Below are positions 1 through 64,000 of a DNA stretch of 64,000 nt, one piece after another; the first letter of the stretch is position 1; every line of letters starts with the position of its first letter. The stretch spans positions 1 through 64,000 of the IMG/VR virus record IMGVR_UViG_3300023184_005208, one strand, 5' to 3'. The notes below the pieces were generated by a model. The model was not told the DNA's origin and ran no database searches. It was given only the letters and a program-made list of their open reading frames with translations. The DNA is from a virus. Made by a program: the position numbers and the translations under genes.

Positions 1-102
1 TGTAACACTATAAATTCCAGTACAACCTGTCCAAGCATAATACCCTTGTTGAACGGTATTATAGTTTGTTATCTTAAAATAATTGCAGTCTGTTGTATAC
101 AT
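1..102 (-). CDS. Partial CDS, unknown protein, cut by left edge
   Basis: An ATG on the minus strand at 102 opens 34 codons that run without a stop to the window edge, starting MYTTDCNYFKITNY. It begins 11 nt after the stop of the Thr/Pro-rich structural gene upstream, so it is probably cotranscribed with it. The visible part is rich in Tyr, Thr and Asn, as in the other virion-like proteins here. No domain can be named from so short a fragment. Confidence 0.55.
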   Translation of the reverse strand, partial: MYTTDCNYFKITNYNTVQQGYYAWTGCTGIYSVT

Positions 103-113
103 TTATATTAAAT

Positions 114-2168
114 TTAACTTGGAGTCTGTGTTAATGTTGGAGTATTAGTTGGTGTCGGAGTGTTGGTTTTGGTATTAGTTGGTGTTTGGGTGTTGGTTGG
201 AGTCACCGATGGAGTAACAGTTGGTGTTGGTGTAGGACATACATACATTGTATAATATAAATCATTACAAGGGAATGATAGATAATATAGGTCATTGTTT
301 GGTATTACAATAACACAATTAGGGCAATTTGGATTTAATAAGTTATATTTGTTTTTTAACACTCTGTAGTTGTGAGCTATTTGTCCCGCATCCAATGGTT
401 CAGTATACATTCTAAACGCACTAATATCCCCAATCATACTACCACCAAAGATTTCTTCCAAATGTATTTGAGTTGTTAAACCCGAATAAATTGTATGGTC
501 TAAGTCATTTGTTGTTAAGCATTCAGGGTCTTGTTGATAAACTATTTCATCGACCGTATCAGGACACCCTCCTGAGAAAGTTAAGTTATCGTGTAGTCCT
601 TGAGTTCCTCCACCTAAAGAGATGTTGTATCCAACACCTATTTGTTTTTCTTTTTCAACATTTAAAAGTCTTGGTATGATTTCTTCAAAATTTTCAGCAA
701 CCATGAATAATTTACCATTAACATAAATTTTTAAAGTACCAACTCTGAAAGGTTCCTCAACAAGCCAATCATTACTAAAATTAACAACTTCAGTTTTTGC
801 CGGGTCATAATCTTTTTCGTGTGTTATTGGTGGTTGTATTAAACTAATACTATTATTTGCTGTTGTTGCGGTATATTGCTCTGAAACTATTAAACCTAAC
901 CCCCCTTTATCCCACAAGTCACATTCACCAAACCATTCCCTTCTTCTAAAGACAACGTCAATTTGAACCCAATGTTCAACATTTGCATAAGTGGTTCCTG
1001 AACAATCATCAAAGATTCCTCTTGTAGAACACCACTCATTTATGGATGTTCCTGTAACGTATGTTTGTCCGGTAAGACAAGTTCCCGTTGCCTCACAATG
1101 ACCAGTTAGTGTATATGTTTTAATACAAAGTTTTGGACTACCTGTGTCTCCACTTAATCTTAATGATAGTGCGTTTGATACTTCATCGAACAATGGGTCT
1201 TTTTCTGGATATTCTGCGTGAGTTTCACAACTACAAGGACATCCACACATACAAGTTGTCGACGTAACACCTGATGGTTGATAAACAGGTAGACATCCGT
1301 GAGATGCGGTAATTCCTGTTTGTTCACATTCACAAGTGTGCATACAAGTTAAACCAGAAGTAACTCTTGTATATCCTGTATCTTGTTTTGGATGACCGTC
1401 AGCGTAGTGATAAAATTTGTTTTCGGCTCTTGCTCCCATGTAGAAGAAAGTTCCTTTGTTGTTTGGATAACGATTGTTAAGACCTCCTGAAGTATCTCCA
1501 GTCCATCTGTATCTCAACATGAACTCCGCAGTCCAACCTAAATTAACTCTTTCAGGAAAAACTTGATAGTCATACTCAGGTACTTTATAAAACCCTTGGT
1601 AAAATCCTCCTTGTAATGTGGCATAATACCCAACAGAATCTCCGTTAGTTGAATATGATAAATTGTAAGTATATGAATCGTCGTCCCATAATCTGTTTGC
1701 CGATGTTGTAAATCCTGTAATAGGATGCATTTTCATTCTCCTATCATACTTGTATCTGCTATAAGTGTCGGCTGATGTTGTGTATAACCCTGTTGTTAAT
1801 TCAATTGTCTCTCCTGACATTTTTTTAACAAGTCCGTTATCAATACCTGTTAAACCTATGTCACACAATTCAGTTACAACAGGACAAAAATTAGGGTCAA
1901 TATTACCGGGGTTCCAATAATTTTCAGAAACAATCGTTTGATAATCAAAAGAACATGAGGCTGATTGACATAATGTTGTCGCAGTATTATTGATATCAAA
2001 CTTAAACGGCATTCTATTACCATCATCTTCACCAATTAATAAAGGTGAAAAAATAACTTCTTGGTCATAATCTTTTTCATCTGACGCCAGGCAAATGTCC
2101 GTGATTTCGTTCACAGGTAGTAGACCCCATCTTCTAAAATTATATTGATTAATATTTTGGTATGCCAT
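114..2168 (-). CDS. Virion structural protein with LamG-like region and Thr/Pro-rich tail
   Basis: 684 residues. Residues near 570-615 (ISAFRMYTEPLDAGQIAHNY) have the ending typical of LamG/concanavalin A-like lectin domains, in which a strand is followed by 'L-x-x-x-x-I-x-x-N-Y'. The middle holds many Cys residues in short CxC and CxCxC groups. The last 40 residues are an almost pure Thr/Pro/Asn repeat. Such proteins are usually surface-exposed fibres or decoration proteins, and the lectin-like fold suggests glycan binding. A late-type motif lies 9 nt upstream of the ATG, divergent from the 2221 gene. The function as adhesin or decoration protein is inferred; the lectin assignment is moderately sure. 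Confidence 0.7.
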   Translation of the reverse strand: MAYQNINQYNFRRWGLLPVNEITDICLASDEKDYDQEVIFSPLLIGEDDGNRMPFKFDINNTATTLCQSASCSFDYQTIVSENYWNPGNIDPNFCPVVTELCDIGLTGIDNGLVKKMSGETIELTTGLYTTSADTYSRYKYDRRMKMHPITGFTTSANRLWDDDSYTYNLSYSTNGDSVGYYATLQGGFYQGFYKVPEYDYQVFPERVNLGWTAEFMLRYRWTGDTSGGLNNRYPNNKGTFFYMGARAENKFYHYADGHPKQDTGYTRVTSGLTCMHTCECEQTGITASHGCLPVYQPSGVTSTTCMCGCPCSCETHAEYPEKDPLFDEVSNALSLRLSGDTGSPKLCIKTYTLTGHCEATGTCLTGQTYVTGTSINEWCSTRGIFDDCSGTTYANVEHWVQIDVVFRRREWFGECDLWDKGGLGLIVSEQYTATTANNSISLIQPPITHEKDYDPAKTEVVNFSNDWLVEEPFRVGTLKIYVNGKLFMVAENFEEIIPRLLNVEKEKQIGVGYNISLGGGTQGLHDNLTFSGGCPDTVDEIVYQQDPECLTTNDLDHTIYSGLTTQIHLEEIFGGSMIGDISAFRMYTEPLDAGQIAHNYRVLKNKYNLLNPNCPNCVIVIPNNDLYYLSFPCNDLYYTMYVCPTPTPTVTPSVTPTNTQTPTNTKTNTPTPTNTPTLTQTPS
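117..236 (-). repeat. Thr/Pro-rich codon repeat (C-terminal tail)
   Basis: About 40 codons of alternating Thr, Pro, Asn and Ser (units such as TPTNT and TPTVTPS) form a degenerate short tandem repeat at the 3' end of the structural gene. A longer copy of the same style occurs at 45531-45935 in another gene. Such segments are extended, flexible and rich in possible O-glycosylation sites. Confidence 0.85.
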
Positions 2169-2177
2169 AAACTATTG

Positions 2178-2184
2178 ATAAATA
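2178..2184 (-). promoter_or_regulatory. Late-type promoter motif TATTTAT
   Basis: On the minus strand TATTTAT ends 9 nt before the ATG of the LamG-like structural gene (2168). It belongs to a set of about 19 identical motifs placed close upstream of starts. Confidence 0.5.
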
Positions 2185-2197
2185 CCTTATCACCTAG

Positions 2198-2204
2198 TAT
2201 TTAT
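2198..2204 (+). promoter_or_regulatory. Late-type promoter motif TATTTAT
   Basis: TATTTAT (continuing to TATTTATA) ends 16 nt before the ATG at 2221, back to back with the divergent motif at 2178-2184. Confidence 0.5.
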
Positions 2205-2220
2205 AGATTAAAAAGAACAG

Positions 2221-3039
2221 ATGTTAACTGTAAACCAAGAATTTTATTCATCACCGTATTATTTTTTCCTTAAAGAAAGTAAAGATTCTTATTCTTTATA
2301 CCTATCTGCTGAGGAAACTATAACAGAAGCTAGAGATAGAGATGTCGTTATTAAAGTACCAAAATCAAAACTTGAGGCTGTAAAAAAATATTTGGAAAAA
2401 GTTTTGAAAGACAAAAAGAAAAAATCCACAAAAGACCTTAAAGGAGAAATTGAAGAGTTGGTTAATTTGGATGGAGCATTGTCAAACTCATCTATCCCAA
2501 TTTTAGACCCTAAGTTACACCCAAAGAAAACAATGGACCAAACGGTTGCTGCTGCAAGAATTACTAACGACCCAATTTCTCGTGGTTATAGAACTTATTA
2601 TGGTGAGTCTGTTGAAGAATTTACTGAGGAGGATATGTCAGGTGCTTTTGGTTACGAAGAAACAAAAGATTTGGATGGTAAAGAAACATTTGACTATTAC
2701 GTTGATAAGTTAGATATGTCTCCAGAAGAAGCGGTGGATAGAACAAAACAACAAGGAAAAGACCCGTCAGGTAAAAAAGACGAGAAATCAAAATATAAGA
2801 ACGACAAGAACTTTATTGCTAAAATGACAATTTCTGAAATTCAAAAACAGAAAATGATTAAAGTGGTTGAAGATATTTTAATGGGTAAAAAGAAAACAGA
2901 TAATTCTGAAGTTGGTAAAAGAGACGGAAGTGTTGAAGCATCTTCAATGATTAAAAGAAACATTAAGTCAGTTTTAAAACAAGCTGAGAAAGAAGGGTTA
3001 TCAAAAAAAGATATAATTAAATTGTTAGGAAGTGAATAA
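2221..3039 (+). CDS. Unknown Lys/Glu-rich virion-associated protein
   Basis: 272 residues, highly charged and mostly helical in appearance, with a Lys-rich stretch near residues 60-75 and another near 180-200. I do not recognise the family. It is the first gene of a tight plus-strand run (2221-4896) whose members overlap or are separated by a few bases, and it starts behind a late-type motif. That context suggests a late, structural or assembly role. The C-terminus (EKEGLSKKDIIKLLGSE) looks like a small helical capping domain. Confidence 0.6.
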   Translation: MLTVNQEFYSSPYYFFLKESKDSYSLYLSAEETITEARDRDVVIKVPKSKLEAVKKYLEKVLKDKKKKSTKDLKGEIEELVNLDGALSNSSIPILDPKLHPKKTMDQTVAAARITNDPISRGYRTYYGESVEEFTEEDMSGAFGYEETKDLDGKETFDYYVDKLDMSPEEAVDRTKQQGKDPSGKKDEKSKYKNDKNFIAKMTISEIQKQKMIKVVEDILMGKKKTDNSEVGKRDGSVEASSMIKRNIKSVLKQAEKEGLSKKDIIKLLGSE

Positions 3040-3508
3040 AGATTTATACAATAATCCCAAAGGTGAGATAGAGTTTCCAAAAGACAAACAGGAACATATG
3101 AAGAAATGTTTTCATATGGTCAAAGGTGCAAATGAGAATGTTGAGGGATTCAAAAGAAATCAAGAACTTCAAACTAAGAATTTTATCGATTACAAACAAC
3201 TTAAAAGGATTAAAAACTTTTTTGATAATTTTAAAGGTAATCATAACGAACCATCTTTTGTATTGAACGGTGGAGTTCTAATGAAAAATTGGGTTAATGA
3301 TATCTTAAGAAAAATGAGACAAGGATTGGATTTAACCAAAAGAAACAAAGCTGATACTGGAATGCAGAATCAGTACATAAAGCCACACGAGAAAAAAGAT
3401 TTTACAAATGTGAGACCTTCTCAGAAACACGCATCTACGCTACAAAAATATGATAGTGCCGTAACTGAGTCTTTAAAAAGAATAAACGAACTAATTTCTA
3501 AATTATAA
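3032..3508 (+). CDS. Unknown small protein, GTG start
   Basis: 158 residues. The GTG at 3032 lies inside the last codons of the preceding gene (8 nt overlap), suggesting coupled translation; the next in-frame ATG would remove a conserved-looking N-terminus. The protein is basic with long predicted helices. No family recognised. It sits in the late plus-strand run of small genes, so a virion or assembly role is likely but unproven. Confidence 0.55.
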   Translation: MNKDLYNNPKGEIEFPKDKQEHMKKCFHMVKGANENVEGFKRNQELQTKNFIDYKQLKRIKNFFDNFKGNHNEPSFVLNGGVLMKNWVNDILRKMRQGLDLTKRNKADTGMQNQYIKPHEKKDFTNVRPSQKHASTLQKYDSAVTESLKRINELISKL

Positions 3509-3512
3509 AAAC

Positions 3513-3806
3513 ATGGCACTAGAAATCGCAGTTGATTTAACACAAAATGAACCAAACGCATTGACAGCTATCGCTGACATGGAGAGAGCTAAACTTATTC
3601 CAAGAAATGATTACAACGAAGAAGGTAATCCTTATTCATCTGTAAACCGTGATGCGGTTGCTGATGGAGATTCTATGGGCAGAGGTACAGGAACTTTCTT
3701 GGATGTTTACAATGTAAACGCAGGAACCATCACCGATGTTGTTGAAAGAAAAAGTGAAATTAAAATAAACAAATTTAATTCATCAAAACCTTATCCTAAC
3801 TTTTAA
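3513..3806 (+). CDS. Unknown small acidic protein
   Basis: 97 residues, start ATG 3513, only 4 nt after the preceding stop and ending on the ATG of the next gene. It contains a Gly/Asp-rich central part (VADGDSMGRGTGTFLDVYNV) and no membrane segment or signal. Its place in the same operon as other late genes suggests a small structural or adaptor protein. No family recognised. Confidence 0.55.
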   Translation: MALEIAVDLTQNEPNALTAIADMERAKLIPRNDYNEEGNPYSSVNRDAVADGDSMGRGTGTFLDVYNVNAGTITDVVERKSEIKINKFNSSKPYPNF

Positions 3807-4276
3807 TGAAACTACAACAATCACTTAAACTAGTTATAACCGAAATTGCATCTATGGATAGTATCATCGATGCGATTAAAAACAGGCAAAGAGTCGTAAT
3901 TTATTATGACGGAGACGAACCTGGCGGTAGAGGTATTAGAGAAATCGAACCCGTTTGTTTAGGTGTGAGTAAGTCAGGGAATAAAGTTTTAAGAGCTTGG
4001 GATAATGAAGGAGCCTCTCATACGGCTTATAAAGGAGAACAACCATTACCTGGTTGGAGATTATTTAGATTAGACAAAATCTTATCTAATAAGCCGACTG
4101 GTGAGGTTTACAATGAAATAAGACCAGGTTATAATTTAAATGGCGACAAAAGTATGGTGAGTGTTATAATAAACGCTAAATTTGATAACGTACCTCCACA
4201 ACAAACCCCACAACCAACACAACAACCACAAGAAACTCAAACTACACCATCTCCAACACCAACCCCACAAACGTAA
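3806..4276 (+). CDS. WYL-like domain protein with Pro/Thr/Gln tail
   Basis: 156 residues. Residues 20-95 resemble a WYL/Sm-like barrel: IKNRQRVVIYYDG, then REIEPVCLGVSKSGNKVLRA and WRLFRLDKI, the pattern of an I-x-x-r-V-x-I-x-Y strand, an x-E-P-x-x strand and a terminal F-R-L-D-K/R-I. WYL domains usually sense ligands in transcription regulators. Here there is no HTH and the rest is a Pro/Gln/Thr tail (about residues 125-156). It starts on the last base of the preceding stop codon. A structural use of the fold in the virion is possible. Domain call moderate; function unknown. Confidence 0.6.
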   Translation: MKLQQSLKLVITEIASMDSIIDAIKNRQRVVIYYDGDEPGGRGIREIEPVCLGVSKSGNKVLRAWDNEGASHTAYKGEQPLPGWRLFRLDKILSNKPTGEVYNEIRPGYNLNGDKSMVSVIINAKFDNVPPQQTPQPTQQPQETQTTPSPTPTPQT

Positions 4277-4281
4277 TTATT

Positions 4282-4896
4282 ATGGACCAATTAATGTCAA
4301 AACTTGTTAACGCCAAAGCTATTATGAACGCAATGGATACTAAACCAAGAACAGCTCAAGGGGGATTACCTCCAACATCTTTAGAACAACAATTTGATGT
4401 TCCAACTGCAAGATATAATATTCCTCAAGAATTTTTACAGGAACAACCATCACAACAAATGCAACCTTATTTATCTCAACTACCAAGAGAGAATACAAAG
4501 CCAGTCGGTGTTCCAACTGTTGATGCAATCAAGAACTCAAAGTTACCTGATGAAATCAAAAAGTTAATGATGGAAAATCCTATTGCACAACCAGCACAAC
4601 AAACTGCAACATTATCTGACGATTTGATTGAAAAAGCATCAAGATTAATGAGAGAAAATAATACAGGATATGTTCCTGAATCGGCAAAACCAAAAACAGC
4701 TCAAGCCCAACCAACATCTAATACACAAATTGATTATAAGTTAATCAAAAAGATGATTTCTCAAGCGGTTAATGAAGCATTAGAAGAAAATGGTTTATTA
4801 GTTGAAAGTACGGAAAAGTCTAACGAAATGTTCACATTTAAAGTTGGGAAACACATATTTGAAGGTAGAGTAACAAAAATCAAAAAAACGTCTTAA
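4282..4896 (+). CDS. Unknown Gln/Pro-rich protein, end of the small late operon
   Basis: 204 residues, Gln/Pro-rich and probably disordered for the first 145, then a compact C-terminal part (DYKLIKKMISQAVNEALEEN followed by a short beta-rich end, FTFKVGKHIFEGRVTKIKK). It is the last gene of the plus-strand run from 2221. The C-terminal module resembles small domains at the ends of other proteins in this phage, such as the 44074-45309 product, but I cannot name it. Confidence 0.5.
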   Translation: MDQLMSKLVNAKAIMNAMDTKPRTAQGGLPPTSLEQQFDVPTARYNIPQEFLQEQPSQQMQPYLSQLPRENTKPVGVPTVDAIKNSKLPDEIKKLMMENPIAQPAQQTATLSDDLIEKASRLMRENNTGYVPESAKPKTAQAQPTSNTQIDYKLIKKMISQAVNEALEENGLLVESTEKSNEMFTFKVGKHIFEGRVTKIKKTS

Positions 4897-4950
4897 CCAC
4901 TTTTCTTATTTGACATAAAGTATTATATTTTAAAAATAATATAAAAACTA

Positions 4951-6162
4951 ATGTCTAAAATTAATGTACTTGTAGTCCCATCTGATAAAACAGGAGTGGG
5001 CAAATTTAGGTCTGTTGACCCTCACGTTTTTTTACAAAATTTATATCCTGACGATTTTCATATTGACATCATATATGATGTCCCAATGAATAACATGGAG
5101 TTTTGGAAAAAATACCAAATTATTGCTTTCCACAGAAGTCTTAATCCTGATTTTGAAGCATCTCACGCATTAATTCAAAAACTTAATGAGATGGGTATTG
5201 TCACCATTGATGATATCGATGACTACTGGATGCCAACAAAAGAACATCCAATCCATGATGTCATTAGATTTAATAAAATCAATGAAAAGATTACCGCAAA
5301 CCTTAAGGTTGCAAAATATGTAACAACAACTACAACAATCTTTGCGGATGAGATTATGAAATTGAATAAGAATGTTGTTATTTTCCCTAATGCAATTAAC
5401 CCTAATGAATCTCAATTTAAAGAACCAACTCCTGAATCTGATAGATTAAGAATTGGTTGGTTAGGTGGTTCTTCCCACTTGCACGATTTACAATTATTAG
5501 ACCAATCGTTTAGTAAGTTAACACAATATAAAGATAAATTACAATATGTCTTATGTGGATTTGATACGAGAGGTAGTGTAACTGAAATTAACCAACAAAC
5601 AGGTGAACACAAGAAAAGAGATATTCTTCCTCATGAGACTGTTTGGGCTCAATATGAAAGAATATTTACACAAAACTATTCTACTGTATCCGAAGATTAT
5701 AAAAAATATTTAAATGTTTTCTCTCCTGAAGGATACCCAAATGAAATGAACGAACCATATTTGAGGGTGTGGACAAGACCTGTCCAATCTTATGCTAAGA
5801 ATTATTCAAAATTTGATGTATCTTTGGCACCGATTAAAAATCATATCTTTAACAGAATGAAATCTCAATTAAAAGTGATTGAAGCGGGATTCTATAAGAA
5901 AGCGATTATTGCATCTAATTTAGGTCCCTACACAATTGATTTGAAACATTGTTTGGACCACGGTAATTTTGTTGATGGTAATGCATTATTAGTCGATGAA
6001 AACAGAAACCATTCTGATTGGGCTAAGTTTATTGAGAAGTTAGTTAAGAATCCAAACATGGCAAAAGATATGGGAGAAAGATTATACGAAACTGTTAAAG
6101 ACAAGTATGATTTAAATGTTGTAACAAAAGCAAGAGCAGAATTTTATAAATCAATCGTATGA
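4951..6162 (+). CDS. GT-B (GT4-like) glycosyltransferase
   Basis: 403 residues. The N-terminal half has the KFRSVDPHVFLQNL opening and a DDIDDYW motif typical of GT-B enzymes that process phage or cell-surface glycans. VVIFPNAINP marks the inter-domain region, and the C-terminal half has RIGWLGGSSH and the late IEAGFYKKAIIAS segment that corresponds to the nucleotide-sugar site of GT4 enzymes. It opens the long glycan cluster (to 19557). The upstream gap of 54 nt holds a weak TATATTTT element at 4924-4931 but no clear -33 partner. Sugar donor and acceptor unknown. Confidence 0.8.
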   Translation: MSKINVLVVPSDKTGVGKFRSVDPHVFLQNLYPDDFHIDIIYDVPMNNMEFWKKYQIIAFHRSLNPDFEASHALIQKLNEMGIVTIDDIDDYWMPTKEHPIHDVIRFNKINEKITANLKVAKYVTTTTTIFADEIMKLNKNVVIFPNAINPNESQFKEPTPESDRLRIGWLGGSSHLHDLQLLDQSFSKLTQYKDKLQYVLCGFDTRGSVTEINQQTGEHKKRDILPHETVWAQYERIFTQNYSTVSEDYKKYLNVFSPEGYPNEMNEPYLRVWTRPVQSYAKNYSKFDVSLAPIKNHIFNRMKSQLKVIEAGFYKKAIIASNLGPYTIDLKHCLDHGNFVDGNALLVDENRNHSDWAKFIEKLVKNPNMAKDMGERLYETVKDKYDLNVVTKARAEFYKSIV

Positions 6163-6860
6163 TAAATGTACCATTAACAAAGTTTTTATTTTTAGATATT
6201 GAAACAGTTGGATGCGAATCCAATTGGGAAAATTTTAAAAAAAATAAAAAAGAACTTTCATTTCAATTTGAACATATCCAAGACAATCTTAGAAAAAGAT
6301 TTCCTGAGGAGGCTGATACCCCTATTGACCAATTGTTTGTTAATAGAGCTGCATTAGTTCCTGAATTCTTAAAGATAGTTTGTGTTAGTGTTGCGTTTGT
6401 TATGGATGATGGTACCATTAAACTACAATCTTTCCACAGTGAAGATGAAGGTAAATTACTTTTAGACGTTCAAAAATTATTGAATCGTACAGGTGATTTA
6501 GGATTCTTTTTATGTGGCCATAATGTTAAAGGATTTGATATCCCAACATTGGCAAAACGTATGATGATGTACGGTTTGGAACCACCAAAATTATTACCAA
6601 GTTATGATACCAAACCTTGGGAAGTTAAAGCAATTGATACCAAAGACATATGGCAATATGGTGGTTATGGTCAATTTGCATCCCTTGAATTGATGTGTGT
6701 TTGTATGGGTGTTGAGTCATCTAAGAATACAGAAGTAACAGGTAACAGAGTTCATGAAGCATATTGGATTGATAAAAATATTGAAGGCATCGTGAAATAT
6801 TGTGAGAAAGATGTTGTGGTTTTAATAGAATTAATTAAAAAATTAAAAAAACTAAAATGA
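6159..6860 (+). CDS. DnaQ-fold 3'-5' exonuclease (PolB-exonuclease-like)
   Basis: 233 residues. The DEDDy signature is visible: FLDIETVG at residues 8-15 (Asp and Glu), CGHNVKGFDIPTL near 122 (N-x-x-x-F-D) and KYCEKDVVVLIEL near 213 (Y-x-x-x-D). This is the arrangement of the stand-alone 'exonuclease domain of family B polymerase' group, which hydrolyses single-stranded DNA or RNA ends. It overlaps the upstream glycosyltransferase by 4 nt and the downstream dUTPase by 4 nt (ATGA), so it is translated from the same message. Role in replication, repair or host DNA degradation inferred. Confidence 0.85.
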   Translation: MINVPLTKFLFLDIETVGCESNWENFKKNKKELSFQFEHIQDNLRKRFPEEADTPIDQLFVNRAALVPEFLKIVCVSVAFVMDDGTIKLQSFHSEDEGKLLLDVQKLLNRTGDLGFFLCGHNVKGFDIPTLAKRMMMYGLEPPKLLPSYDTKPWEVKAIDTKDIWQYGGYGQFASLELMCVCMGVESSKNTEVTGNRVHEAYWIDKNIEGIVKYCEKDVVVLIELIKKLKKLK

Positions 6861-7471
6861 GCTTAGAAAACCAAATAGACCCTGAAATGATGCAAAACAT
6901 CATGGAACAATTTGAAAAAATTAAACAACAAGCCGGTATCGAACCTGATGATGAATCAAAAAAAGAAATTGAAGAATTATTAGGATTTACTATGGAAGAG
7001 TTTGATGTGGATATCAACAGAAGATTGAAAACAAGAACTCTCCAAGTTAAAAAAATACACGAAGATGCTGTTGACCCATTTTACAATTATGAGTCAGATT
7101 CAGGATTTGATTTACATTCTGTAGAAGAAATCACATTAGAACCTCTTGGTAGAGGATTGGTTCCAACAGGATTAGTATTTGGTATACCTGAGGAATATGA
7201 AGTTCAGGTAAGACCTAAAAGCGGATTGGCTCTTAAACAAGGATTAACCGTTTTAAACACACCAGGAACTGTAGATGCAGGATATGATGGTGAAATTAAA
7301 GTTATTGTTTTTAACACAACAAATAAATCAGTAACCATCAACAAAGGAATGAAAGTGGCTCAAGCCGTTCTTTGTCCCGTTATATGTGGAAAATACGTTG
7401 AAATAGAAATGGTTCAAACAATAACAAAAGGAGAACGTGGGGATAACGGATTTGGGAGCACGGGTATTTAA
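6857..7471 (+). CDS. dut: dUTP diphosphatase with N-terminal extension
   Basis: 204 residues. All five trimeric dUTPase motifs are present: SDSGFDLHS, RPKSGLALKQGL, NTPGTVDAGYDGEI, the strand MKVAQAVLCPV, and RGDNGFGSTG at the C-terminus. The enzyme converts dUTP to dUMP, keeping uracil out of phage DNA and feeding dTMP synthesis. Motif 2 has PKSG in place of the commoner PRSG. The first 55 residues are an acidic helical extension not found in the usual ~150-residue enzyme; its role is unknown. Start ATG overlaps the exonuclease stop. Confidence 0.92.
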   Translation: MSLENQIDPEMMQNIMEQFEKIKQQAGIEPDDESKKEIEELLGFTMEEFDVDINRRLKTRTLQVKKIHEDAVDPFYNYESDSGFDLHSVEEITLEPLGRGLVPTGLVFGIPEEYEVQVRPKSGLALKQGLTVLNTPGTVDAGYDGEIKVIVFNTTNKSVTINKGMKVAQAVLCPVICGKYVEIEMVQTITKGERGDNGFGSTGI

Positions 7472-7484
7472 TAAAAAATACAAT

Positions 7485-7655
7485 ATGGGAAAGTATTACG
7501 AAAATCTTGATGACCTAATTCAGTTAATCAAAAAAGTAGAAAAGAAACATCTTTTAGCTGAGTTTCTTTTAGAATGTGTATTAACTGCCAAAATAACTCC
7601 CACAAAACCAACTCACGAAATTATTAAAGAAGCTAAGAAAAAATGGTTTAAATAA
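7485..7655 (+). CDS. Small unknown protein
   Basis: 56 residues from the ATG at 7485 (MGKYYENLDDLIQLIKKVEK), 13 nt after the dUTPase stop. A longer reading from GTG 7437 would overlap dUTPase by 35 nt and is less likely. Helical, basic C-terminus. The stop overlaps the ATG of the next glycosyltransferase. No family recognised. Confidence 0.55.
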   Translation: MGKYYENLDDLIQLIKKVEKKHLLAEFLLECVLTAKITPTKPTHEIIKEAKKKWFK

Positions 7656-9283
7656 TGATAACAGTAGGATATTCAACAAGAACCCCAAACCCTGAATTCA
7701 CAGAATACTTAAAGAAAAGTTCAGGATTTAAAAAAATTAATGTAATAGAAAAAGTTAATAACGGAGAAAAATCTTTATCTCAAGTTTATAACGAAATTCT
7801 ATCCGAGTCAGAAACTGACATAGTTGTATTTTGTCATGACGACATTTACTTTGATACGACAGGTTGGTACCACAAACTGATGAAACACTTTGATAAAAGT
7901 GATTTTGGTATTATCGGTATGGCGGGCACAACCAACATGCCTGCTAGCGGTCAATGGTGGGAAGATAGAAGAAAGATGGTTGGTATTGTGAACCACGAAC
8001 ACGAAGGTAAAAAATGGGTTTCAAAATATGCCGATGACTTAAATAACAATATTAAGGAAACTATAATGGTTGATGGATTATTCTTTGCAGTTAGTAAAGA
8101 AAGATTAAAGTCAAACTTTGTCGAAGAGTTCCAAGGGTTCCATTTTTATGATGTTGCATTTTGTTTTGAGAACTTTCTTAAGGGTACTAAGGTCGGTGTA
8201 ATAACTAACATTAGAATTACTCACAAATCTATTGGTCAAACTAACCAACAGTGGGAAGATAACAAACAATTATTTGCCAACAAATATTCTGAGTTTTTGC
8301 CAGCAAAAGTCGCTTTCGATAAGAACAGGAAGTTAAAGGTTTTAATCTCCTGTATGTTCTTCAAAACTTTAACAGGTTCAGAATTATATGTTTATGAACT
8401 TGCCAAAGGATTAAAAGCACTTGGCCATAGCGTTACAGTACTTTCTCAAATTGGAGGTCCTTTAACCGATATGGCAAAAAAATTAGGAATCAAATGTGTT
8501 TCATTTGAAGAAGCACCAGGATTTAAACTTGGAGATGGTAAGTGGGGATTCAATTCACCAGAAGGGTTTAAACCATCAACTGAGAATGTTTTATACAGAG
8601 TATCAGAAGTTGATTTTGATATCATCCATATGCAACATAAACCTGTTGCAGAAAGAATGATTCAATTTTATCCTGAAATAGATAAGGTATATTCTATACA
8701 CTCTGAGGTTATTGAATTAGAAGACCCAATCAAACACGAATCAATTAAAAAATACATAGCAATTAGGCCTGAGATTAAGGATTATATTGTAAGAAATTTT
8801 GAAATACCTGAAGAAGAGATTGAGATAATTTATAATCCTGTGGATAATGAAAAATTTAAACCAGTTAAATCCGAGGTTAAAGATGCTGTTTTATTTGTTG
8901 GTACAATAGATTATCTAAGAAGAGAAGCTATAATGGATTTAATCGACTATACAAAAGATAACAATAAAGAATTGTGGTTAATGGGAGAAGATAAACAAAA
9001 TTATTTATCAACCGTTTTAACACAACCCCATGTTAAATATTTTGAATCTGGTTGGAATGTTGAAAAATTAATTAACCAATGCACAGAAACTGCAGGAATT
9101 CAATTAGGAAGAACCACAATTGAAAGTTGGTTATGTGGAAAACCAAGTTGGATTTATAGAGTTAACTCTTTAGGTAGTGTTGAATCCAAAGAAAAAACCG
9201 AAGTCCCGTCAGATTTAGAAAAATATTATACAACAAATGTTGTAAATCAAATAAAAGAAGAATACAATAAAGTCCTCTCGTGA
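7655..9283 (+). CDS. Two-domain glycosyltransferase (GT2-like plus GT4-like)
   Basis: 542 residues. Residues 1-215 form a GT-A-like domain with VVFCHDDIYFD (a DxD-type metal site), GIIGMAGT, MVDGLFFAVSKE and FHFYDVAFCF, the pattern of the 'glycosyltransferase-like' family often seen before rhamnan and O-antigen enzymes. From about 225 a GT-B domain follows: LISCMFFKTLTGSELYVYEL, HSVTVLSQIGG, VYSIHSEVIEL and IIYNPVDNEKF. The fusion suggests two consecutive transfers. The C-terminal region, TIESWLCGKPSWIY, is the GT4 donor-site helix. It overlaps its neighbour by 4 nt. Confidence 0.85.
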   Translation: MITVGYSTRTPNPEFTEYLKKSSGFKKINVIEKVNNGEKSLSQVYNEILSESETDIVVFCHDDIYFDTTGWYHKLMKHFDKSDFGIIGMAGTTNMPASGQWWEDRRKMVGIVNHEHEGKKWVSKYADDLNNNIKETIMVDGLFFAVSKERLKSNFVEEFQGFHFYDVAFCFENFLKGTKVGVITNIRITHKSIGQTNQQWEDNKQLFANKYSEFLPAKVAFDKNRKLKVLISCMFFKTLTGSELYVYELAKGLKALGHSVTVLSQIGGPLTDMAKKLGIKCVSFEEAPGFKLGDGKWGFNSPEGFKPSTENVLYRVSEVDFDIIHMQHKPVAERMIQFYPEIDKVYSIHSEVIELEDPIKHESIKKYIAIRPEIKDYIVRNFEIPEEEIEIIYNPVDNEKFKPVKSEVKDAVLFVGTIDYLRREAIMDLIDYTKDNNKELWLMGEDKQNYLSTVLTQPHVKYFESGWNVEKLINQCTETAGIQLGRTTIESWLCGKPSWIYRVNSLGSVESKEKTEVPSDLEKYYTTNVVNQIKEEYNKVLS

Positions 9284-9990
9284 TAATATTAACAACAACA
9301 TATAACTGTGCTCCTTATGTGGAAAGGTCTTTGTTAAGTATAATGTCACAAAGATTTAAAGACTTTACGTGTTATATTACTGATGACTTATCTACGGATA
9401 ATACAAGAGAAGTTATTAAAAAAACTATAGAAGGTGACTCAAGATTCATCTTAATAGAAAATCACATCAAATTATATCAACCAGGAAATTACGACCAAAT
9501 TATTAATTGGAGAGCAATACCTGGTGAAGAAATTTGCGTTGAGGTGGATGGTGACGACTGGTTACCTGACCCAAATGTTTTTACAAGAATTAATGAAGTT
9601 TATCAAGATTCAAATGTTTGGATGACAAGTGGTTCATTCAAATACCACGATGGTAGACCCGGATTTGCAAAAGCACCAACACAATTTACCAATATTAGAA
9701 AACAAACATTTACCTTATCTCATCTTAGAACTTGGAAGTCTTGGTTATGGAAAAAGATTAAAGAGGAAGATTTAAAAGATGAGAATGGTAATTATTGGAA
9801 TGTTGCTGGAGATTTATCATTTATGTTCCCAATGTTTGAAATGTCTGGAGAGGAACATTATAGATTTCTACCTGAGATAAATTACATTTATAATGAGTCT
9901 AACCCCATCAATGACCATAAAGTTAATATGGGAAATGTGGTTAGTACTGTAAACAAAATAAGAAATAAAACCGAATACGAAAAATTATGA
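9280..9990 (+). CDS. GT2 family glycosyltransferase, GTG start
   Basis: 236 residues. ILTTTYNCAPYVERSLLSI opens a canonical GT-A fold; DDLSTDNTREV and CVEVDGDDWL (the DxD metal/nucleotide-sugar motif) follow. The GTG at 9280 overlaps the TGA of the previous gene, and the N-terminal beta strand begins directly after it, which supports the start. Part of the overlapping glycan operon. It should add one sugar to a surface glycan; donor unknown. Confidence 0.88.
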   Translation: MIILTTTYNCAPYVERSLLSIMSQRFKDFTCYITDDLSTDNTREVIKKTIEGDSRFILIENHIKLYQPGNYDQIINWRAIPGEEICVEVDGDDWLPDPNVFTRINEVYQDSNVWMTSGSFKYHDGRPGFAKAPTQFTNIRKQTFTLSHLRTWKSWLWKKIKEEDLKDENGNYWNVAGDLSFMFPMFEMSGEEHYRFLPEINYIYNESNPINDHKVNMGNVVSTVNKIRNKTEYEKL

Positions 9991-10604
9991 CGCCAAACGA
10001 AAAATGGAACGCAGCTAGGGGCGATGACACTTTAATCATTGACTACCCTTTAGATGAAAATTCACAAGTTATTGAACTAGGTGGATATCATGGATTATGG
10101 ACAAAAAGAATGTCACAAAAATTTAATTGTAATATTCTAACAATTGAGCCAATTCCAGAATTTTATAACAAGATGATAAACGAATTTGATTACTATTTGA
10201 AAAATAATAGAGAAAAGATTAAAACGGAAAATTTTGGAATATCCACAGAAGAAAAAGAACTTACGTTCTCTGTTGATGGTGATGCAACATCTGCACACTT
10301 ATCATCTTCAAACCAAATTACTATCACTTGTCACACTTTAGAACATTACCTACAAAAACATAACATTGAGAAGGTTGACCTTTTACAAGTTAATATTGAA
10401 GGAGAAGAATATCCTTTATTGGAAGAATGGACTAAGTCAGGAATTATTAATAAGGTAAAATATCTTCAGGTTCAGTACCACAGATATGGTGAAAACTATG
10501 AATCAAGACATAACAACATACAAGAAAGTTTAAAAAACTTAGGATTCAAATTAAGATATGAATTTGATTTTGTATGGGAAGCATGGGAAAACACCAACAT
10601 ATAA
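9987..10604 (+). CDS. FkbM-family SAM methyltransferase
   Basis: 205 residues. SQVIELGGYHGLWTKRM is the SAM-binding glycine motif, ILTIEPIPEFY the acidic second strand, and VDLLQVNIEGEEYPLLEEW the characteristic FkbM 'D-x-x-K/N-I-D/E-x-E-G' strand. FkbM enzymes O-methylate sugars or polyketides; among glycosyltransferases a sugar O-methyltransferase is most likely. Overlaps the previous gene by 4 nt. Confidence 0.85.
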   Translation: MTPNEKWNAARGDDTLIIDYPLDENSQVIELGGYHGLWTKRMSQKFNCNILTIEPIPEFYNKMINEFDYYLKNNREKIKTENFGISTEEKELTFSVDGDATSAHLSSSNQITITCHTLEHYLQKHNIEKVDLLQVNIEGEEYPLLEEWTKSGIINKVKYLQVQYHRYGENYESRHNNIQESLKNLGFKLRYEFDFVWEAWENTNI

Positions 10605-10607
10605 TTT

Positions 10608-11426
10608 ATGAGTAACTTAATATCATGCAATTTAATGGGTGGTTTAGGTAATCAAATGTTTCAAGCGGGACACGCGTTAGCTCAAGGGTGGAAACATAAC
10701 AGAGAAACTGTTTTCATTCCGAGGTCTTGGACTCCAATGCAAGGTAGAGAGACTTTTCATTACAAAGAAAATATTTTTAGGAATTTAAAATTTGTTGACA
10801 ATATTGACGGATTTACCAAAGTTCATGAAGGACCTTGGGAATTCTCAGAAATAAATCCTGTTGAAGATAATACCGTGTTTGAAGGTTATTTCCAAAGCGG
10901 CAAAAACTTATTAGGATTCAACGATAAGATTAGAGAAACTTTTGGACCGACAGAGCAATTCATATCTGAAATTACTCATAAATATCCACAACTTAATCAA
11001 GATAATACAGCTTCGATTCATATTAGATTTGGAGATTACAAACAAAATCCGCACATACATCCGAGTGTTTCAAAAGAATACTTAGACAAAGCATTAGAAA
11101 TGATTGGTTCATACAGTCATTTATTTTTGTTTGGTGACGATAAAGAATGGTTATCAAACAATTTTACCGGTGACAATACCACTCTGGTAAATGAAGATGA
11201 TTATGTGGATATGTGGATGATGTCTCTTTGTAAAAATAATATAATTCCGAACTCCACATTTTCTTGGTGGAGCGCATTCCTTAATAAAAACATAAATAAA
11301 AAAGTAATAGCACCGTCAATTTGGTTTGGTCCAAGTGGTCCTCAAAAATACTACGATATGTATGAACCTGATTGGACTAAAATGGACGTAATCTATTCTG
11401 ACGGTGAATTAAAACCAACGAATTAA
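10608..11426 (+). CDS. GT11 alpha-1,2-fucosyltransferase-like protein
   Basis: 272 residues, close to the GT11 norm of about 280-300. MGGLGNQMFQAGHALA is the GT11 N-terminal motif, SIHIRFGDYKQNPHIH holds the H-x-R-x-G-D donor-binding motif, and NSTFSWWSAFLNKN the C-terminal motif. It transfers L-fucose, or another 6-deoxy-hexose or L-galactose, from a GDP-sugar. L-galactose is notable because a GDP-mannose 3,5-epimerase lies at 14544. Substrate inferred from family. Confidence 0.9.
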   Translation: MSNLISCNLMGGLGNQMFQAGHALAQGWKHNRETVFIPRSWTPMQGRETFHYKENIFRNLKFVDNIDGFTKVHEGPWEFSEINPVEDNTVFEGYFQSGKNLLGFNDKIRETFGPTEQFISEITHKYPQLNQDNTASIHIRFGDYKQNPHIHPSVSKEYLDKALEMIGSYSHLFLFGDDKEWLSNNFTGDNTTLVNEDDYVDMWMMSLCKNNIIPNSTFSWWSAFLNKNINKKVIAPSIWFGPSGPQKYYDMYEPDWTKMDVIYSDGELKPTN

Positions 11427-11427
11427 T

Positions 11428-12258
11428 ATGAGCGAAAAAATTAAAATTAGAAAAGTTTCCGATTATTGGGGAGAACACGATTGTTCTTCTGCAAGAAACT
11501 TACCAAAGACATTACAGTGGTTAACAAAAGAAACAAACGAACCTTATGATACAAGTGTTTATGTTGATAACTACATCAGAGATTGGGGATTAAAAGACCC
11601 GTCAATGGAAAAGATTGGATGGTTGTTAGAATCTCCACAAATGAATGAAGGAACCATCAAATATATCAAGGAAAACTTGGATATGATTAGAGAACATTAT
11701 AAAATGATTTTTACTTGTATGGATAGTCTTTTAGAACTTGGAGAACCATTTAAATACACAATATCAAATGCGGTACCTTGGATATGGCAAGAAAATAGAA
11801 TGATTCACCCAAAAACTAAATTAGTTAGTATGATTGCATCAAATAAAGGATGGTTACGTGGTCATCAAAACAGATTGAATTGGGTTGAAAAATTAAAAGA
11901 TAAAGTTGATTTATTTGGTTCAGGTAGACCGAATCAATTAAAAGATAAGGAAGATGGATTGAGAGATTATATGTTTTCAGTTTCAATTGAAAACGACAAC
12001 TCTCCAGGGTATTTTACAGAAAAATTAACAGACAATTTTGTCATGGGAACTGTACCTGTATATTGGGGTTCAAAAGAAATTGTTCACAAACATTTTGACC
12101 CAACAGGAGTAATCTTCTTAGAAGATGACCCAACATTGTCAACGTTATCTGTTGAAAAATATCAATCGATGATTCCTGCAATTGAAAGAAATTTCAAATT
12201 AGCTCAGGAACTTCCAATTGCGGAAGATTACTTTTTTGAAAAATATTTAAAAAAATGA
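11428..12258 (+). CDS. GT10 fucosyltransferase-like protein
   Basis: 276 residues. The C-terminal half has the GT10 hallmark: FSVSIENDNSPGYFTEKL, then GTVPVYWGSKEI and VIFLEDDP. The N-terminal half is a shorter acceptor domain (IGWLLESPQM). GT10 enzymes make alpha-1,3/1,4-fucosyl linkages from GDP-fucose; the fold also accepts other GDP sugars. With the GT11 neighbour this points to a fucosylated or L-galactosylated glycan. Starts 1 nt after the previous stop. Confidence 0.87.
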   Translation: MSEKIKIRKVSDYWGEHDCSSARNLPKTLQWLTKETNEPYDTSVYVDNYIRDWGLKDPSMEKIGWLLESPQMNEGTIKYIKENLDMIREHYKMIFTCMDSLLELGEPFKYTISNAVPWIWQENRMIHPKTKLVSMIASNKGWLRGHQNRLNWVEKLKDKVDLFGSGRPNQLKDKEDGLRDYMFSVSIENDNSPGYFTEKLTDNFVMGTVPVYWGSKEIVHKHFDPTGVIFLEDDPTLSTLSVEKYQSMIPAIERNFKLAQELPIAEDYFFEKYLKK

Positions 12259-13082
12259 AGTATCTAATTTTAGGTTCAGCAGGACAAATTGGCGCAGAAC
12301 TTTGTGAATTCTTAAAAAAAGGAGGTCACGAAGTTTTAACCTTTGATGTCGAAGATGACCAAATACAAGATTTGAGAATTAAAGGAATGGTTGACTCTCG
12401 TGTAAGTGAGTCAGACTTTGTAATGTTTTTGGCATTTGATGTAGGTGGTTCAAGATACTTAAAAAAGTATCAGCACACTTATGATTTTATTGATAACAAT
12501 GCAAGACTTATGGTACACACATTTCAGGCATTAAAGTCATATAGGAAACCATTTATATTTGCATCATCTCAAATGTCTAATATGTCTTATTCTCCTTATG
12601 GAGTTGCTAAGGCATTAGGAGAATCGTATACAAGAGCTTTAGGTGGTATCATAGTTAAGTTTTGGAACGTTTATGGACCTGAACATAATTTAGAAAAATC
12701 TCACGTAATTACTGACTTTATCATTAAAGCTAAAGATTATGGTCATATCACAATGATGACCGATGGAACAGAAGAAAGACAATTCCTTCATGCTGAAGAT
12801 TGTTCAAATGCGTTGATGATTTTATCTCAAAAGTATAATGAGATAGACAGAGATAAGGAATTACACATTACAAACTTTGAGTGGAATACCATTTTAGATG
12901 TCGCAAACATTATAAATGAGGATATTCCTTGTAAAATAACCCCATCAAAAGAAACAGATACAGTTCAATTAAATAAAAGAAATGAACCAGACCCATACAT
13001 TTTAAATTATTGGAAACCGACTATTTCATTAAAAGAGGGAATTAAAAAAATTATAACTCAAATACAAAATGGAACTATCTGA
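12255..13082 (+). CDS. NAD(P)-dependent sugar epimerase/dehydratase (extended SDR)
   Basis: 275 residues. YLILGSAGQIGAEL is a Rossmann GxxGxxG-type motif, FIFASSQMSN and SPYGVAKALGE carry the catalytic Ser/Thr and Y-x-x-x-K, and VKFWNVYGPEHN is the usual R-x-x-N-x-Y-G-P strand. These enzymes act on nucleotide sugars; the specific reaction cannot be read from sequence. It overlaps both neighbours and is presumably the supplier or modifier of a donor sugar for the adjacent transferases. Confidence 0.85.
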   Translation: MKYLILGSAGQIGAELCEFLKKGGHEVLTFDVEDDQIQDLRIKGMVDSRVSESDFVMFLAFDVGGSRYLKKYQHTYDFIDNNARLMVHTFQALKSYRKPFIFASSQMSNMSYSPYGVAKALGESYTRALGGIIVKFWNVYGPEHNLEKSHVITDFIIKAKDYGHITMMTDGTEERQFLHAEDCSNALMILSQKYNEIDRDKELHITNFEWNTILDVANIINEDIPCKITPSKETDTVQLNKRNEPDPYILNYWKPTISLKEGIKKIITQIQNGTI

Positions 13083-13926
13083 TATATTATCTAACCATTA
13101 TTACGAACTATATTCCCAAGAAACCAAAACCTACACTTCCAAAAAACATTCGGGACTATATTCAATTTTTAATTGGATTGTACGCAAAATTGTAATTTTA
13201 GAATTGAATGGGTTTCCAGTTGAGCATTTGGAAATAGATTATTATAACCAACAAATTTATGATTTGTTTTTTGAAAAAAAAGAAGGTAAGCTAGATTTTT
13301 CAGATATATCAGATGAAGAGAAAATTTTTTTTATAGAGAAATCAGATACCACAGGTTGGGGATTAGGTGATGATGTAAAGTTGTTGAACTTTAAAATAAC
13401 AAATAAAATTGTAAATAAATTTTTTAACCCCAGTAAGTTAGTATTGGATTGTTACAATAATCTTTTAAAGTCAAACAATATTGATTTGAATAACACAATA
13501 TTTGTTTGGGCTAGAAGTACCGATAAAGGAGGTGAAACAAAATTACCAAGTCTTGAAGCTTATTTAAAGATTATTAATTCAATCAATTTATCAGATAAAG
13601 AAATATTATTACAGACTGATGATTATAGAGTTTTAAATAGTTTTAAAGGATGTGGTCTCAATCTCAAGACAATTAAAGAGATTCCAACCTCAGAAACATT
13701 AAGAGGATTTCACATGGAAATGTGTGAAATTAGTAACGACACTTTCAAATCAAAATACAAAATAAGCAAAGATGAATATCTATTACAGATGTATTGTTTA
13801 TCTTTAATTGCAAAAAATTCATACAAATCAATCCTATATCCAGGAAATCCAACAACATACGTACCGATGATAAAGGGCTCTTTTGACGATTGTTATTTAT
13901 TTAAGGACGATAATCAACTATTTTAA
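13069..13926 (+). CDS. Probable fucosyltransferase-like (GT23/O-FucT-fold) enzyme
   Basis: 285 residues. No strong family signature, but FVWARSTDKGGETKLPSLEA resembles the H-x-R-x-x-D-K-x-x-E site of GT23/NodZ-type fucosyltransferases, followed by EILLQTDDYRVLN (the T-D-D strand) and ILYPGNPTTYVPM near the end. These three blocks occur in the same order in that fold. It overlaps the epimerase by 14 nt and continues the glycan operon. The assignment is inference from motifs only. Confidence 0.5.
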   Translation: MELSDILSNHYYELYSQETKTYTSKKHSGLYSIFNWIVRKIVILELNGFPVEHLEIDYYNQQIYDLFFEKKEGKLDFSDISDEEKIFFIEKSDTTGWGLGDDVKLLNFKITNKIVNKFFNPSKLVLDCYNNLLKSNNIDLNNTIFVWARSTDKGGETKLPSLEAYLKIINSINLSDKEILLQTDDYRVLNSFKGCGLNLKTIKEIPTSETLRGFHMEMCEISNDTFKSKYKISKDEYLLQMYCLSLIAKNSYKSILYPGNPTTYVPMIKGSFDDCYLFKDDNQLF

Positions 13927-13939
13927 TAAAAAAAAAACT

Positions 13940-14575
13940 ATGAAATCATACTCACAGTGCGGACAAGACTTATTTGTCTATTATCTGAACGAAGGAAAAT
14001 CAGGTAAATTTTTAGACCTTGGTTGTTCTTTACCAATGAAAATTAACAACACATATCTTTTAGAACTTAATGGATGGGATGGAATCTCATTAGACATCCA
14101 AGACTTTAATACACAATGGGAACAAAGAAAATGCAAATTTATTCAAGCCGATTGTCTTAATCAAAACTACAACGAATTACTTAAAGATTATTACGATGAC
14201 AAAGTAATTGATTATCTAACATTAGATATGGAAGGATGTGGTGACAGATATAAATTACTACAAAAAATTATTGAGAGTGATTACACATTCAAAATAATCA
14301 CAATAGAACACGACGCATACCTTGGAGATGAGTTTGTTAATAAAGAACAAATACCACAACGTGAATTGTTAAAATCAAAAGGATATCAATTAATTTGTTC
14401 TGACGTATCTCACGCAAAGAATCCTGAATTATTCTTTGAAGATTGGTGGGTTAATCCTCAATATTTTGAAGAGTCTGACCTTGTGTCATGGACCAGCGAT
14501 AAAACCAGCTGTGATAAAATTTTTGAAAAATTAAATATTGAATATGAAATTGCAAACGAATCAATCGACAGGTAA
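13940..14575 (+). CDS. FkbM-like methyltransferase
   Basis: 211 residues from the ATG at 13940; a longer reading into the previous gene is disfavoured because this ATG opens the family's YSQCGQDLFV start. KFLDLGCSLPMKINNTY is the SAM site, and DYLTLDMEGCGDRYKLL matches the 'L-S-x-D-x-E-G' strand of FkbM enzymes. A second methyltransferase of this type in the operon (the first is at 9987) suggests two methylated positions in the glycan. Confidence 0.75.
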   Translation: MKSYSQCGQDLFVYYLNEGKSGKFLDLGCSLPMKINNTYLLELNGWDGISLDIQDFNTQWEQRKCKFIQADCLNQNYNELLKDYYDDKVIDYLTLDMEGCGDRYKLLQKIIESDYTFKIITIEHDAYLGDEFVNKEQIPQRELLKSKGYQLICSDVSHAKNPELFFEDWWVNPQYFEESDLVSWTSDKTSCDKIFEKLNIEYEIANESIDR

Positions 14576-15665
14576 GAAAATAGTTGTGTTAGGGGGAGGT
14601 GGATTCATCGGAGGTCACCTCGCAAAAAGATTAAAAGAAGAGGGTAACCACGTTAGAATTTGTGATATTAAAAGACATGAACACTTCTATGAAGATGAGA
14701 TATGTCATGAATTTATTTTAGGGGATTTAACAGACCCTAAGGTCGTAGATTTGGTTATTGAGGAAGGGGTGGATGAAGTGTATCAATTAGCTGCTGACAT
14801 GGGTGGTGCTCTTTATATCTTCACTGGTGAGAACGATGCAAATCTTATGCACAACTCAGCAACTATTAATTTAAACGTATCAAGAGAATGTGTTAAGAAA
14901 AAAGTTAAGAAAGTATTCTACTCTTCTTCAGCTTGTATGTATCCTGAACACAATCAACTTGACCCATTAAATCCAAACTGTGAAGAAAGTTCTGCATACC
15001 CTGCAAACCCTGATTCAGAATACGGATGGGAAAAGTTATTCTCTGAAAGAGTATTTTTGGCATACCATAGAAACTATAAGTTAAATGTAAGAATTGCAAG
15101 ATTTCATAACATCTTTGGTCCACAAGGTACTTGGAAAGGTGGTAGAGAGAAATCACCAGCAGCAATGTGTAGAAAGGTTGTTGAAGCCAAAGACGGAGAT
15201 ATCATCGAAGTATGGGGTAATGGTGAACAAACTCGTTCATTCCTTTATGTTGAAGAATGCGTTGAAGCGGTTCTTAGATTAATGGAATCAGATTTTACCG
15301 GACCTGTTAACATTGGAAGTGAAGAAATGGTTACAATTAATCAACTTGCCGAAATGGCAATTAGTATATCAGGAAAAAACCTATCAATCGAAAATATTGA
15401 TGGTGAAGAGTTCGTAGAAAAATATGGATTTAAATGTCCTCTTGGTGTTAAAGGAAGAAATTCTGACAATAAACTTTATCGTGAAAAAGTTGGGTGGGAG
15501 GTTAGTCAACCTCTTTTAACAGGACTTACAAAAACTTTTTTATGGATAAAATCTCAAGTAGATACTTTAGAATTAGAAACTCCTTGGATTTACGAAAGTC
15601 CTGATGGTGGTAAAACAGTGTTTAAGAGAGAGCCTATGTCCACAAAAAGGATAAAAATTAAATAA
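14544..15665 (+). CDS. GDP-mannose 3,5-epimerase-like protein
   Basis: 373 residues from ATG 14544 (a TTG two codons earlier is less likely). VVLGGGGFIGGHLAKRL is the NAD site. SSSACMYPE holds the catalytic Cys, EYGWEKLFSE the Y-x-x-x-K, and GTWKGGREKSPAAMCRK the segment with the catalytic Lys that is diagnostic for the plant and bacterial GDP-mannose 3,5-epimerases. VKGRNSDNKLYREKVGW at the end also matches. The enzyme converts GDP-D-mannose to GDP-L-galactose or GDP-L-gulose, a possible donor for the fucosyltransferase-like enzymes upstream. It overlaps the preceding methyltransferase gene by 32 nt. Confidence 0.88.
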   Translation: MKLQTNQSTGKKIVVLGGGGFIGGHLAKRLKEEGNHVRICDIKRHEHFYEDEICHEFILGDLTDPKVVDLVIEEGVDEVYQLAADMGGALYIFTGENDANLMHNSATINLNVSRECVKKKVKKVFYSSSACMYPEHNQLDPLNPNCEESSAYPANPDSEYGWEKLFSERVFLAYHRNYKLNVRIARFHNIFGPQGTWKGGREKSPAAMCRKVVEAKDGDIIEVWGNGEQTRSFLYVEECVEAVLRLMESDFTGPVNIGSEEMVTINQLAEMAISISGKNLSIENIDGEEFVEKYGFKCPLGVKGRNSDNKLYREKVGWEVSQPLLTGLTKTFLWIKSQVDTLELETPWIYESPDGGKTVFKREPMSTKRIKIK

Positions 15666-15671
15666 AAAACC

Positions 15672-16052
15672 ATGGTATCAGTTCCAGTTAGTATTGGAGA
15701 AATGATTGATAAACTATCAATTCTTCAAGTAAAAAAAACTAAAATTTCCGATGAAACAAAATTAGATTTTGTAAATAAAGAATTTGAAATTTTATACAAT
15801 TTATCGTCAGTTTACTTAGACAACGTTGAAATCGAATCACTTTATCATCGATTAGTTGAAATCAATTCATCTCTTTGGGATGTTGAGGACAAATTAAGAA
15901 TTATAGAAAAAGAAAAAAGATTTGAAGGTGAGTTTATATCTTTGGCGAGAAAAGTATATTTTACTAATGATGAAAGATTTAGTTTAAAAAATGAAATCAA
16001 TTTGCTCACACTCTCAGAAATTAGAGAAGTTAAAGATTACGTAAAATATTAA
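15672..16052 (+). CDS. DUF6165-like protein
   Basis: 126 residues. The start VSVPVSIGEMIDKLSILQVK and the helical remainder match the DUF6165 family, which I recall from surface-polysaccharide gene clusters, where its biochemical role is unknown. It follows the epimerase by 6 nt, consistent with glycan assembly. No catalytic motif visible. Confidence 0.65.
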   Translation: MVSVPVSIGEMIDKLSILQVKKTKISDETKLDFVNKEFEILYNLSSVYLDNVEIESLYHRLVEINSSLWDVEDKLRIIEKEKRFEGEFISLARKVYFTNDERFSLKNEINLLTLSEIREVKDYVKY

Positions 16053-16069
16053 CAATTAAAAACAAACGG

Positions 16070-16810
16070 ATGGGAAAAACAACAAGGAGAGTATCTTCTA
16101 CTCAACTTTCAAATTTAAACGAAGAAAAAATCGTTAAATCAAAAAAAGAACAAATTTGTTCAATCATAAAAAGAAAAACAAAACAAAAATTTTTATCGGA
16201 AAGTCAAAAAGAATATTATGAAAAATTAGAATCAAATCAAATTACGATTTGTTCGGGACCGGCCGGTGTTGGTAAAAGTTACATAGCAATGAAAGGAGCG
16301 GTTGATTTATTAAGTGACCCAAATACTCCTTATGAAAAAATTATTATTGTACGACCAGCGGTTGAGGCTGAAGAAAAACTTGGCTCACTTCCCGGTAACG
16401 TAGAAGAAAAATTAGACCCATATATTTTTCCATCGTATTATCTATTAAATAAAATTATTGGTAAAGAGACTAGAGAAAAATTAAAAGATATTGAAGCTAT
16501 TGAAGTTTTTGCATTAGCATATATGAGAGGTATGAATATTGATAATTCAATTCTTATATTTGAAGAGGCTCAAAATTCAACTCCAAGTCAAATGAAGTTG
16601 TTATTAACAAGAATTGGATTTAACTCCAAATTTTTTATTTCAGGTGACTTAGAACAATTTGATAGACATAAAGATAAAACACAAACAGGACTTTGGGATG
16701 CCATGAAAAAATTCAGAGATTTACCAAGTGTTGGTGTACACGAATTTGGTGACGGTGATGTTGTTAGAAACCCACTTATTACACAAATTTTAAAAAGATA
16801 CGAAGAATGA
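16070..16810 (+). CDS. phoH: PhoH-family ATPase
   Basis: 246 residues. CSGPAGVGKSYIAMKG is the Walker A, IIIVRPAVEAEEKLGSLPG the PhoH-specific motif, SILIFEEAQNSTPSQMKLLL the Walker B region and FFISGDLEQ sensor 1. PhoH proteins are RNA helicase-like ATPases common in large phages; their role in infection is unsettled. Walker B reads E-E-A-Q rather than the common D-E-A-Q. It overlaps the next gene by 4 nt. Confidence 0.9.
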   Translation: MGKTTRRVSSTQLSNLNEEKIVKSKKEQICSIIKRKTKQKFLSESQKEYYEKLESNQITICSGPAGVGKSYIAMKGAVDLLSDPNTPYEKIIIVRPAVEAEEKLGSLPGNVEEKLDPYIFPSYYLLNKIIGKETREKLKDIEAIEVFALAYMRGMNIDNSILIFEEAQNSTPSQMKLLLTRIGFNSKFFISGDLEQFDRHKDKTQTGLWDAMKKFRDLPSVGVHEFGDGDVVRNPLITQILKRYEE

Positions 16811-17418
16811 AAATAGGAATAGAAATTAATGGGATATTAAGGGATACTTTAAAAAAAATCCAACAAGAATATGAAAAATGGTATCTTAACGAAAATTGGA
16901 AAGAAATGAAATTTGTTGAAGATGAAAAGGATATTGAAAGAAAAGTTATTTCTGAAGTAAGTTCTTTAAATCTAAATAATCATTTAGTTTTTAAAAATGA
17001 AGATGAGGTATACGATTTTCTCTACAAAGAACACACAATGGAAATTTTTGGTCATGCTAGCTCTGTAGAATATAGCGGAATGAATGATTTAAATGATTTT
17101 TACACTGAGATGAGGGACAATCACGATATTATTATTGTTTCTGATGAAATTGGAAAATCAAAACCTGCTTCATTGTTTTTCTTGGCAAAATTTGGTTGCT
17201 TAGTTGAACAGGTTAAATTTTATAGCGAAAGTACAATTAATTCACTTTGGGACTCCGTAGACATTTTACTTACCGCTAATCCTAATCTATTATTAAATCA
17301 TCCTAAAAATAAAAAGTTAATCAAATACGAAACATTTTATAACAAGGACATAAAAAATGAGTATTCAATTTCAACACTGAAAGAACTCAAAACTAAAATT
17401 GAAGAATTAAATGATTAA
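16807..17418 (+). CDS. Degenerate HAD-like protein (possible nucleotidase-fold)
   Basis: 203 residues. MKIGIEINGILRDTLKKI looks like the first strand of 5'(3')-deoxyribonucleotidase-type HAD proteins, but the catalytic D-x-D is replaced by E-I-N. IIIVSDEIGKSKPASLFFLA and a C-terminal DSVDILLTANPNLLLNHP fit motifs II to IV of the fold in order. If it is a HAD protein it is probably inactive or altered. Starts by ATGA overlap with PhoH. Assignment weak. Confidence 0.45.
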   Translation: MKIGIEINGILRDTLKKIQQEYEKWYLNENWKEMKFVEDEKDIERKVISEVSSLNLNNHLVFKNEDEVYDFLYKEHTMEIFGHASSVEYSGMNDLNDFYTEMRDNHDIIIVSDEIGKSKPASLFFLAKFGCLVEQVKFYSESTINSLWDSVDILLTANPNLLLNHPKNKKLIKYETFYNKDIKNEYSISTLKELKTKIEELND

Positions 17419-17692
17419 AGTACTTGGAGAAAATTACTACGTTGATTTGGATGAAATTGAAAATTACTTAGACATGACAGATGACTCACCAACTGAAACA
17501 ATCACTGGTGGTACTGAGACAAAAATTAACATTATCAAATTTGAAATGGTTAAGATGATGTTAGATACTGTTCTAACAGAACAGGAGGATTTGGATGACA
17601 AATTAGGTATGAAAGGGGCAGCCAACACAAGTATTCCGTTCAGAATTGCATTCAACAGTTTATTAAATAAAAAACTTATCAATCATTATTAA
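17411..17692 (+). CDS. Small unknown protein
   Basis: 93 residues, ATG 17411 overlapping the previous stop by 8 nt. Acidic N-terminal half, then two helices (NIIKFEMVKMMLDTVLTEQE; FRIAFNSLLNKKLINHY). No family recognised. Embedded between the HAD-like gene and a glycosyltransferase with no gaps, so cotranscribed. Confidence 0.6.
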   Translation: MIKVLGENYYVDLDEIENYLDMTDDSPTETITGGTETKINIIKFEMVKMMLDTVLTEQEDLDDKLGMKGAANTSIPFRIAFNSLLNKKLINHY

Positions 17693-17693
17693 T

Positions 17694-18749
17694 ATGGGAA
17701 ATTTAGCACAAGAAAAAGTTTTAGAGTCAATAAAAACTTTAAGAGAAAAAAAAGCGAGAATTTATTTATTCGCACAAGACACTAAAGGAAATGCAAAAGC
17801 ATCTGTAAAATACATTTATGATGTTGCATTAACTTTAAAAAGAGGTGGATTCAATCCAATAATTTTACACGAAAAAAATGACTATGCCGGTGTAGAATCT
17901 TGGTTAGGAAATGAATACATGAGTGAAATACCTCACCAATCAATCGAAGGACAAAATTTAGAAATAAGTCCTGAAGATTTTTTAATCCTACCTGAAATTT
18001 TTGGGTACGTTATGGACCAAGTAAAAACATTACCATGTGCCAAAATTGTTTTAACACAATCATACGCATACTTGTTAGAAACTTTACAACCAGGACAAAC
18101 ATGGGCACAATTTGGATTTTACAAGTGTATCACAACTAACAACAAACAAAAAGAATACATTGAAAGAGTAATGAGACAATCATCTTTTGATATATTAACA
18201 CCTTACATATCAGAAAATTTCACCCCAAGAAAATTACCTGCAATGCCAATTGTTGCTGTTCACACAAGAGAACAAAGCGATGCGATTAATTTAATTAAAA
18301 CGTTTTATTTAAAATTCCCTCAATACAGATGGTTTACATTTAGAGATATGAGAGGATTATCTGAAAAAGAATTTTCTAAAGCATTAAAAGAATGTTTTAT
18401 GAGCGTTTGGATTGACGATAAATGTGGGCATGGTACATTCCCATTAGAATCTATGGCATGTAACGTACCTTGTTTAGGTAAAATTCCTGACTTATCTCCT
18501 GAGTGGATGAATGAAGATAATGGAGTTTGGGTTACAGATTTAACTATGATGGCTGACTATATTGCAGATTTTATTCAAAATTGGTTAGAAGATAATATTA
18601 AACCTGATTTATACGAAAACATGCAAAAAACAGCTAAAGATTTTATGAATAAACAAGAATTTGATTCTAAAGTAATCTCATTATTCGAAGGTTATTTAAA
18701 TACAAGAGCAGATTCATTTGAACAACAAATATCAAAAACAGAAGAATAA
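17694..18749 (+). CDS. GT-B glycosyltransferase
   Basis: 351 residues. ARIYLFAQDTKGNAKASVKY and FNPIILHEKNDYAG open a GT-B N-terminal domain. GHGTFPLESMACNVPCLGK in the C-terminal half is the GT4-type donor-binding segment (E-S-M-A-C-x-x-P). It follows the small gene by 1 nt and precedes a GT2 gene by 1 nt. Probably adds sugar to the same phage glycan. Donor unknown. Confidence 0.75.
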   Translation: MGNLAQEKVLESIKTLREKKARIYLFAQDTKGNAKASVKYIYDVALTLKRGGFNPIILHEKNDYAGVESWLGNEYMSEIPHQSIEGQNLEISPEDFLILPEIFGYVMDQVKTLPCAKIVLTQSYAYLLETLQPGQTWAQFGFYKCITTNNKQKEYIERVMRQSSFDILTPYISENFTPRKLPAMPIVAVHTREQSDAINLIKTFYLKFPQYRWFTFRDMRGLSEKEFSKALKECFMSVWIDDKCGHGTFPLESMACNVPCLGKIPDLSPEWMNEDNGVWVTDLTMMADYIADFIQNWLEDNIKPDLYENMQKTAKDFMNKQEFDSKVISLFEGYLNTRADSFEQQISKTEE

Positions 18750-18750
18750 T

Positions 18751-19557
18751 ATGAGTAATAAATTATCAGTATCCGTTATACTACCGTTAAAATCATCTAA
18801 AGCAAAAAACTTTGATGAGTATTTTGAAAAGGCAATCACGTCATTAAAATCCCAACAAACTCAAATTGAGGAACTTGTTATTGTACACACTCAAGAAGAA
18901 AGTTTAGTTACATTACTAAACTCTTACGACTTTGGTGATTTAAATGTTGTCAAATTAGTTTGGGATAAAGAACCTAACTACTCATCTCAAGTTAACTATG
19001 GTGTTGAGAAAGCTAAAGGAACATGGGTTTCATTTTTTGAATTTGATGATGAATACGCATCAATTTGGTTTAAAAATGTTGCAATGTACATTGAGTCATA
19101 CCCTGAAGTACAAGTATTTTTACCTGTTGTGGTTGACACAGATGAAAAAACAACTTTTGTTGGTTTTACAAATGAAGCCACTTTCGCAGCAAACTTTACC
19201 CAAGAAATGGGAGTGTTAACTAACGAAACATTACATGACTATCAAAATTTCCAAACAGCTGGTTCGGTAATTAAAAAATCAGTAATTGAAGATTTTGGAG
19301 GATTTAAAAGTTCAATAAAATTAACATTTGTTTATGAATTTTTACTAAGGTTAACATACAATTCAGTATCAGTAATGACAATTCCAAGATTGGCATACAA
19401 ACACACTAATTTAAGAGAAGGTTCAATATTTTGGAATTATAAAAACAGTGAGCCTAAAATGTTAGAAGACGAGGTTAAGTTTTGGGTGGCGACTGCAAAA
19501 AAAGAATATTTTTTCACTGACGACAGAGTCATAAAATATCAATCAGAAAATGCATAA
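18751..19557 (+). CDS. GT2-like glycosyltransferase
   Basis: 268 residues from ATG 18751, which directly opens the first beta strand (LSVSVILPLKSSKAKNFDEY). An upstream in-frame start at 18718 would overlap the previous gene and adds only a charged leader. GVEKAKGTWVSFFEFDDEYA holds the region where GT2 enzymes have their D-x-D; here it reads E-F-D-D. Last glycan gene of the cluster; its end overlaps the sigma factor start by 1 nt. Confidence 0.72.
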   Translation: MSNKLSVSVILPLKSSKAKNFDEYFEKAITSLKSQQTQIEELVIVHTQEESLVTLLNSYDFGDLNVVKLVWDKEPNYSSQVNYGVEKAKGTWVSFFEFDDEYASIWFKNVAMYIESYPEVQVFLPVVVDTDEKTTFVGFTNEATFAANFTQEMGVLTNETLHDYQNFQTAGSVIKKSVIEDFGGFKSSIKLTFVYEFLLRLTYNSVSVMTIPRLAYKHTNLREGSIFWNYKNSEPKMLEDEVKFWVATAKKEYFFTDDRVIKYQSENA

Positions 19558-20303
19558 TGTCAGAAACAATCTCTGCAACTACAGAAGATGTTTCGTCAAA
19601 AAAAAGAGGAAGGAAAGCGGTTAATTTAAATTATTTTGATGTCAGAGAAGAAACAGCGGTAAGAAACTTTTTAATTGCTGAATCTTCGCACGAAAAAAAT
19701 AAAATTTATAATGAATTTCTAAGAGCACCTCTAGATAAGATGATTTCATCTATCATTAGACGTTACAAACTATATCGTAAAGATATGGACTTCAATGAAA
19801 TTCATTGTGATACTCATTCGTTCTTAATGACCAAGGTCGATAAGTTCAAACCAGATAAAAATAAAAAAGCATATTCCTATTTTGGTACAATATGTAAAAA
19901 TTATCTGATGGGTCAAATTATTAAAGACCAAAAAGAAACTAACAGAAAAATATCCTACGAAGACATTTCTTCAAGTTTAGAAGAAAGACCTGACATGAGT
20001 TATAGAATTGATGAGGATATTGTTGAAAGTGATGTTATAATAAACAAATATTTACAAGAACTTAAAGAATTCATTGAAAATGAAAATTTAAATGATAACG
20101 AAAGAAAATTAGGATATGCGTTAATTGATTTATTCGATAACTACCAAACAATATTTTCAGGTGCTGATAATAACAAATTTAATAAAAATGTTATTTTATT
20201 ATCACTAAGAGAAATGACTAATTTGAGTACTAAAGAAATTAGAAGTTCTATTAAAAGATTTAAAAAATTATACATCGTAATTCAAACTAGGATGAAAAAT
20301 TAA
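19557..20303 (+). CDS. gp55-like late sigma factor
   Basis: 248 residues. Basic KKRGRKAVNLNYFDVREE at the N-terminus, then MISSIIRRYKLYRKDMDFNE and AYSYFGTICKNYLMGQIIKD, which match sigma region 2 of T4 gp55-type factors (the 'Y-F-x-x-I-x-x-N-Y-L' helix). gp55 directs RNA polymerase to late promoters with a single -10-like element. The likely target here is the TATTTAT motif found upstream of late genes in this window; that link is inferred. It is the last gene of the run from 4951. Confidence 0.8.
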   Translation: MSETISATTEDVSSKKRGRKAVNLNYFDVREETAVRNFLIAESSHEKNKIYNEFLRAPLDKMISSIIRRYKLYRKDMDFNEIHCDTHSFLMTKVDKFKPDKNKKAYSYFGTICKNYLMGQIIKDQKETNRKISYEDISSSLEERPDMSYRIDEDIVESDVIINKYLQELKEFIENENLNDNERKLGYALIDLFDNYQTIFSGADNNKFNKNVILLSLREMTNLSTKEIRSSIKRFKKLYIVIQTRMKN

Positions 20304-20312
20304 TAAAAAAAG

Positions 20313-20319
20313 TATTTAT
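20313..20319 (+). promoter_or_regulatory. Late-type promoter motif TATTTAT
   Basis: TATTTAT ends 4 nt before the ATG at 20324, leaving no room for a normal leader. Confidence 0.55.
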
Positions 20320-20323
20320 TGAT

Positions 20324-20689
20324 ATGCCTAGACCACAAAGAAAAGAAATTAATTTTAGTAAAGAATCAATTCTATCACTCATGCAAGAAATTTATAATGA
20401 GTTAGTAGAACAAAGAAATACTGCAATAAGAATCCAAAATAAAATGTTGACCATGTTAAAGGATGCTTCTGACATGACAACTATTGGACCTGTAATTGAA
20501 AAACAACAAAAGATTGTTAACGACTGTGTTGAAAAGAAATTAAGTCTTTCAAAATTACAATCAAGTATTTGGGAAAAATCAAACAGCAATGTTGAATCTT
20601 TTACTCTATCGGACTTAGATGATGACTTAATCCAAAATCTAATAGATAAAGATGTTTCAAATGAGGAACAAAGTTATAAATTAAAATAA
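20324..20689 (+). CDS. Unknown coiled-coil protein
   Basis: 121 residues, mostly helical with heptad-like spacing (ILSLMQEIYNELVEQRNTAI and later QKIVNDCVEKKLSLSKLQSS). Begins 4 nt after a late-type motif and is followed with 1 nt gap by the large 703-residue protein, so it is the first gene of a late tail or baseplate operon. It could be a chaperone or small structural part of its neighbour. No family recognised. Confidence 0.6.
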   Translation: MPRPQRKEINFSKESILSLMQEIYNELVEQRNTAIRIQNKMLTMLKDASDMTTIGPVIEKQQKIVNDCVEKKLSLSKLQSSIWEKSNSNVESFTLSDLDDDLIQNLIDKDVSNEEQSYKLK

Positions 20690-20690
20690 G

Positions 20691-22802
20691 ATGCCGAGTC
20701 CTGATTTATCACAAGGTTGGTTAGATGTTGGTAGTCAATTAGATGCTATTAAAGATTACAATGCAACATCTCAAGCAGAAAAAACTTTAAGAAGCCAAGC
20801 AGCAAATTCGGCATCCCAAGCCACTGCAAAAATTTCAAAATCTTTAAATAGTATTGCCGACAAACAAAAAAGGTTTCAAAGAGACGCACCAACGTCTATG
20901 GATGAACTTTTAAATTTGTTTGGTAAAACAAATGGACAAGGACCTGAATCATTCAAATATCTTAGAAAAAAATTTTTAGAGGCTTCGGTTAAAATTGAAC
21001 CTGAAGTTAAAAATATCATTTCAAAAAACGCACTTAAGGCGTTAGGTTGTTCTCAACAACAAACTTTCAAAGGATTTAGTAAATCCCAATACAACCAAAT
21101 TGGGTCAATGCAACAACTTCCTGTTCAACAAGGAATTTATATTCCAGTACAAAGTTTGGATTTTTTTGGTAACTTAAAAAACGCTCCAGATACTCCTGTA
21201 GGTAAAGCGTATTACGAACATTCGGACCCATCTACAAGTGAAAAGTTTAAACCTTATGGAGGAGATATTGCATACCCAATGAATAAGGAATTATATCAAA
21301 GAATGGATGCCACAAATGTTAACAGGTCTTACAAACAAGAATACGGTAAAGTTTATAAAGGAAGTTCAGGACAAGATTTATTCGACATTCAATATACTAA
21401 AACAAATGAAAACGGAGTTTCAGGTGATTATTACAGAGTAATATTATTAGATAGAGAAGATAATACTACATCGGGAACAACATCTGGAAATACTGTTGGT
21501 GCAACTTTAAATACTGTTGGCCCGTTTCTAAACGATTATTTTTCAACCATTAACATGGTTGATTCTTCTGATATTGGAATGCAAATTGTAAATTTACTTT
21601 CCGGTGCCTTAAACACACAAGCCAAACTTGGTCCTGCAGATATTGGAAACCAATCTTCTTTTTTCTTAATTGCCCAAAGAATTTTAGGTCTTTGTTTTGA
21701 TAGTAGAAAACAAATTGATGTTAGTGGAATTTCCAAAGTTGCAGAACTTGATGGTGTTGATGATGAGTTTTTTAAATTTACAGAATCTGATTTAAGAAAT
21801 ATTAATTCAACAATCAATAATGTTCAGAATGGTGTTATGGAATTTATAGATTGTGACAATATTAAACTTCCTGTAGATTATCAAAATTTAACTCAAGAAT
21901 TAGGAACATTTAGAGCCGAACAATCAGGATTAACTTCAGAACAAAAAGTTGCGGGTTTAGAAAAAATAATAGATAGCATTTCTCAAAACCCTTCATGGAG
22001 TTTATACGTACCTGCAAATTTTAATGTCAGTGTTTCAATCAACACAAGTGTATTAAAAAAAATACCTTTAGCCGTTGCCGCAAGTGCTCTTTCACCAAAA
22101 ACGTTATTACCAATTTTCACAATGTTATCGGTATTAGAAACAAGTGCAAAAAACAATATCAATCAAGCAATTACATCTGCAAATACACAAATTGCATCAG
22201 GTAATACTGTTGGTGGAGATGTTAACAATGTAGTTAATAATGGTGTGGATTTTTTAAATAAATTCAGAACTTTCAACATCAATGTTATTTCAGAAATCGG
22301 TGCGGTTTATTTGAAAGCATTATTTGAAATTCTAAAAAAAGATATAATAAATCTTTTATCAATTATTATTCAAGACATAACCAAAAATCAAATTACACAA
22401 AGATACGCAATCATATTAAGACTTGTTCAACTTGCACTTACAATTGCTCAATTAGTTAAAGATTATAGAGAATGTAAATCTTTACTGGATGACATACAAG
22501 CCTTACTAAGATTGATTAACGGATTACCAATTAAAAGACCTAAGATACCTTCATTCTTAATGCCGTTCACAGAATTTCTACCTGGTAGTGACCCAAGTAG
22601 GTCCAGTGTTAACACCCTTCAATTCTTACAAAAAATAGGTGTACCAACAGGAACTTTACCTGATGGTTCTCCTAATATTATGAATTTATTTGATAAGGCG
22701 GGAAAACAAGGTACCGCAAAAGAAGAAACTGAAAATGGAGTTTCCGATGCTGAGGTATGGACACCACTTGGTGTTATACCTGTTTTTAATAAGAAAAGAT
22801 AA
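20691..22802 (+). CDS. Large virion protein, probably baseplate or tail
   Basis: 703 residues. The N-terminal 80 residues are Ala/Ser/Gln-rich helix, followed by mixed domains and a long hydrophobic helical stretch near 545-600 (VYLKALFEILKKDIINLLSI and on) that may be amphipathic rather than transmembrane. There is no signal peptide. The operon order (late sigma factor, small coiled coil, this gene, spike-like protein, large beta-rich protein) suggests a baseplate component or tail assembly protein. Family not recognised. Confidence 0.6.
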   Translation: MPSPDLSQGWLDVGSQLDAIKDYNATSQAEKTLRSQAANSASQATAKISKSLNSIADKQKRFQRDAPTSMDELLNLFGKTNGQGPESFKYLRKKFLEASVKIEPEVKNIISKNALKALGCSQQQTFKGFSKSQYNQIGSMQQLPVQQGIYIPVQSLDFFGNLKNAPDTPVGKAYYEHSDPSTSEKFKPYGGDIAYPMNKELYQRMDATNVNRSYKQEYGKVYKGSSGQDLFDIQYTKTNENGVSGDYYRVILLDREDNTTSGTTSGNTVGATLNTVGPFLNDYFSTINMVDSSDIGMQIVNLLSGALNTQAKLGPADIGNQSSFFLIAQRILGLCFDSRKQIDVSGISKVAELDGVDDEFFKFTESDLRNINSTINNVQNGVMEFIDCDNIKLPVDYQNLTQELGTFRAEQSGLTSEQKVAGLEKIIDSISQNPSWSLYVPANFNVSVSINTSVLKKIPLAVAASALSPKTLLPIFTMLSVLETSAKNNINQAITSANTQIASGNTVGGDVNNVVNNGVDFLNKFRTFNINVISEIGAVYLKALFEILKKDIINLLSIIIQDITKNQITQRYAIILRLVQLALTIAQLVKDYRECKSLLDDIQALLRLINGLPIKRPKIPSFLMPFTEFLPGSDPSRSSVNTLQFLQKIGVPTGTLPDGSPNIMNLFDKAGKQGTAKEETENGVSDAEVWTPLGVIPVFNKKR

Positions 22803-22803
22803 T

Positions 22804-23007
22804 ATGACTCAAGAACAACTAATTAAAATAATTGAAGAACAAAAAGATTTAAAAAATTTACCTAATAGTAATTTAGTTCAAATGATGGATTTATTATCAT
22901 TAGAGTTTGAGGACGTTAAGAAAAATTTAATATCAATGACTTTTCATTTAGATAAAGTTGAGGAGTTGTATAATAATTCATTAAAAGAATTTCAAAATAG
23001 AGCATAA
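22804..23007 (+). CDS. Small helical protein between baseplate genes
   Basis: 67 residues from ATG 22804, 1 nt after the previous stop; its stop shares a base with the next ATG. Almost entirely helical and acidic (MTQEQLIKIIEEQKDL and on). A longer in-frame reading would start inside the preceding gene and is rejected. No family recognised. Confidence 0.6.
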   Translation: MTQEQLIKIIEEQKDLKNLPNSNLVQMMDLLSLEFEDVKKNLISMTFHLDKVEELYNNSLKEFQNRA

Positions 23008-24536
23008 TGGGTAATAATTTATTTTATCAATGTTTAGTATTAGACACCAATGACCCTTTAATGTTGGGTAGAATTAGAGGTACTCTAATAACAGACAACT
23101 ATGCAGATATTATCAGAAGCTTTGACGACCCACCATGGGATGAAGTAAAAGATGCGTGGACTGAAAGAGACCCTTTTATCTTCAATCCTTTATTGCCATA
23201 TTTTATTTACCAAGTACCAAAAGTAAAAGAATTAGTACAGATTATGTATTTGAATAATGATTTCAAATATCAGAACCAATACTATGTTCAAAATACTTTC
23301 TATTCACCAACTTCATCGTTCTTTCAATTTAATGAGGGTGGTAATAAGTTTACGGGTACGGGTATGCAAATAAAAAGCCCAAAACCTCTTAAAGAAAAAA
23401 CAAGTGGTATATTAACTGAAAAGGGTGTTCATAAAGGTGTATTCCCTGAACCAGGTGATAATGCCATTTTAGGTAGAGGTAGTGCCGATTTAATTGTTAA
23501 AGAAAATGAAGTCTTATTAAGAGCCGGTAAATTCCAAGGAGAATCTCTTCAGCCAAATATAGTTCCTGTTGCAAACCAGCAAAGAGGATATCTTCAACTT
23601 ACAAGATTCCCAAGTGTTAAAATTCCATTGGAACCTAAGAAGTATATTGAGATTGAAGAAAAAGTTTTATTGGTGAAATACCTAATGGAATGGACAATTA
23701 TCAATCCTGAAAACGCTGAAGACAAATTTGCCGGCACAGTTTATCTATATCAACTTAAACCTGACATTTCGATAAACACACAAAATTTAACATTAGGTGC
23801 GCCTATTAATGAAAATTTAAAAGTATTGGTGGCAACTGAAGAATTTTTTGGGTTAAGCACTGTTGAAACAGTTAATTTTATTAATCTGTTTATACAAGCA
23901 TGTAATAGTAAATTTATTACCAAATCAGGGACTCAATTATTCTCATCTCAAACAACGGATAGATTTCCAATTTTTTACAGACCAAATAATTTAACATATT
24001 CTTACATCAACCCTTCATCAAATAGAAATACTAAAAGCCAAGAATTTACCAATATTTCAAATATCTTTTCAAAGATAAAATTGAATCCGCCACTTAAACA
24101 AGCTGGTTACGGATTGATTTATAAATTAGATACTGTTGGTACCCCAATGGATACAAAGACAGTTATAGTTCCCCAATCAAAATATTTCCCCAACCCACAA
24201 ACATTTGGTGCACTTGGTGCGGATAAGGTATTCTTATTGTCCAATCAAACGGCAATACCGGGAAAGAGAAAGATTAATTTTGACGATACGTTATATGGTA
24301 TTTCAAACGATAAGTTCTCTGACGATATTATTCCAAACACATCGAGCATGGTTAGAGGTGAGGAGTTATTAGAATTGATTAATTTGATTACAAGATTCTT
24401 ATTAACACACACTCACGCATATCCTGGATTACCTCCAGTTCCCGTTACACAAGACGGAACATCATCCACAGATATACTCACAGAACTACAAAATGCGGTG
24501 ACAAAAGTTTTAAATGAGAATATCCGTCTTAATTGA
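23007..24536 (+). CDS. Baseplate hub/spike protein with OB-fold-like start
   Basis: 509 residues. The N-terminus, LVLDTNDPLMLGRIRGTLI, matches the opening of the gp5/VgrG-type OB domain ('D-P-x-x-x-G-R-x-x-x'). NAILGRGSADLIVKENEVLL is the phage-spike style 'R-G-x-x-D' segment. FLLTHTHAYPGLPPVPV near the C-terminus resembles the H-T-H region at spike protein ends. Probably part of the central spike or hub that punctures the outer membrane. No lysozyme domain is visible, unlike T4 gp5. Confidence 0.65.
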   Translation: MGNNLFYQCLVLDTNDPLMLGRIRGTLITDNYADIIRSFDDPPWDEVKDAWTERDPFIFNPLLPYFIYQVPKVKELVQIMYLNNDFKYQNQYYVQNTFYSPTSSFFQFNEGGNKFTGTGMQIKSPKPLKEKTSGILTEKGVHKGVFPEPGDNAILGRGSADLIVKENEVLLRAGKFQGESLQPNIVPVANQQRGYLQLTRFPSVKIPLEPKKYIEIEEKVLLVKYLMEWTIINPENAEDKFAGTVYLYQLKPDISINTQNLTLGAPINENLKVLVATEEFFGLSTVETVNFINLFIQACNSKFITKSGTQLFSSQTTDRFPIFYRPNNLTYSYINPSSNRNTKSQEFTNISNIFSKIKLNPPLKQAGYGLIYKLDTVGTPMDTKTVIVPQSKYFPNPQTFGALGADKVFLLSNQTAIPGKRKINFDDTLYGISNDKFSDDIIPNTSSMVRGEELLELINLITRFLLTHTHAYPGLPPVPVTQDGTSSTDILTELQNAVTKVLNENIRLN

Positions 24537-24543
24537 TATTTAT
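24537..24543 (+). promoter_or_regulatory. Late-type promoter motif TATTTAT
   Basis: TATTTAT lies across the end of the spike-like gene and 13 nt before ATG 24557. Confidence 0.5.
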
Positions 24544-24556
24544 TGAAAAAGATTAA

Positions 24557-26887
24557 ATGTCAATTTTAAGGTCATACATAGATAAGAATAATACCATTAC
24601 ATCAAACTCATATGTAAACACAGCGAGAAATCCAGTTGTGGAACTGAATTTTGGTGCATCGGATTATGTAATTCCGAACTACGGATACACAAGATACATC
24701 TTCGATTTAGACTTGGTTCAACTGAGACAAGACATTGCATCAGGAGTTATATCAACAGGATGTACTTCAGCAATGACCCATACTCTTCAAATGACCAACA
24801 CGTCTTCATTTGATAATGAATTACTTAATACTTTTATGTCCAATGAAAGAAGAAGAGCAACTTCATTCGACTTAATTTTATTCAGAATACCTGAAAGTTG
24901 TAATCCAGTTCCCGCACAATCATCATATACTCAAACAGTAAAATATACTTATCCAAATGCAGTATTTGCCGAAACATGGGGAACATACACAACAGGATTT
25001 ATTGCATCTCAAGGATATAGTTCAGATAATATAATATATGCAGAAGGAATTTGTTCTGATGATGTTGACGGACCAACATTTACAGGTGTAAATAATATTG
25101 GTGAATTTCCTGAATCAATGAATACATTTCTTGGGCCATTTATGTCTGGAGGATTAGCGGGTTATCCGTTTGTTGGAAGTGTTGGTTTAGGAGCATGGGC
25201 AAGCCATGTTACAAATACAGGAACATTGTTTATTTCAAGTATGCCACACATAGGAATTACCGAAGATGGAGATGTTGGTTACATGTATCGTAGAGGTCAA
25301 GGAAATTATCTTTCAAATACTTGTGGAGCCGTTGCTGGAGCTGTTAATTGGGTTACAGGTTCAACTCAAGCTCCAGAATATACTGGTTTTACTGAAGGAG
25401 GGAATTACGAATTTTATACACTTACAAATATATTATGGGAATATAAATCTACTTTAACAGGTATGACTTATGGTCAACAAATGAAATTTGCAACAGATAC
25501 TATTAGAGATGCTGCAGAACAATTTATTATTGAAAACTTACCGTCTTCAGTTACCGCACAAACATCTAATAATGTTTATTTTTGTAATGGTATTTTTATT
25601 AATACCGATGATGGTAGCGAAGCTTATGTCGATATTAATAGATTTAAAAGATATAATACAAGCGCAAATACATGGACAGATTTAACTTCAATATATTTAA
25701 GTGGATTAACCGCAGCAACTCCAGTACAAACATGTATCTCAAATCCACAATTTTGGGATGAGGGTGTAGGTTATGATTATAATGATTTTAACATTGCCAA
25801 GAATAGTGCCATAGGTGGTTCAGTACCACTTACTTATGTGGATAGCAGAGCCTTCTCAACAAGACCTTCAAACTGGTATCAAACAACAACAATAGATGAA
25901 TGGTCACAACCAGGAATCTACAACAACAAAAATGAAGGGTTGGTTAACTTTTCAGGTTTAACTATTGTTGCAAGACAACACTTTGATTTAGGAAACGAAG
26001 ACCTTGATATGGATATGACTGATGAGATTAATGGTATCCTTGACGGTTCTATCACTGGCGTTACAGGGTGGGGTTTGGCTTACTTACCTCAGATTGAAAA
26101 CATAACAGGTTTAACTGACAGTTATAGTGTAGCATTTTTCTCAAAATACACACAAACATTCTATCAACCATACCTATTAACAAACTATGATGACTTAATT
26201 AAAGATGATAGAAATCAATTTTTAAAAAACCAAGTTAATAAATTATACCTTTATGTTTATCAAAATGGTGATTTGGTTAATTTAGACATGGACCCTTATG
26301 TTAGAATCGAAGATGCTAATGGTTTGGCATTATCAGGAATGAGTTCATTATCAACTTGTTTAAGAACTAAAGGTGTTTATGAAGTTGTCGTACCTAATGG
26401 ATTTTCAGGGTATCCAACCCCTTGTATGTTCTATGATGTTTGGTCAGGATTGACTATCAATGGAGAATGTATTCCAAACATACAAAATCAATTCATATTA
26501 CAACCATATAAAGCAGGTATTCAAATTGGAACTGTGTCTCAAGAACCTGAAATATTTGGATTTAATTTCTATGGTATACAGCAGAACGAACAAATTTTAA
26601 ATAGTGATATTAGAAAAGTTGGTGTTACGATTAAACAAGCTTATACAGGTCAACAAGTTCTTTTAAACGTTTCATCTTTTTATAGGGTATATGTTAAAGA
26701 AGGAACTACCGAAGTTCAAGTTCAAGATTGGACTCCATTAAACAGAACACCAAATCAATATTATTTTATATTTGACATGAGAGATAAGATTCCAAACCAA
26801 TATTATGTTGATATTCAAGTGAATAGTAGCGGTACTAAAGATACTTATAAACAACAATTAACATTTAACATCGTAAATAAAAAATGA
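24557..26887 (+). CDS. Large beta-rich tail/baseplate protein
   Basis: 776 residues, rich in Tyr, Asn, Thr and Gly with many short predicted strands and few Lys, typical of tail fibres or baseplate proteins. The N-terminus (SILRSYIDKNNTITSNSYVN) is followed by ARNPVVELNFGASDY. The C-terminal 200 residues contain a Cys-containing beta region and an Ig-like end (QYYVDIQVNSSGTKDTYKQQ). Own late-type motif 13 nt upstream of the ATG. Overlaps the next gene by 4 nt. Exact part of the tail unknown. Confidence 0.65.
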   Translation: MSILRSYIDKNNTITSNSYVNTARNPVVELNFGASDYVIPNYGYTRYIFDLDLVQLRQDIASGVISTGCTSAMTHTLQMTNTSSFDNELLNTFMSNERRRATSFDLILFRIPESCNPVPAQSSYTQTVKYTYPNAVFAETWGTYTTGFIASQGYSSDNIIYAEGICSDDVDGPTFTGVNNIGEFPESMNTFLGPFMSGGLAGYPFVGSVGLGAWASHVTNTGTLFISSMPHIGITEDGDVGYMYRRGQGNYLSNTCGAVAGAVNWVTGSTQAPEYTGFTEGGNYEFYTLTNILWEYKSTLTGMTYGQQMKFATDTIRDAAEQFIIENLPSSVTAQTSNNVYFCNGIFINTDDGSEAYVDINRFKRYNTSANTWTDLTSIYLSGLTAATPVQTCISNPQFWDEGVGYDYNDFNIAKNSAIGGSVPLTYVDSRAFSTRPSNWYQTTTIDEWSQPGIYNNKNEGLVNFSGLTIVARQHFDLGNEDLDMDMTDEINGILDGSITGVTGWGLAYLPQIENITGLTDSYSVAFFSKYTQTFYQPYLLTNYDDLIKDDRNQFLKNQVNKLYLYVYQNGDLVNLDMDPYVRIEDANGLALSGMSSLSTCLRTKGVYEVVVPNGFSGYPTPCMFYDVWSGLTINGECIPNIQNQFILQPYKAGIQIGTVSQEPEIFGFNFYGIQQNEQILNSDIRKVGVTIKQAYTGQQVLLNVSSFYRVYVKEGTTEVQVQDWTPLNRTPNQYYFIFDMRDKIPNQYYVDIQVNSSGTKDTYKQQLTFNIVNKK

Positions 26888-27363
26888 GTAAAGTAATTAA
26901 ACTAACAGAAAAAGACATCAACCTTTTAGTAAAAAAGGTTTTAAAAGAGCAAGAACAAGTAAACTATATGTTCTTCAGTAATTTAGAGCAAATAAAAAGA
27001 CAATGTGAAATGATGTTGGAAATGGATGCAAACATGCTTGACGATATCATTCAGAATGGTCACGATTGGGCGGATGACCATATTACCGAAGCCAAAACTA
27101 ACATTGACCAAGTTTTTGATTTCTTCAAAAATAAAATGAGTGAAGAATCTGAATATGTTGATTATGAAGATGTAGAAGAAAATTCATTATCTGAAGGTAG
27201 AAAAAAAACAGGAACAAAACTTTGTGCAAGAGGTAAAGCAGCCGCTAAATCAAAATTTAAAGTTTGGCCCTCCGCATATGGAAATGGGTTTGCCGTTCAA
27301 GTATGTCAAGGCAAAATAAAAGGATTAGACGGAAAAAAACATTGTTCAGGCGCATATTGTTAA
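26884..27363 (+). CDS. Cys-rich basic protein with possible capsid-targeting N-terminus
   Basis: 159 residues. The N-terminal 25 residues (VIKLTEKDINLLVKKVLKEQ) form an amphipathic helix ending in L-K-E, like a T4-type targeting peptide with a prohead protease site. After an acidic linker the last 60 residues are basic with four Cys: TKLCARGKAAAKSKFKVWPS, then YGNGFAVQVCQGKIKG, resembling the DUF5872-type domain of giant viruses and phages. The same kind of module recurs in the 27775-28476 and 42817-43692 genes. Probably a virion internal or DNA-associated protein (inference). Confidence 0.65.
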   Translation: MSKVIKLTEKDINLLVKKVLKEQEQVNYMFFSNLEQIKRQCEMMLEMDANMLDDIIQNGHDWADDHITEAKTNIDQVFDFFKNKMSEESEYVDYEDVEENSLSEGRKKTGTKLCARGKAAAKSKFKVWPSAYGNGFAVQVCQGKIKGLDGKKHCSGAYC

Positions 27364-27386
27364 TTCAAGAAAGTTATTTATATTTG
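27357..27386 (+). promoter_or_regulatory. Host-type promoter for the 27391 gene
   Basis: TATATTTG at 27379-27386 fits the Bacteroidota -7 consensus TAnnTTTG, with TTG at 27357-27359, 19 nt upstream. The element ends 4 nt before the ATG, so the mRNA should be almost leaderless. A TATTTAT overlaps it at 27375-27381, so class membership is ambiguous. Confidence 0.55.
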
Positions 27387-27390
27387 TGGT

Positions 27391-27792
27391 ATGAACCCAA
27401 ATGAAAATTCAGGAATTTTATTTAGAATATTTTTATATCTAAAAAACAAATTTGACCCAAAACCTCCTGTTGCTGAAGAAGTCCAAACATGTACTCAAAT
27501 TTTATTAAAGGTATTAGATTACGAGAATACCGAGTTAACATACACACCTGTATCCAATAAAAGATTTATTGTTAATGATGAGAGAGGTATGGCAATTACT
27601 ATTGAAAATAGAGTTGTTCACATCATTAATCACATATACAGTTATAGCATATACATGGAGGATAACGATTGTTATGGAAAAATTTTGAAAAAATTTGACG
27701 AAGTTTCTGAAAAGAAAAAAAGTGAATTAGAAGAAAAAATTACAACTAATATCAAACATTCATTAAATAAAATTTTAGAGGGACTCTCTTAA
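27391..27792 (+). CDS. Unknown protein
   Basis: 133 residues, start ATG 27391, 4 nt after a TATATTTG element. The first 20 residues are weakly hydrophobic (GILFRIFLYLKNKF) but are not a clear signal peptide. The C-terminal third is a charged helix. Convergent with the next gene, overlapping by 18 nt. No family recognised. Confidence 0.55.
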   Translation: MNPNENSGILFRIFLYLKNKFDPKPPVAEEVQTCTQILLKVLDYENTELTYTPVSNKRFIVNDERGMAITIENRVVHIINHIYSYSIYMEDNDCYGKILKKFDEVSEKKKSELEEKITTNIKHSLNKILEGLS

Positions 27793-28476
27793 CACTTTTC
27801 TAATCAAATCTTTTATTGATTCGTTCTTAGGTTCATAATGAGTCATCTTAGGCTTATTACCCGTACCTGATTTTGAATGCGTTTTCTCAGCTTTTCTTTT
27901 TTGTTGACAAGCAGATTTTTTTTGTGAGGCAGACATTTTAGATGCAACACCAACACCTCTACATTTTGGATAACCCTTATCACTGGCTTCAGGTCTTCCA
28001 CAAGGAGGGTGTTTACCATTTTTATCTTTACGGCAAATATTAACCCATGGACCTGCAGGTTGTTTACTACCTTTTGGTTTTTTCTTAGTACCAAACCACA
28101 CAGCCAAATCCTCTTTCAGAAAATCTTCTTTAATTGGTCCTACAGCTTGTTTTATAACTTTTTCAGGACTTTCAACATCGGCAATATTACTACCATCCTC
28201 GTCATTTTGACCTGTATAAAATTGTTTTAAATATTGGTCTAATTTAGATAATTTTTCAGTTCTTTTTTCAATCTTGGCTCTTTGTTTAGGAGTTTCTTTA
28301 AAATCACCATCAGCCTCCTCATATGCCAGTTCTGCATTAATATAATCATATACGGGAATATTAAAAGGCGCTAATTGGTTTTCTTCCCAATATTCAGGTG
28401 CTAACACAATAGGAACTTTAAAATGTCCCGATGAACCTGCACCCGTTGCTTCTTTTATTTGTTTTTTAGTAATCAT
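27775..28476 (-). CDS. DUF5872-like Cys-rich basic protein with I-K-E targeting peptide
   Basis: 233 residues from ATG 28476; an upstream ATG at 28503 would start inside the late-type promoter motif and is rejected. MITKKQIKEATGAGSSGHF carries I-K-E at residues 7-9 followed by A, a prohead-protease-like site. Residues 125-210 match the DUF5872 pattern: LAVWFGTKKKPKGSKQPAG, GPWVNICRKDKNGKHPPCGR, KGYPKCRGVG, SACQQKRKAEK. The domain is strongly basic with conserved Cys. It ends IRKVLRESL, a second L-x-E. Likely packaged in the capsid (inference). Confidence 0.68.
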   Translation of the reverse strand: MITKKQIKEATGAGSSGHFKVPIVLAPEYWEENQLAPFNIPVYDYINAELAYEEADGDFKETPKQRAKIEKRTEKLSKLDQYLKQFYTGQNDEDGSNIADVESPEKVIKQAVGPIKEDFLKEDLAVWFGTKKKPKGSKQPAGPWVNICRKDKNGKHPPCGRPEASDKGYPKCRGVGVASKMSASQKKSACQQKRKAEKTHSKSGTGNKPKMTHYEPKNESIKDLIRKVLRESL

Positions 28477-28488
28477 GATTATCTTAGT

Positions 28489-28495
28489 ATAAATA
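28489..28495 (-). promoter_or_regulatory. Late-type promoter motif TATTTAT
   Basis: On the minus strand TATTTAT ends 12 nt before ATG 28476. Read on the plus strand the same bases give TATAAATA (28488-28495), the T4 late consensus, 9 nt before the plus-strand gene at 28505, so the site could serve both directions. Confidence 0.5.
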
Positions 28496-28504
28496 TCTAA
28501 CATT

Positions 28505-28717
28505 ATGAATATAGAACAAGGGGAATTTCTTTTTGAATCAATTAAATATCAAAGTCCTGAAGATGTTGAAAAATTCATCGAATCAATAGACACGGCTCAG
28601 TCTTTCTATGTTTTAACTAAGGCGTTAGAACTGGCTTACTCCAGAGGGGTCTATTCTCTTCAAGAATCGGAGATATTATCCAAGTCAATAAGAATACTCA
28701 CAAAAAACTTAAAGTAA
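28505..28717 (+). CDS. Small helical protein
   Basis: 70 residues, ATG 28505, divergent from the DUF5872-like gene. Acidic, helical (FLFESIKYQSPEDVEKFIES), no Cys, no membrane segment. Ends just before a strong bidirectional terminator. No family recognised. Confidence 0.6.
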   Translation: MNIEQGEFLFESIKYQSPEDVEKFIESIDTAQSFYVLTKALELAYSRGVYSLQESEILSKSIRILTKNLK

Positions 28718-28722
28718 TAAAA

Positions 28723-28744
28723 AAAGGACCTCACGGGGTCCTTT
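28723..28744. terminator. Bidirectional intrinsic terminator
   Basis: AAAGGACC (28723-28730) pairs with GGTCCTTT (28737-28744) around a 6-nt loop, flanked by A-tracts and a T-tract. It serves the plus-strand 28505 gene and the minus-strand 28752 gene. Confidence 0.9.
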
Positions 28745-28751
28745 TTTTATT

Positions 28752-29591
28752 TTATAATTTATTTCCACAAGACGGACAGAACTTATAGTTTGATTTCATC
28801 TTGGTTCCACATTCTGTACAATATTGTCTGATTTCTTCAACATTAATATTTTTTGTACTCGTTGGTTGAATCTTAAATTTAATTGTGTGAGATGTGTGAT
28901 AATAAAATTGTTCATATGAGTTGGTGAAAGTTTGATTAGATTGTTTACCCTTTTCAATCCTACCTGTTTCAATTGACTTACTTTTCTTCTTTAGTGAATT
29001 AGGTTTACCACTCAACAACGTTTTTGATGTGTCAAATTTACTTCTAAAAGTATCTGAACTAACAGAACTTGTAAAAATCGCATTTGAAGTATTGTAAGTT
29101 GTTGTAGTTGTATTATATCCCACTCCTCCTGTGGTACTAATTGTTGTACCAAATTGTGGAATATAATCATTAGTACGACTTCCATAAACTATACCACTAC
29201 CATAGTTAGTTCTATTAGAAATAAGAAAATTATTATTAACTTCTTGTTCATCGTAGAACTCAACTAATACATCCCCATTTAAATCAATTGCAGACCTATT
29301 TTCAGACGTGTCTTTTACTTTATAGGTACTGAACTCAAACTTGTTATTAGAGTCAAGGAAACGTTCTAGAAACACTCTCTGACCTGGTCTTAATACAACA
29401 CCACTTGTGGAAATGTATTCACCATTCAATTTGATTTTACAGAGAACCGATTTTTGTTTTGGATTATGGATTTCGAATTCGAAGTTGTCTTTATCGTTAA
29501 GGAAGACAACGTGTCCATTATAGACTTTTAAACGGGACTTTTTCTTTGTGATGTGCGCAGTCGGTTTGCCCACTTGTGTTGCGTAATTCAT
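28752..29591 (-). CDS. Zinc-ribbon-tailed structural-type protein
   Basis: 279 residues. Residues 15-100 form a beta-rich domain (VVFLNDKDNFEFEIHNPKQK, GVVLRPGQRVFLERFLDSN, KFEFSTYKV). I associate this pattern with a conserved domain of large phages and giant viruses, but this is from memory. A Ser/Thr/Tyr-rich low-complexity linker follows, then a C-terminal zinc ribbon: YCTECGTKMKSNYKFCPSCG. The ribbon is of the short 'double zinc ribbon' kind. Upstream there is no clear promoter of either class. Function unknown. Confidence 0.6.
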   Translation of the reverse strand: MNYATQVGKPTAHITKKKSRLKVYNGHVVFLNDKDNFEFEIHNPKQKSVLCKIKLNGEYISTSGVVLRPGQRVFLERFLDSNNKFEFSTYKVKDTSENRSAIDLNGDVLVEFYDEQEVNNNFLISNRTNYGSGIVYGSRTNDYIPQFGTTISTTGGVGYNTTTTTYNTSNAIFTSSVSSDTFRSKFDTSKTLLSGKPNSLKKKSKSIETGRIEKGKQSNQTFTNSYEQFYYHTSHTIKFKIQPTSTKNINVEEIRQYCTECGTKMKSNYKFCPSCGNKL

Positions 29592-29716
29592 GTTTTTTAA
29601 TTTTATATTAGCTTATGACTACGTTACCAATACCTTTATATCCGTGAATACTCTACAGCTTGTTATGGCTGGGGACTGATAAACTAAAATCTAAAAATAA
29701 TTATACAAAAAAATAT

Positions 29717-29748
29717 TTTGTAGAAAACAAACTTTTTTATTATCTTTG
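29717..29748 (+). promoter_or_regulatory. Host-type promoter TTTG-N20-TATCTTTG
   Basis: TTTG at 29717-29720 and TATCTTTG at 29741-29748, separated by exactly 20 nt, a perfect Bacteroidota housekeeping promoter, 14 nt before ATG 29763. Confidence 0.8.
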
Positions 29749-29762
29749 TAAAAAATACAAAA

Positions 29763-30143
29763 ATGGGAAAATTTTTAATATACTTGTTTGTTTTGTTATT
29801 GTCATTAAAATCATATGGACAAAAAGTAGTATATGTTCTTGGACAGGATGACAAATCAAAAATTACCATGATGACATCTGAGGAACTTTGGATGTATGCT
29901 GAATGTATTACCGCAATCGGTAAAGAAAAAGAAATTCTCAATTGGGCATCTGAAGATATTTGTAATTTAATAAGAAAGAACCCAACACATTTCAATTCTC
30001 AAGTAGTATCCATTGATTCTAAACAACAAAGATTGAACATCAGACCTCAAAAAGGAGAAACAAACTTAGGTTCTGAAAAATTAGTTTTAATCATTAAACG
30101 TGATAAAAAGAATTCTATAATAAATTTGTTAGTACTTTATTGA
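29763..30143 (+). CDS. Secreted protein with signal peptide
   Basis: 126 residues. MGKFLIYLFVLLLSLKSYGQ is a typical short Bacteroidota signal peptide (one Lys, hydrophobic core, polar Y-G-Q end), predicting export to the periplasm. The mature part is about 105 residues without Cys and is not recognised. Driven by a strong host-type promoter rather than the late motif, so it is likely made early. Possible roles are superinfection exclusion or envelope modification. Overlaps the convergent OmpA-like gene by 7 nt. Confidence 0.65.
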   Translation: MGKFLIYLFVLLLSLKSYGQKVVYVLGQDDKSKITMMTSEELWMYAECITAIGKEKEILNWASEDICNLIRKNPTHFNSQVVSIDSKQQRLNIRPQKGETNLGSEKLVLIIKRDKKNSIINLLVLY

Positions 30144-31417
30144 TTACCCTTACTCTTCTTATACTGCTCTAATTCTTTTTGTCGAGAATTTCCGACGCCG
30201 TGGAGATTTGCAAACTCTGTCCAAGGTTTATTATTGTATGCTTTGTAGTTTCTAAACAACTCGAGTTGGTCGTTTGGAATTCGTAGAATGCCATCTCCCC
30301 CAACAAATTTGTACAACTCATATATTGTATCAATTGAATAATTTGAACTAGCATCCAATTTCAATTTAAATGGTTGAACTCTTGGTTTTGGTTCTTCTCC
30401 CTTAGGATTATCAGCTCCAGCTGTAGTTATAGGTTCACCACATTTAGTTAATTTTAATAATGTTACTGGTGGGTTAGCATTTGACATTCTTTTACCTCCT
30501 GTAGTAATAAATGTTCCTGGTAATAAAACTTGACCATTATCACTAACTATGGTAATATGTGCTGGGTCACTATGACAATCCCTCAACGCACAGTTGTATG
30601 TTATAATAATTTCTTCAGGATTTTTTTCCAATATTTGTTGTTTTTGTTGAGCACTTACAACAAGTTTGAAACTTACAGATGGACCACTAACTTCTCGGCC
30701 ATAAAAATTATTTAAATTAATTTGTGGGTCACCTTTTTCATTTGTTAAAAGTATTCCGTTAGCCCACATGTTAAACACTGCGTCATTACATTTATGACAC
30801 TTTCTTTCATCAACATTTGGTATACACCATTCTTGTCTATAATCAACAAGAACACTAAAACCTAATTCACAAATTTCTTTTTCATTTTCTCCGCTACCAA
30901 CTATATTAAAACTAACGTATTGGTATTGAGTATATTTTGGGTCGTTTGCTAAATTTTTGATTTGTTCAGGTGTTGCATTTTTTTGACGATTCCATTCAGG
31001 TCCTTGCGCACCTAAATTTTTCATTTCAACAGTAATGTTTGCAGGTAATTTAGATGCCAGATAATTTTTCATTTCTTGACCTCTCAATTCAGATAACTGT
31101 CCAGATTCCAAACCAACTCCTCTATTCGGAACTTTTGATTCTGAAGACTCTATTTCTAATTTTATTTGTTGGTTCTTTGGAAAATTTTTTACATAGTCCA
31201 ATAATTGTTGAACGACACCATCCACTTCAGCCTTGTTGAATTCCTTATACTTACCACTCGGGAAAGTATTATTTGGTAGAGTGAACTTCTTCGGTTCTAA
31301 TTTATCTACAACAATTTTTTGTTCATTAACCAAATATTGATTTTTTGTTGCACTTTCATGCATCATCAATATTCTTTTTGCTTCGTCTGTAGAAATATTC
31401 CAATTTTGCTTAATCAT
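30137..31417 (-). CDS. OmpA-like domain protein with late-type start and L-x-x-E peptide
   Basis: 426 residues from ATG 31417; ATG 31438 would place the late-type motif inside the gene. The N-terminus (NISTDEAKRILMMHESATKN, then QYLVNEQ) ends in L-V-N-E at residue 32, much like the FLINEA cleavage site in the major capsid protein. Residues 45-140 resemble an OmpA-like peptidoglycan-binding domain: IKLEIESSESKVPNRGVGLE and GQLSELRGQEMKNYL. A middle region has CxxC (KCHKCND), and two short segments near 250-300 suggest beta domains. It may bind cell wall after injection or be a virion component. Confidence 0.62.
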   Translation of the reverse strand: MIKQNWNISTDEAKRILMMHESATKNQYLVNEQKIVVDKLEPKKFTLPNNTFPSGKYKEFNKAEVDGVVQQLLDYVKNFPKNQQIKLEIESSESKVPNRGVGLESGQLSELRGQEMKNYLASKLPANITVEMKNLGAQGPEWNRQKNATPEQIKNLANDPKYTQYQYVSFNIVGSGENEKEICELGFSVLVDYRQEWCIPNVDERKCHKCNDAVFNMWANGILLTNEKGDPQINLNNFYGREVSGPSVSFKLVVSAQQKQQILEKNPEEIIITYNCALRDCHSDPAHITIVSDNGQVLLPGTFITTGGKRMSNANPPVTLLKLTKCGEPITTAGADNPKGEEPKPRVQPFKLKLDASSNYSIDTIYELYKFVGGDGILRIPNDQLELFRNYKAYNNKPWTEFANLHGVGNSRQKELEQYKKSKGNQ

Positions 31418-31421
31418 AGTA

Positions 31422-31428
31422 ATAAATA
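31422..31428 (-). promoter_or_regulatory. Late-type promoter motif TATTTAT
   Basis: Ends 4 nt before ATG 31417 on the minus strand and decides the start of the OmpA-like gene. Confidence 0.55.
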
Positions 31429-31442
31429 TATTGAGCATAAAA

Positions 31443-31465
31443 AAAGGTCCCTTGTGAGGACCTTT
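31443..31465. terminator. Intrinsic terminator after major capsid gene
   Basis: AAAGGTCC (31443-31450) pairs with GGACCTTT (31458-31465) with a 7-nt loop, bordered by A- and T-runs on both sides. On the minus strand it follows the capsid gene stop at 31487. Confidence 0.9.
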
Positions 31466-31486
31466 TTTGTATTTTTAAAGAATAGA

Positions 31487-33304
31487 TTATCTCAATTCTT
31501 TTAAGTCGAATGTTCTTACGCCATCAACTGTAATTCTACCGTAGAATCTGTTGTTCACCATCTTCTTAGCGTATCTAGTCATGATACCTTTGATTGGTGT
31601 GAAGTTGAACGGATTGTACATTGTAGGTGTAAGTTGTAATGGAACGTATGGTGCGTAGATGTAACCTGTATCTAACAAAGAAGTTCCTTTGTGTCCCATT
31701 AACACTTGGTTTGGTGGGAAGTAAGGGTCTCTGTAAACTTGGTATCTACCAGCTAATGTACCAACTCTTTCAATACCCATGTTGTATTGGTCTTGTTCAG
31801 GAGCTGCATTTGAAACGTGGAAATACTCCAAGTCATCAAAGATAGCACTGATTTCAGAAGAAACAACTATCCAGTTAGCACCACCTCTTAAAGTAGACTT
31901 ATGGATTTGTGCAGAAATTTGGTTGATTGCTGTGATTAACGTTTGGTTCCAGTCTTTTTGTGTGTAAGGTTGTGCCGAACCACCAAGTCTCTTCCATCCG
32001 TTGTAATCCCAACGTAAGTTCCAAGCCGCGCCTTTTCTCAAATCTCTTAAGATTTCTCTATCGATTTCTGCAGCAACTTGCTCAGATAATAATGCTGTTA
32101 ATTCAGCTTCAGCGTCGATGTTGTGGAATGCCGCAACGTCTTGAGCCATTTCAGGAGACCATTGTGCTCTTAATTTTCTTTCAGTTACAGAAACTGTTAC
32201 TGATAATAAGTCAAATGAAACCTCACCGATTCTATCTTCAAATTCTAAGTTCTTATAGATTCTATAAGTTGCAGAGAACGCGTTGTTAGACGCTGTAGAA
32301 GAAGAGAATGTAGAACCTGTGTAACCGTCCATAGAACCGCCACAAGTAATACATACTGGTACTTGTAAATCAACTTCCAAATAGATGAATCCGTTTACAT
32401 CACAAATGTCGTCATATTGACCACCGTCTGTTAATGAGTTAGGGAAAACTAAATTTTGGTTATTGTTACCGTATTGAACGATACCTTTACCATATCTTTG
32501 AGTTACAACTCTGAATAAGTAAGGACCACCGCCCGCTGTTGTTGTGTTTGTAGAAACACCATTGATTGTTAAATCAGCTAAGAAAGCTTCAGTATCCATT
32601 GGGTTACCATCTGGACCAACTAATTTACCTGCCGCGCTTGACGCAAAACCTGTCATGATAACTAATACTTTTCTGTAATCAGTTAAAGCATAAGCAGCTG
32701 GGTCTAAGTTTAACGTTGCACTATTCCATTGTGCCGTAACACAAGAAGTAACTGCAGATGTGATAGAACTAAATTGTCCTTTAGAATAGTCATATAAACC
32801 TGGAGGGTCTAATGCTGGTTCATTACCTTCATAAAACTTGTCATAAAGGTCTCTACCGTCATTGTAGTTATAACCACTGTTTGGAGTTTGGTCCGCAGCT
32901 GCGTTTGGTGCTCCGTAAGGTGCGTAGTGAATACCGGTGCTGCTATTTTCAAAACCACCTGTTTCATACTGTTGAATGTTAGGTACAAAGTAGAATAATT
33001 TACCAATTGGTAAGTTCATTGCTTGTACTGAAACGATATCGTTTGCTAATAATTTAGAGAATACTCTTCTAACGATAGGGAAAACCACTGTTTCAAATGC
33101 ACCTGTATCAGATGAAGTTGATGCTTCATTGATTAAAAATGATGCTTGGTTTTCGTAAAGTTGAGCTACGTTTTCTCTCATGTGACCTTTAAGACCTTCT
33201 AAAAAGCCCAATTTGTCCCATTTGTTGATTGTATCTTCTTTGATAACTTTAAGGTGCTTAAGACCGATGTTACCAACAAGACCTGATTCTAATAATGCTC
33301 CCAT
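31487..33304 (-). CDS. gp23: Major capsid protein, T4 gp23-like
   Basis: 605 residues. INKWDKLGFLEGLKGHMREN near residue 26 mirrors the start of T4 gp23 (N-K-W-x-x-L-L-E-G). FLINEASTS has a prohead-protease site after E60, close to position 65 in T4. VVFPIVRRVFSKLLANDIVS and VQAMNLPIGKLFYF match gp23's 'M-V-R-R-x-x-P-x-L-I-A-x-D' and 'V-Q-P-M-x-x-P-T-G'. SPEMAQDVAAFHNIDAEAEL is the gp23 helix before the HK97-like core. It forms the capsid hexamers. No TATTTAT upstream, so it is probably transcribed from the scaffold or earlier promoters. Confidence 0.93.
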   Translation of the reverse strand: MGALLESGLVGNIGLKHLKVIKEDTINKWDKLGFLEGLKGHMRENVAQLYENQASFLINEASTSSDTGAFETVVFPIVRRVFSKLLANDIVSVQAMNLPIGKLFYFVPNIQQYETGGFENSSTGIHYAPYGAPNAAADQTPNSGYNYNDGRDLYDKFYEGNEPALDPPGLYDYSKGQFSSITSAVTSCVTAQWNSATLNLDPAAYALTDYRKVLVIMTGFASSAAGKLVGPDGNPMDTEAFLADLTINGVSTNTTTAGGGPYLFRVVTQRYGKGIVQYGNNNQNLVFPNSLTDGGQYDDICDVNGFIYLEVDLQVPVCITCGGSMDGYTGSTFSSSTASNNAFSATYRIYKNLEFEDRIGEVSFDLLSVTVSVTERKLRAQWSPEMAQDVAAFHNIDAEAELTALLSEQVAAEIDREILRDLRKGAAWNLRWDYNGWKRLGGSAQPYTQKDWNQTLITAINQISAQIHKSTLRGGANWIVVSSEISAIFDDLEYFHVSNAAPEQDQYNMGIERVGTLAGRYQVYRDPYFPPNQVLMGHKGTSLLDTGYIYAPYVPLQLTPTMYNPFNFTPIKGIMTRYAKKMVNNRFYGRITVDGVRTFDLKELR

Positions 33305-33343
33305 TTTAAAATATTTGTTTTTTTTATTTATTTTTTATTAATC

Positions 33344-34981
33344 TTATAACTTAGACATTAAATCTTTAATTCTTAAAAATTGTGGATTTTCATATGTCTT
33401 AGACTCAATTAGATTAACTGATGAACCTGTAGAAACTTGTTTGTTTAATTTTGTTTCAACTGATTCAGTAATTGATTGTGTGTCACCTTTAGATAATTCG
33501 TCTTTAATTGATTTATAAAGATTTTTTGATTCTTTTAATGTCTCAACTCCGTCGAATCTTCTTAGGATGTTTATTTTTTCTTTTTTAGTTGTTGAATGTT
33601 CTGTGAACAATCTTGTAGCGTAAGCTAAGTTCGAATTGAATATAGCAACTTCATTTAATTTTTCTCTGAAAATATTTAATGCTTTTCTATACTCTTCGTT
33701 CTTTTCTCTCAACATACTAACTTCTGCTTCTGTAGATTCTACTTTAACACCATTTTTACCATAAACGTAATTTCTGTTGTTAGATATACCTTTTCTTAAA
33801 CCTCTACCTTCTTTTGAACCATTACCATAAGTTCTTGCCGCTTCTTTAGTTTCTGTTTTTTCGTAGTCTTTAAAGTGACCATCTTTCGTGCCAGCTTTCT
33901 TTTCTACTCCATCAACTTTTGAACGTTTGAATTCATCTTTTTTTGAACCATAACTTTCTTTTGTTTCAGCTTTAACAACTTTAGATTTTCCTTCCATGTT
34001 AGCACCTTTCTTATATTCGAATTTTGCTTTACCAGTACCTACTGATTTAGGACCTTCTTTTTTGTCCTCTTTAAATCCACCTGCAGCTTTATTTTTGTAA
34101 GTGAATTTAGGTCCTGAGCCAATTCCAACACCTTTAGGTTTAACTGTTGATTTACCTTCTCTAACCGCTCTTTTGTGGTTATAAGATTCGTCAATAGATT
34201 CTTCGTCATCGTCATCATCAGATTCGTCTAACTCTTCGTCTTCATCATCTGATTCCATCATTTCGTCTTCATCATCTGATTCCATCATTTCATCGTCATC
34301 CGATTCCATCATTTCATCTTCGTCTTCATCATCTAAATAAATTTCGTAAACAACTTCATCATCATCTGATTCCATCATTTCGTCATCATCTGATTCAACA
34401 TCGTCGATGTCTACCTCTGATGTATCTCCGTTTTTAGAGAAAATTGCGTCAATTACGTCTTGTACTGACTCGTCTGTTTCTGTTTGGTTCATAATTTCGT
34501 CTGTTTCATTCATGTTTATTTCATCTTCTTCAGACTCACCAAGCTTTACTAAGTATTCTGTATCAGCGTCGTTGTCTGTTAAGTGAATGTCTTCACCATC
34601 TTTTTTAACGATGATTCCGTCTTCTTCACCCATAGCCTTGAACACTTTAAGAATTTCTTCGTCAGATGCGTCAGTCAAATCTATAGGACTTTCGTCCTCA
34701 GAATCCATATCAATGTCTGTATCAACATCCATATCCATATCTTCTGTGTCGTTATCAACATCCATATCAACGTCCATATCCACATCATCTGTGTTTTCGT
34801 CGTCTTCTATGTCTGCATCTAAATCAACCTCGTCTTGTTCAGAAAGAGATTCTTTTACTAATTGATTGATTTCTTCTTTCATTGTAGAATGAAGTATTCC
34901 TTTTGCATTTTCGGCGATAGCTTCTTCAACATTTCTCATTTGAATAAGTGCCTCTTGTACTAATGATTTTTTTTCTTGCAT
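33344..34981 (-). CDS. gp22: Acidic prohead core/scaffold protein
   Basis: 545 residues, directly upstream of the capsid gene as in T4 (22 before 23). The N-terminus MQEKKSLVQEALIQMRNVEE contains L-V-Q-E followed by A, and QLVKESLSE contains another L-x-E site, as expected for a core protein digested during maturation. Residues 50-250 are extremely acidic with tandem D-E-M-M-E-S-D-D units; residues 265-400 are Lys/Gly-rich; the C-terminus is helical. A T4 gp22-type role (internal core around which the prohead forms) is inferred from position, composition and sites. It is longer than T4 gp22 (about 270). Confidence 0.75.
   Translation of the reverse strand: MQEKKSLVQEALIQMRNVEEAIAENAKGILHSTMKEEINQLVKESLSEQDEVDLDADIEDDENTDDVDMDVDMDVDNDTEDMDMDVDTDIDMDSEDESPIDLTDASDEEILKVFKAMGEEDGIIVKKDGEDIHLTDNDADTEYLVKLGESEEDEINMNETDEIMNQTETDESVQDVIDAIFSKNGDTSEVDIDDVESDDDEMMESDDDEVVYEIYLDDEDEDEMMESDDDEMMESDDEDEMMESDDEDEELDESDDDDDEESIDESYNHKRAVREGKSTVKPKGVGIGSGPKFTYKNKAAGGFKEDKKEGPKSVGTGKAKFEYKKGANMEGKSKVVKAETKESYGSKKDEFKRSKVDGVEKKAGTKDGHFKDYEKTETKEAARTYGNGSKEGRGLRKGISNNRNYVYGKNGVKVESTEAEVSMLREKNEEYRKALNIFREKLNEVAIFNSNLAYATRLFTEHSTTKKEKINILRRFDGVETLKESKNLYKSIKDELSKGDTQSITESVETKLNKQVSTGSSVNLIESKTYENPQFLRIKDLMSKL
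34200..34400 (-). repeat. Acidic tandem repeat in scaffold gene
   Basis: Repeated codons for MMESDDDE/MMESDDEDE units, at least four near-identical copies. On the plus strand this reads as runs of 'tcatcatctgattcca' units. Such repeats are recombination-prone and may vary in copy number. Confidence 0.8.
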
Positions 34982-35004
34982 TAAAAAATTATTTAATTTA
35001 ACTA

Positions 35005-35011
35005 ATAAATA
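35005..35011 (-). promoter_or_regulatory. Late-type promoter motif TATTTAT
   Basis: Minus-strand TATTTAT 23 nt upstream of the scaffold ATG at 34981. Confidence 0.45.
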
Positions 35012-35039
35012 GTGTCAAAACTAAAAAAAGTAGGTTTTA

Positions 35040-35369
35040 TTAAACTACCACGTAAGATTTTTCTTGTAAACTCATTCCAACACAAGTTTTTCCTGTTTGA
35101 GAGTTAATCCAAGTTTGTAGTGTATTATAATTTGTATCAAATACATAATAAAATGAATTTGTATTTGTCGTATCTGATAAAAGAGTAACTGTATAACAAT
35201 TATTTGTAGTATCATCATTAATAACAATTTCCCCTCTAAACACATTTATACCGATAAGTCCTAAACCAGTTCCTTCACAATAGGCTAAACAAGAAGACCA
35301 TGAAGGTGCGTTTATTAATTTACTTACATTTACAGTAGGACTAGCTGAAAGTGAAACTTGAAAATTCAT
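35040..35369 (-). CDS. Small beta-rich virion-like protein
   Basis: 109 residues. Beta-rich and low in Lys, with Cys near 30, 60 and 100 (SSCLAYCEGTGLGLIGINVF; TGKTCVGMSL). The style resembles the N-terminal 75 residues of the Thr/Pro-rich protein at 45330, which also opens with a compact Cys-containing beta domain. Preceded by a late-type motif and located in the head block, so a capsid decoration protein is plausible. Family not recognised. Confidence 0.55.
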   Translation of the reverse strand: MNFQVSLSASPTVNVSKLINAPSWSSCLAYCEGTGLGLIGINVFRGEIVINDDTTNNCYTVTLLSDTTNTNSFYYVFDTNYNTLQTWINSQTGKTCVGMSLQEKSYVVV

Positions 35370-35382
35370 AATATTTTATTTC

Positions 35383-35389
35383 ATAAATA
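35383..35389 (-). promoter_or_regulatory. Late-type promoter motif TATTTAT
   Basis: Ends 13 nt before ATG 35369 on the minus strand. Confidence 0.5.
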
Positions 35390-35403
35390 TCTACCAAATA
35401 AAA

Positions 35404-35425
35404 AAAGTGGTCGATTGACCACTTT
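35404..35425. terminator. Intrinsic terminator
   Basis: AAAGTGGTC (35404-35412) pairs perfectly with GACCACTTT (35417-35425) around a GATT loop, with A- and T-tracts outside. On the minus strand it follows the stop of the 35433 gene. Confidence 0.9.
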
Positions 35426-35432
35426 TATTTAA

Positions 35433-35645
35433 TTACTTTTCAATTACTTCATCGATTTTACTTTCAGATACCGAAGTTATTCTCCAATCGTGTGTGAATC
35501 CTTCGTACTTTGTTGTAACTTTCGCTTCAACATCTGTTACTGAAAAACCTTTAACAAGTTTTTCTTCTCTGATTTTTTTAATCTTGCCTGAATTCTCATC
35601 AGGTAAATCGTACTGAATTTTTGCTACAAAATACTTTTCGTCCAT
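35433..35645 (-). CDS. DUF4494-like small protein
   Basis: 70 residues. KYFVAKIQYDLPDENSGKIK, then REEKLVKGFSVTDVEAKVT and HDWRITSVSESKIDEVIE match the layout of the DUF4494 family, common in Bacteroidota and their phages: a beta hairpin, 'F-x-x-x-E-A' helix and final strand. Function unknown. It directly follows the prohead protease gene (6 nt gap). Confidence 0.6.
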   Translation of the reverse strand: MDEKYFVAKIQYDLPDENSGKIKKIREEKLVKGFSVTDVEAKVTTKYEGFTHDWRITSVSESKIDEVIEK

Positions 35646-35651
35646 GTTTAA

Positions 35652-36368
35652 TTATTTTCCTAAAAAATCGTTTAATTTTTTCATTAAGTCAACTGATTTC
35701 TCAGCAAACTGATTTGTTTCTTTACGATTTCTTTCCTCATCTAAGTTTTCTTCATAATTGTTTCTATCTTCAGGATTTGAAAATAGGTAAGCCCCCGGTG
35801 TTGATGGTGATGATACTAAGTCAAAACAAATTAATTCAAAATCATCTTGTACCTCATTTCTTTCTCCAACTTTTTTAAGAGAGCCAACACCTCTTGATGA
35901 AACTCCCATAGTAACACCCTGTCTCATTAAGTTTGCGGCAATATCCCCTTTTGTTGAGACGATTCCGCTTTCGTGAAATCCTGGTGATGTTAATAATTTA
36001 AGTTTTCCCATTAGGATATTTTTATCCCACCAAATATCTGTAATGATGTGAGATACTCTATCTAAGTCAATGAGTGATGATTCAGGGTGATTTAACTCTG
36101 AAGTTGATAGACCCTTTGCAATTGTTTTTTTATAATTTTCGGCTTCTCTTTGTAATATCCTTTTAGGATAAAATCTACCGTTTCTATTTGGTGTGTCATA
36201 TTTTTGTAGAACAGCATAAAATTCAAAAGGATTTTTCCAATCCATCTTTGCAGATTCTTGTAAAACATATGAGTTATGTATGTCTTTAGGAGAAACATAT
36301 CCTGCATCCATTTCGACCAAGATACCATGTCCAAGCTCACTCGCTTCTAATATTCTAAGATTTTTCAT
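35652..36368 (-). CDS. gp21: Prohead maturation protease, T4 gp21-like
   Basis: 238 residues from ATG 36368. STSELNHPESSLIDLDRVSH carries the conserved His (H94) and MGVSSRGVGSL the catalytic Ser (157/158), the order and spacing of the T4 gp21/herpesvirus-assemblin fold. FVPKR-like RFYPKRILQREAENYKK precedes them. The N-terminus MKNLRILEASELG has its own I-L-E followed by A. This protease cleaves capsid, core and packaged internal proteins after L/I-x-E. Placed between portal and scaffold as in T4. Defines the expected specificity for the N-terminal peptides noted elsewhere in the window. Confidence 0.9.
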   Translation of the reverse strand: MKNLRILEASELGHGILVEMDAGYVSPKDIHNSYVLQESAKMDWKNPFEFYAVLQKYDTPNRNGRFYPKRILQREAENYKKTIAKGLSTSELNHPESSLIDLDRVSHIITDIWWDKNILMGKLKLLTSPGFHESGIVSTKGDIAANLMRQGVTMGVSSRGVGSLKKVGERNEVQDDFELICFDLVSSPSTPGAYLFSNPEDRNNYEENLDEERNRKETNQFAEKSVDLMKKLNDFLGK

Positions 36369-36381
36369 CAAGGTTTTTAAA

Positions 36382-36388
36382 ATAAATA
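36382..36388 (-). promoter_or_regulatory. Late-type promoter motif TATTTAT
   Basis: Minus strand, 13 nt before the prohead protease ATG at 36368. Confidence 0.5.
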
Positions 36389-36407
36389 TCTAATAATGGA
36401 TAGTTTA

Positions 36408-36845
36408 TTAATTAGTTTCTTTTTTTGATGTTGAAAAATCAAAATATTTGTTTTCATTAATATTATTTTTAAAGATGTTTTTTACAATTTTTTTAATAGA
36501 TTCTTTAATTTCGTAAGATTTAAAATCTAATTCTATATTTGTGTAGAGATTAACTTCTAAGTTAAAGAATGATTTTTTTCCATGAGATATTCCACTTGTT
36601 CGTAAATCTAAATCTACAATACTTTTTTCTTGGAAAATTTCAGTCGTTATTGAATTATAAACGGAGTGCTTTATTTCTCTACTTAAATTACAAACAACCC
36701 TGTTCCAATTGTCGTGTTCAAATTTAGGTGTTACCCATGATTGTATGTTTATGTAGATAGATTTTAAATTTTTAGAATCCACAGTCCCGTAGGTCGATTT
36801 GATAGGATTATAAAGATTCAACTTTACACTTTTTCCTTTTTTCAT
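36408..36845 (-). CDS. Unknown head-block protein
   Basis: 145 residues, basic start (MKKGKSVKLNLYNPIKSTYG) and alternating beta/helix pattern (SFFNLEVNLYTNIELDFKSY). Lies between the protease and the bS21/portal side of the head block. Size and position suit a small head protein, but no homology is visible to me. Confidence 0.55.
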   Translation of the reverse strand: MKKGKSVKLNLYNPIKSTYGTVDSKNLKSIYINIQSWVTPKFEHDNWNRVVCNLSREIKHSVYNSITTEIFQEKSIVDLDLRTSGISHGKKSFFNLEVNLYTNIELDFKSYEIKESIKKIVKNIFKNNINENKYFDFSTSKKETN

Positions 36846-36937
36846 TAATTTTCATATTATTCGGTTTATTTATTATAAAAATAAGACATATAAATCCGAT
36901 AGTCAAAATTTTTGAAAAAAAACAGATATTTTATAAT

Positions 36938-37123
36938 ATGTTAATAGTTGAAATTAAAAATGGAGAGAACATAGAAAAATCTCTAAAATCTCTAAAGTCC
37001 AAAGTCATCAAAACAAAACAAAATCAGATTTTGTTTGCGAGAAAGGAGTTCAAAAAAAAATCGGTCTTAAAAAGAACCGAAATTTTAAAAGCGAAATATA
37101 TTCAAAGAAAAAAATTAAATTGA
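36938..37123 (+). CDS. rpsU: Ribosomal protein bS21 homologue
   Basis: 61 residues, the full bS21 length. MLIVEIKNGENIEKSLKSLK matches the Bacteroidota bS21 start, and KSVLKRTEILKAKYIQRKK the conserved C-terminal part. Tyr54 is retained; in Flavobacterium this residue is reported to help hide the anti-Shine-Dalgarno sequence. Phage bS21 copies can enter host ribosomes and change initiation. The gene lies on the plus strand inside the minus-strand head block and overlaps the convergent 37115 gene by 9 nt. A TATTTTAT element ends 3 nt before the ATG. Very Lys-rich (18 of 61). Confidence 0.88.
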   Translation: MLIVEIKNGENIEKSLKSLKSKVIKTKQNQILFARKEFKKKSVLKRTEILKAKYIQRKKLN

Positions 37124-37810
37124 GTTTTCTAAGTTCTTTAATTTTAAGAAATTAAGTTGGTCAAACTTTTCATTTTTAATTCTATCGATTGTTTCTGAAA
37201 TTTTTGTTTTTACCTCAAACTCTTTTTCGTTTTCTAAGATAACATTTAATTTAATAATTGTACTCTCTCTAAGTGTCTCAAATTTTGTTTCTAAAGTTTT
37301 TGTATCTTCAGAAATAATTTGGAAAAATTCTTTTTTATCATTCTCACTTAAAGTTTCAATATAATTTCTTAGAGTTTGATTGGCAATATTAACCATAGAC
37401 TTAATAGGAATATTAATAGATTCTTTTACGGTTTTCTTTTCGGAAGTTAAAATATTAATAATAGTTTTCTTGGCAGAAACTCTCTCAGATAAATTGATTT
37501 TATTTAAATAAACTAAAGTATCGATGTCTGAATATTCGTTTACCGACTCAGAAAGTGTTTTAGGTAATTTGATGCTTTCCAATAATTTTTGAATAAGATT
37601 TACTCCCTCTTCTAAATATTCTTTAGCATCTGACTCGGATAATCCTTGAGGTGTACTTAATTGGTCGTATAATGAGTAAATTTTTGACATAGATTTATTA
37701 CTCAATACGTTATGTTTGAATTCTCTTAAAGATTTCTTGAATTCCCCCTCGTTCTTATAGGATTCAATTAAACTGTTTTCAATTATGGATTTTATTTGCC
37801 CGAAAGTCAT
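37115..37810 (-). CDS. Helical head-block protein with L-I-E peptide
   Basis: 231 residues, almost all helix, Glu/Lys/Ser-rich. FGQIKSIIENSLIESY has L-I-E followed by S at residue 17, a prohead-protease-like site; others (LLESIK, LSESVN) follow. It lies between portal and protease, where T4 keeps the small core proteins gp67 and gp68. A prohead core role is likely by position; no sequence homology claimed. Confidence 0.55.
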   Translation of the reverse strand: MTFGQIKSIIENSLIESYKNEGEFKKSLREFKHNVLSNKSMSKIYSLYDQLSTPQGLSESDAKEYLEEGVNLIQKLLESIKLPKTLSESVNEYSDIDTLVYLNKINLSERVSAKKTIINILTSEKKTVKESINIPIKSMVNIANQTLRNYIETLSENDKKEFFQIISEDTKTLETKFETLRESTIIKLNVILENEKEFEVKTKISETIDRIKNEKFDQLNFLKLKNLENSI

Positions 37811-37826
37811 TTTTAATGGTTTTCAT

Positions 37827-37833
37827 ATAAATA
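37827..37833 (-). promoter_or_regulatory. Late-type promoter motif TATTTAT
   Basis: Minus strand, 16 nt before ATG 37810. Confidence 0.45.
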
Positions 37834-39684
37834 TTATGAATCTAACAACTTATCAAGTTCTTTTGAAATTTCTCCCAAAGATTCTTGACCCTGACCTAAA
37901 TCTAAAAACAATTTACCCTCAATTAAGTTGTTTTCAACTAAAATGTTAAGATTATCCATTCTAGATTCTGGTGTTACTTCCCCTCCTTCTGCCGGTGGTG
38001 GTACTGTTTCTTCTCCTGCCGGTGCCGGTGGTGGTTCTGTTCCTAAATCACCACCTCCCAAATCACCTCCACCTAAATCACCTCCTGGTGCTGGTGGTGG
38101 AGTTGCTGTTGATGCCGCAGGCGCTGTTCCACCCGAAGTAGAACCATATAACTTATCTATGTTGTCAAATATTCCTGTTTTTGTAATAACTGTTGGAGTT
38201 GCTTTAAGTTCTTCACCAACTGCTCTTTCAATTCTTTGTTGTTGTAAATCCAATCTAATTTCTTCATCAGACCAACCAAAGATATGTTTCTTAGCCCAAG
38301 TAGATGAAGTCGCTTGAATACCGTTTCCTGGGTCTGCAACCAAATCTTTGTAAAGAAGAACTTTTTCTTTCCAAACATCAATCTTTAACAAATCAGCTTG
38401 AGTAGATGGGTTTGTTAAACCTAATGTAAAGTTAGAAAGTTCATCTTCAAATCCCAATAAGAATAGATGCACAATAGCAATCTTATTAAGTTCTTGAATC
38501 ATGCTCTTTTGGATTCTATTAATCGTACGAGCAAATCTAATATCTTGTAACGATAAGTTTTTACCGTCACCAACCACTTCTTCAAACCCTAAAAATGCTT
38601 TAGGTACACGAAGAGCTGTTAATAATTTCTTTTGAATATATTCAATATCCGCAATTTCAGATAAGTTAGTGGCACCTGGTAAAGTTGTAATTGGGTCAGG
38701 AGCCGCTGGGTCTCTTACAGGAATGAAATAATCTTGGTCAACAGCCATTTGGTTGAATCTCATATCTACATTACCTGTCTTACTATCAACAATTTGTTCT
38801 CTTTTGAATTTGTTTGCAACACGTTGTACATATGCTTCAACATCATCGTCATTCATATTTCCAACGAATACTTTGAACATTCTTCTCTCAGGAGCTCTTG
38901 ATGTACGATAAATCAACATCGCATCTTCTGATAATAAAAGTTGTTTCCAAATTCTTCTTGCTTTTTCCAACATAGAAGTACCATAAGGAAGTTTTCTATC
39001 ATCACCTAATAATCTAAAGTGAGCAATTTCCCATGACTGAAATGTCATGTTCTTATTCTTCCAAGTGAATTCTAATGCTTTTGGCTTTTCGGGTTTTTCA
39101 ACGTTAACTGTAATTTTAGCACTTGCACCCGCTTCGTGTCTTTCAATTTCAATTGTTGGTAATTGTTGGCATCCAACAATACCTTTTTCAGGGTCAAGTT
39201 TTAAGTAAACAAAGTTATCACCATACTTACAAGTGTTTCTTGTCCACATTGGTAAGTTGGTGTTAATATCTAAAGAATTGTTAAACAAATCCGCTAATAC
39301 AGATTTAATACGTTTTGATTCCGAATAAATTTGTAAAATAAAACCATCTTCATTTGTTGTTGTTGATTCCTCAGAGTAAATGTCTAAAGCGGCTGAAATC
39401 TCAGGAGTATACTCCATTGATTCATAATCATACTGAGCTGAAAGTCTTGTAGGTTCATAGTACATTGCCTGAGAATACATGTTATTCTCAACCTTTGCCC
39501 ATTGACCTGATAAATAAAATGTTTGTTGTGCTTGTAACTTTTCTTTCTCGTATTCATCTCGACTTGTTGTACGTAACAACTCCTTCTTATCAAATTTGAA
39601 AGTAGGGTAATCTTGATTCAGTAAAGAATTTGGACCAAACGTTTTGGACAAACGTTGCCAAACGGTCAGATTTTGTTCGCTCAT
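37834..39684 (-). CDS. gp20: Portal protein, T4 gp20-like
   Basis: 616 residues. EYTPEISAALDIYSEESTTT, LPMWTRNTCKYGDNFVYLKL and EKARRIWKQLLLSEDAMLIY, then RTSRAPERRMFKVFVGNM are classic gp20 blocks. KNLSLQDIRFARTINRIQKS covers the clip/stem region. The C-terminal 100 residues add a Gly/Pro-rich linker with three GGDLG units and a helical end (LLVENNLIEGK-type) not found in T4. The portal forms the dodecameric vertex for DNA packaging. Directly downstream of the terminase. Confidence 0.92.
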   Translation of the reverse strand: MSEQNLTVWQRLSKTFGPNSLLNQDYPTFKFDKKELLRTTSRDEYEKEKLQAQQTFYLSGQWAKVENNMYSQAMYYEPTRLSAQYDYESMEYTPEISAALDIYSEESTTTNEDGFILQIYSESKRIKSVLADLFNNSLDINTNLPMWTRNTCKYGDNFVYLKLDPEKGIVGCQQLPTIEIERHEAGASAKITVNVEKPEKPKALEFTWKNKNMTFQSWEIAHFRLLGDDRKLPYGTSMLEKARRIWKQLLLSEDAMLIYRTSRAPERRMFKVFVGNMNDDDVEAYVQRVANKFKREQIVDSKTGNVDMRFNQMAVDQDYFIPVRDPAAPDPITTLPGATNLSEIADIEYIQKKLLTALRVPKAFLGFEEVVGDGKNLSLQDIRFARTINRIQKSMIQELNKIAIVHLFLLGFEDELSNFTLGLTNPSTQADLLKIDVWKEKVLLYKDLVADPGNGIQATSSTWAKKHIFGWSDEEIRLDLQQQRIERAVGEELKATPTVITKTGIFDNIDKLYGSTSGGTAPAASTATPPPAPGGDLGGGDLGGGDLGTEPPPAPAGEETVPPPAEGGEVTPESRMDNLNILVENNLIEGKLFLDLGQGQESLGEISKELDKLLDS

Positions 39685-39714
39685 GGTATAATTTTAACTC
39701 GTTTCTTTAATAAT

Positions 39715-39721
39715 ATAAATA
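39715..39721 (-). promoter_or_regulatory. Late-type promoter motif TATTTAT
   Basis: Minus strand, 30 nt before the portal ATG and overlapping the end of the terminase gap. Confidence 0.4.
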
Positions 39722-39722
39722 G

Positions 39723-41483
39723 TTATTTAGTCCCAAATAACCACCCATATTCTTGATAGTCCTTTTTAGACGGACCAGAACTATATTGTCGACTATCCCT
39801 ACCCATTTGAGGAACCATAGGATTAAAGAATTCAGAAGAATTTCTATTTTCTGTTACAGTTGTTGCCCACGAATTTAACATTGCTTTAGTATGATTAACA
39901 ACTTTAGTTAAAGATTGAAAAGATTTTTCCGCAACATAAATTGCCATTGAAATACCCATAATGCAGTCATCGTGATGATTTTTTTGATGGTCGGGTCTAC
40001 CATTAATGTAAATAAAAGTATTCATTTCATTATACAATCTATGAGAATAGATTTTAAAATCATGTCTTGCAGCCTCCTCTAACGAGGCAATAATTTGTAC
40101 CCTTTTATTATTGAAATTAATACCGGGTATTTTTTCGTTCATCTTAGGGTCATACTTCCATTTATTACTTGTATCAACATTATCAACATACATACCCCCC
40201 TGATAACCCATCTCTTGCATTTTTCTTGCTGTTGCAACACCCATACCACCTGTTAAATCCACAACGCAATATGCGTTATACATACTTCCCCACTTGTAGG
40301 CAATCTCTGCAGTAATGTCTGGTGGGACTTTTCCGACGTATTCAAGGACTTGTTCCCTTGTATCGAAGTCGATTATTTGAATACAACTAAAGTCCTCAGA
40401 ATCACCTCTAGATACGTCTACACCCATAACATACTTGTGACCGTTCTCAGGTTCTTTAAAAATCCACAAAGAACCACCCATCATTTTGGCTAATGGTTCT
40501 CTTAATTGGTTTTTGGAGATGTTCTGCATTAATTCAGAATCAAATACGTTATCACCCGAACCCAAGAAGTTACATTCCAACTCCTGAGCCACCTTTCTTC
40601 TATCAAACTTCAATTTTTTAACCATCCCCTCAAACCAAGCCGAACATGGTTTATATCCTTGGTCAATATATGAAGTTACTATTGAGTGGTCTCTTTCATA
40701 TGGATTTTCAATTGATAAATCAACCACAATATCCTTTGGGTAATCTTCCCTATTCAATAAAAAGTGGACTAAATCATTTGTTTTAACCATATACAAATCT
40801 CTTGTATATCTTGGGTCACGATGCCAATACATTTCAGAAATTTTAAAATCATTCATGTTTCTTAACGCTTGGTCATAAATTTCATAATAAATCGCATCGT
40901 ATCCGTTTGGTGTAGATACAACAATAACCTTACCACCCGTAGATAGTGAGGCCATACACGCTGACCAAAAATCTCCATCCGCCTCAATGAACGCCGCCTC
41001 ATCAAAAATAAGGATAGTTGGAGTATAACCTCTCAAGGCATCCTTTGATGTTGCAACTGCTTTAACTTCACAGTCATTAGTAAGTTTGAAGTGTCTTTGT
41101 GCGTTTTTATCGGGTGAAAATCCAACACCAACCCAAGATGGCCATTGTTCTGTAAAACTTCTAATTTTGTTAGCCATCTCCACAGAGGTATCTAACTTGT
41201 TGGCAATAATTAGAATTTTTTCTGGCTTTTGTTTTTTAGCAAATACAAGTTTTTTTGATGCCCATGCGGCTGTAACTGTTGATACACCCGCCTGACGATA
41301 TTTTAATGCAATGTTTTCATTAAAATTATCGTAATCTTCAATAAGACTAACTTGGTCAGGGAATAAATCTAATGGGACGTATTTTGATACGGTATTATCG
41401 TATGTCTGTAAATAAGTACGAAGTGCATAAGGCGTGTTCCTCATACACTTCGTTACTTCTATAATTAATTGTTCTTTAGTCAC
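39723..41483 (-). CDS. gp17: Terminase large subunit, T4 gp17-like, GTG start
   Basis: 586 residues. ALKYRQAGVSTVTAAWA holds a variant Walker A (R-Q-A-G-V-S-T), TPTILIFDEAAFIEADGDFW the Walker B and catalytic Glu, and VVSTPNGYD the coupling motif III. YVMGVDVSRGDSEDFSCIQI begins the RNase H-like nuclease with its first Asp; HHDDCIMGISMAIYVAE supplies the last acidic pair. It packages DNA into proheads with the portal. The start codon is GTG (MTKEQLIIEV). The Walker A with Gln in place of Gly/Lys is usual in this T4-type group. Confidence 0.93.
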   Translation of the reverse strand: MTKEQLIIEVTKCMRNTPYALRTYLQTYDNTVSKYVPLDLFPDQVSLIEDYDNFNENIALKYRQAGVSTVTAAWASKKLVFAKKQKPEKILIIANKLDTSVEMANKIRSFTEQWPSWVGVGFSPDKNAQRHFKLTNDCEVKAVATSKDALRGYTPTILIFDEAAFIEADGDFWSACMASLSTGGKVIVVSTPNGYDAIYYEIYDQALRNMNDFKISEMYWHRDPRYTRDLYMVKTNDLVHFLLNREDYPKDIVVDLSIENPYERDHSIVTSYIDQGYKPCSAWFEGMVKKLKFDRRKVAQELECNFLGSGDNVFDSELMQNISKNQLREPLAKMMGGSLWIFKEPENGHKYVMGVDVSRGDSEDFSCIQIIDFDTREQVLEYVGKVPPDITAEIAYKWGSMYNAYCVVDLTGGMGVATARKMQEMGYQGGMYVDNVDTSNKWKYDPKMNEKIPGINFNNKRVQIIASLEEAARHDFKIYSHRLYNEMNTFIYINGRPDHQKNHHDDCIMGISMAIYVAEKSFQSLTKVVNHTKAMLNSWATTVTENRNSSEFFNPMVPQMGRDSRQYSSGPSKKDYQEYGWLFGTK

Positions 41484-41489
41484 AAATCG

Positions 41490-42812
41490 TTATTTGGGTC
41501 TTGATATCCCCAAACTACCTAAGAAATCATCCAATCCTTCATCGTCATCTTCGTCATCGTTATCTTCGTCAGAATCAATATTTTCTTCTTTATAATTTTC
41601 AAATTCATCCTTCATATTTATCGCTTCTTTCATGATTTCTTCAAATCTTGAAGTAGCTTTTTTTACTTTGGATTCATCTTCTGCGATGGCGTTTCCTACG
41701 ATTTCCAAGAATTCTTGAGCTGGTATTTGGTATAACAAGATATGGAACCAGTTTATTAGACCTTTGTTTGATTCATCAAACATTGAGTCTGGTAGAGCAT
41801 GTCTAAGTTTTTCTACAATTTCAGGCCCTATTCTTAATTGCATTGGCTCGTTTGATAAAACATCAACTTGACCTTGTACTTTTTTACGCATTCCAGCGTC
41901 TTTTGGTAAACCGTGTCTACCTTTTGCTTCTTCGAATCCTTTAATTAATTCGTGACATAAGATAGGGAATATTAAACCTATTGCTGTTATTTTTGTATCT
42001 GGAGAATCACCTGTCTCTTCTTCACCTTCTCCACCTTCTTCACCCTCTTCTTCATCGGCATTACTTAATTTTACTTTACCCGCAACACCTTGACCTGTTT
42101 GACTCATCATTTCAATCATTTGTTCCATCGTAAAATACATGAAATCATTGATTGCCATAATTCCTAAATAATCCCCATAAAGAGATGGGTCTATTTCATC
42201 TAATCTTGCCTTAACATCAGGTTTTTGAAAAAGATAATGTCCTTTTTTTGCTGCACCTTGAATGATAGCATTGATAATATTTCTTTTATGTTTTTCTAAC
42301 TCTAATTGTTCCTCGTCTGTTAAATCCTCAACATCAAATGATGGAATTTCAAGTTCTTCTTTTTCATCATCCTCTTCTTCTTCGTCATCATCTTTGTCAG
42401 GAGTATATCTAAAATCATCAGTTTGCGGTTGTTCTCCTAATTGGGCAACAATTTGAAATTGGCCTTCGGGTACTTCGGCTTCTTCTAATGAAGATTCTAT
42501 AGCCAACTGCTCAAGTTCATCCTTATGAGCGGCCTCAATTGACATAATACTTCTAAGTTTGCCCATCATCTCACTATAAATCATCCCTTGAACTTGTTGA
42601 GAACTAATATTTCTATTACCTACAACTTCTTTTAATTTATCAGCGACTTTACCAAATCTTTGACTTACTAATCTTTGTACGTCTGCAGGTCCTTTTTTCA
42701 AAGCAGGATTTTGAGCGTATAAATTCTCAGGACTAGCCAATTTTCTTTCTAAACTTGGGTCCATTCTTTCCCTTCTTCCACCGTAATCTATTTGTTCTTG
42801 TATTTTAGCCAT
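41490..42812 (-). CDS. Acidic conserved protein next to terminase
   Basis: 440 residues. The N-terminal 110 residues are basic/helical (MDPSLERKLASPENLYAQNP, VQRLVSQRFGKVADKLKEVV). Two very acidic loops follow (near 140-155 and 255-270) and the C-terminal helical domain contains GLIFPILCHELIKGFEEAK and LINWFHILLYQIPAQEFLEI. It ends with a poly-acidic stretch before LDDFLGSLG. Position directly before terminase suggests a packaging or head-vertex role. No recognised family. Confidence 0.6.
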   Translation of the reverse strand: MAKIQEQIDYGGRRERMDPSLERKLASPENLYAQNPALKKGPADVQRLVSQRFGKVADKLKEVVGNRNISSQQVQGMIYSEMMGKLRSIMSIEAAHKDELEQLAIESSLEEAEVPEGQFQIVAQLGEQPQTDDFRYTPDKDDDEEEEDDEKEELEIPSFDVEDLTDEEQLELEKHKRNIINAIIQGAAKKGHYLFQKPDVKARLDEIDPSLYGDYLGIMAINDFMYFTMEQMIEMMSQTGQGVAGKVKLSNADEEEGEEGGEGEEETGDSPDTKITAIGLIFPILCHELIKGFEEAKGRHGLPKDAGMRKKVQGQVDVLSNEPMQLRIGPEIVEKLRHALPDSMFDESNKGLINWFHILLYQIPAQEFLEIVGNAIAEDESKVKKATSRFEEIMKEAINMKDEFENYKEENIDSDEDNDDEDDDEGLDDFLGSLGISRPK

Positions 42813-42816
42813 TTCC

Positions 42817-43692
42817 TTATTTTTCTAATAATTTAATAATAACATCAATCACCTCTTCCTTTGCATCTTCAGGAGAAACTTTTTTAGCCTTTGGTGCTGG
42901 ATTCTCATTTGGATTTGGATTTTTAAACGGACTTGGTGGTTTTTGTGGTTTTGTTCCAGGTTTTCCTGGTTTTGTTGTCGGCGATGTTTTTGGTTTTGAC
43001 GGTGCCGTAGATGGAGATTGTTCACCAACTTCAGATTTAGTCTTTACCGATTTTGTTTTTCCCCAACCTTGTAAGTGTTTTGTTGCGAAGTTTTCACTTT
43101 CACTAAGGTATTTTACTAAATCACCTTTAGTAATTCTTGGTTGTAAATTTCTTTCTACGATATTCATAATTTGAGCTTCAAGAAACAAAGATACGGGATT
43201 TTTTCCTTCCGATAATTGTTTTTCTACAGCTTTCACACATCTTTGCCATTTTCTTGACTTTTTTGGTCCCACTTGAGAATGACAGATAGACCACGGGTTT
43301 GGTTTTTGTTTACTCTCAAACATACCCATACCATCATCTTCATTTCCAAATCCATCATCAGAACCAGGACCTACTTGTTTTGGGTCTTGAGTTTCAGTAT
43401 CTTTATTTGGGTCTACAGTTACTTCTTCCTCTTCACCTAATTCAGATTCATTTGGAGTTGCAACAACATCACCTGTTGGGGTTTTCTTTACATTATATCC
43501 TTTTGGTGCTGGAGGTAAATTTCCGCCCTCTTGTCCAACTTTATAACTTTTTTTAGAAGGCATTTCTTGAACTTGTTCTGATAAGAATAATTTTGTGTGT
43601 AGAACATTAATCTGAGATTCAGTTAATTTGGAAACAGTTTTAGCTGTCATTCCTTTATCAATAAGTTGAAGGGCTTTTTTACTAATTTTCAT
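42817..43692 (-). CDS. Modular capsid-associated protein with L-x-E sites and basic Cys module
   Basis: 291 residues. MKISKKALQLIDKGMTAKTV leads to KLTESQ, LFLSEQ, SLFLEA and YLSESE, four L/I-x-E sites spread over the first 210 residues. NPWSICHSQVGPKKSRKWQR, then CVKAVEKQLSEGKNPVS form a short Cys/Lys module related in style to those in the 26884 and 27775 genes. The C-terminal third is Pro/Lys-rich and ends in a helix. Looks like a prohead core component cut during maturation; start overlaps the previous gene's end by 11 nt. Confidence 0.6.
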   Translation of the reverse strand: MKISKKALQLIDKGMTAKTVSKLTESQINVLHTKLFLSEQVQEMPSKKSYKVGQEGGNLPPAPKGYNVKKTPTGDVVATPNESELGEEEEVTVDPNKDTETQDPKQVGPGSDDGFGNEDDGMGMFESKQKPNPWSICHSQVGPKKSRKWQRCVKAVEKQLSEGKNPVSLFLEAQIMNIVERNLQPRITKGDLVKYLSESENFATKHLQGWGKTKSVKTKSEVGEQSPSTAPSKPKTSPTTKPGKPGTKPQKPPSPFKNPNPNENPAPKAKKVSPEDAKEEVIDVIIKLLEK

Positions 43693-44077
43693 ATACTACT
43701 TTCTTTTCAAATTCTAATATCAAATCTCTTTCGTAGAGTTTGTCCTTTATTTTTTGTTCTTCTTCACCAAATCTAAAAACCAATCTTTTTTGACCTTCAG
43801 ATTCTTCGGTTTCCCAGGCTAAAGCGACAACATCATCCATCGCATCTATCATACAAAAAAAATCGGAGTTCTGAATCAAATCTAATTTTATATCAGTATT
43901 TCTCAGAACTCCTACCTTCTTAATATATTTCAATTCAGGAGGAGTTGGATAACCATTTGATGGCTTACTTTCCCAAAACTCTCCCCAAACATCCTTCTCA
44001 TCAGAAAAAATAAACTCGTAAAGATTGTCTCCTTTATAATTTGGACCTAAACCGTTTACGTAGATTAAATAACTCAT
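43682..44077 (-). CDS. Unknown head-block protein
   Basis: 131 residues, alpha/beta (SYLIYVNGLGPNYKGDNLYE; LIQNSDFFCMIDAMDDVVAL). It is coupled to both neighbours by short overlaps, so it is part of the head operon. No family recognised. Confidence 0.6.
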   Translation of the reverse strand: MSYLIYVNGLGPNYKGDNLYEFIFSDEKDVWGEFWESKPSNGYPTPPELKYIKKVGVLRNTDIKLDLIQNSDFFCMIDAMDDVVALAWETEESEGQKRLVFRFGEEEQKIKDKLYERDLILEFEKKVVYEN

Positions 44078-45309
44078 AGTACGAATCCTTCAGGTGAAAT
44101 CTTTTTTTGTTTACCTTTATTTTCGAACACCAAGTTTTTCTTATTTGTTATTCCAACAAAAGAATAATTGTAATTTTCTTCTAAAAATTTCTTAGCCGCC
44201 AATTCTTGTTCAATAGTTTCAGTTAATTTAATAACCGATTCCATTTTCTTTTTAACGTCTGATTTAATTTTTACTTCTTTTTGTGCCTTTCTTTCAGCAG
44301 ATTCTTGAAGTTCTTGTTTTGTAACTTCAAAATATTTTGAAATAACTTTGTCAACTTTAGATTCTTTGAAAATACTATCCATGATTGCTCCGTTACCAGG
44401 TTCCATTCCTGTCATGTCTTCACCACCTTCAACTGGAACGTCCATATCAGCTTGGATATCTTCAACTTCAGAATCATCGGTCATATCTTCTCCACCTAAA
44501 TCTTCAGTATCTTCTTCAAATTTAGATAAGATATCTTCTTTATCTTCCTCAGATAAATTTTTCAACTCTAAAGACGATAAAACCATATTGATAACGTATT
44601 TGATATTTTCAGAAGTCATTCCTTCTTCATTATCCAATACTCTAATTTTTTGTGTTAATTTACCAGTTAATTTTTGAATTGTTTTGAAAGTAACTTTTTC
44701 TTCGTGACCTGCTCCCATTTCATCATTAACATCAACGTTTACGTCTTCGCCATCAACATCAGCATTCATATCAACATTCATATCATCAACACCTGCTTCC
44801 ATTCCCATCTCATCACCTGCTGGTGGAACATCGTCTCCAACCGGAGAAGGAGGAAGTTCTGGTGAAGGAACTGCTGGCGGTTCTGCTGGCGGTGCCGCAG
44901 GAACTTCAGCTTCAGGAGCTGGTGCCGGCTTTGGTAATTTTAATGTGAATTTTTTTTGTTCACCAAATAAAGAAGTTTCTTCTTCATGTTCGTTAACTCT
45001 ATTAACTTCTTTAGTTAATAAATTTAATCTCTTAAGGGCTTGAGAATACGAAGAATAGTATTTTCTATTTTTCATTGGCTCAATATAATCAACATCAGAT
45101 TCATTGATATTTTTCTTAATGATGTACCCCATCTTTTCTTTAACGATTTGGTATTGATTACCATCTACAAGATTAATAGAATATTCTGAACGAGATGTCT
45201 CATTAATATTCGTAGGAATAACTTCGTTAAAACGAGCAATTTCCATCATTCTTTTTATCTTATCTTGACCTTGAAGTTTTTCACTTCCTATTGGTTTTAA
45301 GTCTGCCAT
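44074..45309 (-). CDS. Acidic modular prohead-core-like protein
   Basis: 411 residues. An N-terminal 90-residue domain (QDKIKRMMEIARFNEVIPTN; SINLVDGNQYQIVKEKMGYI) is followed by a Pro/Ala-rich linker, an acidic Asp/Val/Asn repeat region (DMNVDMNADVDGEDVNVDVN), a helical domain and a C-terminal beta end, KISPEGFVL. The composition closely resembles the scaffold at 33344, including D-V-D-M-type repeats. Probably a second core or internal protein. First gene after the Thr/Pro-rich protein; no family named. Confidence 0.55.
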   Translation of the reverse strand: MADLKPIGSEKLQGQDKIKRMMEIARFNEVIPTNINETSRSEYSINLVDGNQYQIVKEKMGYIIKKNINESDVDYIEPMKNRKYYSSYSQALKRLNLLTKEVNRVNEHEEETSLFGEQKKFTLKLPKPAPAPEAEVPAAPPAEPPAVPSPELPPSPVGDDVPPAGDEMGMEAGVDDMNVDMNADVDGEDVNVDVNDEMGAGHEEKVTFKTIQKLTGKLTQKIRVLDNEEGMTSENIKYVINMVLSSLELKNLSEEDKEDILSKFEEDTEDLGGEDMTDDSEVEDIQADMDVPVEGGEDMTGMEPGNGAIMDSIFKESKVDKVISKYFEVTKQELQESAERKAQKEVKIKSDVKKKMESVIKLTETIEQELAAKKFLEENYNYSFVGITNKKNLVFENKGKQKKISPEGFVL

Positions 45310-45329
45310 ATTCTTAGTATTGATTTGTT

Positions 45330-46175
45330 TTAATTATTTAATCCGTATTGACCTCCAAGTGAGATTGCGTTTAATTGAACTACCTGTACTGTCCCTCCAT
45401 CACTTGTGTCTGAAACATATAATGCGTAAGGTACTGTTGAACCCGAAGGTAATGTTCCTCCACTGAATGAACCTAACATAGCCGCAGTATATTCATAAAG
45501 TTCGTTTACTGATATACCTGTATAGAATGGAGTTGGACTTGGTGTTGGTGTTTGAGTAGGAGTTGCCGCAGGTGTACCTGTTTGAGTTGGTGTTTGAGTT
45601 TTTGTGACAGTTGGTGTTGGAGTTACTCCTGCTGTTCCTGTTTGTGTTGTAGTTACGCTTGGTGTTGGTGTTTTTGTTGGTGTCACATTTGGTGTTCCTG
45701 TTTGTGTTGTAGTTACGCTTGGTGTTGGTGTATTAGTTGCTGTTTTAGTTACGCTTGGTGTGTTTGTTGTAGTTACAGTTGGTGTGTTAGTTGGTGTTTT
45801 AGTTATTGTATTAGTTGGTGTCTGTGTCTGTGTTGCAGTATTTGTTGGTGTTTGAGTTGGAGTTGAAGTTTTAGTTGTTGTTACGCTTGGTGTTGGAGTT
45901 TTTGTTGGAGTTGTGGTAACTGTGGGTGTTGGAGTTACAACAGCCAAACAAGCAACACAATCTCCATAATTTGAAGACATGTAACTTACTAAATCAATCC
46001 CGTCAGCAATTTCCGCGGTATCTAAAATCTCATAACAACCTTCTGTGGTTGCTCCTGTAAATCTTAAAAAATAGTTTCCACCAACAACTGGTGAACTAAC
46101 ACTAGTATTGAAATCGACATTTATCGCTGGTCCGCCGCCAGTACAAGGTTGTATAAGATATGTTACTAAGGCCAT
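45330..46175 (-). CDS. Virion protein with long Thr/Pro repeat
   Basis: 281 residues. Residues 1-78 are a compact beta domain with Cys at 11, 47, 73 and 76, residues 81-215 a Thr/Pro/Ser/Gln repeat (units like TPTQTPTNT and [12 protein letters not shown]), and residues 216-281 a globular C-terminal domain ([20 protein letters not shown]). Two globular heads on a long stiff repeat resembles a fibre or capsid spike. Thr density makes it the best candidate acceptor for phage-encoded O-glycosylation. A late-type motif lies 13 nt upstream of the ATG. Confidence 0.65.
45531..45935 (-). repeat. Long Thr/Pro-rich tandem repeat
   Basis: About 135 codons of Thr-Pro-rich degenerate repeat; two near-identical copies of a [11 protein letters not shown]-encoding unit are seen around 45640-45730. 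The plus strand shows gttggtgtt-type runs. The same style as 117-236. Repeat number may differ between relatives. Confidence 0.85.
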
Positions 46176-46188
46176 CTATTTTTTCTTT

Positions 46189-46195
46189 ATAAATA
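46189..46195 (-). promoter_or_regulatory. Late-type promoter motif TATTTAT
   Basis: Minus strand, 13 nt before ATG 46175. Confidence 0.5.
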
Positions 46196-46210
46196 TATGA
46201 TTATACCTAA

Positions 46211-46963
46211 TTATTTATGAATTTCCTGAATTTGTGTTTCTACAGATAACTCTTTATCCTTAATTTTGGTTTTTTCATCAAAAAGTTTTTCAATGTGTCC
46301 TGACCTTCTTAAAAATTTGAAGACCAAGTTCTCATAGGAAAACTCACCATCTTTATCCAATCCTGATTGTCTATAATCTTTTAACTTATCTTTTAAGGAT
46401 TTTAATTTTTCGGCATTACCTTCAGATTTCGCATCTTTAATTGTATCATCAATCTTATCTGTCCAATTCTTTATCTTCTGAGTTAAAACAGACATGTCAA
46501 TATTCTTGTGTGTTTTTGATGGTACATGAACCCACTCATCGTTCATAATAGAATATACACCGTCACTATGAGCCTCATCTTTAACACCCTGAGCATAAAG
46601 CTCAACATCATACCCATATATCTTTATATTATGTTTGTCGTTGAAAAGTTTCTTTTTTAAATCAAAAAGTTCTTTATAAAGTTCTTCTTGTTTTCCGTAT
46701 CTTTCCATATCAACTATGACGTGTAAATCAAAGTCTGAATATTCAGACCAATTAAAGTTAGCTAATGACCCCATTAGATAAATGTCTTCCACAAAAACGT
46801 CATCTCCCAAATCATCAATAAACACCTCAGCAATATGCATAAGAGCCTTTCTCACTTTTGGAACCATGGTCGTTTTTTTTGGGTCTTCGGAATTCTCCCA
46901 AACTTTTGGATTAAGAGTTTCTTTAACTGAAAAACTATCAAGTATTTTTTGGTACTTACTCAT
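46211..46963 (-). CDS. Pol-beta-fold nucleotidyltransferase, late-type promoter
   Basis: 250 residues from ATG 46963 (an upstream TTG would overlap the promoter motif). IYLMGSLANFNWSEYSDFDL, then HVIVDME is the G-S-x10-D-x-D signature of the polymerase-beta nucleotidyltransferase superfamily, and YDVELYAQG may give the third acidic residue. N-terminal NPKVWENSEDPKKTTMVPKV precedes it. The first 16 residues contain S-V-K-E followed by T, a weaker match to a prohead-protease site. The enzyme would transfer a nucleotide to a protein, RNA or small molecule; the target is unknown. It may be an injected host modifier (inference). Confidence 0.68.
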   Translation of the reverse strand: MSKYQKILDSFSVKETLNPKVWENSEDPKKTTMVPKVRKALMHIAEVFIDDLGDDVFVEDIYLMGSLANFNWSEYSDFDLHVIVDMERYGKQEELYKELFDLKKKLFNDKHNIKIYGYDVELYAQGVKDEAHSDGVYSIMNDEWVHVPSKTHKNIDMSVLTQKIKNWTDKIDDTIKDAKSEGNAEKLKSLKDKLKDYRQSGLDKDGEFSYENLVFKFLRRSGHIEKLFDEKTKIKDKELSVETQIQEIHK

Positions 46964-46968
46964 TATCA

Positions 46969-46975
46969 ATAAATA
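46969..46975 (-). promoter_or_regulatory. Late-type promoter motif TATTTAT
   Basis: GTATTTATTGATA on the minus strand; the motif ends 5 nt before ATG 46963. The surrounding bases match those before the plus-strand 20324 gene almost exactly. Confidence 0.55.
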
Positions 46976-46984
46976 CTACAATAC

Positions 46985-47227
46985 CTATAGTTTTTTGTAT
47001 TGATACTTTTTTGCAATATCTGTTGTAAAATATTTTCCTTGTGATTCAGATAATCTGAATCTTGTGTAAATTTGGTGAGGCACATTTTCGTATTCGTATT
47101 TGGTTTTGTTGTTAAATTCAACTACCAATTTTTTTGTGTCAGTATTATATTCTGTTTTTGTAATATTAGAAGATTTAACTTCATTAATAATCGTCGTTCC
47201 CGATATTATCTCTTTCGTTATTGCCAT
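46985..47227 (-). CDS. KTSC-domain protein
   Basis: 80 residues. TKKLVVEFNNKTKYEYENVP, then RFRLSESQGKYFTTDIAKKY matches the KTSC domain (a beta sheet with a Tyr-rich strand and an 'S-x-G-x-Y-F' loop), often fused to or near lysyl-tRNA synthetases but with no settled function; it is frequent in phages. Overlaps the 47184 gene by 44 nt in another frame. Confidence 0.75.
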   Translation of the reverse strand: MAITKEIISGTTIINEVKSSNITKTEYNTDTKKLVVEFNNKTKYEYENVPHQIYTRFRLSESQGKYFTTDIAKKYQYKKL

Positions 47228-47519
47228 TTTCTTTAAGTGGGGTTATTTCATCAATTTTATTTAATAACGGCTGAATGTATTTAGTTAACTCACCATGGTG
47301 TATTTCAAAACCATAATCCTTAATTTGTTTAAATAAAGCATTTTTCTTGTTAATAAACTTTTCACGTAATGTCATCATCTTAATCGTAGGTTGCATAACC
47401 CTCTCCAATTGTTCTTGACTAAATCCCTCCTCTTGTAAATGAGTTCTTAACTCAAGATAATTGTCTAAAAGTTCTCTCAAGGTTAAACTATTCTCCAAAA
47501 ATTTTTCATATGGTTTCAT
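47184..47519 (-). CDS. Small helical protein, leaderless start
   Basis: 111 residues from ATG 47519 (MKPYEKFLENSLTLRELLDN). A longer reading to 47555 would run through the promoter palindrome and into the divergent gene. Helical with E/K heptads. The start lies at one end of a 16-bp palindrome that also contains the start of the divergent 47530 gene. No family recognised. Confidence 0.55.
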   Translation of the reverse strand: MKPYEKFLENSLTLRELLDNYLELRTHLQEEGFSQEQLERVMQPTIKMMTLREKFINKKNALFKQIKDYGFEIHHGELTKYIQPLLNKIDEITPLKENGNNERDNIGNDDY

Positions 47520-47532
47520 ATTTATAAATATG
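47517..47532. promoter_or_regulatory. Perfect palindrome with two overlapping late-type motifs and both start codons
   Basis: CATATTTATAAATATG is a perfect 16-bp palindrome. It holds TATTTAT on the plus strand (47519-47525) and on the minus strand (47530-47524), each 4 nt before the ATG of its own gene (47530 plus, 47519 minus). Only 10 bp separate the two divergent start codons, so neither mRNA can have a normal leader if these are the promoters. Confidence 0.65.
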
Positions 47533-48084
47533 GAAGCAACACAAACATTTATCAATCATGGTATGATGGACCATACCAAAATATTAAAAATTATTGAAGA
47601 CAATAATTTGGATTGGGATGAATACACTGCCAGACAAGAAATATTCGCCCCACACTATTACACTAAATCAATACCAATTATTTTCAATAAAAATTTAAAT
47701 TTTAATTTTTTTAAAATTGAGCCAACAAATCTTTATCCTTTATTTGAAAATGAAATTTTAGAAATTGAACATATTATTAATAAAAGTACAAATGAAGATG
47801 GTAAAATAATAAGAGTATTACTTGTTAAATTACCATCAAAAAAATCAATTTTTCCTCATGTCGATGGAAGTAAAACTTTATCTCTTTGTAGAAGAATACA
47901 CATACCAATACAAACAAATGAAAATTGTTTCTTTATTGTTGGCGGTGATAAAAGAAATTTAAAATTGGGTGAAATGTGGGAGATTAATAATGATAAACAA
48001 ATGCATTCCGTTGATAATTTAGGAGAATCTGACAGAATTCATTTAATTGTTGATTGGGTTCAAGTATCTTTATTAGAATCATAA
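47530..48084 (+). CDS. Aspartyl/asparaginyl beta-hydroxylase-like 2OG-Fe(II) oxygenase
   Basis: 184 residues from ATG 47530. SIFPHVDGSKTLSLCRRIHI carries the H-x-D iron ligands and the Arg/His-x-P strand, and EMWEINNDKQMHSVDNLGES, then RIHLIVDWV gives the second His and 2-oxoglutarate Arg, in the order of the Asp/Asn beta-hydroxylase family. It would hydroxylate a protein or small molecule. First gene of a three-gene operon with a sulfotransferase and a phosphoesterase. Start is leaderless-type. Confidence 0.82.
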   Translation: MEATQTFINHGMMDHTKILKIIEDNNLDWDEYTARQEIFAPHYYTKSIPIIFNKNLNFNFFKIEPTNLYPLFENEILEIEHIINKSTNEDGKIIRVLLVKLPSKKSIFPHVDGSKTLSLCRRIHIPIQTNENCFFIVGGDKRNLKLGEMWEINNDKQMHSVDNLGESDRIHLIVDWVQVSLLES

Positions 48085-48098
48085 TATTATTCATTTTT

Positions 48099-48764
48099 AT
48101 GTTAGTCTGTTCAGAAAAAAAAATCATCACATTACTTCCACCCAAAACCGCATCTACTTCAATTCAGATGGCTATGGGTAAAAGTGGAATTAGATTTGAT
48201 TCGGGAATAAAAATTTTAGATTATCCAATTCATCATTTAAAATTATCCGAGTTATGTGAGTACCATGGTTTAACTGATATTCAAGATTATACAATTTTAC
48301 AATTTACAAAAAACCCATACTATCGATTTGTCTCATCTTATTTCCATTTAATGAGGCTTTCGCACAAAGTTTTAACAAGTTTTGATAGTATGGAATTTAA
48401 AGAATTTACAAATCATTTAAATAAATCAAAACTATCGGACAATTTTATAAAAACATTTTTTGGCGATGATTCAGGATATTATGAAAATTTAAAATTTAAA
48501 AAAAATTGGTCTGGAGTTAGAATGTTTGAAGAACAGTTTAGTTGGAATGATTTGAATGCTAAAATCCACTATTTTAAAATAGAAGATGTATCAAATGACA
48601 TGACACCAGTTTCTAAATTATTAGATTGTAATACAATTGTTTTACAAACATTTAATAAAAACCCAAAAGAGGTTGATTACAATTCTTTATTAGATGATGA
48701 GTGTATGGAAATAATTCATAATAATTTTGTGAATGATTTTGAAATTTTAAATTATGAACAATAA
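48099..48764 (+). CDS. Sulfotransferase-like protein
   Basis: 221 residues from ATG 48099. KIITLLPPKTASTSIQMAMG matches the 5'-phosphosulfate loop (P-K-T-x-S-T/S-x), and TILQFTKNPYYRFVSSYFHL the 3'-phosphate binding segment (x-R/K-N-P-Y-x-R-x-x-S-x-Y) of PAPS-dependent sulfotransferases. It likely sulfates a carbohydrate or protein Tyr; the target could be the phage glycan. A longer reading from 48054 would add an unrelated hydrophobic stretch and overlap the upstream gene. Overlaps the next gene by 11 nt. Confidence 0.8.
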   Translation: MLVCSEKKIITLLPPKTASTSIQMAMGKSGIRFDSGIKILDYPIHHLKLSELCEYHGLTDIQDYTILQFTKNPYYRFVSSYFHLMRLSHKVLTSFDSMEFKEFTNHLNKSKLSDNFIKTFFGDDSGYYENLKFKKNWSGVRMFEEQFSWNDLNAKIHYFKIEDVSNDMTPVSKLLDCNTIVLQTFNKNPKEVDYNSLLDDECMEIIHNNFVNDFEILNYEQ

Positions 48765-49374
48765 TTCTTGTAATATAACTCACATATCAGATACGCACGG
48801 CTATCATCAAAAAATTAAATTGGAAGGAGGAGATATTTTAGTCCATTCTGGAGATATTTTAGATTTTAAAGAAAAAATATCAATTGAAAAAACCGTTGAG
48901 TGGCTCAATAAAACACCATATGAATATAAAATACTTGTTTTAGGTAACCACGATGAAGAATTATTAAAATTTAATCTACCTGATAAAATAATTCTTTTGA
49001 ATAATGAACTAATCAATATTTTTAACATTAAATTTTATGGGTTATCTGCGACCTTACAAGAAATTACTAACAAATATTTTGGTGAGTTGAATGAATTAGA
49101 AATAAAAAATGAGTTTAGAGATGAAAATTTTGACATTTTGATTACTCACGGACCTCCTAAAGGTATACTTGACTATAAATTTAATAATAGTATTGGGTCG
49201 GTGAGTTTACTAAATTATGTAAAAAATCATAAACCAAAATACCATTTGTTTGGTCATGCTCATCATTTGAAGGGTACATATAATGATGGGTCAACTACGT
49301 TTTCAAATGCATCTATTGTTTACATGCTTGGAAAAGAAATAGTTAATGGGGTTCCATACAATTTCAAATTTTAA
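48754..49374 (+). CDS. Calcineurin-like metallophosphoesterase
   Basis: 206 residues. All family motifs in order: HISDTHGYH, LVHSGDILDF, LVLGNHDEELL, ILITHGPPKG and YHLFGHAHHLKG, binding two metals. It hydrolyses a phosphoester; substrate unknown. Coupled by overlap to the sulfotransferase, it could remove the PAP by-product or act on a phosphosugar (inference). Ends 3 nt before a terminator hairpin. Confidence 0.88.
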   Translation: MNNNSCNITHISDTHGYHQKIKLEGGDILVHSGDILDFKEKISIEKTVEWLNKTPYEYKILVLGNHDEELLKFNLPDKIILLNNELINIFNIKFYGLSATLQEITNKYFGELNELEIKNEFRDENFDILITHGPPKGILDYKFNNSIGSVSLLNYVKNHKPKYHLFGHAHHLKGTYNDGSTTFSNASIVYMLGKEIVNGVPYNFKF

Positions 49375-49376
49375 AA

Positions 49377-49399
49377 AACCCCCACATAAAGTGAGGGTT
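49377..49399. terminator. Intrinsic terminator, convergent
   Basis: AACCC (49377-49381) and CAC (49383-49385) pair with GTG (49391-49393) and GGGTT (49395-49399) with one mismatch. It lies between the phosphoesterase stop and the Hsp20 stop and serves both directions. Confidence 0.75.
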
Positions 49400-49404
49400 A
49401 ATTT

Positions 49405-49791
49405 TTAAAGGAGACTTACTCTCTTTTTTTCTTGTTTTTTGAAGTTTGGAACAAATACGGTTAAAAGACCGTCTTCTATTGTTGCCTCTACTGAGTTAGG
49501 GTCGTAACCTTCACCAATATTAAATTTCTTAGATATTGTTTTGGTTCTTGATTCTCCCTCCATTTTATATGTTCTTTCTCCTTCAATGTGTAAAGTACCA
49601 TTTTCCATTTCTACTTTTAAGTTTGATTTGTTAAATCCTGGTGCTTCAAAGAAAAGGTAAGCTCCGTCATTGGTGTAATCAATGTCGTATTTCTCGTCAG
49701 TATCTTTCACCGATGTTCTTTTATAATACTGATAAGTTGGTGTGTCCCCAAAGAACTTTTCAAATAATTCATTTGCGTTTCTGTAAATCAT
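49405..49791 (-). CDS. hsp20: Small heat shock protein (Hsp20/alpha-crystallin)
   Basis: 128 residues. The alpha-crystallin domain spans about 40-125: DGAYLFFEAPGFNKSNLKVE, GTLHIEGERTY, IGEGYDPNSVEATIEDGLLT and VFVPNFKKQEKK. It is an ATP-independent holdase. The C-terminal I-x-I motif is lacking; the protein ends KKRVSLL. It has its own host-type promoter, divergent from the ClpC-like gene, making a chaperone pair expressed early (inference). Confidence 0.9.
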   Translation of the reverse strand: MIYRNANELFEKFFGDTPTYQYYKRTSVKDTDEKYDIDYTNDGAYLFFEAPGFNKSNLKVEMENGTLHIEGERTYKMEGESRTKTISKKFNIGEGYDPNSVEATIEDGLLTVFVPNFKKQEKKRVSLL

Positions 49792-49853
49792 AATTCTTAT
49801 TTTTTGTTTTAATTTATTTTATTACCTTTACATAATCAAGTTATGTGCCACCA

Positions 49854-49885
49854 CAAATATACTGAAATTTTTTCAGTCCTCCAAA
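49854..49885 (-). promoter_or_regulatory. Host-type promoter for hsp20 with palindrome in spacer
   Basis: On the minus strand TTTG (49885-49882), 20 nt, TATATTTG (49861-49854). The spacer contains CTGAAA-TTT-TTTCAG (49862-49876), a perfect 6-bp inverted repeat that could be an operator. Confidence 0.75.
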
Positions 49886-49892
49886 TACAAAT

Positions 49893-49939
49893 ACGACAAT
49901 ATGTCAGTTAAAAAAATAATTAATGACAATTTGACAATA
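49893..49939. repeat. Three GACAAT repeats in the hsp20-clpC promoter region
   Basis: GACAAT occurs three times between the two divergent promoters, two of them as TGACAAT; the first is part of GACAATATGTC, an inverted repeat. They may be binding sites for a regulator of this chaperone pair. Confidence 0.4.
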
Positions 49940-49941
49940 TA

Positions 49942-49973
49942 TTTGGCAGTGTATAAAATTTGATACATCTTTG
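49942..49973 (+). promoter_or_regulatory. Host-type promoter for the ClpC-like gene
   Basis: TTTG (49942-49945), 20 nt, CATCTTTG (49966-49973), one mismatch to TAnnTTTG. The ATG is at 49990. Confidence 0.7.
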
Positions 49974-49989
49974 TAAAAATTAATAACCT

Positions 49990-52002
49990 ATGAACGACTT
50001 AATGGACGACGACGACAAAATGATGAGTAAGAAACAAAAACAATCCGACAGTTCTACACCAGTTTTAGATAACTTTAGTAGAGACCTAAACAAACTTGCC
50101 GAGGCTGGTAAATTAGACCCAGTTATTGGTAGAGACCGAGAAATCATAAGAATCGCTCAGATTCTATCTCGTAGAAAAAAGAATAACCCTATTATCATAG
50201 GTGAACCTGGTTGTGGTAAGACCGCAATCGTAGAAGGTTTAGCAATGAAAATTGTAAGTGGAGAATGTCCAAAAAATCTTTTGGATAAAAGAATCGTAAA
50301 CCTTGATTTAACTTCAGTAGTTGCTGGTACAAAATACCGTGGTCAATTTGAAGAAAGAATGAAAGTTATTATTGAAGAACTTCATGCAAATCCTAATATC
50401 ATCATATTCATCGATGAAATCCATACCCTTGTTGGTTCAGGTAACTCTTCAGGTTCTATGGATGGTTCAAACATTTTCAAACCAGCATTATCTCGTGGTG
50501 AACTTCAATGTATTGGAGCAACTACTCTTGATGAGTTCCGTAAGAATATTGAGAAGGACGGAGCATTAGAGCGTAGATTCCAAAAGGTAATTGTTGACCC
50601 GTCTTCGGTACAAGAGACAATCGAAATTCTAAAGAATGTTCGTGATAAGTATGAATCCTATCACAAAGTAACATACTCAGATGAGGTTATTGAGACTTGT
50701 GTTAAGTTGGCGGACAGATATATCACCGACCGTGAGTTCCCTGATAAAGCGTTTGATATTATGGATGAAGTTGGAGCTCGTATGCAAACAGAAGTTAAAA
50801 TCCCTGAGGCTATTGAAGTATTGAAGAAAGCTGCGGCTGAAATCAAACAACAAAAGTTGGATGTGGTTAAAAAACAAAACTACGAGCAAGCGGCTGAATT
50901 ACGTGACAAGGAAAAGAAAGTGTTAACCAAACTTGAAAATGAAAAATCCAAGTTTGAAGAACAACAATCAAAAGACAAGAAAATAATTTCTCTTGAAAAC
51001 GTCTATGATGTTGTTTCTAACATGACTAAAATTCCTGTAAACAAAATGAGCCTTGATGATGCAAAGGCATTAATCAACTTGGACAAAGAGTTAATTGGTA
51101 AGGTTATCGGTCAAGACGCCGCAGTTATCAAGATTGCAAAATCAATCAAGAGAAACCGTTTAGGTATCAAAGACCCAAATCGTCCAATTGGTTCATTCGT
51201 GTTCTTAGGTTCAACAGGTGTCGGTAAGACTCACTTGGCCAAACAATTGGCTAAGGAGATGTTCGGTTCCGAAGATTCACTTATCCGTGTGGATATGTCT
51301 GAATACCAAGAGAAACACAGCATTTCCAAATTGGTAGGAGCCCCTCCAGGTTATGTAGGATATGAAGAAGGTGGACAATTAACCGAGAAAGTTAAGAACA
51401 AACCATACTCAGTTATCTTATTTGATGAGGTGGAAAAAGCGCACAAAGATGTGTTCACAATCTTACTTCAAATCTTAGATGATGGTTACGCAACCGATAG
51501 TTTAGGTAGAAAGATTAACTTCAAGAATACCTTAATTATCTTAACCTCAAACTTGGGTGTTAAGAAATTACAAGACTTTGGTACAGGTATTGGATTCTCA
51601 AACAACACCTACGCTAACGAAGAAGCTAAGAAACAAGTATTGATGAAGGAGATGAAAAATTTCTTCTCTCCTGAGTTCCTAAATCGTATTGATGACACTA
51701 TTGTCTTCAACTCGTTAACTCCTGAAGACATCAAAAAAATCACCGAAATCGAATTGAAGAAATTGGTGAATCGTTTAAATGATATTAAATACAAAATCAC
51801 TTATGACGATACTTTAGTTGATTATTTAGCTAAAGTAGGATTTGATGAGATGTACGGAGCAAGACCGCTGAAGAGAGCAATCCAAGACAAAGTTGAGGAC
51901 TTGTTATCTGAAGAAGTCTTAACAGGTAAAATGATTGAAGGTAAATCTTACTTCATTAAAGTAGACAATGAAGAGATTAAGGTTACCAAGAAAGGAAAGT
52001 AA
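49990..52002 (+). CDS. clpC: ClpC-type AAA+ unfoldase lacking the N-terminal repeat domain
   Basis: 670 residues, against about 840 for bacterial ClpC. D1: GEPGCGKTAIVEGLA (Walker A), NIIIFIDEIHTLVG (Walker B), GATTLDEFRKNIEKDGALER. Then a UVR-like middle (YEQAAELRDKEKKVLTKLEN). D2: FLGSTGVGKTHLAKQLA, VILFDEVEKAHKDVFTILLQ, and the end SPEFLNRIDDTIVF. The D2 loop retains I-G-F (GTGIGFSNN), the tripeptide that docks ClpP, so it could use host ClpP. The adaptor-binding N-domain is absent, replaced by a short acidic leader. With Hsp20 and tmRNA nearby it suggests phage control of proteolysis. Confidence 0.92.
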   Translation: MNDLMDDDDKMMSKKQKQSDSSTPVLDNFSRDLNKLAEAGKLDPVIGRDREIIRIAQILSRRKKNNPIIIGEPGCGKTAIVEGLAMKIVSGECPKNLLDKRIVNLDLTSVVAGTKYRGQFEERMKVIIEELHANPNIIIFIDEIHTLVGSGNSSGSMDGSNIFKPALSRGELQCIGATTLDEFRKNIEKDGALERRFQKVIVDPSSVQETIEILKNVRDKYESYHKVTYSDEVIETCVKLADRYITDREFPDKAFDIMDEVGARMQTEVKIPEAIEVLKKAAAEIKQQKLDVVKKQNYEQAAELRDKEKKVLTKLENEKSKFEEQQSKDKKIISLENVYDVVSNMTKIPVNKMSLDDAKALINLDKELIGKVIGQDAAVIKIAKSIKRNRLGIKDPNRPIGSFVFLGSTGVGKTHLAKQLAKEMFGSEDSLIRVDMSEYQEKHSISKLVGAPPGYVGYEEGGQLTEKVKNKPYSVILFDEVEKAHKDVFTILLQILDDGYATDSLGRKINFKNTLIILTSNLGVKKLQDFGTGIGFSNNTYANEEAKKQVLMKEMKNFFSPEFLNRIDDTIVFNSLTPEDIKKITEIELKKLVNRLNDIKYKITYDDTLVDYLAKVGFDEMYGARPLKRAIQDKVEDLLSEEVLTGKMIEGKSYFIKVDNEEIKVTKKGK

Positions 52003-52006
52003 AACA

Positions 52007-52032
52007 AAACCCTCACAGAAATGTGGGGGTTT
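52007..52032 (+). terminator. Intrinsic terminator after clpC-like gene
   Basis: AAACCC (52007-52012) and CACA (52014-52017) pair with TGTG (52022-52025) and GGGTTT (52027-52032) around GAAA; T:G at one position. Confidence 0.8.
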
Positions 52033-52036
52033 GTTG

Positions 52037-52043
52037 TATTTAT
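52037..52043 (+). promoter_or_regulatory. Late-type promoter motif TATTTAT
   Basis: Ends 5 nt before ATG 52049, directly after the terminator. Confidence 0.55.
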
Positions 52044-52048
52044 ACTTA

Positions 52049-52690
52049 ATGAAGGATTTAATAAAAAAATATTTACTGGAACAGGAACAACAATCAAATC
52101 TAGATAGAGTCACTGATTCTTTTGGTAGGATTATTCCTGAAAAAGTCTTAGGGAAAGTAAAAGAATTTGTTAAATCTTACATTCAAGAAAAAGGTTATAC
52201 TGTAAAGTTTTTAAATTCTTGTTCAACAGGATTTAATGGTGTTAGAACTCAAAAACAAATAATAATTTGTGCCCCAACTTTAATGGGTACATTTGGTGAC
52301 TTTATTTACACAATATTTCACGAATTAAGGCACGAAGAACAAATGACTTCTCTTAAAATGAAAAATCCTTTTGTTGACATGGATTTAAATGATTTTGAAA
52401 AATTAAATGAACATTATTGGAGAATGGAAATGGATGCGGACCAATTTGCAAAAAATATGGTTGCAAAATTAGTTTTAAAACTGAATATACCTTTAGAAGA
52501 ATCAAAAGAATATTTTAAATTATCCCATCATATTGAAAATTATCAATACGCAAGTAATATGGTAAAAAAATATATTCAACATTTAGTAATGGACATCATT
52601 CGCATGAAAAAGGATGGTGTTGAATTCAATGACATCCAAGACCATCCTATTGTTAAAAGACATTTAGATAAGTTAGAAAATTTTATTTAA
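52049..52690 (+). CDS. HExxH metallopeptidase with L-L-E targeting peptide
   Basis: 213 residues from ATG 52049; a longer reading would run through the terminator and promoter. MKDLIKKYLLEQ has L-L-E at residues 9-11, a possible prohead-protease site. FIYTIFHELRHEEQMTSLKM contains HELRH (91-95), the zinc motif, and RMEMDADQFAKNM (126-137) provides the downstream acidic ligand in the 'E-x-x-A-D-x-F-A' style of IrrE/ImmA-like peptidases. Late promoter plus cleavable peptide suggest it is packaged and injected to cut a host protein (inference). Convergent with the M20 gene, overlap 4 nt. Confidence 0.72.
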   Translation: MKDLIKKYLLEQEQQSNLDRVTDSFGRIIPEKVLGKVKEFVKSYIQEKGYTVKFLNSCSTGFNGVRTQKQIIICAPTLMGTFGDFIYTIFHELRHEEQMTSLKMKNPFVDMDLNDFEKLNEHYWRMEMDADQFAKNMVAKLVLKLNIPLEESKEYFKLSHHIENYQYASNMVKKYIQHLVMDIIRMKKDGVEFNDIQDHPIVKRHLDKLENFI

Positions 52691-53529
52691 AAAATACTTC
52701 TACTTCTCCAATCATATTGTACCGCTTTTTTATAATGTAATTTATATCCAAGATTCTCAATCATTTTTCTACCCATATTAATTCCGTTAAATACGTCATC
52801 AATAACAACATATTCATTTGCAGTATGGTAGTTATAATATCCAATTGAAAAATTAACACACTGAAAATCAAATTTTCCTCTTAACGCATATACGTCAGTA
52901 TAAGGGTGAACCATATATTGCATATCCTCATTAACCATTCCTTCAGTTAATACTTGGTCAACTTTTTCAAAAAATTCAGAATCTCTGTCAAATAAAACTT
53001 GACCAAAACATTTTTCAGTAATCATCCAATTTTCAGGTGCATCGAATTGAATACCGTACCCAACGTTTGTAAAAAATTCCTCCTTAGCTTTCATTGAGCC
53101 GTGACATCCTGTTTCTTCAGAAACAAAAAAAGCGGCTTTTAAATAAGGTAATTCTTTTAATAAAGTAAGACAGGCAAATACACCGGCTTTATCATCACCA
53201 CCAATTCCTGTTGGTAATCCAAAGTCATTATATGCTTTGTAAGATAATTTAACCTCTCCTTGAGTATTTGGTAACATTTCTTCACGAATGTTAATCGTGT
53301 CGATATTGTGTACTGTGTCAGTGTGAGCAATCACACATGGAAAATAAAAGTCAGGAGCAATTAATGGAGATTCTTGTTTAATTGCATAAACATTTTTATG
53401 TTCGTCAACAAAGTGTTCAATATTGTTTTCAGTTAACCAATTAACAAGGTATTGAACCATTAGGTCCTCTTGGTATGTTTTGGTTGGTACGCTCAAAACT
53501 TCTTTAAGTAATTCTAGATTTTGTGTCAT
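52687..53529 (-). CDS. M20-like metallopeptidase
   Basis: 280 residues. CVIAHTDTVHNID (first metal His/Asp), TGIGGDDKAGVFACLTLL (bridging Asp), AAFFVSEETGCHGSMKAK (catalytic Glu-Glu), YGIQFDAPEN (Asp) and a final NYHTANEYVV (His) are the M20 set in order. It is shorter than typical M20 enzymes (350-400) and seems to lack the inserted dimerisation domain. Probably hydrolyses a dipeptide or peptide amide. Unlike its neighbours it has a perfect host-type promoter with a 4-nt gap to the ATG. Confidence 0.82.
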   Translation of the reverse strand: MTQNLELLKEVLSVPTKTYQEDLMVQYLVNWLTENNIEHFVDEHKNVYAIKQESPLIAPDFYFPCVIAHTDTVHNIDTINIREEMLPNTQGEVKLSYKAYNDFGLPTGIGGDDKAGVFACLTLLKELPYLKAAFFVSEETGCHGSMKAKEEFFTNVGYGIQFDAPENWMITEKCFGQVLFDRDSEFFEKVDQVLTEGMVNEDMQYMVHPYTDVYALRGKFDFQCVNFSIGYYNYHTANEYVVIDDVFNGINMGRKMIENLGYKLHYKKAVQYDWRSRSIF

Positions 53530-53533
53530 ACCA

Positions 53534-53565
53534 CAAAGATAGTGATATTATTCCGAATCACCAAA
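53534..53565 (-). promoter_or_regulatory. Host-type promoter for the M20-like gene
   Basis: Minus strand: TTTG (53565-53562), 20 nt, TATCTTTG (53541-53534), then TGGT and ATG 53529. It lies inside the 3' end of the next minus-strand gene, and predicts a nearly leaderless mRNA. Confidence 0.75.
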
Positions 53566-55362
53566 TATATCAAAAAGTTCTGGTTGATACAAAAGATTTT
53601 GGAAACCTTCCTCACTTACTTTGATTCTTTTAGTCCCTTTAAACCTTGTATTAAGCTCAATAACAATTTTCATATCATCTCTATCAAAATTAATAATTTT
53701 GAAGTTAATTTCTTTATCTTTTGGTAAAGTGTGCCAAGTATTAATTTTGTATTTAGACTCTATTCTTTTTCTAAAATCAAGAAAATCTTGAACATTATTG
53801 TCCGATTCCAATTTTTCTATAATGTTATCTAATTCACGACCTGCATTCCTATTAAAAGATATACTATCAAAATTTTTATCATCTTGGAATTCATAAGTGT
53901 TTTCATACCATCCACCCAATCTTCCTGTCCCATTAAATTCTACAATTCTATTGAACAGAGATATTGCATCTATTTTTTGGATATTCAACCTCACAGCCCA
54001 CATTAATAGATTTGCTGCTGTGGTATTTAGTTCATCATACGGTCTTTTAATAGAAAACCCAATTGATTCAAAATAATTTTGCATCTCTTTAGAAATACTT
54101 TCTTTAGCTGTGGTCATCATTTCATTTTCTTTCTCACTATGATATTCACCTAAAATATAATCCATTTGTTTTTCAAATAAATCCAATAATTTTTTAGACA
54201 ATTCTATCCTATAATCCTCATCTTCTATATTATATTCTTTGTCAGGTATAATAATCGACGCAATTTGTTTAAGTTTTTCATTATTTTCTCTGTCAAATTC
54301 TGGATAGACACTATATCCGTCTTTGAAATCACTCTCAACTTGATACGAGTCCATAAAATCATAATCCGAGTAATAGCTGTTTATCACGTTTAAAAACCAA
54401 ACATCATCATCACTTAAATCCATCGCATTATAAACTTTTTCATCCTCTTTAAAGTCTATTGTTATAACACTTTGACCTAATGGGTCTCCAACTCTAACAT
54501 CCAAAATTGCATCATCAGAATCTTCTAAATCTCTTGATGAAACTTTCCCTCTAACAAAATCTCTTAATGTTTTCAAAAACTTACCAGCTCCCACCAATTC
54601 ATCAATTAAATCATCCTGATTAGGAAATGATTCCCTTAAAGTCTCAATACTAAGTTCTTTATCAGCGGCATCATAAACTACTTTTGTTCCGTCATTTTTA
54701 TCAACATGTAATGCAAGTTTCAAACCAGTTTTTTTATTCAAGAAATAATATAAACTTCCTTTTGCAATATATTGTCTGAAATAATGAGATGATTCTTTTG
54801 TTGTGGTACACCATTTTGTATTGGCACCATAATAACAAGAAGCTGCATATGTGTTTGGTTTAACCACCAAAACATCATCATCCTCATATAACTTTTCAGA
54901 TTGATTCTTTAATTCTTTTTCAATCTCACTTTTGGTTTTTCTATTATCGACCACATCCATCAGTTCTTCCAAGAAAGCAGGATTAGTATATTGATTAATA
55001 TCCTTAGGATTATCGGCAAGATTATTAATGTTATCAAAAACACCATGTCTTGCTCGATATTTGGTTTCCGTATTCCAAATATCATCAGAAGTAATCTTAT
55101 TAATGTTATTATGAAACCAAGGAATTATCTGATAAAAGACATCGTAAATGGCGGTAGATTGGTCGTAATTTAATCCACCATTAGGTCCACTTAATTCAGG
55201 AATAATCTTTTCTACTTGACGGGCAATATAATCTACATACTTGTACCCCGTAGGGTCAACATTTAACATTCGGTCAATAAAAGGACCATCATGCTCAAAT
55301 TTACTTTTGAGCCTTTTGGCAATATCCTCTTTCTTACCTTCTATTAGTATTATCTTCGACAT
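53548..55362 (-). CDS. TKWC-domain protein A with L-I-E targeting peptide
   Basis: 604 residues. MSKIILIEGKKEDIAKRLKS has L-I-E followed by G at residue 8. Residues 165-265 hold a conserved block: VLVVKPNTYAASCYYGANTK, W-C-T, FRQYIAKGSLYYFLN, KLALHVDKNDGTKVVYDAAD. The same block, with the ASC-Y-G-x-N-T-K-W-C core, occurs in the 60172 gene. The rest is acidic and helical, with IVELNTRFKGTKRIKVSEEG near the end. I have seen this core in other large phages but know no function. The start is 6 nt after a late-type motif. Likely a packaged protein. Confidence 0.62.
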   Translation of the reverse strand: MSKIILIEGKKEDIAKRLKSKFEHDGPFIDRMLNVDPTGYKYVDYIARQVEKIIPELSGPNGGLNYDQSTAIYDVFYQIIPWFHNNINKITSDDIWNTETKYRARHGVFDNINNLADNPKDINQYTNPAFLEELMDVVDNRKTKSEIEKELKNQSEKLYEDDDVLVVKPNTYAASCYYGANTKWCTTTKESSHYFRQYIAKGSLYYFLNKKTGLKLALHVDKNDGTKVVYDAADKELSIETLRESFPNQDDLIDELVGAGKFLKTLRDFVRGKVSSRDLEDSDDAILDVRVGDPLGQSVITIDFKEDEKVYNAMDLSDDDVWFLNVINSYYSDYDFMDSYQVESDFKDGYSVYPEFDRENNEKLKQIASIIIPDKEYNIEDEDYRIELSKKLLDLFEKQMDYILGEYHSEKENEMMTTAKESISKEMQNYFESIGFSIKRPYDELNTTAANLLMWAVRLNIQKIDAISLFNRIVEFNGTGRLGGWYENTYEFQDDKNFDSISFNRNAGRELDNIIEKLESDNNVQDFLDFRKRIESKYKINTWHTLPKDKEINFKIINFDRDDMKIVIELNTRFKGTKRIKVSEEGFQNLLYQPELFDIFGDSE

Positions 55363-55368
55363 CTCTTT

Positions 55369-55375
55369 ATAAATA
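55369..55375 (-). promoter_or_regulatory. Late-type promoter motif TATTTAT
   Basis: GTATTTATAAAG on the minus strand; 6 nt between motif and ATG 55362. Confidence 0.55.
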
Positions 55376-55400
55376 CCAATAAATCTTTTATAATTTACTT

Positions 55401-56162
55401 ATGAAAACAATAGAAGAATCAATTCAAATGGTCAAAAATTTTGACTTTAAGAATGCCACTCAAAAGGAAATTGAGGACGCTATTCCAACTTTCGGTATGA
55501 ACAATGAGTTTCCGTTGGAGATGCCTAAAGAGTTTCAAGAGTATATGGGTTGGGGTATCAAAACATGGCAATACCCAAGTCAAATTAGTAAACTCCTATA
55601 TTTTTTAAAAGATAAAAACATCAACTCTTACTTAGAAATTGGATGTAGGTGGGGAGGAACTTTTATTCTTATAAATGAACTTCTTAGAAAATACAACCCT
55701 TCATTAGAGGCTCATTGTGTAGACTATATTCCGGCATCAGATATTTTAGACATTTATCAAAACAAATTTGAAGGTAATAGATTTTACTATCATCAAATTG
55801 AGTCATTTTCACCATATCTATTCACGAGAATGTATGGAGATGTTAATGTCCCAAAACCTCAAACAGACTTAGTTTTTATTGATGGGTGTCATACATATTT
55901 CTGTATACAAGAAGATTATCACAGAGCACTATTCTTAGGCGCAAAATATATCATATTTCACGATATTGTTAGTTCGTCTTCGATTAGTTCTAAACTGTCT
56001 TGGGAGAATATCAAAAAGAAACATAAAAAAGTTTATGAATTCACAGACCAATATGAATCAGTAAATGGTACTTTTATGGGTATTGGTGTTATTGAAATTG
56101 ATAAAGAGGACGATTGTTTTCCTCACTTCAATGAATATTATCCAAAGTTCTTTGGAGAATAA
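55401..56162 (+). CDS. Class I SAM-dependent methyltransferase
   Basis: 253 residues. INSYLEIGCRWGGTFILINE is the SAM motif, AHCVDYIPASDILD the second strand and TDLVFIDGCHTYFCIQEDYH the post-motif typical of Methyltransf_24/cephalosporin-hydroxylase-like enzymes, which often O-methylate sugars. It is separated from the glycan cluster and located between the TKWC gene and tmRNA, so its acceptor is unclear. The tmRNA -33 element lies inside its last codons. Confidence 0.78.
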   Translation: MKTIEESIQMVKNFDFKNATQKEIEDAIPTFGMNNEFPLEMPKEFQEYMGWGIKTWQYPSQISKLLYFLKDKNINSYLEIGCRWGGTFILINELLRKYNPSLEAHCVDYIPASDILDIYQNKFEGNRFYYHQIESFSPYLFTRMYGDVNVPKPQTDLVFIDGCHTYFCIQEDYHRALFLGAKYIIFHDIVSSSSISSKLSWENIKKKHKKVYEFTDQYESVNGTFMGIGVIEIDKEDDCFPHFNEYYPKFFGE

Positions 56163-56182
56163 CATATTTATTCTTATCTTTG
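56151..56182 (+). promoter_or_regulatory. Host-type promoter for tmRNA
   Basis: TTTG (56151-56154), 20 nt, TATCTTTG (56175-56182): a perfect match. Predicted start near 56187, leaving a short 5' leader for RNase P to remove. Confidence 0.85.
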
Positions 56183-56201
56183 TTTCAGTTCTTTAAAATA
56201 T

Positions 56202-56600
56202 GGGGGTGCCCTGGATTTGATTGCGATAATTAGGGTACGCAGGCACGTAGTCAGAATTCATCTATGACTTAAATCTATGGTGAAAGATTTCAAATGGCAA
56301 AACTTTTGCTAAAATGGCTACTTTAGGTTTAACTAGAGAAGCTGTTGTTGTTGGTGCTTAATTAGTACAGAACAGCGTTCGGGTCGGTTAGGACATATAA
56401 CCTAGGAACAGAAGTCCAATATAGGGGTCACAGGTCAGAGCTCCTTTAAAATAACTCTGAGACCAAGTTGTTTACAGGTAAGTTTCTCACATATATCAAA
56501 CCTGATATTTCGTAACATTGAGAACCGATGTTGTACTAAACGTGTAGTCTGTTTATGTTAATATTGTAAGACAAGGGTTCGATTCCCTTCACCTCCACCA
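56202..56600 (+). ncRNA. ssrA: Transfer-messenger RNA (tmRNA)
   Basis: 399 nt. The 5' end GGGGGTG (56202-56208) pairs with CACCTCC (56590-56596) to make the 7-bp acceptor stem, followed by ACCA with CCA encoded. GGGTTCGATTCCC is the T arm. The tRNA-like ends enclose a mRNA-like part: the only suitable frame runs GGC AAA ACT TTT GCT ... GTT GGT GCT TAA (about 56296-56361), giving a tag GKTFAKMATLGLTREAVVVG plus A, ending V-G-A. Bacterial tags usually end in A-L-A-A. The exact resume codon is uncertain. It rescues stalled ribosomes and marks their products for proteolysis. Confidence 0.93.
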
Positions 56601-56609
56601 CTTTTTTAT

Positions 56610-56993
56610 ATGGGTACTGATTGTAATATATGTAGTAACAAATGTTTTGGAATACCAGGACATCACGGTAGTTGTTGTACGATTGAGGATAGAAATTATA
56701 TCATCGGTCCTCACCCTGATGCTGACGAATTTATGGAAATTTTATCTAAAAAATTAGGTAGAGAAATTGAAAGGGAAGAAATATTTGTTGAATTTGAAGA
56801 AGGTAAAAATCTTTTTCCTGATAAATCTACTTGGCAAAATCCTGGTTCATATCCAGCATTTAGAGTTGATTTTTTCAACCCAAGAAAACCTTGTATATTC
56901 TATAATACAAAGATAAAGGCTTGTGGAATATACGACATTAGACCTCAAACTTGTAGAAATTATGAGTGTGAATATTTGACTCAAAACACGTAA
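56610..56993 (+). CDS. YkgJ-type cysteine-cluster protein
   Basis: 127 residues. DCNICSNKCFGIPGHHGSCC at the N-terminus and KPCIFYNTKIKACGIYDIRP, then QTCRNYECEY near the end give the Cys pattern of the YkgJ/CxxCxxCC zinc- or iron-chelating family. The gene begins 9 nt after the tmRNA and is probably read through from its promoter. Such proteins are thought to bind Zn/Fe; function otherwise unknown. Confidence 0.78.
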   Translation: MGTDCNICSNKCFGIPGHHGSCCTIEDRNYIIGPHPDADEFMEILSKKLGREIEREEIFVEFEEGKNLFPDKSTWQNPGSYPAFRVDFFNPRKPCIFYNTKIKACGIYDIRPQTCRNYECEYLTQNT

Positions 56994-56996
56994 CAA

Positions 56997-57028
56997 TTTG
57001 ATTTGTTAATGTTTTATTAATATCTTTA
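56997..57028 (+). promoter_or_regulatory. Host-type promoter upstream of the TonB-receptor leader
   Basis: TTTG (56997-57000), 20 nt, TATCTTTA (57021-57028), one mismatch to the consensus at the last base. It drives the leader transcript described below. Confidence 0.65.
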
Positions 57029-57049
57029 TAACAAATTGAAAATACTTAT

Positions 57050-57150
57050 AGACAGGTGAAAAAATCTTTTATGAACTATTACCAAACAAAAACAACATAT
57101 CAAAATTTTAATAATCTAGTCCCGTAGGCCCCTGTCTTCGGGATTTTTTA
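57050..57150 (+). promoter_or_regulatory. Structured leader / attenuator-like element before the TonB receptor
   Basis: AGTCCCG (57118-57124) pairs with CGGGATT (57139-57145), followed by a T-run (57144-57149): a terminator-like hairpin. Its loop contains CCTGTCT (57131-57137), complementary to AGACAGG (57050-57056) upstream, allowing a 7-bp pseudoknot. AGACAGG also contains the AGG of a possible Shine-Dalgarno for an 18-codon ORF (57071-57127). The arrangement resembles a translational or ligand-controlled attenuator; the ligand is unknown. Confidence 0.5.
57071..57127 (+). CDS. Possible 18-residue leader peptide
   Basis: ATG 57071 to TAG 57125-57127 encodes MNYYQTKTTYQNFNNLVP. It starts 14 nt after AGGTG and its last codons overlap the 5' arm of the hairpin, so translation would affect its folding. 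Enriched in Tyr, Gln, Asn and Thr. May be a regulatory leader; could also be fortuitous. Confidence 0.3.
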   Translation: MNYYQTKTTYQNFNNLVP

Positions 57151-57175
57151 TTTATAAACAACTAAACAAAAAAAC

Positions 57176-59725
57176 ATGAAAAAAACGGTAATTTTAACCT
57201 TAGGGTTAATGTTGACAGCGTTTTCATCCTTCGCACAAATTACAGGAAGGGTCGTTGACGCTACAACAAAAGAGGTATTGGCAGGTGCAACTGTTGGTAC
57301 TGAAAAATCAAATGTTACAACTGGATTAGATGGAACATTTGAATTAAAAACTGTGAAAGCAGGTGAAAAACTTAATGTATCTTTTATCGGATATAAGAAC
57401 ATTGTAATCACCGCAAAAGACGGAATTGTTATTGAATTATCTTCAACATCAATTGGTCTTAAGGAAGTATCAGTTATCGCTTCTTATGGTATTGACAGAA
57501 AAACACCAGCTGCTATCTCATCAGTAAAAGGTAGATACACTGTTGAAAATTTAGGTTCTCAAGAATTACCTGAATTGTTAAAAATCACACCTTCGGCTTT
57601 TATTACGAAAGGTGGTGGTGGTGTTGGTGATTCTCGTATCAATATTAGAGGATTTGACCAAAAGAACGTTGCAATTTTAATTAACGGTATTCCAGTAAAC
57701 GATATGGAATCAGGTTGGGTTTATTTCTCAAACTGGGCAGGTATCGGTGATGCGTTAAAACAAATGCAAGTTCAAAGAGGTTTAGGAGCATCAAAATTAG
57801 CAATTCAATCAGTTGGTGGTACAATGAATATCATTACAAAAACAACTGATGCTGAAAAAGGAGCTTCATTCCAACAATCTTTAACAGATTTTGGTTTAAG
57901 TAAATCAGTATTGTCTTATTCAACAGGTAACACTAAGAAAGGAGCATTTTCTTTTGTAGGTAGTACCACACAAGGTAATGGTTATGTTGAAGGTACTTAC
58001 ACAAAGGCTTATTCTTATTTCTTATCTTATGCTAAAGATTTAGGTTTAAATCATAAATTACAAATCATTGCATTAGGTGCACCTCAAGAACACGGACAAC
58101 GTAGTTCTCGTTTAACACCCGCAGAATTTGACAAATATGGTGTAAAATACAATAAAGATTTGTATTTGTTAAACGGTGAGTTGAAAAACATCAATATCAA
58201 CTATTATCACAAACCAATTTTCCAAATTAATGATTATTGGACAATCAATAAAACAACAACATTAACAACATCTTTTTACGGTTCAATTGGACACGGTGGT
58301 GGTAGTGGTGCTATCGGTTCTTACGATGGTACTAAAGTTCTTAGAGACGCTCAAGGTCATTTAACAATGGACCCACAAGTTGCTCTAAACGCAGCTTCTA
58401 CAACTGGTTCTAAGTATGGTATTAGAAACTCAATCAACAATCATAGTTGGTATGGTGTATTATCTACATTAAACAAAGATTTATCTAAAACATTAAACCT
58501 AACGTTAGGTGTTGATGGTAGAACTTATGTAGGAACTCACTTTAGAGAAATGAGAAATTTAATTGGTGGTTCTTATTACAAAGATATATTCAATACTGCT
58601 GCAACAGTTGATGCAAATGCTAGTGATTTTATTAATATCAATAAAGTAACTCCAACTAACAATCGTATCGCTTACGATAACGACGGTTTAGTTAAGTACG
58701 CAGGTACTTTTGGACAATTAGAATACTCTAAAGATAAATTATCAGCGTTCGTACAAGGTGCTATTTCTAACACATCTTACCAAAGAGCTGATAGATACTA
58801 CGCAAATGCAGTAGAACATTTATCTGAAAAAGTTAATATCACAGGATACAATTACAAAGGTGGTTTCAACTATAACTTAACTGACAATCACAACGTATTT
58901 GTTAATGCTGGTCAATATAGTAGAGCACCTTATTTCAGTTTCATCTTCAACGGAGCTTCTCCTTCATCCGCAACCGCAATCAATAGTGGTAACGCGGTGA
59001 ATGATAACATCAAAAATGAACAAGCAACCGCAGTTGAGGTTGGTTATGGTTTCAGAAGTAAGTCGTTTAGAATTAAAGCTAACGCATATTACACTGATTT
59101 CAAAAATCGTTCTTTAACTTCTCCACTATTAACAAATGCTGATGGTACTCAATACAGAGCATTAATTGTTGGACAAGGTGCAACACACAAAGGTGTTGAA
59201 ATGGAAGCAGAATTAAAAGTATCTAAGAAATTAGATGTTAACGCATTTGCATCATTTGGTGATTGGAAATGGAAAGGAAACGCTTCTGCAACAATCCATG
59301 ACGATATCAAAAATACAGATGTTAAAACATCAATCTTTTCTGACGGTTTATTCGTAGGTGACCAACCTCAAACACAAGTAGGTGGTTACGCTAGATACCA
59401 ATTAACTAAAAGAATAGATTTATCTGCAATTTATACTTTCAATGACAAGTATTACGCATACTATGACCCCACTTCAAGAACAAACGCAGCTGTAACAGCT
59501 CAACCTTATAAGTTGGATTCTTATGGTATCACTGATGCAAGAATTGGATATAAATGTAAAGTAGGTAAATTCCCAGTACACGTTCAATATCAAGTATACA
59601 ACGTATTTGATACTAACTATTGGGCTGAAGCTAACGACGCTGGTGGTACATCAGTTGGTGTGTTAGGAACAGGATACAAAGGTTGGGGTAGAAACTCTAA
59701 CGTAAGTGTCAAAATTAACTTCTAA
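57176..59725 (+). CDS. TonB-dependent outer-membrane receptor
   Basis: 849 residues. A signal peptide (1-21, ending FSSFAQ) is followed by a CarboxypepD-like domain (ITGRVVDATTKEVLAGATVG, 22-98), a plug (GVGDSRINIRGFDQKNVAIL, then INGIPVNDMESGWVYF, QVQRGLGASKLAIQSVGGT, about 105-225) and a beta barrel ending in Phe (SVKINF). This is a normal full-length Bacteroidota iron-type transporter. To find one intact, with its own promoter and structured leader, in a phage region is unusual. No lipoprotein partner (SusD) follows. Likely roles are superinfection exclusion, receptor masking or nutrient uptake. The A-rich region before the ATG lacks an SD. Confidence 0.93.
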   Translation: MKKTVILTLGLMLTAFSSFAQITGRVVDATTKEVLAGATVGTEKSNVTTGLDGTFELKTVKAGEKLNVSFIGYKNIVITAKDGIVIELSSTSIGLKEVSVIASYGIDRKTPAAISSVKGRYTVENLGSQELPELLKITPSAFITKGGGGVGDSRINIRGFDQKNVAILINGIPVNDMESGWVYFSNWAGIGDALKQMQVQRGLGASKLAIQSVGGTMNIITKTTDAEKGASFQQSLTDFGLSKSVLSYSTGNTKKGAFSFVGSTTQGNGYVEGTYTKAYSYFLSYAKDLGLNHKLQIIALGAPQEHGQRSSRLTPAEFDKYGVKYNKDLYLLNGELKNININYYHKPIFQINDYWTINKTTTLTTSFYGSIGHGGGSGAIGSYDGTKVLRDAQGHLTMDPQVALNAASTTGSKYGIRNSINNHSWYGVLSTLNKDLSKTLNLTLGVDGRTYVGTHFREMRNLIGGSYYKDIFNTAATVDANASDFININKVTPTNNRIAYDNDGLVKYAGTFGQLEYSKDKLSAFVQGAISNTSYQRADRYYANAVEHLSEKVNITGYNYKGGFNYNLTDNHNVFVNAGQYSRAPYFSFIFNGASPSSATAINSGNAVNDNIKNEQATAVEVGYGFRSKSFRIKANAYYTDFKNRSLTSPLLTNADGTQYRALIVGQGATHKGVEMEAELKVSKKLDVNAFASFGDWKWKGNASATIHDDIKNTDVKTSIFSDGLFVGDQPQTQVGGYARYQLTKRIDLSAIYTFNDKYYAYYDPTSRTNAAVTAQPYKLDSYGITDARIGYKCKVGKFPVHVQYQVYNVFDTNYWAEANDAGGTSVGVLGTGYKGWGRNSNVSVKINF

Positions 59726-59746
59726 TTTAAAATAGAAATTATAATT

Positions 59747-59775
59747 AAAACCCTCATCTTCAGATGGGGGTTTTT
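59747..59775 (+). terminator. Intrinsic terminator after the TonB receptor
   Basis: AAAACCC (59747-59753) and CATC (59755-59758) pair with GATG (59763-59766) and GGGTTTT (59768-59774) around TTCA, with a T-run after. Confidence 0.85.
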
Positions 59776-59792
59776 TTATCTCAAATTTTTAC

Positions 59793-59800
59793 TATATTTG
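59793..59800 (+). promoter_or_regulatory. Host-type -7 element TATATTTG
   Basis: A perfect TAnnTTTG 5 nt before ATG 59806, directly after the TonB terminator. No TTTG at the -33 position, so the promoter is less certain than the others. Confidence 0.55.
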
Positions 59801-59805
59801 AGACA

Positions 59806-60156
59806 ATGAACAGAATTTATATTGGGTTATTCATTTTTGTAGCCTACACCGTATCACAAGTTTTTACGTTTTACCAATTACAGGGACACCTGTGGAATAA
59901 ATGGATTAAAGATAACCCACTTTTAATGACCATCCTTGGACTACCCATCGGTTATGTGGTTATATTAGCTAGCAGACAAATGGTTGAACTGTGGGGTGGG
60001 CAAACGTGGCCAAATAGGATTATAGGGTTTTGTCTCGGAGTCATTGTTTTTTGTTTAATGTCTTGGTTCATGTTAAAAGAACCTGTTACTGTTAAAACAT
60101 CAGTTTGTCTTTTATTAAGTTTTGTTATTCTTGGAATCCAATTGTTTTGGAAATAA
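59806..60156 (+). CDS. Small membrane protein with four predicted TM segments
   Basis: 116 residues from ATG 59806 (an upstream reading would begin in the terminator). Hydrophobic segments near 5-22 (YIGLFIFVAYTVSQVFTF), 38-54 (LMTILGLPIGYVVILAS), 70-87 (IIGFCLGVIVFCLMSWFM) and 97-115 (CLLLSFVILGIQLF). It resembles small DMT/SMR-like proteins but no specific motif is seen. Inner-membrane location expected; possibly an exclusion protein together with the neighbouring receptor. Confidence 0.62.
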   Translation: MNRIYIGLFIFVAYTVSQVFTFYQLQGHLWNKWIKDNPLLMTILGLPIGYVVILASRQMVELWGGQTWPNRIIGFCLGVIVFCLMSWFMLKEPVTVKTSVCLLLSFVILGIQLFWK

Positions 60157-60160
60157 AAGG

Positions 60161-60167
60161 TATTTAT
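60161..60167 (+). promoter_or_regulatory. Late-type promoter motif TATTTAT
   Basis: Overlaps ATG 60166 and ends 4 nt before ATG 60172, supporting 60172 as start of the TKWC gene. Confidence 0.5.
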
Positions 60168-60171
60168 GAAT

Positions 60172-61662
60172 ATGAAATTCATGGGTATCTTATTAAAGGA
60201 GGGTCGTAAAGAAGATTTAAAGAAAAAATATTCAACAAAGTTTAATGAAGAAGACTTAGACTTTATTTTGAATATTTCCGATTTAAAAGATTTTAATCAC
60301 AAGTACACTGATTTTGTATTAAAAAATACAGATGGAGATGGTGAATTAGATACTGATGAATTAGAACACCTTGTAGGTCTTATAAAAGATTTTGATAAAT
60401 ATTCAAGCCAATTTCCTAAGAAGGATATCAATCAATATGTATCATTAAATGAACTTGAAAAAGTAATTCTTTACATTAGGGGAAAAAACAAAGAAAAGGA
60501 ATTAGAAGGTCAAGCAAAAAAGATTTACGAAAAAGGTGACTTTGTAGTTATTCAACCAAAAACTGAAGCCGCTTCTTGTAAATACGGTTCAAATACAAAG
60601 TGGTGTGTTACATCAAAAGGGTCAGGTCACTTTGGTAAATACACCGCAGGTCGTCAAAGATTATATTTCATAATTAACAAAGCCAAGTCCACAAACAAAA
60701 ATTACTCAAAAGTTGCAATTCATTTTGATGATGGTGGAGAACCAAGATATTGGGATTCTCAAGATTCGCCTATGAGTCAAAGAGAAGTTGATGTGTTTGA
60801 ATACGCATTTTCCGATATGATTGAGTCAATTAAAAATGACTATAAAAAATATGCGGGGTCAATGACTGATAAGTTTTTAACTCAGGCGTTTGATTCTATA
60901 GGTGAAAATTCCGCAGAAAGTAGAAATTATTTGAATTCAACTTATAATTTAGCAACATATATTACAGGATTTCAAAATAACCATGGTTTGGGATTTGGTC
61001 ATTCGGAAGCTCTTTTATCAATATCATTAAATTCATATGTTGGAGACAATAAATTAATTGACGCATATAGACTTTTTATTACGTACAAATCTAAAGATGA
61101 AAAAACATTTACCGCAAGTATAGGATTTATGGGTGATGATGATGTAAAAGGAGATGACATTGAGGACCTTGGTCTTGAAAATTGGGGAATAGATGTGACA
61201 TATAATATTGGTAGAACTCCATTAGAAACCGCTGAAGGTGTTAGAAGACACATTGCACAAAGAGTGTTGGACCATATCGTAACTAACCCTCAACTTGTTC
61301 AAAAGATTGCAGGAACATCCAAAGTTTGGAGACCGAAATCAGGATATACCTTCGGGAAAAACAAAGGGTTAATTAAAAAATTAGTTGATTATTTAGATAC
61401 GGGTGCAATAGGTACTAAGTTAGACTTTATGGAATCCATAGGAAAATTTAAAACAAAAATTGTTAACGGTAAAAAACTATATGCTCACCAAGGTAGTGAT
61501 AATTACTTACCATCAGTTAATTTTAGAGGCCAATATTCAACGTTCTTTGCCGCAGCGAAATTAGCTGGAATTCTAGGATATAGGAAAGTCGGTAAAGAAT
61601 TTTTGTTAGTTAAAGGTCCTAATTTTGATGCTTTTAAATCCGGTGAACTTAAAGCTCTTTAG
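60172..61662 (+). CDS. TKWC-domain protein B with L-K-E targeting peptide
   Basis: 496 residues from ATG 60172; ATG 60166 lies inside the promoter motif. MKFMGILLKEGRKEDLKKKY has L-K-E followed by G at residue 10; the following GRKEDLKKKY parallels GKKEDIAKRL of the 55362 gene. The core FVVIQPKTEAASCKYGSNTK, then W-C-V-T-S-K and FGKYTAGRQRLYFIINKAKS is the same domain as in protein A. An acidic helical segment lies between. The C-terminal half (LKLDFMESIGKFKTKIV) is unlike protein A. Paralogous, late and probably packaged (inference). Confidence 0.62.
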   Translation: MKFMGILLKEGRKEDLKKKYSTKFNEEDLDFILNISDLKDFNHKYTDFVLKNTDGDGELDTDELEHLVGLIKDFDKYSSQFPKKDINQYVSLNELEKVILYIRGKNKEKELEGQAKKIYEKGDFVVIQPKTEAASCKYGSNTKWCVTSKGSGHFGKYTAGRQRLYFIINKAKSTNKNYSKVAIHFDDGGEPRYWDSQDSPMSQREVDVFEYAFSDMIESIKNDYKKYAGSMTDKFLTQAFDSIGENSAESRNYLNSTYNLATYITGFQNNHGLGFGHSEALLSISLNSYVGDNKLIDAYRLFITYKSKDEKTFTASIGFMGDDDVKGDDIEDLGLENWGIDVTYNIGRTPLETAEGVRRHIAQRVLDHIVTNPQLVQKIAGTSKVWRPKSGYTFGKNKGLIKKLVDYLDTGAIGTKLDFMESIGKFKTKIVNGKKLYAHQGSDNYLPSVNFRGQYSTFFAAAKLAGILGYRKVGKEFLLVKGPNFDAFKSGELKAL

Positions 61663-61873
61663 ATAACTTGCGAAAGTAGATATACAATCCAAAGAATAGT
61701 CCCGCAATACAATACAAAACGAAGTTCGCTTTCCATAAACTTCCTGTCAGTAATATTAGGGAATACTGAACGGCATCGAACCCAAATGGATTGAAAAACA
61801 ACGCCAACATTAAAAATATTTGAGAGAGATTGTCTTGAAACGTTCTTCTCCACGTTTGTCTGTTTATCGCCAT
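61649..61873 (-). CDS. Small membrane protein
   Basis: 74 residues. A basic start (MAINRQTWRRTFQDN) is followed by a hydrophobic stretch FLMLALFFNPFGFDAVQYSL and a second LYCIAGLFFGLYIYF. Two membrane segments are likely. GAGGGA lies 9 nt upstream of the ATG, an unusual Shine-Dalgarno-like site in this window. Convergent with the TKWC gene, overlapping by 14 nt. An alternative frame on the same strand (61659-61928) is less protein-like. Confidence 0.55.
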   Translation of the reverse strand: MAINRQTWRRTFQDNLSQIFLMLALFFNPFGFDAVQYSLILLTGSLWKANFVLYCIAGLFFGLYIYFRKLSKEL

Positions 61874-61914
61874 CTTCCATGTTCCCTCGTTTAAATTTTA
61901 GGTCAAAAATTGAC

Positions 61915-61946
61915 ATTGTAATATTCAAATAAATATCATATCTTTG
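61915..61946 (+). promoter_or_regulatory. Host-type promoter for the HAD operon
   Basis: ATTG (61915-61918), 20 nt, TATCTTTG (61939-61946), 6 nt before ATG 61953. Confidence 0.75.
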
Positions 61947-61952
61947 TATTCT

Positions 61953-62573
61953 ATGAAAGTTATATTTTTAGATAATGATGGAGTAATCTGTTTATCAAAT
62001 AATTGGGGGGGTCGTACAAAAAAATGGGCGAAACATCGCTCCGCAAATCCTGAGTCAAGTAATTTACTCAGAGAAGCTCCCGTTGATGTAAGATTTGATG
62101 ATTTTGATAAGAAATCTATTAAAATTTTAAATGAAATCTTAGAAGAAACAGGAGCAGAGATTGTAGTATCTTCTGATTGGAGATTTCATGCAACTTTAGA
62201 AGAATTAGGTGAATATTACGAATCCCAAGGAATCTCAAAAAAACCAATCGGATTTACCAAAAAGTTAGGCCAATTTCAAAGACCTGAAAACTTCCCATGG
62301 TCTCGTCAGTGGGATTTAGAACAGTCAAGGTCCTTAGAGATACTTCAATACCTTAAAGACAATCCAGAGGTCACAGAATGGGTTGCAGTAGATGATTTGA
62401 ATATGGGAATACCACAGACTCACGAGAGTTGGGGTGAAATGGAAATGGATTGGGGTTTGACCAATTTTGTACTCACACCAAAAAGTAGTGAAGGGATTAA
62501 ACAAACAGGAATTAAAGATAAGATTATAAAAATTTTAAACGATGTCAAAGATAACGACAAAGGTGATAGTTAA
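61953..62573 (+). CDS. HAD-domain protein of the Swiss Army Knife RNA-repair type
   Basis: 206 residues from ATG 61953 (an upstream TTG overlaps the promoter). KVIFLDNDGVICLSN carries the D-x-D nucleophile motif, EIVVSSDWRFHA the 'S-S-x-W-R' block characteristic of this HAD group, and TEWVAVDDLNM the final acidic pair. Members of the group occur with RNA ligases and kinases. A phosphatase role in RNA or nucleotide repair is plausible. First gene of a five-gene operon ending at 63729. Confidence 0.78.
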   Translation: MKVIFLDNDGVICLSNNWGGRTKKWAKHRSANPESSNLLREAPVDVRFDDFDKKSIKILNEILEETGAEIVVSSDWRFHATLEELGEYYESQGISKKPIGFTKKLGQFQRPENFPWSRQWDLEQSRSLEILQYLKDNPEVTEWVAVDDLNMGIPQTHESWGEMEMDWGLTNFVLTPKSSEGIKQTGIKDKIIKILNDVKDNDKGDS

Positions 62574-62733
62574 GAATAGATATTCAGGAGTTGCTCCTGA
62601 AGGATTTGTTTTACTCCATGAAAAGACAATTCAAGATTTACAAAATTTTGAAATTTGGAAAGAGTGGAAAAATAATATTATTGAATTAGATTTAAATAAC
62701 AGAATTGAGATGGAAGAAAGTAAAAAATCTTAA
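62542..62733 (+). CDS. Small protein overlapping the HAD gene
   Basis: 63 residues, ATG 62542 lies inside the HAD gene (32 nt overlap, different frame). SGVAPEGFVLLHEKTIQDL echoes the KISPEGFVL at the end of the 44074 product. A C-terminal charged helix follows. It ends just before the structured RNA region. No family recognised. Confidence 0.5.
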   Translation: MSKITTKVIVKNRYSGVAPEGFVLLHEKTIQDLQNFEIWKEWKNNIIELDLNNRIEMEESKKS

Positions 62734-62742
62734 GTTTCAAAA

Positions 62743-62822
62743 CCGGTCAAACTGGCGGTAATCGTCTGCAGCGATGAAAGGAAGTGCACTCCGAGGTATA
62801 ACATCCCGTCAGTCCCTGACCA
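62743..62822 (+). ncRNA. Candidate structured RNA with three-way junction
   Basis: A GC-richer 80-nt island in the operon. GGTCA (62745-62749) pairs with TGACC (62817-62821), and ACTGGCGG (62751-62758) with CCGTCAGT (62806-62813), one G-U, giving a 13-bp closing helix with an A/CCC internal loop. Inside are ATCGT (62761-62765)/GCGAT (62771-62775) and GGA (62780-62782)/TCC (62790-62792), joined by GAAA and followed by GAGGTATAACAT. It has no ORF continuity with neighbours. It could be a riboswitch, a ribozyme-like element or a processed small RNA. I could not match it to a known family. Confidence 0.55.
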
Positions 62823-62835
62823 CATTAAAAATATT

Positions 62836-63018
62836 ATGAAAAGATTATACAGACAAAACGGTAACATGATTGGTGGTGTTTGTGGTGGTATTGCTAATTT
62901 TGCCGAATTAGATAAGACAATCGTTAGATTGTTATTTGCAGCATTAATTTTTACCCCATTCCCAATCATCACAATCTACATCCTTGCATGGATTATAACC
63001 CCATCAGAAAAAATATGA
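62836..63018 (+). CDS. PspC-domain membrane protein
   Basis: 60 residues. KRLYRQNGNMIGGVCGGIAN followed by a hydrophobic helix (FAALIFTPFPIITIYILAWI) and IITPSEK is a minimal PspC domain. In bacteria PspC responds to inner-membrane stress. A stand-alone copy in a phage operon may mute the host stress response. Its ATG lies 14 nt after the RNA element, and its stop overlaps the next ATG (ATGA). Confidence 0.88.
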   Translation: MKRLYRQNGNMIGGVCGGIANFAELDKTIVRLLFAALIFTPFPIITIYILAWIITPSEKI

Positions 63019-63401
63019 AAGTAACAAAAAACCCCACCTTATTTGTGGACATAGACGGTACTATTGTAAAGTACCGTAAATTTAGTGAATTAGCCACAGC
63101 CGTATTGACACCCATTCAAGATGTAATTGATTATGTTAATGACCATTATAATTCAGGTTCCGTGATAATTATTACTACAGCACGTCCTTCGAGTTATGAA
63201 TTGATGACCAAACAAGAACTTGAAAAGTTAGGTGTTAAGTATCATCAGATAGTTATGGATTGTGGAAGGGGTACAAGAGTCGTTTTAAACGATATGGACC
63301 CTGAGAATCCAATTGAAAGGGCTGTTGGAATAAACTTTATTAGAGATGGTGGATTCGAACCAATAGGTGGAGTCCCTGAGATTAAATCGTATGAGTTATA
63401 A
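63015..63401 (+). CDS. HAD-superfamily phosphatase-like protein
   Basis: 128 residues from ATG 63015. LFVDIDGTIVKYRKF (D-x-D-G-T), SVIIITTARPSSYEL (motif II Thr, in the T-A-R-P form), and VVLNDMDPENP (acidic motif). Short, without a cap domain, like nucleotide or sugar phosphate HAD phosphatases. It overlaps PspC by 4 nt. Substrate unknown. Confidence 0.8.
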   Translation: MKVTKNPTLFVDIDGTIVKYRKFSELATAVLTPIQDVIDYVNDHYNSGSVIIITTARPSSYELMTKQELEKLGVKYHQIVMDCGRGTRVVLNDMDPENPIERAVGINFIRDGGFEPIGGVPEIKSYEL

Positions 63402-63729
63402 AGTATCACCAAAAAGACACATAGCTAAAACAGTAAGCTATAGAGTTGTTAGCACAGGAATTGGATTTGCAATTATGTGGTGGGCAACAGGAAGTATTAA
63501 ATTAGGAGCTGCATTTGGATTAGCTGAACTTGTTTACAAACCAATCCAATATTATATCCATGAAAGAGTGTGGTATAGATGGATTAAGTTTGGTCTAATT
63601 GAAGATAAGAAACCAAAACCTAAAAAGGTTCAATTAAACGAAGTTCAATCAGAACCAATTGTTAAAGAACCTGTTCAAACACCTCAGTCAACAGGAAAAA
63701 AAGTATTAAACTATTCATCCAATAGATAA
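63391..63729 (+). CDS. DUF2061 membrane protein
   Basis: 112 residues from ATG 63391 (an in-frame start at 63367 would overlap the previous gene more). SPKRHIAKTVSYRVVSTGIG, then FAIMWWATGSIKLGAAFGLA and ELVYKPIQYYIHERVWYRWI match DUF2061: basic N-terminus, two TM helices and the Y-Y-x-H-E-x-x-W motif. A Lys/Pro-rich tail follows. Function unknown; in bacteria it is near sulfate assimilation and envelope genes. Confidence 0.83.
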   Translation: MSYKVSPKRHIAKTVSYRVVSTGIGFAIMWWATGSIKLGAAFGLAELVYKPIQYYIHERVWYRWIKFGLIEDKKPKPKKVQLNEVQSEPIVKEPVQTPQSTGKKVLNYSSNR

Positions 63730-63747
63730 ACCGAGTTACCTCGGTTT
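63728..63747 (+). terminator. Intrinsic terminator
   Basis: AAACCGAG (63728-63735) pairs with CTCGGTTT (63740-63747) around TTAC, then a T-run. Ends the operon from 61953. Confidence 0.9.
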
Positions 63748-63762
63748 TTTTATTTTATAAAG

Positions 63763-63769
63763 TATTTAT
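63763..63769 (+). promoter_or_regulatory. Late-type promoter motif TATTTAT
   Basis: Ends 7 nt before ATG 63777, right after a terminator. Confidence 0.5.
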
Positions 63770-63776
63770 CAATAAT

Positions 63777-64000
63777 ATGAATGAAGATATTAAAGATATA
63801 ATTCAATCTTTTGATTTAATGCTTGGTGATAATAAATCTGTTGTTAACGAAGTCGCTCTTATTTCACCATTAGACCAAACATCAGTTAATTCAGGATTCG
63901 GTGCAAGGTGGGGTAAAACACATAATGGTGTTGATTTGGCCGCCAATGCAACAGAGGTTAAATCACCCGCAGATGGTGTTGTAGAAGTTGGTGCAATCAA
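63777..64000 (+). CDS. M23 (LytM-type) endopeptidase, cut by right edge
   Basis: The 74 visible residues start MNEDIKDIIQSFDLMLG. NKSVVNEVALISPL has V-N-E at residue 25, resembling the LVNE and LINE sites of other late proteins here. FGARWGKTHNGVDLAA contains the H-x-x-x-D zinc motif of M23 peptidases, and SPADGVVEVGAI continues the fold. The catalytic C-terminal part lies outside the window. It likely cuts peptidoglycan peptide bonds during entry or lysis; late promoter and N-terminal peptide suggest a virion enzyme. Confidence 0.78.
   Translation, partial: MNEDIKDIIQSFDLMLGDNKSVVNEVALISPLDQTSVNSGFGARWGKTHNGVDLAANATEVKSPADGVVEVGAI

Follow-up and report, generated by a model that had tools for sequence, protein, structure and literature searches.

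A TonB-dependent receptor in an exchangeable slot of T4-like phages and its probable link to phosphorus acquisition in Bacteroidota

A contig of a T4-like phage carries what is, to judge from its sequence, a functional-looking TonB-dependent receptor (TBDR), here called type A, in a slot that in related phages is empty or holds one of two other kinds of TBDR (types B and C). We consider it probable that this receptor is a host-derived, exchangeable and host-PhoB-responsive transporter for phosphorus acquisition in T4-like phages of Bacteroidota, and the virus would thereby probably help a starving host to acquire phosphorus while making new viruses. The wider proposal, in which the B and C types reveal a dedicated slot exchanging distantly related TBDRs of the phosphate-starvation (PHO) regulon, with host PhoB driving them during P starvation and phages controlling outer-membrane phosphorus entry throughout the phylum, is in our judgement evenly balanced. 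Bacteroidota depend on TBDRs for a large share of their nutrients. Auxiliary genes for phosphorus that host PhoB controls are known from cyanophages, where they act in the periplasm, and the same logic would here be applied at the outer membrane. Since some 170 viral loci hold a type A, B or C gene, the setting of the phosphorus supply of infected heterotrophs by phages becomes directly testable; the repeat described below offers a model for the Bacteroidota PHO box and a handle on the substrates of PHO-regulon TBDRs.

The receptor and the phage that carries it

The window, a stretch of 64,000 bp analysed as a whole, was taken from a linear IMG/VR virus record of 66,674 bp. The T4-like gp23 (major head protein), portal and TerL are encoded on the same contig as the receptor. 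Eighty relatives were fetched via the Clp-type protease gene and then compared by synteny; these reach 309–321 kb, so that the window is probably part of the genome of a large T4-like phage. The features around the receptor are listed in Table 1.

Table 1. Features of the receptor slot and its surroundings, in window coordinates.
Feature	Position	Strand	Basis
Clp-type ATP-dependent protease gene	49990..52002	+	Query for fetching relatives of the locus
tmRNA gene, just left of the receptor slot	56202..56600	+	RF00023, 91 bits
Left flank gene, encoding a 127-aa protein with CxxCxxCC domain PF03692	56610..56993	+	Pfam, synteny
Direct repeat TTGTTAATGTTTTATTAATATC resembling a PHO box, its two TTAA cores spaced by 11 bp, immediately 3' of the upstream gene	57003..57024	+	
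Possibly spurious leader ORF of 18 codons	57071..57127	+	Sequence
Terminator-like hairpin (-12.4 kcal/mol) then T-run, ending ~25-30 nt before the ATG	57119..57152	+	
TATTTAT, candidate phage promoter element, between hairpin and ATG	57149..57155	+	Enrichment
Type A TBDR ORF, 849 aa	57176..59725	+	Sequence, Pfam, AlphaFold2
Terminator-like hairpin and T-run 3' of the receptor	59747..59777	+	Sequence
Right flank gene, encoding a small hydrophobic protein whose start is probably at 59806	59764..60156	+	Synteny
Second right flank gene, kept in relatives	60166..61662	+	Synteny

The preliminary description had recognized a full-length receptor with signal peptide, CarboxypepD-like domain, plug, barrel and terminal Phe, and all of these parts were recovered. 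The ORF starts with ATG and its product ends in ...KINF, the N-terminal signal peptide being judged from the sequence. Pfam places CarbopepD_reg_2 at residues 22–100, the plug (PF07715) at 108–216 and the TonB_dep_Rec barrel (PF00593, 88 bits) at 327–809, the latter two above cut-off, and a conserved stretch of the LKEVSVIAS...DRKTPAA type, which may contain a TonB box, precedes the plug. AlphaFold2 returned a plug-and-barrel model (mean pLDDT 69, pTM 0.68) whose best PDB matches in Foldseek are all TBDRs (Fiu, PqqU/YncD, FhuA and FecA); the matches include FhuA with the T5 protein pb5 and FhuA with the exclusion lipoprotein Llp (8a60). A sequence search of the PDB with the receptor gave no informative relative.

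A slot with exchanged receptors

In L127, L134 and L154 the slot is empty, and homologues of the left and right flank genes adjoin with no receptor between them. The spacer in L127 measures about 35 bp, and the terminator found downstream of the receptor directly follows the left flank homologue there. Other relatives have filled the same slot differently. L142 holds type B, an 825-aa TBDR with a PF14905 barrel accompanied by a 401-aa lipoprotein, while L138, L130, L135, L129 and L151 hold type C, an Oar-like TBDR (PF25183) roughly 1,090 aa long; the A, B and C receptors are only distantly related to one another. Types B and C are both present in L136, as divergent neighbours. The phage L005, whose major head protein is 87% identical, has a 65% identical type A receptor at a different genome position. 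The empty or refilled slot in relatives and the receptor placed elsewhere in L005 mark the locus as a cassette site and the receptor as mobile among phages. The phage genes noted earlier on both sides of the receptor are thus borne out as flanks syntenic in many relatives, with the slot empty or holding another TBDR.

At least 15 type A, 80 type B and 76 type C viral loci were counted in IMG/VR. Slot flank genes lie near 32 of the 76 type C and 18 of the 80 type B loci (separate scans), and within the fetched flanks none was found at the remaining type B and C loci. A first count of TBDRs, two in 50 relatives, was too low because PF00593 alone had been used, a model that misses the type B and C barrels (these match PF14905 and PF25183). 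The contigs with both B and C are IMGVR_UViG_3300043446_003193, 3300047476_002143, 3300032093_008073, 3300043395_002348 and 3300005805_000361 (L136, in full IMGVR_UViG_3300005805_000361). The slot region of the relative L147 encodes a PlcP-like calcineurin metallophosphoesterase (L147:15233-16030), a gene type of phosphate starvation; a PHO-like repeat was absent upstream of it.

The leader of the receptor, as read from a 20-mer within it, GGGATTTTTTATTTATAAAC, is phage-specific. This 20-mer is found in 24 other viral contigs, and in 21 of them it has a TBDR directly behind it, standing 37–39 nt before a type C receptor. On this distribution, the window has a type A receptor behind a type C leader, as a cassette exchange at the leader would leave, and two of the three slot receptor types thus stand behind a shared leader. 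The preliminary description had given the receptor its own promoter, leader and terminator. The leader was found to hold the PHO-box-like repeat, a hairpin with T-run and the candidate promoter element TATTTAT, and a terminator-like hairpin does follow the gene. TATTTAT is the most enriched heptamer upstream of the genes of this phage (15 of 67 genes). In the 60 bp preceding genes of both strands its enrichment is 15-fold, and it is a candidate late promoter of the phage group. A terminator-like hairpin with T-run occurs in 33 of 46 type C and 4 of 56 type B phage upstreams, against a background of 21 in 200, and the hairpin sequences differ among the type C upstreams. A leader-peptide attenuator was considered and set aside, the short ORF being weakly supported and the hairpin plainly the terminator of the upstream gene in some relatives.

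Phosphate-type context in hosts and the PHO-box-like repeat

The homologues of the slot receptors in host genomes stand in several cases beside genes for phosphate metabolism. The host type B receptor keeps its lipoprotein partner and adjoins either a PhoB-like response regulator (62–65% identical to each other) or pstS-pstC-pstB-phoU, and PlcP is also found nearby among these loci. The best type A homologue of the genome search, L278 (51–53% identity), has the polyphosphate kinase gene ppk 69 bp downstream, then glycosyltransferase and PlcP-like genes. A second, L279 (43–47%), adjoins a Na/Pi cotransporter-PhoU gene, and L285 adjoins 5'-nucleotidase and endonuclease I. Type C adjoins PlcP and a glycosyltransferase in L290 and L291, and in L280 a type C gene is adjacent to a type A gene. 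PHO-type neighbours within 6 kb were counted for 8 of 14 type B, 3 of 20 type A and 2 of 19 type C loci and for 1 of 40 random TBDR loci, a count that drops generic matches (ABC proteins, PstB-like at 23–32%, and weak response regulators) and whose queries came from the test loci themselves. In the control locus L310 the PlcP neighbour is genuine. A second set of host type A loci had PHO-type neighbours in 0 of 16, and the wider type A family does not share the setting of its two best homologues. The link to a PHO context in hosts is strong for type B and suggestive for types A and C.

In Flavobacterium johnsoniae, the TBDT and lipoprotein Fjoh_0545/Fjoh_0546 lie in the phoBR operon and are induced by phosphate depletion (PMC8115612). 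Type B shares PF07715, PF13715 and PF14905 with Fjoh_0545, which is paired with lipoprotein FII, and it likewise has a lipoprotein partner and, in hosts, an adjoining PhoB-like gene. The TBDTs Fjoh_1368 and Fjoh_3857 are also induced by low Pi, as is the orphan Fjoh_3841, which is annotated with PF13620 alone (PMC8115612); type C fits such a PF13620-only annotation in its architecture. The F. johnsoniae genes are chromosomal, and the phage types B and C are likened to them by architecture.

Directly behind the left flank gene stands the PHO-box-like repeat. It has the same spacing as the Pho box of cyanobacteria, for which PMC3037559 cites CTTA-N7-CTTA, and no experimentally defined Bacteroidota PHO box was found for comparison in the literature searched. 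We scanned the 250 bp upstream of genes for TTAA-N7-TTAA with a period of exactly 11. In hosts the motif precedes 10 of 14 type B, 14 of 36 type A and 10 of 19 type C genes, compared with 1 of 38 control TBDRs (Fisher 6e-7, 8e-5 and 2e-5, respectively), and the other repeat periods are flat in the host TBDR upstreams. All four of the closest host type A homologues have it. Among dereplicated viral upstreams, period 11 is present in 14 of 46 for type C and 13 of 56 for type B (2.6% for phage background genes), and phage type B also has period 22 in 17 of 56, with triple half-sites such as TTTAATTATTT GTTAACATTTG CTTAACCACTT; the remaining periods are flat here too. The perfect motif was absent upstream of the other phage type A genes L002-L004 and L006. 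The motif recurs in five of the six type C leaders related to that of the window, L136 scoring one short; in L138, L130, L135 and L151 the leader repeat is the best match of the whole locus, while the L129 match falls on the 3' side of the likely promoter and could be accidental. Because the phage leaders are related to each other they are not independent samples, unlike the host sets, which are.

A position weight matrix (PWM) built from the host type B sites separates host type A (p=0.0017) and type C (p=2.5e-5) from the controls. It also marks the ppk, Na/Pi, OprP-like and PlcP promoters, compared with 3–5% of other genes, and scores the PlcP promoter in one control locus. Among its intergenic matches in the window the repeat ranks first, but over all matches it comes only at about fifth place, the others lying inside ORFs. 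Predicted Pho boxes in phages are unreliable without binding assays (PMC10976474), and the terminator-like hairpin, standing between the repeat and the receptor gene, counts against control by PhoB. We take the type A gene to be a probable member of the host PHO regulon.

From this evidence we infer PhoB binding, induction, the substrate and a benefit to the phage, as follows. On infection of a phosphate-starved cell, the PhoB of the host would occupy the repeat and activate the phage copy, and phage-timed expression may come in addition from the phage promoter element beside the ATG. After export to the outer membrane, the receptor would use the host TonB-ExbBD as its drive and import a phosphorus source that is probably organic, for example breakdown products of nucleic acids or phosphoesters. 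The P uptake could then continue through host gene shut-down and phage DNA synthesis.

Selection on the receptor, alternative roles and known systems

The phylogeny against host receptors that the preliminary description had proposed was built for type A from 51 sequences by a quick search, with SH-aLRT as support. In it the phage genes fall into two or more distinct groups, and the sister of the window receptor is L017, an 80% identical gene on a bacterial contig. L017 was first taken for a phage sequence, which was ruled out when its neighbours were read as bacterial. The separate phage groups and the position of L017 point to repeated exchange between phages and Bacteroidota. A second viral type A clade, L007-L016, is sister to a Sediminicola gene and represents an independent capture; T4-like gp23 was not found on these contigs. 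Among the window, L002-L005 and L017, dN/dS is 0.10–0.22, indicating purifying selection. In the closest copies the plug diverges least of all domains (0.06–0.10), and the long, presumably extracellular loops (0.21–0.22) compare with 0.18–0.21 for the barrel strands; in L004 the loops reach 0.32 and the strands 0.21. The low dN/dS, the conserved plug and loops no faster than strands suggest that the protein is kept as a transporter, and the closest pairs bear no sign of a fast-changing surface.

These rates bear on the possibility that the phage copy alters the outer-membrane receptor set of the infected cell, whereby competitor phages that enter through TBDRs would be titrated or excluded, or would have their receptors displaced. 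TBDRs are common phage receptors, the structures of FhuA with pb5 and with Llp are among the Foldseek matches, a late-type promoter element precedes the gene, and the replacement of one receptor by an unrelated one in the same slot would be in keeping with an arms race. However, the receptor is under purifying selection with its plug the most conserved part, its loops change no faster than its strands in the closest copies, and a PHO-box-like motif with PHO-type host homologues would not be expected. We regard this role as unlikely; superinfection block and receptor replacement, both raised in the preliminary description, gained no positive support.

The same description had also proposed feeding of the infected cell with iron or vitamins. 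Feeding is the use that agrees best with the data, with phosphorus rather than iron or vitamins indicated as the nutrient by the phosphate-gene neighbours in hosts, the PHO-box-like motif in hosts and phages, and the architecture shared with the Pi-starvation-induced TBDTs of F. johnsoniae. Uptake of iron-siderophore, haem, vitamin B12 or sugars, the classic TBDR substrates, seems to us quite unlikely. The receptor is weakly similar to NCBIfam models of haem/transferrin and B12 receptors, far below their cut-offs, but Rfam at its gathering cut-off gave no riboswitch in the receptor leader (the tmRNA was the one match), Pfam recognized no SusD in the ORFs flanking the receptor, so that a SusCD pair is not indicated, and the context and motif in hosts are of phosphate type. 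That the gene is passenger host DNA or an assembly chimera with no phage role is very improbable. In its favour stand the incompleteness of the contig, the small number of type A loci in viruses (15) and the close L017; on the other side, the gene is intact and selected, it follows a phage-specific leader, its flank genes adjoin in empty-site relatives, and the slot holds TBDRs in many contigs. With the syntenic flanks, that leader and the type A copy in L005, neither a chimera nor a fragment confined to one assembly, the two outcomes named earlier as refuting, was found.

As a phosphorus transporter, the receptor has its nearest parallel in the cyanophage pstS and phoA genes under host PhoBR (PMC3037559, PMC10976474). 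Both cases concern T4-like phages with a host-derived phosphorus-acquisition gene, a PHO-type repeat of 11-bp period, and a patchy presence of the gene among relatives. The cyanophage product is the periplasmic PstS or a phosphatase, whereas here it is an outer-membrane TonB-dependent transporter, the hosts are Bacteroidota, the slot takes three receptor types, and the PhoB control is predicted from the motif. TBDRs in phage sequence have been noted before: they are annotated in hot-spring phage genomes with mention of a role in infection (PMC6302217), and UniProt A0A8D9FQQ5 of an uncultured marine phage is a further case, so that presence alone is not new. In the passages of the hot-spring account that were compared, the slot, the regulation and the phosphate link seen here do not appear. 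No phage TBDR with a phosphate link was found in the literature searched, and there the shared slot with three receptor types and its PHO link appears to be new. The Llp of phage T5 is a small lipoprotein acting on FhuA; it and the slot receptor are both phage-encoded outer-membrane components tied to TBDR biology, the latter being a full transporter.

Some further genes were observed on these contigs. The tmRNA, which ARAGORN did not call in the window, is also present in L142 and L138 at the same place, immediately left of the receptor slot. Most other type A contigs gave no match to phrog_138 or phrog_2; the PHROG matches around the other type A genes are replication genes, clamp loader, groEL and glycosyltransferases, so these contigs look viral. 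The window itself encodes a phage glycosyltransferase (phrog_7162) and a nucleotide-sugar epimerase (phrog_540) at 4951-6162 and 14538-15665, respectively, and, at 61944-62573, a HAD_SAK_2 domain protein (PF18143, 76 bits) of a family linked to RNA repair.
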